The notes under the pieces are model-generated. The model was not told the origin of the DNA. It made no database searches and saw nothing but the letters and a program-made list of their open reading frames with translations. From contig JAACFF010000015.1 in the NCBI GenBank assembly GCA_009937635.1, positions 1 through 36,261 of the forward strand: a stretch of 36,261 nucleotides of DNA. Direction: 5' to 3'. This document shows positions 1 to 36,261 of this stretch, one piece after another. Position 1 is the first letter of the stretch. The number at the start of each line of letters is the position of its first letter. The DNA is from Chloroflexota bacterium. GTDB lineage: Bacteria; Chloroflexota; Anaerolineae; Promineifilales; Promineifilaceae. The position numbers and the translations under genes were made by a program.

Positions 1-143
1 CAGAGTAAATCCTGCCAATCGCGGAGGCTTACAGGCGAGTGACAGAAAATGAAACATCGGAGAACGGAATCAGATTTTTTACATGATAAAGCAGGTCTAA
101 CTAAGATTAGATTCACACTTATGGGTAAAACGTGAGGCTTTAA
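1..143. other. Left-edge non-coding stretch
   Basis: No gene can be supported here. A short open stretch in frame 2 ends at a TGA near position 52 and could be the tail of a gene lying to the left, but too little of it is present to judge. The last 15 bases hold a GAGG ribosome binding site for the gene at 144. Confidence 0.5.
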
Positions 144-926
144 ATGGCTAATTTTGTAGATACCTTCGACAGCTTTGAAACAACGATTATTGAGCAGGAT
201 GAATATAACTATTTAGATTGGAACCAAGATCCGGTCAAGCAGATTCAACAACGCGTTGTCATAGTCCTGTGCTTGGTTTTAATGGTGGCTACCTCCTTGG
301 CATTGTTGGCGGTACCAAAAAATATTGGCACCGGTTCAGCTGGCACGCAAGAAACAATTATGAGTCAATCAAATACTGAAATTCAAACCACACAAGAATC
401 CCAAATCACTGTAGCACAAGTCGCTGGTGTGAATGCGATAGCACCTCTTTTTACTCCAGAAATCCAACATTGGAAAAGTGAAATTGCACAATGGTCTGCA
501 GAACATAATCTCGATCCAAACGCTGTAGCAACTATCATGCAGATAGAGTCATGTGGAGATCCGCAGGCTGTATCTGTGGCAGGAGCTCGCGGGCTGTTCC
601 AGGTGATGCCATTTCACTTCACGGGCAGTGAGAACATGCTAGATCCCGATACGAATGCTTTTCGCGGTCTAAACTTTCTCAACGAACAGTTGCGCTATAC
701 AGGGGGCGATATGTTGTTATCATTTGCCGGATACAACGGCGGCTACGCGGCTTCAGGCGGCGACTATGCCAACTGGCCCAATGAGACGCAACGGTATTAT
801 CAGTGGGCAAAAGGTATTTATGCTGATGCACAGGCCGGCGCCAGCAGAAGTGATACGCTCGAAGCTTGGTTGGATGCCGGGGGAAGGCCTGGTTGCCAAC
901 GGGCTGCTTCGCGACTTGGAATATAA
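144..926 (+). CDS. Membrane-anchored lytic transglycosylase (SLT family)
   Basis: This 260-residue protein is predicted to cleave the MurNAc-GlcNAc bond of peptidoglycan, at the outer face of the membrane. A short polar N-terminus is followed by one membrane segment (about residues 36-57), a Ser/Thr/Gln-rich linker (about 60-100) and an SLT goose-lysozyme-like domain (about 105-230). The family motifs are visible: the catalytic Glu135 in IES, the GLFQVMP block at 150-156, AGYNGG at 195-200 and the ETQRYY block at 214-219. Cys137 and Cys251 could form a disulphide in an extracytoplasmic domain. The ATG start is preceded by GAGG at a usual distance. A strong hairpin terminator follows the stop, so the gene looks monocistronic. 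The domain call is firm; the physiological role (wall turnover, spore or secretion-related) cannot be read from the context. Confidence 0.88.
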   Translation: MANFVDTFDSFETTIIEQDEYNYLDWNQDPVKQIQQRVVIVLCLVLMVATSLALLAVPKNIGTGSAGTQETIMSQSNTEIQTTQESQITVAQVAGVNAIAPLFTPEIQHWKSEIAQWSAEHNLDPNAVATIMQIESCGDPQAVSVAGARGLFQVMPFHFTGSENMLDPDTNAFRGLNFLNEQLRYTGGDMLLSFAGYNGGYAASGGDYANWPNETQRYYQWAKGIYADAQAGASRSDTLEAWLDAGGRPGCQRAASRLGI

Positions 927-956
927 GATTTTCTTATATCTCAGTAGTTTGTTTGT

Positions 957-993
957 AAGCGGCCGTTTCCCATTCCGGAAGCGGCCGTTTTCT
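957..993 (+). terminator. Rho-independent terminator after the transglycosylase gene
   Basis: Arms at 957-970 and 977-990 pair over about 14 base pairs, including two G-T wobbles, around a six-base loop. A TTTTCT tail follows. Both arms contain the CGGCCG palindrome, so the element also reads as a direct repeat of AAGCGGCCGTTT. A smaller hairpin (921-928 with 932-939) overlaps the stop codon just upstream. Confidence 0.85.
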
Positions 994-1127
994 ATCCAAC
1001 CTTGCCCTGCATTTCTGGTATAATTTCATAGGACCTTCATTGGTCGCAAGTGCGGCTTGTACACTGTGGGTCTTCCTGAATTGGTGCGTTCTGATATTTG
1101 TTGTTTTTATTGAGTTAGGAGGTTGTT

Positions 1128-1814
1128 GTGACAATTAAGGTTACTTGGCATGGTCATGCCACGTTTTCTCTCGATTTTGATGGGACAAAAGTCGTTGTTG
1201 ATCCTTTTTTTTCGGTTAATAATCCCTCAGCGTTGCGCTCGGCCGACGAGGTAGCTGCAGATTACATTTTACAGACTCATGGTCATGCCGATCACATTGT
1301 CGATACGGTACCCCTGGCAAAGCGGACAGGAGCTCAGGTCATCGGCAATTTTGAGATTTGCAATTGGATTAATGCCCAGGGCCATGACAATACGTGGGCT
1401 ATGAACACAGGCGGCGGTTATGATTTCCCTTTTGGCAGGGTAAAAATGACCCCTGCTCTGCACAGCTCTGGTCTGCCGGATGGTAGTTATGGAGGCGATC
1501 CGGGTGGTTATTTGGTTACAACAGCTAGCAATACGATTTATATTGCTGGAGATACAGCGTTGTTTACCGATATGTCTTTGATTGGAGCTGCAGGTATAGA
1601 TCTTGCAATCATTCCGACTGGAGACAATTTTACGATGGGCCCAGATGATGCTCTGTCTGCGCTAGGTTATTTGCAACCAAAAGTTGTTATCCCTTGCCAT
1701 TTCGGTACATGGCCGCCGATTTCTCAGGATATGAACGCTTGGGCCGAACGTGTAATAGCGAACAGCGAGGTCAAACCCGTTGTTCTTTCTGTCGAAGGAA
1801 GCTTCTCACTTTAG
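1128..1814 (+). CDS. UPF0173-type metal-dependent hydrolase
   Basis: This 228-residue protein is of the metallo-beta-lactamase fold and matches the UPF0173/YtkL-like group in length and layout. It starts with the typical TWHGHATF stretch and carries the metal-binding THGHADH motif (residues 50-56), a later IAGDTALF block containing the bridging Asp, and a C-terminal IPCHFGTWPP histidine. The family is cytoplasmic and generally of unknown substrate. The start is GTG, chosen because a clear AGGAGG lies at 1117-1122 and no better ATG exists. It is separated from the transglycosylase by a terminator, so it has its own promoter somewhere in 994-1115. It faces the slipin gene convergently and shares a hairpin with it. 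Confidence 0.88.
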   Translation: MTIKVTWHGHATFSLDFDGTKVVVDPFFSVNNPSALRSADEVAADYILQTHGHADHIVDTVPLAKRTGAQVIGNFEICNWINAQGHDNTWAMNTGGGYDFPFGRVKMTPALHSSGLPDGSYGGDPGGYLVTTASNTIYIAGDTALFTDMSLIGAAGIDLAIIPTGDNFTMGPDDALSALGYLQPKVVIPCHFGTWPPISQDMNAWAERVIANSEVKPVVLSVEGSFSL

Positions 1815-1840
1815 TTGCCAGATTTCTTGGTCTAAAGCGA

Positions 1841-1870
1841 AGGGTGTGAACTAAATTTTGTTCACACCTC
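1841..1870. terminator. Shared hairpin between convergent genes
   Basis: The arms 1843-1851 and 1860-1868 (GGTGTGAAC and its complement) pair perfectly over nine bases around an eight-base A/T-rich loop. It lies between the stop of the UPF0173 gene and the stop of the slipin gene. The tail is only moderately T-rich, so it is a likely but not textbook bidirectional terminator. Confidence 0.6.
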
Positions 1871-1941
1871 TATTATGCTGTTGTTTTTCTGGATTATCTT
1901 TAGTTAGCAGCCGGATGAGACTCGTTCGTCAGTGATTGCGC

Positions 1942-2730
1942 TCAGGTTGCATCTTCTGACGAAGAGTTTACATCTTTACCGTTTACCAACCTCATGAGCG
2001 GTCCCATCAAATCTATCGGCAGCGGAAATACTACGGTTGTATTGTTTTGAATACCTATATCGGCAAGCGTCTGTAAATAACGGAGCGTCATTGCCCCTGG
2101 CTCCAAGTTCATCATTCGCGCAGCATCTGCCAATCGTTCTGCAGATTGCTTATCTCCCTCTGCGCTGATGATCTTCGCCCTCCGTTCTCGTTCAGCCTCT
2201 GCTTCTCGTGCCATTGCGCGTACCATATTGGGTGTTAATTCGAGATCTTTTACTTCGACTATGCTGACCTTTATGCCCCATGGTTCAGTAGCTTCATCGA
2301 TGATATGCTGCAAGCGCTCATTTATCTCCTCGCGATCCTGGAGCAGTTGGTCAAGATGTGATTGGCCAATGACGTTGCGCAAGCTAGTCTGCGCAATCTG
2401 CCAAGTTGCTCGACGATAGTCTTCTACTTGAACGATTGCATCTACCGGATCGAGCACTCTGAAATAGACAACTGCGTTGACCTTCACGGTGACATTATCC
2501 CCAGTAATCGCTTCCTGCGCAGGGACATCTAGGGTTACGGTCCGCAAATCCACCTTTACCATTCGATCGACTAAAGGGATGAGAAAGAATAAACCCGGCC
2601 CTTTCGCTCCTATTACGCGACCCAAGCGAAATATAACCCCTCGTTCATACTCCGGCACAATGCGGATTGCAGCTGCAATCAACACCAGAAGTGCGATGAT
2701 AATAAAGATTAAGACGATCAATGTACCCAT
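1942..2730 (-). CDS. Slipin (SPFH/band 7, stomatin-like membrane protein)
   Basis: This 262-residue protein has an N-terminal hydrophobic segment (residues 3-24), an SPFH/band 7 domain from about 25 to 190 with the characteristic [10 protein letters not shown] and [13 protein letters not shown] blocks, and a charged helical stretch rich in Glu, Arg and Ala (about 165-200) expected to oligomerise. The C-terminal part contains the ATTVVFPLP-like region seen in slipins. Such proteins form large membrane rings or microdomains, and in many prokaryotes are encoded next to an NfeD-type protease. Here the NfeD homologue is about 10.5 kb away (13269-14588). An AAGGAG site precedes the ATG. The C-terminus ends in a short Ser/Glu/Asp-rich tail. 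Confidence 0.93.
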
Positions 2731-2789
2731 GATTTCTCCTTACCCATTATATTTTTAGCTGGTCAATTTTTCTGTTTTCTCTGCGCGAA

Positions 2790-3011
2790 CTACTCAGGCT
2801 CTGGCCAGTTTCCAGACCGCGGCAGTAAAGGCGGCTCGGTGGGGACAACGTCCGCAGCCAGATTAGGATGAGTAGTTACCTTTGCACTTTTGTAAATGAT
2901 CAATATGTACGTCTTCAGAAAGCTTATCTCCAGCTCTTGACAGTCCACGTCGTGTAGAATCAGATTGCCACAGACTTTGTAGCCAGTTCCTTTGCACTTT
3001 GCTATGGCCAA
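2790..3011 (-). CDS. Doubtful 73-codon ORF, no recognised family
   Basis: A TTG-started frame of 73 codons lies between the slipin gene and the methyltransferase gene. It has three cysteines in the first third, a hydrophobic middle (about residues 28-40) and a proline-rich tail. There is no convincing ribosome binding site and no family recognised. It may be chance open frame in the 328-base gap 2731-3058, which otherwise shows nothing clear. Listed because the gap is otherwise unexplained; conservation in relatives would decide. Confidence 0.2.
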   Translation of the reverse strand: MAIAKCKGTGYKVCGNLILHDVDCQELEISFLKTYILIIYKSAKVTTHPNLAADVVPTEPPLLPRSGNWPEPE

Positions 3012-3058
3012 TAGGTCCTATATTAGATTATACGCTAAAAGTCAATAGAGAATCGAAT

Positions 3059-3880
3059 TTAGGTGACTGGAACGAGTTGAGCAACGAACAGAGCATATCC
3101 CAGTTTGCCAGTGCGAACAGCTTCTTCCGCTGCTTTGGCCATTGATTTCGCTGTAGATATGTCAAACTGTTGAATTTCTTGTTTTCGTAGCTTTGACAAT
3201 AAATCAACCCCGATCAGTTTCCCTCGTATATCGTGTGCAAGCTCTTGCAGAACTTGATCGTGCACCTCATGATGCCGTAGCTTTAGACCTGCCTTGGCTA
3301 ATAATTCTACATATTCCATTGCCGGAAGTGCATCCTCGATGCAGGCGATCCAGGCCTCGAGGTTTTTTAATTGTGGAGGAATGGATCCGCTTCGGGTCAG
3401 ATCACTCAAGCCAATCTGGCCTCCCGGCTTGAGTACACGAGCGAATTCGGCCGCCGCCCGTTCTTTATGAGGAAATGTACAGAAAGCACATTCGCAAATC
3501 AAAGCGTCGAAGCTGTTATCGGCGAATGGTAACGTTTCCGCATCCGCAGCTTCAAAGCGTACGCTGCCGTCGAGTCCGAGCTCAGCAGTCCGTACGTTAG
3601 CAATCTTGACCGATTTTGGGCTATAGTCGATTCCTATTGCTTCGCAGCCGAAACGTCCAGCCAGGTACAACGTGCTTTCCCCGCGTCCGGAAGCAACGTC
3701 CAGCAGACGCTCCTCCTTTTGCAAATCCATAATTTCGCCTAACCTAGCGGTCAGTTCCAATCCACCTGGATGAAAGGAATCTCCCAAGAGCAGTCTAGGC
3801 CAGTCACTCTCGTAGAGGTTGGCGCAACAGGCTTTAACGAAATTGGAGTCAACAGTCGTTTGGTCGTAAAACATCATCAT
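3059..3880 (-). CDS. Class I SAM-dependent methyltransferase, ArsM-like
   Basis: This 273-residue protein has a Rossmann methyltransferase core: motif I LDVASGRGES at 60-69, the acidic IGIDYS strand at 82-87, and the RVLKPGGQIGLSD block at 148-160. An N-terminal extension carries adjacent Cys18-Cys19 and the sequence LLGDSFHPGG. Further cysteines sit at 129, 131 and 134, close to where arsenite methyltransferases carry a substrate-binding cysteine. The fold is certain; arsenic as substrate is only a possibility. The start overlaps the stop of the radical SAM gene by four bases (ATGA), so the two are translationally coupled and probably act on the same pathway. Three ATG codons follow one another at the start. 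It may methylate a product, intermediate or lipid made by its partner. Confidence 0.85.
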   Translation of the reverse strand: MMMFYDQTTVDSNFVKACCANLYESDWPRLLLGDSFHPGGLELTARLGEIMDLQKEERLLDVASGRGESTLYLAGRFGCEAIGIDYSPKSVKIANVRTAELGLDGSVRFEAADAETLPFADNSFDALICECAFCTFPHKERAAAEFARVLKPGGQIGLSDLTRSGSIPPQLKNLEAWIACIEDALPAMEYVELLAKAGLKLRHHEVHDQVLQELAHDIRGKLIGVDLLSKLRKQEIQQFDISTAKSMAKAAEEAVRTGKLGYALFVAQLVPVT

Positions 3881-5409
3881 TTGAATCGGCCGTTGCTCCC
3901 ATTTTCGCGTTGGCGCCGCCCAAATGAGAAGGTCAGAGGTGTGGGAGTAAAGGCTTCTCCACGAGCACGCGCTCTAGCCTGATCTCGCTGCCGTGCCGCC
4001 AATTGAACACGGGCCTGCTCTCGATAGCCGACATTATTGTAGGCACAGAATGGAACCTGTTTTCCATCCGGCAAGAGGATTTCTTTGCAACACTTCATCA
4101 AATTCTTCTGATTGAAAGTCCACGGATCCATGAAATCCTGGAACATGACCATGAAGATGCTCCCGGCCAGCGGACCGAGATCGATGTCTAGCCCACACGA
4201 GGCGCAGGATAGTGAGAATTCCTGGCTTGCCTTTTCAAAGCCAGGCACCGCTGAAGACGACCATAACCCTTCGATCGCAGATTGCACATCAGGAGCGATC
4301 CGTGGCAAGGCCCGGTTGCTTATGTAGTCGATATAATCATCTACATCCAGAACCCGAGTCAGAGGCAGAACCGTATCATCTTCGACGTAAGCATAGGTCA
4401 CCGAGTTACAAGTAGGGAAACAGCAAGGTACAGGAGCAAAATCGGACTGCATAAAAAGACCATCTGTCTGCTGTTCCAACAATCTGATCACATCGGGGAT
4501 GGTCATACGCTTTAACGGATCGTGCTGCATATGTCTGCCTGAGTGAAATGCAGGCTGGAAGTTAATGCCGAAGACAGCGGGGTGCTCCAGTCCAAAGCGG
4601 GTTATACGGCCGACCTCGTGGTCATTTACCCCTCGCTCAATCGCCGGCACCAAGACAACAGGGCATTTTACCTCAGCCAGCCGGTCGAGCGCGCGAATCT
4701 TTTCCGGTAGTAGAACTGGCTCACCGCGAATGCGACGATATGTTTCTTCCTCAAAACCATCGAACTGAAAATAGATCGCTGGCCGAATTTCCGCCAGCTC
4801 GGCCAATAATTCGTCGTCGTGGGCGATACGTTTGCCGTTCGTATTGATCATGATATGGCTGATATTGCGTTCCAGCGCTAAACGCATCATGGCTACCAGG
4901 TCAGGATGGATCGTTGGTTCTCCACCGGAGAACTGCAATACCTCGGGATTACCTTCTGTATCCACAAAATGGTCAAGAATGCCTTCTACATCTTCTAGGC
5001 TCAAATTGAAGCCCGCTCCGGCATCGGCGAAGCATAAGGGGCAGTCCATGTTACATGCCGAATTGACCTCAATAATGCCTACACAAGCGTGTTGTTGGTG
5101 ATCGGGACACAAACCGCAATCATGTGGACAGCCGTGGATCACCTCAGTGCTGTATTTGAGAGGAATAGTCCCCGGTTTGTTAAACCGCGCGGAATCAACA
5201 TAAGCTTGAGCATCCCCATAGATCAGCGCCTCAAATTGACCATGGTCTGGACAGCGCTTACGCATGTACACCTTATCGTCACGTAGAAGAACGTGCGCAT
5301 CCACCACCTGGCGGCATTCTGGACATATGCTTCGCGTTAATTCAAAAAAGACATGGTCTGCATACACCTTAGTTGGGGATGGAGCTAAATGGGACTGGAT
5401 TTCTTGCAT
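3877..5409 (-). CDS. Cysteine-rich radical SAM enzyme, MJ0619/tetraether lipid synthase type
   Basis: This 510-residue protein binds the radical SAM cluster through Cys119, Cys123 and Cys126 (CxxxCxxC) and shows the GGEP motif at 162-165. Additional cysteine sets are visible: Cys29/Cys32/Cys53, a rubredoxin-like site; Cys94/98/101/109 in a CPHDCGLCPDH block; Cys329/330/334; Cys402/405; and Cys440/441/455 with PFCAYNN. This set of sites is that of the MJ0619 family, which includes the archaeal tetraether lipid synthase Tes (three 4Fe-4S clusters plus a mononuclear iron). Bacterial members may join lipid tails, modify pterins or methylate unactivated carbons; substrate cannot be read here. GAGGAA precedes the ATG. 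The C-terminal tail is Arg/Gln-rich. The gene lies 68 bases after the small Cys-rich gene and overlaps the methyltransferase gene. Confidence 0.85.
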   Translation of the reverse strand: MQEIQSHLAPSPTKVYADHVFFELTRSICPECRQVVDAHVLLRDDKVYMRKRCPDHGQFEALIYGDAQAYVDSARFNKPGTIPLKYSTEVIHGCPHDCGLCPDHQQHACVGIIEVNSACNMDCPLCFADAGAGFNLSLEDVEGILDHFVDTEGNPEVLQFSGGEPTIHPDLVAMMRLALERNISHIMINTNGKRIAHDDELLAELAEIRPAIYFQFDGFEEETYRRIRGEPVLLPEKIRALDRLAEVKCPVVLVPAIERGVNDHEVGRITRFGLEHPAVFGINFQPAFHSGRHMQHDPLKRMTIPDVIRLLEQQTDGLFMQSDFAPVPCCFPTCNSVTYAYVEDDTVLPLTRVLDVDDYIDYISNRALPRIAPDVQSAIEGLWSSSAVPGFEKASQEFSLSCASCGLDIDLGPLAGSIFMVMFQDFMDPWTFNQKNLMKCCKEILLPDGKQVPFCAYNNVGYREQARVQLAARQRDQARARARGEAFTPTPLTFSFGRRQRENGSNGRFK

Positions 5410-5477
5410 GGTTCCTCATCTAACTTATTGAGTAATAAAGTCGTTGATAGTAGAACGAAGTCTCAGCTATAGAGACA

Positions 5478-5753
5478 TCAGGGTGGTTCTTTGGCGGTCT
5501 CTGCTGCGGCCACCTGAAGACTCTCCAGCTGTTCTAACCTCTGGCGATAATATTGGCGGCAATCAGGACAGCAAGACAGATGGTTTTTGGCCATCAGACG
5601 CAGCAGCTTTAGGCTAATGCCTATTCTGGCATGCATGTCGGCCAGATACTCCAGTATTGCGAAACAATCGTCACAAGATAGAGTAACACCCTCTTGCTGA
5701 CTTGTCGCGGCCATTAGAAGTCGCCAAAGGGGACGTATCTCGTCCTTTGGCAT
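5478..5753 (-). CDS. Small Cys-rich protein with zinc-finger-like pairs
   Basis: This 91-residue protein has a CDDC pair at 27-30 and an HLSCCPDC cluster at 58-65, separated by a leucine-rich helical stretch, and ends in a Gln/Glu/Ala-rich helix. The His-x-x-x-Cys-x-x-Cys arrangement resembles the zf-HC2 finger of anti-sigma factors, but there is no membrane segment and no sigma gene nearby. It may bind a metal or donate it to the iron-sulfur enzyme encoded just downstream, or act as a regulator; neither is shown. Coding is supported by the tight same-strand position (70 bases after the DUF3179 gene and 68 before the radical SAM gene) and by the ordered cysteines. Confidence 0.65.
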   Translation of the reverse strand: MPKDEIRPLWRLLMAATSQQEGVTLSCDDCFAILEYLADMHARIGISLKLLRLMAKNHLSCCPDCRQYYRQRLEQLESLQVAAAETAKEPP

Positions 5754-5823
5754 TAATCACCCTTTAGGTCGTTTTGGTCGCCGGATACGCTGGATGCCTA
5801 GCCCAGTAACCATGACAGGAAAT

Positions 5824-7353
5824 TTAACTCTGATATATAATGGTTTCAGGCTTAAAAGCAGCCCAGGAGAACCAGAAATGATCTCCATGAACAAGGGGCT
5901 TCAGCGTCTGTCCGGCCAAGGGGCCATCAGTCGCCTGCCCAAGAATATTCCAGGTACTCCCAGTTTCGTCATCAACTATCTTCTCGTCTTCATAGCTGAA
6001 CGTCAGCTTCTGCCCTTCCAGGTTTGCATCAAAGACCCCGGTCGCGCCAACATCTTCAGCGAAGGCTATGATCTGTCCACCAAGTGCACTAGAAGTTCCA
6101 GGCTTGAAGAAGATCGCCATATCTTGCCCGCCCTGCTGGTCATTGATGACTGATACTTCTGACAATATGCTCAGCGGATAAGCAACATCGACTCCCGCAT
6201 CGGCCAAGGACACAGTAACAACCCTTTCAGCCGCGGGTAATCGGCCGTCTTGTTCTTGTTGAAGGAGCGCAATATTGCCGCCCGCCGTCAGGGGGCTATC
6301 GTAAGTATCGTAACCCGGATAAGGATTAATACCATAAGGTCTATCAAACCCTGTATCTTGCGACAACACCATTCCCGTTGGAAAAGCCTCTTTGAAATCG
6401 TCGAAACTGACCAGGGATGAGGCAAGGAACGTTAACTGTTGGCCAGCAAGATCCCCCACAATTCCTTCGCCTGTAAACTGCTGCCACAGACTCTCGGTCG
6501 TGCGATCATACATGACCAGGTCGGAGTTGCGCAGCAAGCCTGAAGTACCAAATTCATACGTTTCGCTATCCAGGCGACGATCGAAAACCAGAGCCGAATT
6601 ACAAAGGGGGCAAAATGTCACGATCACCGGCACCTCTCCTACGACATCATTGACGATCTCATGGAAGGTTAGGATTTGCAACGGGTATGCACGAACGTCT
6701 CCATAAATTTCCAGGACAATTACCGGCTCGTTGCCGATCAGCCATGAACCTGCCTCTTCAATCGTAACAAACATCGGATCATCTATTGACCTTATGCCAT
6801 CACGTGGTGGGCCTCCTGACAATAATTCCTCGTAGCTAATAGTATGCCGCTCCCAATTTGTATTCCAGTCCTCCGTCACAAACCTCAGGTCTTCGGGCCG
6901 GTCATCTTGTAAGAATATACCATCCTCGACAATGGGCTCTATTGTTTCCGTCGGTTGAACCTCCACAACAGGTTCCGGCGTTTCCGTCGATTGCTCCTCT
7001 ATTGCAGGTTCGGCCGTATTCTCGACAGCCGCTTCGGCCTCGCCGTCACCTGCATCCTCGCTCAACTCACCAACCCCAGTTTCCTCGCTGGAGGAAATAT
7101 CTTCCTCCGGAGTCGCAGTGGCGGTTGCTTCAATAACCTGCAATTCTTCAGGCTCTTCTGCGCTGGATACATCTTCAACTTCGGCCACAGATGGGGTTGA
7201 CTCCCCATCCTGCATTTCAGCTATAGACACTGCAGAATCACTATTGCCAATTGCTGGCTCCACACCTCCGGCAGCATTACAAGCCACCAAAAAAGCAGCG
7301 ACGAATAACAAGAACACCCAGAATGTATTCCGCTCTCTTATCCTTCCAATCAT
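5824..7353 (-). CDS. DUF3179 lipoprotein with long acidic linker
   Basis: This 509-residue protein has a lipoprotein signal: Arg-rich start, hydrophobic stretch at 11-23 and a lipobox ending in Cys25. Residues about 31-150 form a low-complexity linker of Glu, Thr, Ala, Pro and Val that likely tethers the domain away from the membrane. A DUF3179 domain follows (about 165-509) with the conserved CPLC motif at 248-251, WQQFTGEG near 290-297 and the YPGYDTYDSP block. DUF3179 has no established function; the CxxC suggests redox chemistry or metal binding outside the membrane. The gene diverges from a second DUF3179 gene at 7714 and is on the same strand, 70 bases from, the radical SAM cluster, so it may head that operon. 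Confidence 0.88.
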   Translation of the reverse strand: MIGRIRERNTFWVFLLFVAAFLVACNAAGGVEPAIGNSDSAVSIAEMQDGESTPSVAEVEDVSSAEEPEELQVIEATATATPEEDISSSEETGVGELSEDAGDGEAEAAVENTAEPAIEEQSTETPEPVVEVQPTETIEPIVEDGIFLQDDRPEDLRFVTEDWNTNWERHTISYEELLSGGPPRDGIRSIDDPMFVTIEEAGSWLIGNEPVIVLEIYGDVRAYPLQILTFHEIVNDVVGEVPVIVTFCPLCNSALVFDRRLDSETYEFGTSGLLRNSDLVMYDRTTESLWQQFTGEGIVGDLAGQQLTFLASSLVSFDDFKEAFPTGMVLSQDTGFDRPYGINPYPGYDTYDSPLTAGGNIALLQQEQDGRLPAAERVVTVSLADAGVDVAYPLSILSEVSVINDQQGGQDMAIFFKPGTSSALGGQIIAFAEDVGATGVFDANLEGQKLTFSYEDEKIVDDETGSTWNILGQATDGPLAGQTLKPLVHGDHFWFSWAAFKPETIIYQS

Positions 7354-7713
7354 TTGCTTTCCCTTAAATCGATCGCCACGAAATATATATACCTATGTTC
7401 ACCATGCTCATTCCTAATTCGCTCAATAGACATAGAAAGTCAGTCAAACCTTACACGGTGCTTCATAAGACCAAATGAGCCTGCAACATTGGCCAGCTTA
7501 TTTTGGCGCATCTTTACCCTGCGTTAATCCAAGATTCTCGAGCTCTTTTCCCATTATGAAGCTGCTGTAAATTACAGACTACGCCAGGACGATCGAGAAA
7601 ACAGTGAGCCAGATCACTTATGAGCAAGAAGTTGATACGACAACGCGTCAAGCGCCCGTGAGTGTATTGCTTTCTACAGACAAGGCGCGTTTCGGCCGTA
7701 CACTTGAAGCAAT
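7354..7713. other. 360-base gap between divergent DUF3179 genes
   Basis: No gene, RNA or clear hairpin is seen. The gap must contain the promoters of both divergent DUF3179 genes. A/T-rich stretches at 7378-7395 could belong to the leftward promoter, but I cannot assign -35 and -10 boxes with confidence. The size leaves room for shared regulation of the two lipoproteins. Confidence 0.5.
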
Positions 7714-8760
7714 ATGTGGCGTCGATCTTATTTGTTATTCCTAATCATGCTCACCGCCTGTACAGCAGCCGCTGAACCAGAAGGAGCCGGGACACATGTA
7801 TCTTCGACTATACTTGTGCCGACTCCGGGCATTGGGGAAGCGAGCACCCAAGAGCCAGATGATTCCCCTGCACCTATCAACCGGCGGATAATGATGGAAG
7901 ATAATTATTCGTTTAGCTTTATCCTTGGCTTTGACAGCATAAATCCGATCTATTCACCCGAATTTGCTCCAGCTTCGGAAGCACCGTTGGAAGATAAAGA
8001 GCTGGTACTAGGTGTCGCCTGGGATGGTGAAGTAAAAGCGTACCCGATTAGCGTGCTACGCTATCGAGAAATGGTTGACGATGAGCTCGCAGGTATCCCA
8101 ACCCTGGTCACTTGGTGACCGATATGCTACACCGGTCTCGTGCACGACCGGCGCATTGATGGCCAATCCCACACTTTCGGCAACGCAGGCAGCCTCTTCA
8201 TGAACGCTATGACTTGGTACGACCATGAAACCAAGTCGATCTGGTCGCAACCTTGGGGTCGTGCTCTTGACGGAGAGCTGAAAGGTGTGGAACTGTTTCT
8301 ACTGCCTTCACAGATATCCACCTGGGAGAGTTGGAAAGAAGCGCACCCCTATACTCTAGCCATGATTAGCGACGTTTCACGCGTAGGCGTTAGGCAGCGA
8401 TTTGATCCAGACTTTGTGATCGGGCTCCTCTTGGCCAATAAAGCCAAGGCTTTCTATTATCGCGATGTAGCCTCTGAAGTGATCCTGAATGATATGTTGG
8501 GTGATATCCCTATATTTGTGTGGGCGGCCGACGATCTTTACTATGCTTACGTTCGCCAAATCGACGAGCAAACACTCACTTTCAAGATTGAGAATGGTAT
8601 CTTAACCGATGCTGAGACGGGGTCAACCTGGGATCTCGATTTGGGTTTGGCTACGGAGGGGCCGCTCAAAGGAGCGTCTATGCAGCCAGTTCCAAGTTCA
8701 TCAGCTTACGATTGGGCCTGGCTTGACTTTTATCCTGAATCCGAAATCTACAAACCGTAA
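7714..8760 (+). CDS. DUF3179 lipoprotein with in-frame UGA at a conserved cysteine; candidate selenoprotein
   Basis: The frame runs 348 codons from ATG at 7714 to TAA at 8760, with a single interruption, TGA at 8116-8118 (codon 135). The first 134 codons give a lipoprotein signal (lipobox Cys16), a linker and the start of a DUF3179 domain; the next 213 codons continue the domain in the same frame without another stop. Around the interruption the sequence reads LVTW-UGA-PICYTGLVHDRR, matching VTFCPLCNSALVFDRR of the neighbouring paralogue (residues 246-260), so UGA replaces the first Cys of CxxC. A hairpin follows within 14 bases. I infer selenocysteine insertion giving UxxC. Alternatives are a nonsense mutation or a sequencing error turning TGC or TGT into TGA. 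UGA ends other genes here normally, so it is not reassigned genome-wide. Confidence 0.75.
8116..8162 (+). promoter_or_regulatory. Candidate bacterial SECIS element after the in-frame UGA
   Basis: Immediately after UGA the RNA can fold as stacked stems: CC/GG (8119-8120 with 8161-8162), AUGC/GCAU (8124-8127 with 8153-8156) and a perfect six-pair upper stem CCGGUC/GACCGG (8132-8137 with 8146-8151). The apical loop 8138-8145 starts 19 nucleotides after UGA. A further G8140-C8145 pair would leave a UC bulge and a UGCA loop with G in second place, similar to the bulged-U and loop-G features of known bacterial SECIS elements. The fit is good but was made by eye, without energy calculation. Confidence 0.5.
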
Positions 8761-8783
8761 CCAACGGGCGAACTAAGAAGCAA

Positions 8784-8815
8784 TACAAAAGGGAGTTATA
8801 TTAGCCAACTTCCCT
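8784..8815 (-). terminator. Terminator of the hemW-ogt operon
   Basis: Read on the minus strand, GGGAAGTT pairs with AACTCCC (8807-8814 with 8791-8797, one bulged base), followed by TTTTGTATTG. The stem overlaps the ogt stop codon. It closes the minus-strand operon and lies against the end of the plus-strand DUF3179 gene, for which the T-tail is missing. Confidence 0.55.
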
Positions 8816-9311
8816 CTAGACGCAGGAGCCAGGCCTTTGTTTCCACGCCACCCGGCGCCGAAAATCCGTGTAGACGGCCGTCAGCACCGAGAACACGGTG
8901 ACAAGGGATGATGATCGGCATAGGGTTGGTAGCGTTAGCTCTTCCCACAGCGCGGACGGCTTTTGGTTTTCCCAGTTGCCGGGCAATATCACCATAAGTT
9001 CGCGTTCGACCATAATCGATCTCGGACACAACCTGCAACGCCTCTTGCTGAAAGGGCATCATAACCGACCAATCAATTGGCAGCTCGAATTGTTTCCGTT
9101 CCTTCCTAAAGTATTCTGTTAGCTGCTCGCTTACGGCTGTTAGCTGCTCAGGTGCATAAATGGGATCGGCTCCGGTCAGTCTTCGCACCTGATCGGTAAA
9201 GCGCTCCCTTTCGCCCCATAAATCCACCGCTACAAGACCGCCCTTATTTTGCGCAATCCAGATAACACCCAGCGGCGTATCCTTTATATCACCCATCCAT
9301 ATCGAACACAT
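8796..9311 (-). CDS. ogt: Methylated-DNA--protein-cysteine methyltransferase
   Basis: This 171-residue protein is predicted to repair O6-alkylguanine and O4-alkylthymine by transferring the alkyl group to its own cysteine. The C-terminal domain carries the helix-turn-helix and arginine finger region (about 101-125, including VGRANATNP) and the active-site PCHRV with Cys137. The N-terminal domain is the short Ogt type without the zinc-binding cysteines of Ada. The start is taken at ATG 9311; an internal Met6 is also possible. It is the last gene of the five-gene minus-strand operon, 33 bases after the RNA methyltransferase gene, and ends in a terminator. Confidence 0.93.
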   Translation of the reverse strand: MCSIWMGDIKDTPLGVIWIAQNKGGLVAVDLWGERERFTDQVRRLTGADPIYAPEQLTAVSEQLTEYFRKERKQFELPIDWSVMMPFQQEALQVVSEIDYGRTRTYGDIARQLGKPKAVRAVGRANATNPMPIIIPCHRVLGADGRLHGFSAPGGVETKAWLLRLEGSWLI

Positions 9312-9344
9312 ATCACTGCTCGCTAATAAAACAATCCAGGCCGT

Positions 9345-9995
9345 TCAATGGTTCCGCGGCCACAGTTGCCAAGCATAGCACAAATGGTACATCACAATGC
9401 CAAAGGCAACGGCAACATTCAACGACCGTTTGTAGCCGTACATTGGCAGGCTAAAAACGCGATCGCTTATTTCTAGAATGCCGGGGTCGACACCAGCGTT
9501 TTCATTACCCACAACCACTATGAAGCGTGCATTTGGTCGCTCACGGTCCGCGGCAAAGAAAGGTTCTGCATTAACAGTGGCTTCCATAGACCATAATTGG
9601 CACCCTTTCTCCTTGAGCGAAACGGCCGTGTCAAGGCCATTTGGACTGTAGGACCAGGGCACCTTTTCCTGAGCACCCAAGGCTGCTTTAGATAGTTTGG
9701 CATGAGCCGGAGTGGCTGTCATGCCGCAAAGATAAAGGTGCGCTAATCCTACGCCATCGGCCGTGCGAAACATGGACCCCACGTTATGAATACTGCGTAT
9801 GTTGTCCAACAGCGCCTCAAATACAGGTCGCCTATAATTCACTGCCTGTTTTTCTTGCCCGCTCTCTGGAACGCCTACCTCATGGGTTTGTGAACCACAG
9901 CGAGGGCAACGGCCAACGCGTGGCTCATCTACCGGCGCTGGAAAGCGAAAACGGCATTCACCCCATTCACATTGCCGAAACTGATACTCCTCCAC
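9345..9995 (-). CDS. SpoU/TrmH-family RNA methyltransferase with N-terminal zinc ribbon
   Basis: This 216-residue protein belongs to the SPOUT class that 2'-O-methylates tRNA or rRNA. The three SPOUT motifs are visible: NIRSIHNVGSMFRTADG (65-81), VVGNENAGVD (161-170) and FSLPMYGYKRSLNVAVAFG (181-199), which form the knotted SAM-binding site. Ahead of it, Cys9, Cys14, Cys30 and Cys33 form a likely zinc ribbon (CxxxxC...CxxC), an unusual addition to this family that may help bind RNA. The start is GTG directly after the TAG of the pyrophosphatase gene, with GGAGGAG as ribosome site inside that gene's end, so translation is coupled. The exact RNA substrate is unknown. Confidence 0.85.
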   Translation of the reverse strand: MEEYQFRQCEWGECRFRFPAPVDEPRVGRCPRCGSQTHEVGVPESGQEKQAVNYRRPVFEALLDNIRSIHNVGSMFRTADGVGLAHLYLCGMTATPAHAKLSKAALGAQEKVPWSYSPNGLDTAVSLKEKGCQLWSMEATVNAEPFFAADRERPNARFIVVVGNENAGVDPGILEISDRVFSLPMYGYKRSLNVAVAFGIVMYHLCYAWQLWPRNH

Positions 9996-11372
9996 CTACT
10001 CCTCCAACGCTCCTAACACAATCGGCAACAGTTGCTTCTTGCGCGAAACAACCCCTTCAGCATCCAACGTACCATCTTGGATGCGCGGATAAGGTAATAC
10101 CTCGAGAGCAGGCACGTCTCTAGTGATGAGCAGCCGGCTCGTCCGGAGTACAACATCGGTGACCATCAACATGACGAAATCCAACCCTCTTGAATCGCCC
10201 AATTCAATCAGTGCGTTTTTCAACTCACCCAGATGATCGCCGAGGTGCGCGAAGTTTGTCACCTCCGCTTGGGCAATACCAAAACGCAACCCTCCAGACT
10301 CATAGACTTTGAAATCAGCGCTAACTATTTCTGCAGCACTACGGCTCGATAAGCCGGCCCCGGCAGATAGGATCTGTTCACCAAAAGACGCAATACTCTC
10401 TCCTGCCAGAGGGGTGCCGCTCATACAGGCCCAGCGTTCCAGGCGTTCAGCTGCCTCATTGTCGCGCTCAGTAGTGGTCGGCGAAGTTAAAATCAGCGTG
10501 TCTGATAGCAGCCCGGCAAGCAGCAGACCAGCCAAATCAGGTGGGGCGCTCAGGCCGGCCTGGTCAATGCGCTCGGACACAAGAGTGCTGGTACTACCTA
10601 CTACGTCGATTGTAAAGCGGATTGGCTCACGGGTGGTGGGATTGTCCAAACGGTGATGATCCAATATCTCAATCAGATCCGCTTCTTCTAGCGCACCAAG
10701 CGCCTGTTGTTCTTCATTGTGATCAACTAAGATCAGTTTCAGGCGTGGAGGGTTTAGCGCCTCTCGTTGACGGCAGATGCCCACGTAGGTGCCATTCTCA
10801 TCGACAACCCAAAACTCACTTCGCTCCTCTCGCAGGATACGCGGCAAAGCATCCTTAATACGACTGCTAACCTGGAAACGTGGTACTTTTGTATCGCACG
10901 CTTCCTTACACGGCCGGTCCAATAAATCCCCGATTCGCAAATCTTCCCGACGACGGTGCGCTCCTACAAATCGGCTCATGAAATCAAACAGGCTTAAAAC
11001 AGTGACCAGGCCATACGGCGTGCCATCAGGATTCAGAACTGGAGCCACGCCCCCGGTTCGGTTGGCAACCGCCCAGGCTTCACGCAAGGGTTGTTCGGGT
11101 GTCGTTGTATTTAGCCGGTGAACAATATCCGCAAATCGGGGTGAGGCATCGGGCAAGAGAAGAGGCGGGTCTAGGTCCAGTCTTTGCAACACCCACGTAG
11201 TCTGCAGATTTAGCTGGCCGGCGCGCGCTGCCTGAACAGTTCCGGGGCTCTGATCCTGCAGCAACCACGCGTACCCCATGGCTGCTGCAATGGCATCAGT
11301 ATCAGGATTGACGTGTCCGATTACATAGGTTGTATCGGTTCTCTTCTGCGTTGAATTCCGTGTTGGCATCAT
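9996..11372 (-). CDS. ppaC: Manganese-dependent inorganic pyrophosphatase with CBS domains
   Basis: This 458-residue family II pyrophosphatase hydrolyses PPi to phosphate. The N-terminal DHH part shows His20, Asp24 and Asp26 in GHVNPDTDA, then a CBS pair (about 75-205) inserted in the catalytic domain, followed by VDHNE (216-220), DHH at 238-240 and the C-terminal SRKKQ motif that binds substrate. CBS-pyrophosphatases are regulated by adenine nucleotides, with AMP and ADP inhibiting and ATP activating in many. The length shows that the DRTGG domain present in longer relatives is absent. ATGA overlap with the GNAT gene upstream and direct contact with the SpoU gene downstream place it in the middle of a tight operon. 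Confidence 0.9.
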   Translation of the reverse strand: MMPTRNSTQKRTDTTYVIGHVNPDTDAIAAAMGYAWLLQDQSPGTVQAARAGQLNLQTTWVLQRLDLDPPLLLPDASPRFADIVHRLNTTTPEQPLREAWAVANRTGGVAPVLNPDGTPYGLVTVLSLFDFMSRFVGAHRRREDLRIGDLLDRPCKEACDTKVPRFQVSSRIKDALPRILREERSEFWVVDENGTYVGICRQREALNPPRLKLILVDHNEEQQALGALEEADLIEILDHHRLDNPTTREPIRFTIDVVGSTSTLVSERIDQAGLSAPPDLAGLLLAGLLSDTLILTSPTTTERDNEAAERLERWACMSGTPLAGESIASFGEQILSAGAGLSSRSAAEIVSADFKVYESGGLRFGIAQAEVTNFAHLGDHLGELKNALIELGDSRGLDFVMLMVTDVVLRTSRLLITRDVPALEVLPYPRIQDGTLDAEGVVSRKKQLLPIVLGALEE

Positions 11373-11875
11373 TTTGCTCCATCAATTATTTCACCGGTGG
11401 TGCTTCGCCAGCTCTGCGGACGATAAGTCATATGAGTTTCCGGGTTAGGGCTAACTCGGAACCCAAATCTTTTGTACAGCCCATGCGCATCTCTCGTGTT
11501 AAGCGTCCATTTTCGCAAATCTTTTAGTTCATCATGAGCAAGAATACAGGATACAAGCCATTTTCCCAATCCGTTCCCACGATAGTTTGCTAGAATAAAC
11601 AGATCTGCCAGATAAGCATAAGTTGTGAAATCAGAAATCACACGAGCAAAGCCGATCTGGTTCTCTCTGGCTTGGGCATGTTCATATACGCCATAGCAGA
11701 GAGAATATCTTAGAAACCTTTCAACCGTTTTCCTGCTGATTCCAGCAGCCCAATATGATTCGTAAGCAAGATAGTGATATACCATATCAACATCTATCTT
11801 TTCCACGTCGGTACTGATTAGAAAGTTGCCCCGCGTGAATATCTGTGGTGGAAAGCCTTGATAACCAGGCATCAT
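11369..11875 (-). CDS. GNAT-family N-acetyltransferase
   Basis: This 168-residue protein contains the GNAT fold, with the acetyl-CoA binding motif A visible as LADLFILANYRGNGLGKWLV (about residues 89-108) and a later LYKRFGF strand-helix. It resembles the small acetyltransferases with an N-terminal YHYL...YW region whose substrates are amines or small molecules; the substrate here is unknown. The stop overlaps the start of the pyrophosphatase gene by four bases, which ties it to that gene. It begins 111 bases after hemW, a gap containing an inverted repeat TGCGGC/GCCGCA but no T-tail. Confidence 0.85.
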   Translation of the reverse strand: MMPGYQGFPPQIFTRGNFLISTDVEKIDVDMVYHYLAYESYWAAGISRKTVERFLRYSLCYGVYEHAQARENQIGFARVISDFTTYAYLADLFILANYRGNGLGKWLVSCILAHDELKDLRKWTLNTRDAHGLYKRFGFRVSPNPETHMTYRPQSWRSTTGEIIDGAK

Positions 11876-11986
11876 TTACGACCACTACTAAAAAATTGAT
11901 CTCTGCTCGATCCAGCGGCATAACCGGTAAGCGAAGAAGTCAGGACTTGCGGCTGGAAACATGCCGCAGCCAGAGACGTCGAACAG

Positions 11987-13156
11987 TTACACAAATCGAT
12001 AAAAAACCTGGTTGCTAATGAAACGGCCACGTTCTGTGAGCAGAAGGTGATTTTCTTGCCGGTACAGCAAACCCCAATCAACCAGTTGCGTCGCCAACCC
12101 ATCATATGCCTCATCAAGTGTCTGTCCAAATCTATCGCTAAATGACTTTAAATCCAGTCCTTCTTGCAACAAACGGAGTTGAGTGATCACACTGTCTGAC
12201 ATCGCCTCTCGGAGTCCTATAGTGTGACTGTCGGCCACAGCGCTTGATAAGGGAAATAACCTCTCCACATTTGACTGCATGCGCCGAATGTACACACGTG
12301 GCTGTCTAACCAATCCATAACGCCGGCCGTTTGCGTGCCCGTACGCCCCCGCCCCCAGACCCAGGTATTCTTGATTGCGCCAATAGGTCATGTTGTGACG
12401 GCACTCATAAGGTGACAAGGCCCAGTTAGAAATCTCGTAATGTTCGAACCCACGCTCTGCCATTATGTGCCCCGCATGCTCATATTGCTCTGCAGCCAAA
12501 TCCGGGTCAGGCGTTGTGATACGACCGTTGATCAGCCAGCGATGCATTGGTGTGCCTGGCTCGATTGTCAAACAATAAAGGCTCAAATGGGTAGGCTCCA
12601 GAGCCAGCACCGCCTTGAGGCTATCAGCCCAAGAAGACAAAGACTGTTGCGGCAGTCCATAAATCAGATCAAGATTGAAGTTTTCAAATCCAGCAGCTTT
12701 CACCATGCCGACCACTTCTATGACCGTCTCAAAACTGTGTGTTCTTTCCAGCAGAGCCAGATCACCGGTCTGCGCGCTTTGCACACCAAGACTCAGGCGA
12801 TTGACCCCGATTTCACGCAGCCCCTGAAGATAAGCTAGATCGACCGTATCCGGATTCGCCTCCAAGGTGATTTCGGCCTCAGCTACTAGGTCAAACGTCG
12901 TTTCCACACGCTCCAACAGTCGTTGGAGGGCATTCACCGTTAGCAGAGAAGGTGTTCCACCGCCAAAATAAATCGTCTTGAACGGCCGTTTCTGTCCTGA
13001 TCGCTCAGCCAAGACGGCCACTTGCTCTATCTCCCTTGCCAACGCGTCGACATATTGATCCTGGAGCGTCCCCACGCTTGTATAAGTATTGAAATCACAA
13101 TAAGCACAGCGATGTTGGCAAAAAGGGATGTGCAAATATAAACTCAAGGGATCCAT
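11987..13156 (-). CDS. hemW: Radical SAM heme chaperone HemW
   Basis: This 389-residue protein has the radical SAM cluster at Cys13, Cys17 and Cys20 in the HIPFCQHRCAYCDF block and the YFGGGTPSLL motif, both typical of HemW. The family was long annotated as oxygen-independent coproporphyrinogen oxidase, but HemW lacks that activity and is a heme-binding chaperone. The HemN C-terminal domain is present (about 300-389). No heme biosynthesis gene is nearby. It heads a minus-strand run of five genes and diverges from the NfeD gene. Confidence 0.92.
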   Translation of the reverse strand: MDPLSLYLHIPFCQHRCAYCDFNTYTSVGTLQDQYVDALAREIEQVAVLAERSGQKRPFKTIYFGGGTPSLLTVNALQRLLERVETTFDLVAEAEITLEANPDTVDLAYLQGLREIGVNRLSLGVQSAQTGDLALLERTHSFETVIEVVGMVKAAGFENFNLDLIYGLPQQSLSSWADSLKAVLALEPTHLSLYCLTIEPGTPMHRWLINGRITTPDPDLAAEQYEHAGHIMAERGFEHYEISNWALSPYECRHNMTYWRNQEYLGLGAGAYGHANGRRYGLVRQPRVYIRRMQSNVERLFPLSSAVADSHTIGLREAMSDSVITQLRLLQEGLDLKSFSDRFGQTLDEAYDGLATQLVDWGLLYRQENHLLLTERGRFISNQVFYRFV

Positions 13157-13193
13157 ACCGTCAATTATACCCTTAAGCGCAGCGTAGAGCGCA

Positions 13194-13223
13194 TTGCGTA
13201 ATTCCCGTTCTATTTGTTATGCT
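13194..13223 (+). promoter_or_regulatory. Putative sigma-70-type promoter for the NfeD gene
   Basis: A TTGCGT box (13194-13199) is followed after 18 bases by TATGCT (13218-13223), about 45 bases ahead of the chosen start. The TTGCGT box recurs in the response-regulator promoter at 26823-26828. Confidence 0.4.
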
Positions 13224-13268
13224 ATTTGTAACCACCTGTAAGACGATTTGAGTTTATGGAGCGAAAAG

Positions 13269-14588
13269 ATGCACAGATTACTTATTGGACTCCTGATCAC
13301 ACTGGTGCTTCTCGGCTATTGGAACCGTGCACATGCCCAAGAGAACGAAATCATCCTGCTCGAGGCAGAAGGGCCGGTCACACCCGCATTGACCGGATAC
13401 CTGGAGCGCGGTATCCGAACGGCAGAAGAGGAGAAGGCAACGGCCGTCGTTCTCGTCCTAGACACTCCCGGCGGGCTCGTCGAGCCAACACAAGAAATTG
13501 TGCAACTTTTTCGAGCTGCTTCAGTTCCAATCATCGTATATGTCAGCCCGCGTGGTGCGCAAGCCGCATCGGCGGGGAGTATTATTGCTATGGCTGGTCA
13601 CGCCGCCGCTATGGCCCCGGAAACGGTCATTGGAGCCGCGTCCCCTGTTGGCGAAAATGGCGCTGACCTGGAAGAAACATTGTTCCGCAAGGTCACCGAG
13701 GATCTAAAAGCAACCGTCCGTAATCTTACCGCAGCGCGAGGTGAGACCGCCACGACCATGGCGCAGGAAATGATCGAGGATGCGCGCGCAGTAACCGCAG
13801 AGGAGGCGTTAGAAGCGGGTTTAATTGATGCTGTAGCCGATGATGTCACAGACTTGCTTCAACAGTTAGATGGCATGACCGTAATTGTCAATGACAAACC
13901 CGTAATTTTGGAAACGGCCGCTGCCACGCAACAGGATTTACCGGCGAATCCTGTGGAACAAGTGCTCTTTGCATTGGTTAATCCCTTGCTGCTGGGCATT
14001 CTGTTGACTATTGGTGTCCAAGCGATCCTCATTGAGCTCTCTAGCCCTGGCGGGTGGGTTGCCGGTTTGATAGGCGTCTTGGCGATCGGCTTGGCCCTTT
14101 ACGGGTTGGGGCAACTCCCAGTCAACTGGTTAGGTATAGGCCTAATTGTTGTGGCCATTGTGCTTCTCCTCATGGAAGTGAAAGCACCAACCCACGGAGC
14201 GCTGGCTGTTACGGGCACAATCCTTCTCATAGCAGGGTTGTTGGTTCTTTTTAACTCGCCAGGAACGCCTGAATTCTTGAGTATTTCTATACCAGCAGCC
14301 ATCGCCATCAGCGGCATAACAGCCCTCTTTTTCCTCTTTATTGTGGGCAAGGCGCTCAGCGCACAGCGGGCTCAGCCGCTCACAGGTGTTGATGGCCTGA
14401 TCGGCCAGAAAGGTCCCGTACGCACCAAACTAACCTCATCTAGTCAAAAAGCACCCTACTCAGGCACGGTGCTGGTAGCCGGGGAGCTGTGGCAAGCCCA
14501 GGCCGATGAAGAATTGAGTAAGGATGAACAGGTGATTGTAACGGCCGTTGATGGAGTTACGCTGCAGGTTACCTCAACGGATAACTGA
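13269..14588 (+). CDS. NfeD-family membrane-bound ClpP-class serine protease
   Basis: With ATG at 13269 the protein has 439 residues: a signal peptide (1-23, ending AHA), a ClpP/crotonase-fold protease domain (about 25-215), four to five membrane segments (about 230-350) and a C-terminal OB-like NfeD domain (about 365-439). The nucleophile is likely Ser101 in the AASAGS block and the base Lys141, as in the archaeal stomatin-specific protease 1510-N. The start was chosen over an upstream TTG because GGAG lies at 13258-13261. Homologues cut the hydrophobic tail of stomatin-like proteins; the slipin at 1942-2730 is the obvious partner in this window although not adjacent. Confidence 0.9.
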   Translation: MHRLLIGLLITLVLLGYWNRAHAQENEIILLEAEGPVTPALTGYLERGIRTAEEEKATAVVLVLDTPGGLVEPTQEIVQLFRAASVPIIVYVSPRGAQAASAGSIIAMAGHAAAMAPETVIGAASPVGENGADLEETLFRKVTEDLKATVRNLTAARGETATTMAQEMIEDARAVTAEEALEAGLIDAVADDVTDLLQQLDGMTVIVNDKPVILETAAATQQDLPANPVEQVLFALVNPLLLGILLTIGVQAILIELSSPGGWVAGLIGVLAIGLALYGLGQLPVNWLGIGLIVVAIVLLLMEVKAPTHGALAVTGTILLIAGLLVLFNSPGTPEFLSISIPAAIAISGITALFFLFIVGKALSAQRAQPLTGVDGLIGQKGPVRTKLTSSSQKAPYSGTVLVAGELWQAQADEELSKDEQVIVTAVDGVTLQVTSTDN

Positions 14589-14782
14589 TCTCCTTATGTG
14601 CGTTTACTTTTCCTGAGCCTTGTAATACAATGCAGATCGCTGGCAGAACAGCAGAGAGTTAGAAGAGGGTTCATGGGCCATAGCTCGTCATGATCCCGAA
14701 TGTTGTAGAGCAGGATTGACTGAAACCCACAAACAGACAAATTGCAAACTTATTCTACATTTCCGAAGGAGGAGGGTGGAAA

Positions 14783-15211
14783 ATGACTTTAGTCAGCCAG
14801 ATATTATATGCGAAAGGGGACAAAACCTGGACAATCACCCCAGACGCTACTGTCTTCGACGCGCTTTCCTTGATGGCGGAGAAAGATATTGGCTCCCTAG
14901 TGGTTGTTGAAAGCGAAGATGTCGTAGGCATTTTTTCTGAGCGAGATTATGCTCGCAAGATCATTTTACACGGCCGATCGTCTAAGGATACCGAAGTCAA
15001 GGATATAATGACGAACGAAGTATTGTGCATAAGCCCCGATCAATCGGTGACCAAGTGTATGGCGCTGATGACAGATAAGCGTGTCCGCCATATTCCTGTA
15101 CTTGCAGAAGGGCGTCTGGTCGGCGTTATATCTATTGGCGATGTGGTCAAAGCGATCATTTCTGAGCAACAAATCATCATTGACCATCTTGAAGATTATA
15201 TATATAGCTGA
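14783..15211 (+). CDS. Two-CBS-domain protein
   Basis: This 142-residue protein consists of two CBS domains (about 10-65 and 75-135) and nothing else, forming one Bateman module. The repeated pattern GSLVVVE...VGIFSERDYARK and RHIPVLAEGRLVGVISIGDVVK is clear. Such stand-alone proteins sense adenosine nucleotides or SAM and regulate partners, but the partner is not evident. AAGGAGGAGG precedes the ATG. A gap of 194 bases (14589-14782) separates it from the NfeD gene, without a clear terminator. Confidence 0.9.
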   Translation: MTLVSQILYAKGDKTWTITPDATVFDALSLMAEKDIGSLVVVESEDVVGIFSERDYARKIILHGRSSKDTEVKDIMTNEVLCISPDQSVTKCMALMTDKRVRHIPVLAEGRLVGVISIGDVVKAIISEQQIIIDHLEDYIYS

Positions 15212-15314
15212 TGCCAGAAGCAGCGTTCCTGATCGACAAAGATGGCTGTCTTTAACAAGACTGCATTAAAGTCCCCACCATTATTGGAACACCGCTCGGA
15301 CAGCTCAACCCATC

Positions 15315-15809
15315 ATGACACAATTCAAGATCGAACTGCTTGGTGAAGAAAGTGAAATTGAGATTACACGGCAGGGTGCAGCCCTACGTGTGACCCGCGA
15401 CGGCAATACGGCTGATTTGCAGCTTTTGCATCAAGATGGTTTGTCTTTTGTTGTCGAGTGGATATTGCCCAGTGGTCAGCGACGGCGTATTCGCGGAGCT
15501 GGATTTTTAAGCGGTGACCAGCGTCAGATGTGGGTGAACGGCCGAACCTTCAACTACCGCCGTGTTCGCCAGCGAGGGAGTGGGGCTACTCTGGATGGTT
15601 CTCTATCTTCCACAATTCCAGCTGTGGTTTCAGAGATTCTGGTTGAAATTGGCGACGTCGTTGCGGCTGGGGACAAACTCATTCTGCTCGAATCGATGAA
15701 AATGGTTATCCCCATTCAAGCTCCCTGTGATAGTACGGTCTCCGCCATCCATTGCGCAACCGGTGAATCAGTGCAAGCAGGCATCCCTCTATTAGAACTC
15801 AAAGAATAA
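15315..15809 (+). CDS. Orphan biotin carboxyl carrier-type protein
   Basis: This 164-residue protein ends in a biotinyl/lipoyl domain (about 97-163) with the attachment motif ESMKM; Lys129 would be biotinylated. The motif has Ser where AMKM is commoner, a variant seen in functional carriers. The N-terminal half (1-90) is beta-rich and resembles the linker of acyl-CoA carboxylase alpha chains. No carboxylase or carboxyltransferase gene is present in the window, so its enzyme must be encoded elsewhere. It lies four bases ahead of the M24 peptidase gene and is probably cotranscribed. Confidence 0.87.
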   Translation: MTQFKIELLGEESEIEITRQGAALRVTRDGNTADLQLLHQDGLSFVVEWILPSGQRRRIRGAGFLSGDQRQMWVNGRTFNYRRVRQRGSGATLDGSLSSTIPAVVSEILVEIGDVVAAGDKLILLESMKMVIPIQAPCDSTVSAIHCATGESVQAGIPLLELKE

Positions 15810-15813
15810 CGAT

Positions 15814-16923
15814 ATGAATGACCAACGTCTCGACAAACTATATACTCAGATCGCGGCACAAGGATTAGATGGTATCGCCCTGGTACCGGGACCGAATATG
15901 TTTTATATCAGCGGCATCAGTTCGCACGTGAGCGAACGCCCGATAATCCTCTTTATTCCAGCAGCCGCTGAACCGGCCATCATCATTCCCACCTTGGAGG
16001 CTATGAAGGCGCGGGCAGCAGGCATTCCCGACAAGCGGATATTTGACTGGAACGATCAGGAGGGATATTCAGGCGCCTTCCAGCAGGCAGCTGCGGAGTT
16101 GCAATTGAATTCTTGGACGTTGGGTGTTGAAGCGCTATGCATGCGCGTGTTTGAGAACGAGTTGCTTCGTAAATATGCGCCCAAGCTGAATACAGTTCAT
16201 GCCGAAAATGTATTGTATGCACTACGTTCGGTAAAAGAAAGTGTCGAAATTACCGCTCTAGAGAAGGCTATAGCCGTGGCCGAAAGTGCTATGAACGCGC
16301 TTCTGCCGCGGATCAAAATAGGGGCGAGTGAGAAACAAATTGCGGCCATGCTAACCCAAGAACTTCTAGCAGAGGGTGGGGAATCGATCGCCTTTGGCCC
16401 CATCGTGTCCGCAGGACCAAACAGCGCATCACCCCATGCGACGCCGACAGACCGCCCATTACAAGAAGGCGATCTACTGGTTATAGATTGGGGTGTATAC
16501 GTGGACGGTTATCCATCTGATATTACGCGTACATTTGCTGTAGGCGAAGTAGATGGCGAACTAACACACATCTATGAGACAGTGAAACAAGCCAACGCAC
16601 AAGGCAAGATGGCGGCAAAGCCGGGCGCAACTGGACAAGATGTAGACCGGGCGGCACGCAAGGTAATTGAAGATGCTGGATATGGAGAACAGTTCATACA
16701 TCGCACTGGTCATGGCCTTGGCCTCGAGGGTCATGAGGTGCCAAACATGGTAGAAGGCAACGAAGAACCCCTGCTGCCTGGTAACGTCTTCACCATAGAG
16801 CCTGGCATTTACCTTCCTGGACGCGGAGGTGTAAGAATCGAGGATAATGTGTTGGTCACAACAGATGGCTGTCGTTCACTGACCACGTTCCCGCGCGATT
16901 TGATCTTGGTCGGTGTCGGTTAG
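15814..16923 (+). CDS. M24-family Xaa-Pro peptidase
   Basis: This 369-residue protein has a creatinase-like N-terminal domain (about 1-135) and a pita-bread catalytic domain. The five metal ligands of M24 enzymes are in place: Asp225, Asp236, His300, Glu329 and Glu343, in the VIDWG, SDITRTF, HRTGHGLG, TIEPG and RIEDN motifs. It is expected to cut Xaa-Pro bonds in the cytoplasm with two Mn or Co ions; the length fits PepQ or PepP-like dipeptidases. It follows the biotin carrier gene by four bases and precedes dinB by 75 bases. Confidence 0.92.
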   Translation: MNDQRLDKLYTQIAAQGLDGIALVPGPNMFYISGISSHVSERPIILFIPAAAEPAIIIPTLEAMKARAAGIPDKRIFDWNDQEGYSGAFQQAAAELQLNSWTLGVEALCMRVFENELLRKYAPKLNTVHAENVLYALRSVKESVEITALEKAIAVAESAMNALLPRIKIGASEKQIAAMLTQELLAEGGESIAFGPIVSAGPNSASPHATPTDRPLQEGDLLVIDWGVYVDGYPSDITRTFAVGEVDGELTHIYETVKQANAQGKMAAKPGATGQDVDRAARKVIEDAGYGEQFIHRTGHGLGLEGHEVPNMVEGNEEPLLPGNVFTIEPGIYLPGRGGVRIEDNVLVTTDGCRSLTTFPRDLILVGVG

Positions 16924-16998
16924 GAAGCGCCAACAACTCAGAATCGCAGCTACTCGCCGAACAAGACGCCCAGTACGCGCCAACGCGTTCCCGTCCTT

Positions 16999-18075
16999 AT
17001 GACGCCACACTCCTGGCCCAGGGCCATCCTCCATCTAGATATGGACGCCTTTTACGTCAACGTCTATATTCTGGATCACGCGCAGGATGGAGACATTCCT
17101 CTGGTAGTCGGCGGAAGACCTGATCAACGCGGCGTTGTGGCTTCCGCTAGCTACGAAGCGCGCAAACTAGGTATACGTTCGGCCATGCCCACCAGCCACG
17201 CCATGCGCCTGTGCCCCCAATTGAAAATCGTGCCGGCAAATTGGCCTCGCATACGTGAATGCTCGGCCGAGGTAATGGAAATCCTCACAGCCTTTGGACC
17301 TCTGGAACAGGTAAGCGTAGATGAGGCCTACTTAGATCTCACCGAACAAACCCAACCAAAAGAGATCGCGGCCAACATCCAAACAGCCGTGAAAGAAAAG
17401 ACACGGCTTCCATGCTCTGTCGGCTTAGCAACCAGCAAACTGGTGGCCAAGATCGCCTCTGATTATGACAAACCCGAAGGGTTTACAATTATTACCCCTG
17501 GATCAGAGGCCACATTCCTTGCGCCATTACCAACGCGTGCCATCTGGGGTATTGGTCCGCGCACGGCTAAACGGTTGGCTGAAATGGGAGTTCAAACGTG
17601 TGGGCAATTGGCAGCAATCGACAGTGATTTGTTAGAGGCTGAGTTAGGCCGTCAGGCAGAAGCCTTAATCCACCGTGCACAGGGCATTGACAAACGGCAA
17701 GTACAGGTTGTGCGCGGTCCAGCCAAGAGCATCAGCCAGGAATGGACATTTAGCAAAGACGTGAGTGACCCTGCCATATTGCGCGAGCAACTTCAAAAAA
17801 TGTGTTCATCAGTCGCTCGCTCCTTGCAAAAGCGGAACTTGATCGCGCATACAGTAACCGTTAAGTTCCGCTGGGATGACTTTACCACTTTCACCCGTCA
17901 GAAGTCACTTGCCGTGGGTATTGATCGTGAAGCAGAAATCTACCATCTTGCAAGCGCAATATGGCAAGAAAACTGGCCCGGGAACCCGCCGCTGCGTCTA
18001 CTTGGAGTCGGTGTGAGCAATCTTGAGAACCCCGATGTCCGTCAACTCGGGTTTAATTTCGAAAATGAACCCTGA
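16999..18075 (+). CDS. dinB: DNA polymerase IV (Y-family)
   Basis: This 358-residue translesion polymerase shows catalytic Asp14 (LDMDAF) and the Asp108-Glu109 pair in SVDEAYLDL, the palm and fingers up to about 165, a helix-hairpin-helix thumb (about 175-230, IWGIGPRTAKRLAEMG) and the little-finger domain (about 240-350). The usual FxxxVE stretch after the first Asp reads FYVNVY, so the commonly conserved Glu is Tyr23; the catalytic acids are intact. There is no beta-clamp motif that I can name with certainty at the C-terminus. The ATG has no strong ribosome site. Confidence 0.93.
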   Translation: MTPHSWPRAILHLDMDAFYVNVYILDHAQDGDIPLVVGGRPDQRGVVASASYEARKLGIRSAMPTSHAMRLCPQLKIVPANWPRIRECSAEVMEILTAFGPLEQVSVDEAYLDLTEQTQPKEIAANIQTAVKEKTRLPCSVGLATSKLVAKIASDYDKPEGFTIITPGSEATFLAPLPTRAIWGIGPRTAKRLAEMGVQTCGQLAAIDSDLLEAELGRQAEALIHRAQGIDKRQVQVVRGPAKSISQEWTFSKDVSDPAILREQLQKMCSSVARSLQKRNLIAHTVTVKFRWDDFTTFTRQKSLAVGIDREAEIYHLASAIWQENWPGNPPLRLLGVGVSNLENPDVRQLGFNFENEP

Positions 18076-18098
18076 TAAGGAACGTAACTCCTAATCAG
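18072..18098. terminator. Weak hairpin between convergent dinB and MFS genes
   Basis: CTGAT (18072-18076) pairs with ATCAG (94-98 of the same hundred) and AGGA with TCCT, with one A-A mismatch and a seven-base loop. It overlaps both stop codons. There is no T-tail, so termination is plausible but unproven. Confidence 0.3.
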
Positions 18099-19461
18099 CG
18101 CCGGCGATCTGGGCTTCTGTACGATTGATGGTCCGACCCATGTCTCGCGCGAACCCCAAGACATCCACCTGTGCCAGGACCATAACAGCGACAACCAATC
18201 CAATTGCGGAAAGAGAATAAATGAGGGCGTAGCTCAGGCCGGCTGAAAACCCAATTTTCAACAAGAACAAGTCACGCAACGCCCCACCAAGAAACGTTCC
18301 CACCCCTTTAAAGACCAAAATCGAGATAGTCCACAAACCCAAATAAGCCCCAGCTTCCCGATCCGACGACATAACCGCCATAAGGCTCAAGCCGCCAAAA
18401 GTGTAGAGGCCAAAGCCAGCGCCATAAATAAACAGCGACATTTCTGTCAAACTTGATAGCCCGGATAGTGAAACTATGGCCAGCAGCATCATTCCTGCGG
18501 CCATGACTAGCAACCCGCCACTGGCGATCTTGCCTTGACGCTCCGGAGGCTGCTTTCGCCATAAATACATACTGCCTACCAAGAATATCACAGTCGCAAC
18601 CTGCCAGTAACTATTGAAGCGCGTCGTACGTCCTGCGGGCATGGCAAACACATCTGCGCCAAAAGGTTCCAAGATAGCATCCTGTATCCAGGCGGACATT
18701 GTCGCTAACGATAAGAAGACAAAAAAACCACGTGTGCGTCTATCTTGCCAAATCTTACGCAGGGTTTCTGAGAAGCCAGGTTGTGGGGTTGACGTTTCTA
18801 CATTCTGATTTGCTGGGGAATTGCTTCGCTTCTCAACACCGATAATAGCGAAGAACCAGAAGAATCCCCCCAGCAGCATCGTCGCCGCGACCATCTGCCA
18901 AAAGATGGGCTCCTCGTAAACTGCCATCCACAAGCTAAAGACAATGCCAAATACAGCGAAGAAGACGATGAGCGATGTCTGTACCGTACTAATAGCGAGA
19001 CCTTGTTTCTCAGGAGGTGCGGAGTCACGCACCAAGGCAAGAAAAGGACTACCTGAGATAAGCGTTCCAATTCCGTATAGAAAGGAGGAAATCGTCGCAA
19101 CGGCCCATCCCAATACAGAACTCTGATTTACGCCTAGCAACGTTAGGCTAAGACCGAGTAATGGCAAGGAAATAATCATCAAAATCCGCCCGAGCCAGAT
19201 ATAGAGCGTACGCCGGTAGCCAAATAAAGGCTTTGTGTCGGAAAGGAATCCCGCCCATAAGCTAATAGGGGCAATCAGGTATCTTAGGGCAATTAATAGA
19301 CTAACCGGTGCAGCAGGAATACCGAAGTTGGAGATCATTACCCTGTTCCAGATGCTGGTCACGAGAATATCTCCCATGGCCGAGCCAATCTGGAAGCTGC
19401 TCAGCCGCGCGGCTCGCCAGAAAGTGAAAGTTGGTTTTAACTTTTGATGGATCGCCATCAT
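18091..19461 (-). CDS. MFS transporter of the PucC/BCD type
   Basis: This 456-residue protein has about twelve hydrophobic segments with a polar central loop (about 210-230). The N-terminal pattern, SSFQIGSAMGDILVTSIWNRVMI, followed by WAGFLSDT and the GYRRTLYIWLGR loop, is that of the bacteriochlorophyll delivery (BCD) family, which includes PucC and LhaA of phototrophs. Members also occur in organisms without photosynthesis, where the substrate is unknown. No photosynthesis gene is visible here. The start lies 11 bases after the DUF2332 gene, so they are cotranscribed. Confidence 0.8.
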   Translation of the reverse strand: MMAIHQKLKPTFTFWRAARLSSFQIGSAMGDILVTSIWNRVMISNFGIPAAPVSLLIALRYLIAPISLWAGFLSDTKPLFGYRRTLYIWLGRILMIISLPLLGLSLTLLGVNQSSVLGWAVATISSFLYGIGTLISGSPFLALVRDSAPPEKQGLAISTVQTSLIVFFAVFGIVFSLWMAVYEEPIFWQMVAATMLLGGFFWFFAIIGVEKRSNSPANQNVETSTPQPGFSETLRKIWQDRRTRGFFVFLSLATMSAWIQDAILEPFGADVFAMPAGRTTRFNSYWQVATVIFLVGSMYLWRKQPPERQGKIASGGLLVMAAGMMLLAIVSLSGLSSLTEMSLFIYGAGFGLYTFGGLSLMAVMSSDREAGAYLGLWTISILVFKGVGTFLGGALRDLFLLKIGFSAGLSYALIYSLSAIGLVVAVMVLAQVDVLGFARDMGRTINRTEAQIAGAD

Positions 19462-19472
19462 TCCTTTCTCAC

Positions 19473-20705
19473 TTAGCCTTTAGCTAAACCTGCATCTTGT
19501 CTCCAAAAGAAGTTCCATGCTTGCAATCCAGGCAGCCACTGAACATGATGACCATGAGGGTGTACCCAGCCCAGATGGAATTGATACTGATCATGGCCAC
19601 GCCAAAGGTCTGCCGTCCACGCCAGCCAGCCAAAATGTGGTTCCTGACCACTCTGAACTGCCACATATTGCGATGGTTCCCACTGGATCCATACGACTGA
19701 TCGATCCTGTGTGATTGCCCAATCAGCGATGTGTTTACGCATCATTTGGCCTTTGTCAGGCAAATACATCTTGATGTATGTATTGTATAGCAATACCGGC
19801 TCATTAGGCCCATTAATTTGCCTATCGAGTAAAGCAGACAGCTCATCTGGCAGACTCAGCGAATTTAAGCGAACAGGGACGCCTTTCCTATTCACCTCAT
19901 GGAAGGCTCCTATACCCTCGCGCAACCGTTGTAAGCGTTGCACCTGATCCGCCCAAATGAATGAAGCCAGGGTGATCTCGTCAGCGGTTGATTTCAGGTA
20001 GAAAGGGTGCAGGTCACAGCCCGTGCGGCTCAGAATCTCAGGAGGCCTGCATTTAGCCGCCAGCGCATTACCAATTTCACCTTCGACACGAACGACAAAT
20101 TGCACCGGCTGGCCATACCCTAGAGTCATCAATATACTGTCGTCGTCTAATCCTGAAATTTGGAATGAGCGCTGTTCGGCAATCAAATTGAGGCCTGCAC
20201 TTGCGCCGAGATCGATCAAATGCACGCCGTCCCATCGTGCCAGGCACGCAGGCAAAAGCCAGGAAATGCCACGACCCGTCTCATTTGTCTGCACCGTATA
20301 TTTTTGGATGAATGTCTGCAAAACGTGTCGCCTGGCAAGAATCGCTTTGCGCAACGCTTCCACGAATGGAGACGAAGCAACTGGCAATTCTCCTCTGTTA
20401 TCTGAGAACAACAACGCTGGTGAAGCATTTCCGCCCACGGTCGGGTAGTAAGCTGCCAAAGCGGCTACCTCATCTACCCCTCTAAGAATCTCGCGATGTA
20501 GCCCTGCCAGCAACAAATTGGTTATATCAAATGCAGGCCGATCTTCTATCGCTTGCAGCAACCACCTAACCACCGGATCATCCGGCGCATTGGTTAGCCA
20601 CTCGGCTATTGTGCCAAAAATTACAGCATATAGCGGTGAATAACCAATTGCGAATTGTTGTTGCTGGCGAAAGCGGTGGACTAGTTGGGCCAGTTGTTCC
20701 TTCAC
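19473..20705 (-). CDS. DUF2332 protein, methyltransferase-like fold
   Basis: This 410-residue cytoplasmic protein matches DUF2332 in length and pattern: an N-terminal helical part with YYPTVGGNA, then LIDLGASAGLNL at 163-174, which looks like motif I of a SAM-binding fold, and a C-terminal WIQWEPS / GWVHPHGHHVQWL region. The function of the family is not established; a methyltransferase or a degenerate one is an inference. It starts with GTG. It sits 26 bases after the beta-lactamase-like gene and 11 bases before the MFS gene. Confidence 0.83.
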   Translation of the reverse strand: MKEQLAQLVHRFRQQQQFAIGYSPLYAVIFGTIAEWLTNAPDDPVVRWLLQAIEDRPAFDITNLLLAGLHREILRGVDEVAALAAYYPTVGGNASPALLFSDNRGELPVASSPFVEALRKAILARRHVLQTFIQKYTVQTNETGRGISWLLPACLARWDGVHLIDLGASAGLNLIAEQRSFQISGLDDDSILMTLGYGQPVQFVVRVEGEIGNALAAKCRPPEILSRTGCDLHPFYLKSTADEITLASFIWADQVQRLQRLREGIGAFHEVNRKGVPVRLNSLSLPDELSALLDRQINGPNEPVLLYNTYIKMYLPDKGQMMRKHIADWAITQDRSVVWIQWEPSQYVAVQSGQEPHFGWLAWTADLWRGHDQYQFHLGWVHPHGHHVQWLPGLQAWNFFWRQDAGLAKG

Positions 20706-20731
20706 GTCATACTCAAGTGATGCCTGACGGC

Positions 20732-22300
20732 TTATACTTGCCTGCTGTGGCGAAAGGCTTCGATGCCTTGCGGAAATTCTCCCCCATCCGGCGGTGGCAA
20801 TGGCAAATCAGGTTCACTTTCCGGCTTCTCGCCTTCTCCGTTTTCTCGTTGAGTATCTCCAAAGAAAGGCGCATCAACATTGAAGTAGTTGAAGACAACG
20901 CGTGAAATCTCTCTCAGCAAGGGGAAGCTGATCTCGTGAACAAGCCAATCTGTGTCTGGTTGCACTAGGTATTCCACAATGATGTAATCACCACCAGGTG
21001 AGAACACGATGCCGGCATCTCCATGCGTGTTACCAGCCCAACCGTGTTTATGTGATACCTTGATCCCATCCGGCACTCCAAAACGAATGAGATTACCCTC
21101 TTCGTTCTGGCTCAAGACGTCAATAATGGCCTGACACTCTTCAGGTGTAAGCTGCTCCGGATAAACTGCCAGTAGAGTCCCACCACCTTTTGCACAATGG
21201 TAAATCATGGATAACAACGTGCCCATATCTTCGGCCGTTGTTTGCATCGTGGGATCAGGAAAGGTAGTGACATCTTCACGTGAGTTGGCCGGCGTACTAT
21301 GCGTGCCCTTACCAGGTCGATCAGGTTCCTCGTAGGGAGTAGCTATGAAAGTGTTCTCTAACCCTAATTGCTGCATAGACTCCGTCAGGATATCTACACC
21401 AAGATAAGCATTGTCCTGCCCGGCAACAATATCCAGCAGCAAATTAGCGCTAAAATTGCCGGATTGCACAGCGGTTTCGGCGATAAGCTTTGCTTGATCG
21501 GATGTAGGATCGAAATCAAGGGCTCGAAACGTCTCAAGCAATATAGCTATCTTCACAACGCTTAGACCCGAGAGAGCCACATTCTCGTTGATACCCATTT
21601 CTTCGCCATTTGCGAGGTCCATAATGAAAAAGCTGCCTAATCCATTAAACGCCTGTATTTGACGTTGGATAGATTCCTCCAACATCTTCATATCGAATGG
21701 ACCAGCTTCTTGGTCGACTATGACGAGTTGGGCCTGTCTGGCAACTGGCTTGTACAGAGCTTCTTCCACGGCCGGCAAGCTTCCCTCAATATCAGTGATA
21801 AAACCGGATCTCCCCATCTCGTATGATTCCGTTTCTTCCACCAACCGTGGCCCAGAAGCGGGCTGATCCATGAAACTAGCCAGCATTTCCAGATGCTGTA
21901 GGAGGACTGACCGATCATGGGTAGCGCTCAGTTCAACCTCCACAGGTTCAAACGAGCGGCCAAGCAAAAACTCCAGATATCCCAGCCAGGCATCGTCTGG
22001 GGTGCTTTGGATTTCAGCTTCGCGCAGCATAGTCTCCATATCAAGCTGAAATCCAATATCGGCCGGATTAAGTTCGATAGTTTCTTCCCGGTGCTGGACA
22101 TTCACAGGCGACATATAGTAGGAATTGACCAGATCAGCCACCTCCTCCAGTGTCAGCCCGGCAACATCTATGCCGGCCACAGTCATACCCGTTGGCATTC
22201 TGTCTCGTGTGCGCGTATAAAGAAAACCTTGGTACAAAAGGTAGAAAGACGTGACAAGCAGCAAGACGATTATCAGCAGCTTTTGCAACAGCTTCAGCAT
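20732..22300 (-). CDS. Membrane-anchored YoaR-like/serine beta-lactamase-fold hydrolase, active-site intact
   Basis: This 522-residue protein has a membrane anchor (about 5-27), a YoaR/VanW-type N-terminal region (about 35-200, starting at the MTVAGIDVAGLTLEEV block), and a class A beta-lactamase-like domain (about 210-490). The serine hydrolase triad motifs are readable: Ser247-Val-Val-Lys250 (SxxK), Ser284-Ala-Asn286 (SxN) and Lys418-His-Gly420 (KTG-like). It may act on peptidoglycan or a beta-lactam-like ligand outside the membrane. The C-terminus is Pro/Glu-rich. It follows its inactive paralogue by 51 bases. Confidence 0.83.
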   Translation of the reverse strand: MLKLLQKLLIIVLLLVTSFYLLYQGFLYTRTRDRMPTGMTVAGIDVAGLTLEEVADLVNSYYMSPVNVQHREETIELNPADIGFQLDMETMLREAEIQSTPDDAWLGYLEFLLGRSFEPVEVELSATHDRSVLLQHLEMLASFMDQPASGPRLVEETESYEMGRSGFITDIEGSLPAVEEALYKPVARQAQLVIVDQEAGPFDMKMLEESIQRQIQAFNGLGSFFIMDLANGEEMGINENVALSGLSVVKIAILLETFRALDFDPTSDQAKLIAETAVQSGNFSANLLLDIVAGQDNAYLGVDILTESMQQLGLENTFIATPYEEPDRPGKGTHSTPANSREDVTTFPDPTMQTTAEDMGTLLSMIYHCAKGGGTLLAVYPEQLTPEECQAIIDVLSQNEEGNLIRFGVPDGIKVSHKHGWAGNTHGDAGIVFSPGGDYIIVEYLVQPDTDWLVHEISFPLLREISRVVFNYFNVDAPFFGDTQRENGEGEKPESEPDLPLPPPDGGEFPQGIEAFRHSRQV

Positions 22301-22351
22301 GACATCTCAGCCTACGATCCACGCTCCTGGGGCAGCCGGATCGTTATCACA

Positions 22352-23839
22352 CTAGTTTGCATTTGCGTCTCCCAGGAAGGGGTTGTCAAAATTAAAGTAA
22401 TTGTAGGTGGCGCGAGAAATATTCGTCAGCAATGGAGAGCTAAGTTCCCACTCAAGCCAATCCGGCTTATATAGTATTCCGACGATTACGTAATCCCCGC
22501 CTGGTGTTGAGACAATCGCGGCATCTGCATGTGTATCACTGATCCAACCATGTCGATGCGCTATTGGCGTCTCAGGAGGCACACCGGCTTCGATTAAGCT
22601 GCCGATCTGATTCTGTTGCATATAGTCCAGTGTCTGCTGGCACTCCTCCTGTGTCAACTGTTCTGGATAAACAGCAAGCAGGGCCCCTCCATTACCTTGC
22701 GCACAGTAGTAGATCATCGAAAGCAAAATGCCAATGTCTTCAGCAGTAGTCTGTATTTCCGGGTCAAGGCGAGTTCTTAACGCTTCGACGGTATTGGCTG
22801 GCGTTTCCAATCCCGGCTTTCCTGCACGCAGTGGTTCGTCATAGGGTGCGGCCATAAACGTATTCTCCAGACCCAGACGTTGCATCGATTCGGTGACAAT
22901 CTCCGCCCCGCGGTATAAATCATCCTCACCCGCTATGACGCTGAGTAAATCATTGACGCTTGTATTCTCTGGTTGCGAAATCAGCGTATCACTTATAAGT
23001 TCGCGCTGGGTCAGTGTCGGTAGTCGATCCAGCGCACGGTATGTCTCCAAAACAATAGGTACTCGCAAAAGATCGATGCCAGACATAGCCACGTTTTCGT
23101 TAATAGCTACAACCTGCCCATTAGCCAGGTCCATAGTGAAAACGCTAGCCACACCTCCCGTTTCTTGCTCGTAAACCTGAAGGAGATTTACCAATAGCCT
23201 GGTTAACAGATTGATCGCGGGTCGTTCCGGTTCGTAAGGACCCACTTTCAGACGTGCCTCACGATTGCCAGGCCGGTACAAGGCAGCTTCCACGTCTGCC
23301 AGACTCGCGTCTATCTCTGTCTTCGTCCCAGAGGTCCCATATTGAAAACTAAGTGTGGATGGCACGGGCTGAGGTGGTTGTGCCGGTTCATCAGCCAGGC
23401 TGGCTATCTCACGCAACACTTCTTGCAACGCTTCCCGACTATGCGTCGCCTGCAATCCCACAGGCTCGACTTCTACAGGCCGCCCCCATAAGAACCCCCA
23501 GAAACCTGCCCAAAAATCTTGTTGCGTACGCTGATAGTCGGCCCGGCTAAGCATGGCCTCGATATCTGGCGTAAACTCTGCTCTAGGCGGACCAATTTCA
23601 AACGATTCCTCACCATGATGCAAGACAACCGGTGCATCAATAAAGCGATTGGTGATGACTTCACTGGCTTGCTCGGGGGTCATTCCACCAACATCGATAC
23701 CGGCTACTATTAGGCCAGTTGGGTAGAAGCTACGCGATCCAGCAAATTGGTATAGTTTGTAAAGCAGGAACAAAGAAACCGCAACCATGACCGTAACGGT
23801 AATCCACTGTCCCAAGCCGGGTGACGAATCTCTACTCAT
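22352..23839 (-). CDS. Paralogous YoaR-like/beta-lactamase-fold protein with lost catalytic residues
   Basis: This 495-residue protein has the same architecture as its downstream neighbour: anchor (about 12-30), YoaR-like region from the LIVAGIDVGGMTPEQA block, and a beta-lactamase-like domain. The alignment of NENVAMSGIDLLRVPIVLE with NENVALSGLSVVKIAILLE shows that the nucleophile Ser became Asp256 and the general-base Lys became Arg259. The SxN motif is kept as Ser294-Val-Asn296, and KTG reads Arg-His-Gly (429-431). It cannot use the usual acyl-enzyme chemistry and is probably a binding or regulatory pseudoenzyme. The frame is intact, so it is not a decayed gene. Confidence 0.83.
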   Translation of the reverse strand: MSRDSSPGLGQWITVTVMVAVSLFLLYKLYQFAGSRSFYPTGLIVAGIDVGGMTPEQASEVITNRFIDAPVVLHHGEESFEIGPPRAEFTPDIEAMLSRADYQRTQQDFWAGFWGFLWGRPVEVEPVGLQATHSREALQEVLREIASLADEPAQPPQPVPSTLSFQYGTSGTKTEIDASLADVEAALYRPGNREARLKVGPYEPERPAINLLTRLLVNLLQVYEQETGGVASVFTMDLANGQVVAINENVAMSGIDLLRVPIVLETYRALDRLPTLTQRELISDTLISQPENTSVNDLLSVIAGEDDLYRGAEIVTESMQRLGLENTFMAAPYDEPLRAGKPGLETPANTVEALRTRLDPEIQTTAEDIGILLSMIYYCAQGNGGALLAVYPEQLTQEECQQTLDYMQQNQIGSLIEAGVPPETPIAHRHGWISDTHADAAIVSTPGGDYVIVGILYKPDWLEWELSSPLLTNISRATYNYFNFDNPFLGDANAN

Positions 23840-24061
23840 AAATCTTCAAATCTGGACAAACCTTAAAAAAATCTAACGAAACAGTATAGCAGAAACATGA
23901 TCAGAATCCAGCGATCTTATTCGCCATTCAATATCCTGCAGATCCTGCAGCGAACCATTTAATTATGCTGCCCACAAAAGAAAACAAGAAATTGTATACA
24001 AGCAACTTTCGATGTTCTGTCGCGTATAGAGTTTAGAATATTGGGAATGGAGGTCATGAAA

Positions 24062-24487
24062 ATGTCCGAAACGAGGCTCACACGTAGAACCGAAGACAAA
24101 ATAATAGCTGGCGTCTGCAGTGGTCTGGCAACGTATCTAGATATTGACACTGTTTGGGTACGACTGTCATTTGTAATTTTATTGTTTGCTAGTGGCATCG
24201 GATTGCCGATATATGTGATTCTTTGGATCGTGATGCCCGCAGCAGATAACGATGCCAGATCTGAAGCAGAAGTGATTCAAAAGAACATCGGTGAAATGGG
24301 TGAAACTGTTTACTCAAGCGTTAATCGATTGGGACGCGCCAGCACTGTTGGGGTACTCTTAGTCCTGTTGGGTGCTTATTTCCTTCTAAACCAATTAGGG
24401 TGGTTAAACTGGATTGGAGGCGCAGTTTTCTGGCCTCTGGTAATAATAGGGTTTGGCGTTTACTTGCTAATAAAACGTAGTCGTTAG
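24062..24487 (+). CDS. PspC-domain membrane protein
   Basis: With ATG at 24062 the protein has 141 residues. The PspC domain covers about 4-60: the TRRTEDKIIAGVCSGLATYLDID motif followed by a membrane segment (33-58) ending at the WIVMPA motif. Two more membrane segments follow (95-112 and 117-136). PspC-type proteins sense envelope stress or bind partners at the membrane; no pspA is nearby. GGAGG at 24049-24053 lies eight bases before this ATG and only two before the alternative ATG at 24056, which decided the start. Confidence 0.88.
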   Translation: MSETRLTRRTEDKIIAGVCSGLATYLDIDTVWVRLSFVILLFASGIGLPIYVILWIVMPAADNDARSEAEVIQKNIGEMGETVYSSVNRLGRASTVGVLLVLLGAYFLLNQLGWLNWIGGAVFWPLVIIGFGVYLLIKRSR

Positions 24488-24522
24488 CTGTTTATAGGAC
24501 CGTTTCTTGCCTTGAAATCTCG

Positions 24523-25944
24523 TCAGCGCCTGAAGTTTGCCCCCAGGGTTCTCAAACTCGGGCGCGTTTTTTCCTGATCCAGATCATCCTCGTTAGTCGA
24601 ATCAGTTTGTTGTGAGTAGAGCGGCAGAGTTACGCTAAAGGTCGTACCCTCACCTACTTGGCTTGATACCCGAATGGCCCCACCATGGGCCTGGGCAACC
24701 CACTTAGCAATTGATAAGCCTAAACCAGAACCACCCTGGGCTCTAGTCCGCGCCTTGTCAACGCGATAGAAGCGATCAAATACGTGTGGCAGGTTTTCAG
24801 GTGGAATGCCAATACCTGTATCCGAAACCTCAAAATAGACCCATCCCTCTTTCTTAGAAAGGCTCAGAGTCACCTCACCTCCGGGCGGCGTGTACTTAAC
24901 AGCGTTTTCCACCAGGTTAAGCAGAAGTTGCTTCAGGCGGTCAGCATCACCTAGCACAGTTGCCTGATCGACGGCCGTTAGTTCGATCTGCACAGGCGGT
25001 TCAAGTATTCTCACCTGCCGGTAGACATCGAAAAGGATGTAATCCAGTTCAACCGGCTTTCGCTCTAGCGGCAACCCACCCGAATCAGCCCGAGCCAATA
25101 GCAAAAGATCACCAACCAAGCGTGTCATCCGTTCAATTTCGACCTGAACGGCCGCTAAAGATTGGGGATCAGTCTCGCCCATACGCCTCATCAAATCCAG
25201 ATTACCGCGGATTGTCGTCAACGGTGTTCTCAACTCATGCGAAACGTCCGCAAGCAAGCGCTGCTGCGTACGAAAGAGCCTCTCAAGGCGCTCCAATGTT
25301 TGGTTAAATGCGCGTGCCAGATCCCCGATCTCATCTGGTCGATTGGCATAGGGGACCCGGCGGGAGAGATCGTCTGCCCGCGTGATTTGCCGTGCAGCGG
25401 TTGCCATATCCTCAAGTGGTTTGAAAAGGCCCGGAGTAAGCAACACAGCCACAAAAAGCGAAGCCGTCGCCGCCGCAAACCCCATGAGCAAAGCGGTCAA
25501 AGAGACACGATTCAGCTGCTCATAAGTATCTAATAAGCGAGCAACTTGAAGGTAATAATGCGGGTCCTGTTCGTCCGAGCCAGGCAAAGGAACCGTGTAG
25601 ACCCGCAGCTGTGTGCTCCCATGCCGCACAACGCTCACCGACTCTTCATACGGGCCTGCAGTGGGATCCAATAAATCATTAAACATGGTGAGATTTCGTG
25701 AGCGCGCCACAATCTCACCATTTTCATCAGCTACAATGACCAACGTTGAAGCGGTTTCAAAAGTTTCCAATACCTCAGGCAAAGATCCCGGCTGGACCAC
25801 TTCAGTTGCCAGTGCTTTGAGATCGCCATCTATCTGCGCCAGAATTCGTGAACGCGGCAATTCATAGACAATCACCGCGAACACGATGAACGCCATCGAA
25901 AAGATGATGGTGTAGATGATGAGCAGGCGATTCTGTATTGACAA
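24523..25944 (-). CDS. Sensor histidine kinase with HAMP domain
   Basis: This 473-residue kinase has membrane segments at about 6-28 and 148-170 flanking an extracytoplasmic sensor of about 120 residues, a HAMP domain (172-225), a dimerisation domain with phospho-acceptor His236 in the DVSHELRTPL motif, and an ATPase domain with NLVENAVKYTPPGG, DTGIGIPPENLPHVF and GGSGLGLSIAKW. It is the EnvZ/BaeS-like class IA type. It is transcribed 14 bases after the response regulator gene and is its cognate kinase by position. The stimulus is unknown, but the nearby PspC, PAP2 and envelope genes make cell-envelope sensing plausible. Confidence 0.95.
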   Translation of the reverse strand: MSIQNRLLIIYTIIFSMAFIVFAVIVYELPRSRILAQIDGDLKALATEVVQPGSLPEVLETFETASTLVIVADENGEIVARSRNLTMFNDLLDPTAGPYEESVSVVRHGSTQLRVYTVPLPGSDEQDPHYYLQVARLLDTYEQLNRVSLTALLMGFAAATASLFVAVLLTPGLFKPLEDMATAARQITRADDLSRRVPYANRPDEIGDLARAFNQTLERLERLFRTQQRLLADVSHELRTPLTTIRGNLDLMRRMGETDPQSLAAVQVEIERMTRLVGDLLLLARADSGGLPLERKPVELDYILFDVYRQVRILEPPVQIELTAVDQATVLGDADRLKQLLLNLVENAVKYTPPGGEVTLSLSKKEGWVYFEVSDTGIGIPPENLPHVFDRFYRVDKARTRAQGGSGLGLSIAKWVAQAHGGAIRVSSQVGEGTTFSVTLPLYSQQTDSTNEDDLDQEKTRPSLRTLGANFRR

Positions 25945-25958
25945 AGAAACTAAATCCG

Positions 25959-26642
25959 TTAGACGACAGTTTCGTCTCGCAGAACGTATCCAATACCGCG
26001 CACAGTATGGATCAGGCGCGGCAGGTCATCTTCTTCAGTCTTTTGGCGAAGGTAGCGGACGTACACCTCGATAATGTTACTCTCACCACCAAAATCATAG
26101 TCCCAAACGCGATCAAAGATCACATCACGCGTCAAGACTTGCCTGGGGTGACGCATAAACAACTCTAGTAACTCATACTCTTTGGCCGTTAAATCAAACG
26201 TATGGCCTCCTCGACGGCCCTGTCGTGTTCCTGTATCCAGTTCCAGGTCGGCAAACCGGTACACTTGAGGTTGAGTAGGTTGCGCGCGTCGCAACAGAGC
26301 TCGCACGCGAGCCATAAGTTCATCAAAAGCGAATGGCTTCACCAGATAATCATCAGCGCCTGCGTCCAGGCCCGCAACCCGGTCTTCGATAGCTTCTTTG
26401 GCTGTCAGCATGAGTATCGGAACTTCACTGACCGCGCGCAGACGCCTGCAAACCTCGAGGCCATCAATGCCTGGTAGCATTAAATCAAGCAACACCAGGT
26501 CGGGAGGGTTGTCACGGGCCATTTCCAGACCTGTCTGCCCATCTTCCGCCGCGTCTACTCTATAACCCTCAAAGCTCAGCCCACGTTGCAAAAACTGTCG
26601 AATCCTTTCCTCGTCTTCAATTACCAATATCTTAGCTGACAT
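25959..26642 (-). CDS. OmpR/PhoB-family response regulator
   Basis: This 227-residue regulator has a receiver domain (about 3-115) with phospho-acceptor Asp53 in [11 protein letters not shown], the [10 protein letters not shown] signature lysine, and a winged helix-turn-helix DNA-binding domain (about 128-225) with the [11 protein letters not shown] and VYVRYLRQK blocks. It is the first gene of the two-component operon. Repeats of about 22 bases lie 50-105 bases upstream of its start and are a candidate site for autoregulation. Confidence 0.95.
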
Positions 26643-26692
26643 ATTTTCCCTCCACTAAGCCTGGTCACTTGAGGCACAAACCACGTCGCGCC

Positions 26693-26746
26693 CATCCAAT
26701 ATCAATCTGCCATATCCACAATATCACTCTGTCATGTCCACAATAT
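26693..26746. repeat. Tandem 22-base repeats, candidate operator of the two-component operon
   Basis: CATATCCACAATAT (26711-26724) and CATGTCCACAATAT (26733-26746) differ at one base and are 22 bases apart, two helical turns. A third, degenerate copy (CATCCAATAT...) precedes at about 26693-26710. OmpR-family regulators often bind such in-phase direct repeats. The array lies between the predicted promoter and the response-regulator start codon. Confidence 0.55.
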
Positions 26747-26800
26747 GTAGCATTCAGCTTTCCGTACGCATGCACGGTACCAGGCTCTCTCATTAGACCG

Positions 26801-26828
26801 ATTATAATCAGCCTATGCGAGGACGCAA
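26801..26828 (-). promoter_or_regulatory. Putative promoter of the response regulator operon
   Basis: On the minus strand TTGCGT (26828-26823) is followed after 16 bases by TATAAT (26806-26801). Transcription would start about 50 bases ahead of the 22-base repeat array and run into the response regulator gene. The same TTGCGT box appears before the NfeD gene. Confidence 0.45.
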
Positions 26829-26838
26829 TAAGACCTCA

Positions 26839-26868
26839 TTGACTGATCTGTTACTTTAGCGCTAGAAT
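26839..26868 (+). promoter_or_regulatory. Putative promoter of the PAP2 gene
   Basis: TTGACT (26839-26844) and TAGAAT (26863-26868) are separated by 18 bases and lie 78 bases before the chosen start codon. Together with the leftward promoter and the repeats this accounts for the 303-base divergent gap 26643-26945. Confidence 0.5.
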
Positions 26869-26945
26869 CTAGTCTAGGAAGAGGATAATTCGATGTGCGG
26901 CTCCCTCCGCACGAAGATCAAGCGAAAACACATAAGGAGATGAGG

Positions 26946-27935
26946 ATGGACTCTCTATATGGGTTCAGTCTCGATTTGATACGTTGGCTGCAAGAGAATT
27001 ACCCCCAGCTCGAGGGCTTCTTTAAGCTAGTCAGTGGCCTGGGCACATTGGAATTCTATCTGGCCATTCTCCCACTTATATACTGGACAATAAACAAACG
27101 ACTTGGTACGGTGTTAGGTCTTGCCCTTTTTATATCTGTGAGCGTCAACACGATTCTTAAGCAAGCATTTCGGGGACCACGGCCGTTCTGGCTTGATCCT
27201 AGCCTTGGCCTTCTCAAAACTGGAGGATACGGCATTCCCAGCGGACATACACAAAACGCGACCGCCTTATTCCTACTTGTTGCCGGCTGGTATAGCAGAA
27301 CATGGGGCTGGCTGCTTGCCGTACTATTGATTTTCCTCATGGGCCTTAGCCGCATCTATTTGGGGGATCACTTTCTAAGCGATGTTATCGCCGGCTTTCT
27401 TTTAGGCCTGCTCTTGCTACTGGGATATTGGATTTGGCAACGCTATGTCGCCTTCCGCCTCTCCAAACGTATTTTAGGGCAGCGATTGCTGATCGCCATT
27501 TTCATAACCTTGGGGATCGCATTGGCGTACGTGTCAGTTCTGTTTGTGATTGGCGCTCCGGACCTCACAGTCCCCTGGTCCGAGCACATCCCTGAGGCGG
27601 AACTGTCAAGCAAAACCGAAATGGCCACGGCCGTCGGTGCATTGCTCGGCTTCAGCATCGGCATCGTTTTAGAAGGCAGCCGCGTGCGTTTCCGCTCTGA
27701 CGGTCCTATTAGCAAACGTGTGGCCCGGTACCTCCTTGGTATCGTTGTCACGGTTGTCATCTGGCGGGGGCTGGGCCTACTTTTCCCTGATGAACCCTTG
27801 TGGCTAGCCATTCCCCTACGCATCTTCCTTTTTACACTTGTTGCGCTTTGGGCGAGCTACTACGCTCCGGCCGTGTTCGTACGTCTCAGATTGGCAGATG
27901 CCGATCCGCCACCGGAAATTAATCTCAAACTTTAA
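26946..27935 (+). CDS. PAP2-family membrane phosphatase
   Basis: With ATG at 26946 the protein has 329 residues. The PAP2 active site is complete: K72 and RP at 79-80 (KxxxxxxRP), PSGH at 98-101 and SR...H142...D146 (SRxxxxxHxxxD). Six hydrophobic segments make the core (about 1-175) and a further set of four follows (about 185-320), an extension of unknown role. It dephosphorylates a lipid phosphate such as phosphatidate or undecaprenyl diphosphate, at the outer membrane face; which one cannot be told. AAGGAG at 26934-26939 supports this start over the upstream in-frame codons. Confidence 0.9.
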   Translation: MDSLYGFSLDLIRWLQENYPQLEGFFKLVSGLGTLEFYLAILPLIYWTINKRLGTVLGLALFISVSVNTILKQAFRGPRPFWLDPSLGLLKTGGYGIPSGHTQNATALFLLVAGWYSRTWGWLLAVLLIFLMGLSRIYLGDHFLSDVIAGFLLGLLLLLGYWIWQRYVAFRLSKRILGQRLLIAIFITLGIALAYVSVLFVIGAPDLTVPWSEHIPEAELSSKTEMATAVGALLGFSIGIVLEGSRVRFRSDGPISKRVARYLLGIVVTVVIWRGLGLLFPDEPLWLAIPLRIFLFTLVALWASYYAPAVFVRLRLADADPPPEINLKL

Positions 27936-28011
27936 CGATAATCCAGTACGGGAATCAGTTAGGGAGCGACCCTTAGCTTCGATCCCATCACGTTGCTTCA
28001 ACCACGTCTTT

Positions 28012-28788
28012 CTACTGTAAAATCGGACGAGCAATGATCAACAACCGGTCGCTGTTCTCATCAAAGGGAGATCCATCATAATCGCCCATCATTTGCCCCA
28101 GCTTGAAGCCATTTTGTCGCAAAAGCAATTCCAATTGATGCGGATATTGGTACCAATAATCGATATCTACGGTGGAGCGAGTCGGACTTTGTTCAGTACC
28201 AGTTACAGTTTCAAATATCCAGGTAGTATGCAGGCATTGCTTTGCGAGCTCTAATCGCGAATGGCTCAGTTGGTGGATCGTTTCTCCCGAATCAGGATCA
28301 ACAATACTGTTCTCCAGTGATGGCTTGACGTCGTACACCGCTCCTTCTATGGCATAGGGGCTGGCCATGTCAAGGTATAAATGGCCATCATTGTCAATAT
28401 GGCGCCGGGCACCGCGAAACACTTGTCCAATCTCACCCGGTTGAAAATGGAGCAAGGTATTATACGGTACCAGGATTAAAGCGTGCGGGTTGTATTCACC
28501 AAGCAGCGACAACCGCCTGATGTCTGCTTCGATTAGGGTGACCCGCTCTTGTACCGCTGACGATTCCCGGTCAAGGCGCTGGCGCGCGCGCCGCAGCATG
28601 GCTGGCGCATTATCGACGCCGGTCACAAGATAACCAGCACGGGCCAAAGGAACAAGAAGACGTCCAGTCCCGCTGCCCAGCTCCAAGATAGGCCCTCCTT
28701 TCAAAGCGGCCAGTCTCAAGATCAGGTTCAGATCCATCGTGAGGGATTTGTGGATCAGATCATAATAGCCGGCAAGCTTTTCGTACAT
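28012..28788 (-). CDS. Class I SAM-dependent methyltransferase
   Basis: This 258-residue cytoplasmic protein shows motif I LELGSGTGRLLVPLA (about 35-49), the acidic TGVDNAPAML strand end and the EADIRR and LILVPYNTL motifs of small-molecule methyltransferases. The substrate is not recognisable. The ribosome site is weak. It lies 61 bases after the crotonase gene on the same strand and faces the PAP2 gene convergently; no terminator is obvious in the 76-base gap between them. Confidence 0.85.
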   Translation of the reverse strand: MYEKLAGYYDLIHKSLTMDLNLILRLAALKGGPILELGSGTGRLLVPLARAGYLVTGVDNAPAMLRRARQRLDRESSAVQERVTLIEADIRRLSLLGEYNPHALILVPYNTLLHFQPGEIGQVFRGARRHIDNDGHLYLDMASPYAIEGAVYDVKPSLENSIVDPDSGETIHQLSHSRLELAKQCLHTTWIFETVTGTEQSPTRSTVDIDYWYQYPHQLELLLRQNGFKLGQMMGDYDGSPFDENSDRLLIIARPILQ

Positions 28789-28849
28789 AAATCCAAAGGA
28801 GATTGGCGTTTACTTCTCACGCGTAATACTTGGCTCGCGGTCGCCAGTA

Positions 28850-29644
28850 CTAATTAAAGAGCGGCCGGCGCTTTTCAACAAAGGCGTCCAGCGCCTCCTT
28901 ATGATCGGACGTTTCCCAAAGGTCGATGAACAGCTCCGTTTCCAACCGGCCATATCCATTGAAAGATAAGTGGCCGGCAGCATAGACCAGTTTTTTCGTC
29001 GCCGCCAATGCTTCACGAGGTAGTGCGACCAATTCATAAGCCCAATCGCGCGCTGCCTCGACCACATCTTTTTCATCCGGCACAATTCGGTGTATCAATC
29101 CCAATTGACTGGCTTCCTTTGCGCTAAATAGGCGACCTGTTAGCAACAATTCCAAAGCCCGACTTTGCCCTACCAAACGCACCAAGCGACCGGTGCCACC
29201 CCATCCAGTCGTCAGGCTATTATGGATTTGAGCGAAACTAAATCGCACATGGTTTCCGGATAGACGCAGGTCGCATGCAGTCACGATTTCGCATCCACCA
29301 CCAAGGGCATCTCCATTGACGGCAGCGATAACCGGGAAAGGGAGCTCCTGCACACGGGCAAGCGCTTCACTCATTACGCGGTTAAGCCGTTCTCCTGCTG
29401 CGCGATCCGGGTGCTGCGACAATTCTTTAAGATCGCCTCCCGATACAAAGGCGCGATCACCTGATCCGGTGATGATCAACACCCTGACCGAACTATCCGA
29501 GGCCACGGCCGTTATCAAATCAACAAATTTCTCCTGGGCAGCCCAGTTAAGCGCATTGCGTGCTTGCGGACGGTTGACCTGTAATACAGCCACGCCACAA
29601 TCTTCAACCTGAAACAAAACAACATCTTCGTGGGCATCTCTCAT
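28850..29644 (-). CDS. Crotonase-family (enoyl-CoA hydratase/isomerase-like) protein
   Basis: This 264-residue protein has the crotonase oxyanion-hole stretches (SGGDLKEL near 68-75 and ALGGGCEI near 113-120). The first catalytic Glu of hydratases aligns with Glu119. The second, normally in a PE motif, aligns with Gln139 in FAQIHNSLTTGWGGTGRL. The TGWGG block resembles that of decarboxylases such as ECHDC1 more than that of hydratases. It may therefore be a decarboxylase, isomerase or other crotonase activity on an acyl-CoA. No fatty-acid gene is adjacent, although a biotin carrier occurs at 15315. Confidence 0.88.
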   Translation of the reverse strand: MRDAHEDVVLFQVEDCGVAVLQVNRPQARNALNWAAQEKFVDLITAVASDSSVRVLIITGSGDRAFVSGGDLKELSQHPDRAAGERLNRVMSEALARVQELPFPVIAAVNGDALGGGCEIVTACDLRLSGNHVRFSFAQIHNSLTTGWGGTGRLVRLVGQSRALELLLTGRLFSAKEASQLGLIHRIVPDEKDVVEAARDWAYELVALPREALAATKKLVYAAGHLSFNGYGRLETELFIDLWETSDHKEALDAFVEKRRPLFN

Positions 29645-29729
29645 ATATCAAAGTGTAACAGAATCATGTCTGCTGGCGAACACCAATACCCCAATGCAAT
29701 CGTTCCAGATTATGCTAGAATCCACACTT

Positions 29730-30954
29730 ATGAGTGAACGTGCATACTATGAAGATTCCTATACAAATAGGTTTAAGGCCGTTGTGATTGAACGCCTCGT
29801 CCATGACGGCCGTCCGGCTCTGATTCTCGATCGTACTTATTTCTACCCGACTTCAGGGGGCCAACCTTGTGATCTAGGGAAAATGAATGACGTCTCTGTT
29901 GTCGACGTCCTAGTGCATCCCCAGAACGGTGATGTACTGCACATATTGGAAAACGAAGTGAGCGCAGATCAGGTAAAAGCCGTGATCGATTGGCAGCGTC
30001 GTTTTGATCACATGCAACATCACACGGGGCAACACATACTGTCACAGGCGTTTGTCCAAATCGCGGCTGCTGAAACCGTCGGATTCCATTTAAGTCCTTC
30101 GTCGGTGACTATCGATCTCGACAAGAACAGCCTGTCGCAGGCGCAGAGAGAGGAAGCGGAACAACTAGCCAATGAGATCATATGGCAGAACAGGCCAGTG
30201 AAAGCGCGTACAGTGAATCAGAAGGAAATTCAGTCGCTGCCTTTGCGTAAAATTCCTCCAGCAAGAGACGGCCGGTTACGCTTAATAGAGATTGCTGACT
30301 TTGATCTGACGGCCTGTGGTGGTACACATGTGGCGCGGACAGGTGAAATTGGTCTGTTGAAAATCATCAAGCAAGAAAAGCGTGGCGAAAAGCTGCGTAT
30401 TGAATTTCGTTGCGGACACAGGGCATTGTTGGACTACCAGCAAAAACATCAAATCGTGACCCAACTGACCACGCAGCTCACGACCGGGGCAAACGAACTC
30501 AGCACAGCCGTGGTACGCTTGCAAGCAGACAACAAGCAATCACATCGCCAGCTAAAAAAGACAGCAAGGAGAGCTGGATCGCCTGGAAGCACAACAACTC
30601 ATTAGCCAAGGCCAACGCCAAGGAAATACTATCCTTGTCACCCATGTTTTTGCCGAACGCGATCCAAAGCAGGTTCGGGCAATTGGCAACCAACTTATCC
30701 GTTTTGATGGGATTGTTGCCCTTTTGGCTGTTGCCGGCAACCGGTCACAGTTAATCTTCTGCAAGTCGGAAAGCGCGCCGGGAGAAATGAACATACTTTT
30801 GCGGATTGCCTTACGTGAGATCGGTTCCCAATCTGGAGGCGGAAGCAGTACTTTCGCCCAGGGAGTTGGTCCACCTGCAAACGTCGACGATGTCCAGCTC
30901 GCTGTTGATGCCGCTAAAATGGCTCTACTGGAGGAAATACAGGGCTTGATATAA
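29730..30954 (+). CDS. AlaX-type alanyl-tRNA editing protein, frame broken by one base
   Basis: The protein hydrolyses mischarged Ser- or Gly-tRNA(Ala). The editing domain shows FYPTSGGQPCD (38-48), HHTGQH (97-102) and CGGTH (196-200), the zinc ligands. From ATG 29730 the frame runs 278 codons until the A-run at 30554-30559; the original frame then stops at 30603-30605. The next frame continues without a stop from 30556 to 30954 as RQQGELDRLEAQQL... and carries a DHHA1-like end (GSQSGGGSSTFAQGVG). Removing one A from the six-A run restores a 407-residue AlaX-L-type protein. The break is likely an assembly error or a recent mutation. An upstream ATG at 29694 exists, but family starts begin with MSERxYYxDS. 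Confidence 0.75.
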
Positions 30955-31009
30955 AATGGAGCGGCGTGTAACCGGGCTTGATCAGTTGGAGAGATGAGGA
31001 AAGGAAAAA

Positions 31010-31723
31010 ATGCGGCGACAGAATCCGCGGGCTGTGCAGGCCCTGCAATCAGTACCGTTTTTCAGCAAACTTAACCAGGAAGAGGTCTCCGAACTGGCCG
31101 ACCGGCTGGTGATGCGACGATTCGGCCCAGGTCAGGTTATTTTCCACCATGGCGATCCTGGCGGGTTGCTATACATCATCAGCCTCGGCAAAGTAAAGAT
31201 AACCCACTCTACCCCTGAAGGGCAAGAAGCATTGCTGGCCATCCTTGGCAACGGAGATTTTTTTGGCGAACTTGCCCTACTAGACGATTCGCCCCGGTCG
31301 GCAACGGCTGAATCCTTAGAATCGACTGAGACATTAACATTGCATAGAGCGGATTTTCGGCGGTTTATCAACAGCAATCCCGATTTCGCCATGCACGTGC
31401 TACAGTCCATGGCCCGCCACATTCGCCGCCTCAATAGCCAGCTAAGCGACATCTTTTTCCTCGACCTGCCCGGTCGCCTGGCACGTACATTACTTCGCCT
31501 GGCTGATGAACACGGACAGCCGGTTGAAGACGGCGTTTTAATCGACCTTTCTCTTACGCAAACAGATTTAGCCGAGATGACCGGGGCAACACGGGTCAGC
31601 ATCAACAAGGCGCTTGGCCGCTTTCGGCGCGCCGGTTGGGTAAGAGCAAAAGGACGTCGCTTCACCATCCTGGATTGGGATGCTTTGGAGAATCTAATCC
31701 AGGTATCAGGTGGCTCTATCTAA
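31010..31723 (+). CDS. Crp/Fnr-family transcriptional regulator
   Basis: This 237-residue regulator has a cyclic-nucleotide-binding domain (about 10-130) with the GDFFGELALLDDSPRSATAES phosphate-binding cassette, a long dimerisation helix (about 130-155) and a winged helix-turn-helix (about 165-225, SLTQTDLAEMTGATRVSINKALGRF). It has no cysteines at all, so it is not an iron-sulfur oxygen sensor; the GEL and R...A pattern of the cassette would suit cAMP or another cyclic nucleotide. GAGGAAAGG precedes the ATG. Its targets are unknown. Confidence 0.92.
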   Translation: MRRQNPRAVQALQSVPFFSKLNQEEVSELADRLVMRRFGPGQVIFHHGDPGGLLYIISLGKVKITHSTPEGQEALLAILGNGDFFGELALLDDSPRSATAESLESTETLTLHRADFRRFINSNPDFAMHVLQSMARHIRRLNSQLSDIFFLDLPGRLARTLLRLADEHGQPVEDGVLIDLSLTQTDLAEMTGATRVSINKALGRFRRAGWVRAKGRRFTILDWDALENLIQVSGGSI

Positions 31724-31956
31724 CGACTAACGTCCTAATCATCACCTTTAGTTGACCCACGCCAGAACCCCTTCCGTTTCCATTTACAATCCTTCACTAG
31801 CCGTTAGAGTCACTCGGCATAGCACTGCAAGTTGGCTAGAATCTGGATTTTGGCAGGTTCTCAGGGCACGTCGATAATGTTTTGCTACGCCAGAACGACT
31901 GTTCATGTGTATAAATTTACGTGACGTGATACCTTCGGCCAACATGATAGGCATCG
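31724..31956. other. Intergenic region before the GT39/DUF2298 gene
   Basis: No gene, hairpin with T-tail or RNA is seen. The ribosome site for the gene at 31957 is weak (AGG at 31948-31950). Confidence 0.5.
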
Positions 31957-34900
31957 ATGAGCGAGGAAGAAGAACTTAGCATACACACAGCAGCCGCAAG
32001 AGACGGACTGGCTGATCATCAGAGCGATCAGCGGGATTCTCATTCTCGGTACAGTTGGGAAGCTGTTTCCATTTTACTGCTTATCGTGGTTCTCCTCATC
32101 GGCGCCTATTTTCGTTTCACTGGTCTTAATTGGGATGGAAACCATCACCTCCATCCTGACGAACGCTTTCTGACCATCGTCGCCAGTTCGCTCCAGACTG
32201 TCTCGGATCCCCTCAGTTATTTGCGCACCTCTGATTCGCCCCTAAACCCATACAATATCGGTCAGACCTTTTATGTTTACGGCAACTTCCCCATGACCGT
32301 TACACGATACGTGGCTGAATGGGCGGACAGCATTTGTTCTTTCCTTTCACTTACCGGCGTTGACCTTGCTCACTGTAAGAATGCCTATGCGGTCTATGAT
32401 GGCGTTCATCTCTTAGGCCGCTTTCTCTCCGGGCTAATGGACCTCGTGTCCATTTTATTTACTTTCCTTATGGGCCGTCGCTTGTACGATTGGCGCACCG
32501 GGTTGCTGGCCGCTCTGCTCTTGGCGTTGGCTGTGATGCCTATACAACAGTCCCACTTCTTCACAATGGACAACTGGGCGGCAGCGTTGACAACTATGAC
32601 ATTATATGCGGCCGTGCGGGCAGCATCATTGGGCGATGCCAGGCCTCTCTGGCAGGTACGGTGGTACGGTCTGTTTGGTCTGGGGCTGGGATTGGCGACC
32701 GCGTCGCGGGTCAATGTTGCCCCCTTAGCACTGATGATAGGGGTTAGCGCCATGATCTGGCTTTTGCGTCGCAATAACGCAATAGTCCCCAGCCTGGAAA
32801 ACCTGGGGAATTTGGGTGGTTTGGACTTTCAAAGGGTTCTCGCGGGAATCGCCTTGGCCGCGATCGTTTCTATCATCACCTTCCGCTTGGCGCAGCCGTA
32901 TGCGTTTACGGATATGGTCCTGGCCAAAGAACAACACCTTGCACAAACGGGTCAGGAGCCTGGCGCAATTGAATTAGCCGTTCGCTCTCTTGTTGGGTTT
33001 AATTCGCAGTGGCTGTCCAATATGGACGAGATCCAACGCTTGCAAGCGCCTAAGGCTTCCTTCCCGCCTGCATTGCAGTGGACGGATCGGGCTCCGATCC
33101 TTTTCCCCTTGACCAATATGATTCTGTATGGCATGGGCCTCACGGCAGGAGTGGCAGCCTTGTTAGGATTCATGTGGGCCTTATGGCGATCGGTCCGTTT
33201 CCGCAGCGATTGGATGAGCCACGCCATTCCTGTTATTTGGTCTGGCTTCTACTTTCTGTTCATGGGCACACGGTGGGTAAAATCGGTACGTTACTTCTTG
33301 CCTATCTATCCGGTGCTGATGCTGTTGGCTGCATGGGCCTTGATTGCTCTGTGGGATCGGGCCAGGAAGAGTGAATCACGTTCGCACAGCGGTCGCGCAG
33401 CAACATCGCGATTCGTAAAACAGGCGCTTGCAGGGCTCCTGATTTTTGCGGTAGTTATACCCAGTTTTCTTTGGGCCAAAACTTTTGTCAGCATTTACCA
33501 GCGTCCAGTTACTCGTGTTGCAGCTTCGGATTGGATTTTCGAAAATGTTCCTAGCGGAGCTACTTTGCAATACGAAGTAAATGGCGAATTGCGTGAACAC
33601 AATCTGCCGTTAAAGGAATTTTTATTCTTGCCAGATGAAATTCCCCTTACGCTCTCCTTCACTATGCCAGAAGATGGCACGATCACGGCTGTGCGCTTCA
33701 ACTATCTGACGGACCCCGACCACGTTAGGAGCGGCGCTGACGATGGTGAGACCTTGCGGCTTCGTTTCAACGGTGAGGAAATTGAAGAGCAAAAACTCAA
33801 TCTGAACGACCAGCGTCAGTCTGTACGCATAAGTCTTCCGCCCACGCAAGCGCCGGCCGGCATGAAGCAAGAGATGGTCGTAGAACTTGGCCAAGGAGGT
33901 CCAATCCATGCTGGAACGAGCATTCTCGCCAATGAACACTGGGATGACCTCCTGCCTGTGTCCACTGGTTCCCGTATCGCCTACGGCAGGTACTATAAAG
34001 AAGTAATCGGTGGGCAGAGGCCCGTCACCCACCCCGACAGCGCACTAAAAATGCGAGAGATGATCTCCTGGCTTGACGAAGCGGACTACATCATGCTCAG
34101 CAGCCAGCGTGCTCTTTGGCACCTTCCCAGACTGCCGCTAGCTTATCCTCTCATGTTACGCTACTATGAAGCCCTATTTGACGGGGACTTGGGCTTCGAA
34201 CTGGCCCATCAGGAACATGCAGACCTGCGCATCGGCCCTCTGCATATCAGTGATACCACCGGTCAGGTAAAATGGGCTACAGCACCAGATGTTGGCTGGC
34301 CACCGCCTGGCGAATTAGCTGCTGAAGAAGCCTTCAGTGTTTATGATCATCCGCCAGTGTGGATCTTTAGAAAAACCAAAAACTACAGTCACGACAACAC
34401 GGTCAGATTGCTGAGCAACGTCGATCTCAGCCAGGTGATTGCCATGAATCCTCTGGAGGCAACCCAGGCGCCTAATGGATTGTTGCTATCTGAAGAAGAC
34501 CAGCTAGCACAGCGGTCCAACGGCACATTTAGCTCTGTCTTTGATGTGGATGGCGTATTCTCGAGACAACCTCTGCTTGCCGCCGTAGCATGGTGGTTGG
34601 CAGTGATCCTGCTTGGCTGGTTGGCTTTCCCCCTTACTTTTGTAACTTTACGCGGTCTGCCAGATCGAGGCTATGCGCTGGCCCGAATCCTGTCCTTGTT
34701 AGTCATATCGTACTTGGCATGGCTGCTGGCCAGTTTGAAATGGCTTCCCTTTACCAGTGTAACTTTGTGGCTGGCAATTCTATCACTCGGTCTCGTCAGT
34801 CTCGTTATTATCTTGCGCCGGCGCCGAGAAATCGTCGCCTTCGTGCGACTCAATCTGGGTGTTTTATTGCTCATTGAACTGCTGGGTGTGTTTCTATTTG

Positions 34901-36261
34901 CAGTACAGATCGGCATTCGCCTGGGAAACCCGGACGTATGGGATGTCATTTGGGGTGGAGAGAAACCGATGGACTTATCGTACTTCACGGCCGTGCTCAA
35001 ATCCTCCACCTTTCCGCCTTATGACCCTTGGTTTGCGGGTGGTTATATCAACTATTATTACTATGGATTCGTATATGTCGGTGCCCTGACGAAACTTCTC
35101 GGCATCGTGCCCACCCTTGCCTACAATCTAATTCTGCCGATGCTGTTCAGTTTTACTGGTTTGGGTGTATTTTCTGTTGCCTATAACTTGGTAGCCTATC
35201 GCGAAGGCAAAGAAGCAATATCAGAAGCCAGTCAAACCTCTATTTGGAATGCGTTACCCAGGAAGGCATTAACTGCGGGTGTCATTGCTCTCGTACTTGC
35301 CATTTTGGTAGGCAACCTGGCTGAAATTGGTGTGGTGCTCAACGCCTCTTACCGTGCGGGATCAACTGAGCTTGGAAATCTGCCTTTAGTGGGCACCTTC
35401 GCTCGCATATTGGATGGCGGCATCAATATCTTGGGCGGACAACCCGCACCAATACGTCCCGGTCATTGGTTCTGGACTGCAACTCGAGCCATCAACTACT
35501 TGGATGGTGAAACAGCACCGATTACAGAATTCCCATTTTTCACTTTTCTTTATGGCGACTTACATGCACATATGATCAGCTTGCCCTTACAGGTAGTTGC
35601 CTTAGGCTGGTCTGTTGCTCTAGCCTTACAACCTACAAGGACAGGAGACAAATCAGTAATTGGGTGGGAGACGGCATTACAGTGGCTTGTAGGAGGGTTG
35701 GCAATCGGCTCTCTCCGGGCCACAAATACCTGGGATTGGCCAACGTATCTGGTTATAGGCTCATTGGCGGTTGCTTTCCATGTCTATAGGCAACACGGCC
35801 GTGCCGACGTGCGTATGATCGCCGAGGCAATTATCAAGATCATAGTCCTGGTTGGGCTATCCACCATCACTTTTTGGCCTTTTGCGGCGAATTATGGCGT
35901 CGGATATACATCAGCTTCGGTATGGCCCGGTTCGTATACGCAGGTGGGTAACTATTTGACCATCTATGGTCTGTTCCTATTTATTATTGCCACCTATCTG
36001 GTGCTGGAATTCCGCAGCTGGACCAGCACTTGGACTACAAAAGGTCTGAGACAACTAGAACCTTTGTGGGGACTCCTGCTGCTACTGCTCATCTTGTATG
36101 TCATTTTACTTTTATTGCTACTCCTGCTTGGCTATTGGATCGCCCCTTTGGTGTTAACACTGATAATAAGCGCCGGTCTTTTGGGTTTGCGATCCGGCAT
36201 TACTCCAGCCCGGCGTATTGTCCTGATCCTAATCTCTGCCGCCCTCGGATTGACTCTGCTG
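31957..36261 (+). CDS. Giant membrane protein: GT39-like N-terminus fused to DUF2298 (YYYY) domain, cut by the window end
   Basis: The frame is open from ATG 31957 to the end of the window (1435 codons) without a stop. The first part (about 1-560) is a membrane glycosyltransferase of the GT39/ArnT type, with an N-terminal segment (38-53) and the loop motif HPDE at 66-69. A periplasmic beta-rich stretch (about 540-870) follows. The second part carries the PPYDPWFAGGYIN stretch with YYYY at 1033-1036 (35053-35064), the hallmark of DUF2298/Chlor_Arch_YYY. Later hydrophobic segments include a very leucine-rich stretch near 36080-36130. Such proteins probably transfer a sugar from a lipid-linked donor; acceptor unknown. 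Completion of the gene needs sequence beyond the window. Confidence 0.85.
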   Translation, partial: MSEEEELSIHTAAARDGLADHQSDQRDSHSRYSWEAVSILLLIVVLLIGAYFRFTGLNWDGNHHLHPDERFLTIVASSLQTVSDPLSYLRTSDSPLNPYNIGQTFYVYGNFPMTVTRYVAEWADSICSFLSLTGVDLAHCKNAYAVYDGVHLLGRFLSGLMDLVSILFTFLMGRRLYDWRTGLLAALLLALAVMPIQQSHFFTMDNWAAALTTMTLYAAVRAASLGDARPLWQVRWYGLFGLGLGLATASRVNVAPLALMIGVSAMIWLLRRNNAIVPSLENLGNLGGLDFQRVLAGIALAAIVSIITFRLAQPYAFTDMVLAKEQHLAQTGQEPGAIELAVRSLVGFNSQWLSNMDEIQRLQAPKASFPPALQWTDRAPILFPLTNMILYGMGLTAGVAALLGFMWALWRSVRFRSDWMSHAIPVIWSGFYFLFMGTRWVKSVRYFLPIYPVLMLLAAWALIALWDRARKSESRSHSGRAATSRFVKQALAGLLIFAVVIPSFLWAKTFVSIYQRPVTRVAASDWIFENVPSGATLQYEVNGELREHNLPLKEFLFLPDEIPLTLSFTMPEDGTITAVRFNYLTDPDHVRSGADDGETLRLRFNGEEIEEQKLNLNDQRQSVRISLPPTQAPAGMKQEMVVELGQGGPIHAGTSILANEHWDDLLPVSTGSRIAYGRYYKEVIGGQRPVTHPDSALKMREMISWLDEADYIMLSSQRALWHLPRLPLAYPLMLRYYEALFDGDLGFELAHQEHADLRIGPLHISDTTGQVKWATAPDVGWPPPGELAAEEAFSVYDHPPVWIFRKTKNYSHDNTVRLLSNVDLSQVIAMNPLEATQAPNGLLLSEEDQLAQRSNGTFSSVFDVDGVFSRQPLLAAVAWWLAVILLGWLAFPLTFVTLRGLPDRGYALARILSLLVISYLAWLLASLKWLPFTSVTLWLAILSLGLVSLVIILRRRREIVAFVRLNLGVLLLIELLGVFLFAVQIGIRLGNPDVWDVIWGGEKPMDLSYFTAVLKSSTFPPYDPWFAGGYINYYYYGFVYVGALTKLLGIVPTLAYNLILPMLFSFTGLGVFSVAYNLVAYREGKEAISEASQTSIWNALPRKALTAGVIALVLAILVGNLAEIGVVLNASYRAGSTELGNLPLVGTFARILDGGINILGGQPAPIRPGHWFWTATRAINYLDGETAPITEFPFFTFLYGDLHAHMISLPLQVVALGWSVALALQPTRTGDKSVIGWETALQWLVGGLAIGSLRATNTWDWPTYLVIGSLAVAFHVYRQHGRADVRMIAEAIIKIIVLVGLSTITFWPFAANYGVGYTSASVWPGSYTQVGNYLTIYGLFLFIIATYLVLEFRSWTSTWTTKGLRQLEPLWGLLLLLLILYVILLLLLLLLGYWIAPLVLTLIISAGLLGLRSGITPARRIVLILISAALGLTLL

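Follow-up and report, generated by a model that had tools for sequence, protein, structure and literature searches.

The gene at 7714-8760 on the forward strand of the window (the whole 36,261-nucleotide stretch analysed here, from Chloroflexota bacterium assembly GCA_009937635.1, contig JAACFF010000015.1) very probably encodes a full-length DUF3179 selenoprotein, in which an in-frame UGA would be decoded by SelB with the aid of a downstream stem-loop and whose product would be exported as a lipoprotein carrying a Sec135-Cys138 redox pair (Table 1). Comparison of sequences strongly supports selenocysteine (Sec) as the residue inserted at the UGA, and we infer both the export of the product and its thiol/selenol role from features of the translation. 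The initial annotation had proposed a selenoprotein family without any published member; this proposal falls, as DUF3179 (pfam11376, UxxC/T) is already a listed selenoprotein family in two reviews, PMC9312934 (2022) and PMC13188914 (2026), both of which credit Zhang and Gladyshev 2007 (doi 10.1093/nar/gkm514), a study on the Olavius algarvensis symbiont. As described in those reviews, the listed protein shares the Pfam family and the UxxC motif with the window gene, but it comes from the Olavius algarvensis symbiont, whereas the genes described here belong to several subfamilies in Chloroflexota. Within the open-access literature, what seems to be added here is the set of Chloroflexota Sec subfamilies, the covarying SECIS and the repeat architecture with its predicted Rieske-like fold, and of the three papers that a full-text search of that literature returned for DUF3179, none mentions Rieske; the apparent loss of a conserved His in the window's clade adds a further point.

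Table 1. Features of the DUF3179 locus, in window coordinates
Feature	Position	Strand	Detail or basis
Predicted DUF3179 selenoprotein gene	7714-8760	+	348 residues, Sec135; one in-frame TGA; PF11376 195 bits
Lipoprotein-like signal, ending LTAC (Cys16)	7714-7761	+	Read from the translation
Repeat 1 (about residues 97-203), carrying UxxC	8002-8322	+	AlphaFold2 secondary structure; hhalign against repeat 2
UGA, inferred Sec (residue 135), first UxxC position	8116-8118	+	51/52 family TGAs on this column
TGC, Cys138, second UxxC residue	8125-8127	+	Invariant in a 47-sequence alignment
Putative bSECIS hairpin	8132-8151	+	6-pair stem CCGGUC/GACCGG, loop UCGUGCAC, -9.5 kcal/mol
Apical-loop Val codon (GTG), frozen among Sec genes	8140-8142	+	Codon counts, Sec versus Cys genes
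Repeat 2 (about residues 235-336), without UxxC	8416-8721	+	AlphaFold2 model; hhalign; PDB structure rows
Cys-form DUF3179 paralogue, divergent to the Sec gene	5824-7353	-	VTFCPLC; PF11376 317 bits; lipoprotein-like LVAC

The in-frame UGA and its column in DUF3179 relatives

The translation has a single internal stop, TGA at codon 135, which stands in the context LVTW-UGA-PICYTG and is followed by 213 sense codons, compared with 11 and 14 stops downstream of the UGA in the other two frames. Its position on the first Cys of the CxxC motif, which the initial annotation had pointed out, is borne out by the translation and by VTFCPLC in the neighbouring paralogue, and so is the claim that the frame behind it remains open and keeps its domain. 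PF11376, a profile of 292 positions, matches the read-through product (E 2e-57; gathering cut-off 27 bits) in two stretches, profile positions 2-148 and 187-292, of which the better (residues 74-218) spans the UGA; the part of the profile between them is absent in the window's clade. Orthologues with the same UGA share 51-65% identity over most of the length, and in four close Sec-type orthologues the 217 codons that follow the UGA have dN/dS values of 0.14-0.28, and 80 codons preceding it have values of 0.08-0.15. The dN/dS of a decayed tail is expected to drift towards 1; judged by these ratios, the codons 3' of the UGA are under purifying selection. The other TGA-interrupted frames of the window, judged by eye, included no real candidate, and the NCBIfam models had no match to either of the window's two DUF3179 proteins.

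The window's genome and its relatives supplied a collection of DUF3179 genes, which were aligned against a profile made from Cys forms only; many of the loci were chosen for containing a stop, and the position of that stop was left free. On this alignment 51 of 52 in-frame TGAs shared a single column, that of the first CxxC Cys, while the DUF3179 segments held five TAGs, which were scattered, and no TAA. The residue at this column is Cys, Sec or, once, Tyr, and never Trp. A copy with the UGA is carried by all 12 loci from named Chloroflexi, Anaerolineae or Dehalococcoidia MAGs (41-67% identity), and a second DUF3179 gene of the window's own genome (G000:C641) reads VTWUPLC, with TGA at the same column. 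The homologue alignment that the initial annotation had proposed thus found both UGA and Cys at codon 135, and the concentration of TGAs on one column differs from the random stop codons elsewhere that it had named as counter-evidence. One stop in one MAG gene, viewed alone, would look just like a DUF3179 gene struck by a chance nonsense codon, whether through decay or through sequencing error. We regard this explanation as highly improbable, because the column specificity of the TGA across dozens of relatives refutes it in practice, and because both the low dN/dS after the UGA and the 213 open codons speak against it; in particular, the recurrence of TGA on the same codon in many separately assembled genomes makes a sequencing error very unlikely.

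A downstream hairpin and the selenocysteine machinery

Decoding of the UGA as Sec is also favoured by a tendency to form a hairpin 3' of the UGA, at a near-constant position, across 50 Sec-type genes. In 28 of them the loop is CGUGU, which starts 20 nt after the UGA and closes on a stem of at most seven pairs; in another 10, the group to which the window gene belongs, CGUGC lies within an 8-nt loop and the 6-pair stem pairs in every case; the remaining 12 have other loops. Over 25 distinct CGUGU-group sequences, 96% of stem cells pair; changes on both sides are seen in 12 cells, compared with 1.9 for shuffled sequences (0/500), and the values in slid controls are far lower. The stem of this group, which is homologous to the window's stem, covaries. 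In addition, of the genes with Val at the loop position, 39 of 43 in the Sec set encode it by GTG, as against 6 of 30 in the Cys set (p 6e-10), and GTG makes up only about a third of the Val codons further downstream; the p-values for the hairpin and the Val codon are over-optimistic given the kinship of the sequences, but the contrast is large. The folding of positions +13 to +42, measured against synonymous recodings, gave a mean z of -1.36 in Sec genes and -0.28 in Cys genes. In the published bSECIS model the loop lies 16-37 nt from the UGA and has a G among its first two positions. The window's hairpin fits this model in its distance from the UGA, but its loop carries the G at position 3, and the first-two rule can be accommodated only with a U-A pair and a bulged C. 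A strict ungapped bSECIS matcher found no match in the window's subfamily because the loop there has 8 nt with the G third; an Rfam scan of the window likewise returned no match.

ARAGORN found no tRNA in the window, and the genes required for Sec insertion occur in the same assembly: tRNA-Sec (71 bits), selB (343), selA (569) and selD (368) all score above curated cut-offs, in a MAG with 8% contamination whose Sec genes could in principle come from another organism. All four components for which the initial annotation had suggested a search (selA, selB, selC and selD) were therefore recovered. SelD is among the listed selenoprotein families, and the SelD of this genome is itself a selenoprotein, its gene (L026, G000:C617:5836-6768) having its own in-frame TGA in the context CAG-U-ASK. 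Across 71 genomes and among the matches listed, selA was above the cut-off in 27 of the 29 that carry a DUF3179 of Sec type (the other two are 78% and 82% complete) and was absent in 8 of the 42 showing only Cys types. Among the matches listed, none of the 21 Sec-type genomes that are at least 90% complete lacks selA, compared with those 8 of 42 (p = 0.04), a weak test because Sec use is common in the phylum. The wide presence of selA in Cys-only genomes too was counted against the Sec reading.

A frame that is open on both sides of the UGA is also what would be seen if the codon specified another residue, such as Trp under a variant code, or if it were simply leaky and read through without Sec. 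We give this very little credence: TGA is the terminal stop in 9 of the 30 listed window genes and is therefore a normal stop here, relatives have Cys and never Trp at the column, the genome encodes the Sec machinery, and the SECIS-like hairpin is under constraint. Under decoding as Sec, SelB carrying Sec-tRNA-Sec would recognise the stem-loop, and insertion of selenocysteine at the UGA would yield the full-length product, which would then be exported as a lipoprotein.

Predicted fold and redox role

The two halves of the DUF3179 protein are homologous (hhalign probability 99.8%, E 2.5e-29), and only the first contains CxxC. AlphaFold2 gave confident models (pLDDT 88.7 for the whole protein, 95.6 for half 1) of a beta-rich structure, and for each half every one of the best 50 PDB rows is a Rieske protein or a complex containing one; no thioredoxin entry is among the best PDB rows listed. 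The structural Z-scores reach at most 8.4 (over 98 residues) for half 1 and 8.3 for half 2, the aligned lengths being 92-98 residues, where values of about 8 are borderline by the tool's own note, and the Foldseek E-values are weak (0.008 and 0.77). Searching PDB sequences with the profile of the family gave no matches, a profile-profile comparison against 22 Rieske sequences indicated no Rieske relation, half 1 scanned against Pfam with a high E-value limit returned no Rieske match, and the cluster motif CxH...CxxH is absent from the window's DUF3179 protein. Each half (within 7921-8750) is thus likely to be Rieske-like in its modelled fold, without the cluster ligands, a view that we hold as not settled because the Foldseek values are weak, the Z-scores borderline and a profile relation absent. 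The comparison with Rieske ferredoxins accordingly combines a similar predicted fold in each half with the lack of CxH...CxxH and of sequence-profile similarity. UxxC is the redox motif of thioredoxin-fold selenoproteins, which the DUF3179 protein resembles in this motif but from which it differs in its beta-rich model and Rieske-like matches. We know of no Sec redox chemistry on a Rieske-like fold.

A protein of this kind could be a selenoprotein in which U/CxxC, together with a nearby His, forms a metal or Fe-S site descended from the Rieske cluster site instead of a thiol/selenol pair. The Rieske-like fold predicted for both halves would suit such a site, as would the His of the Cys forms, which lies 17 residues before CxxC, the same spacing as from CxH to CxxH in the genome's own Rieske protein (L183). 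However, this His is Arg in the window's clade, the sequence profiles reveal no Rieske relation, and the aligned ranges, on which alone this placement depends, have the Rieske domain aligning from model residue 36 and would put the CxxC (model residues 67-70) ahead of the cluster loops. We consider a metal site unlikely on balance. The equal spacing had also suggested that HE-x16-CPLC might be a Rieske CxH...CxxH in remodelled form, an idea that was rejected as unsupported by the structural alignment.

We favour a thiol/selenol pair, in which Sec135 and Cys138 would be the Sec counterpart of the CxxC in ordinary DUF3179 proteins and would form a selenenylsulfide when oxidised. The gene product would then act as a membrane-anchored extracytoplasmic oxidoreductase, with Sec135 and Cys138 cycling between the selenol/thiol and selenenylsulfide states. 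From the motif and the lipoprotein-like start, the role of extracytoplasmic thiol/selenol redox lipoprotein is probable.

Sec and Cys forms of DUF3179 in Chloroflexota

In a quick tree built from 43 Sec and 64 Cys sequences (107 in all), which does not fix the direction of change, at least four Sec/Cys changes fall on well-supported branches. The window's Sec clade has RE before the motif where nearly all Cys forms have HE, which by alignment indicates that this clade has lost an otherwise conserved His; His is replaced by Arg in 20 of 35 Sec genes versus 1 of 67 Cys genes. A link between Sec and this replacement was considered and set aside, as it is indistinguishable from a clade trait with only four independent pairs. 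In the window's clade about 213-219 codons follow the UGA; the second large group of Sec genes has about 240. More distant DUF3179-like UGA genes, in which the Pro after Sec is replaced (TGAGxx...), occur at L121, L122, L123, L124, L126, L127 and L128, some with a different loop, GGTCT, and look like separate Sec subfamilies. The DUF3179 gene at L113 (G412:C59), with YPLC at the Sec/Cys column and a TAG further downstream, is probably a decaying copy.

The Cys-form paralogue of the window shares with the Sec gene the domain, the two repeats and a lipoprotein-like start, and differs in having CxxC instead of UxxC, HE instead of RE and a Val codon without SECIS-like constraint. The divergent arrangement of a Sec gene and a Cys-form DUF3179 gene is found in the window and also at L151, L156 and L159. 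In a Dehalococcoidia MAG (L157, positions 5184 and 6382), a UGA copy and a Cys copy of the same DUF3179 subfamily lie about 1.2 kb apart on the same strand (+) and constitute a natural Sec/Cys pair. Elsewhere in the window, 3059-5409 (-) encodes a radical SAM protein that has a zinc ribbon of the HMPTM type (PF23545), and its gene probably forms one operon with a methyltransferase gene because the two overlap by four bases. An O6-methylguanine-DNA methyltransferase gene at 8796-9311 (-) is of the Cys form (PCHRV); a Sec form of this family is listed in reviews PMC9312934 and PMC13188914.

More broadly, we put forward tentatively, as a combination with somewhat less than even chances of holding in full, that DUF3179 is a tandemly repeated, cluster-less relative of the Rieske fold bearing a thiol/selenol pair, that it has undergone at least four Sec/Cys switches in Chloroflexota and that one of its Sec clades has lost the conserved His. 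Ordinary gene calling halts at the UGA, with the consequence that what is probably a recurrent redox lipoprotein would be truncated or labelled as broken in the Chloroflexota genomes described here. The natural Sec/Cys switches, including the Dehalococcoidia pair, provide a comparison set for what Sec gains, and the Rieske-like fold, if right, would offer a structural clue to a domain of unknown function.
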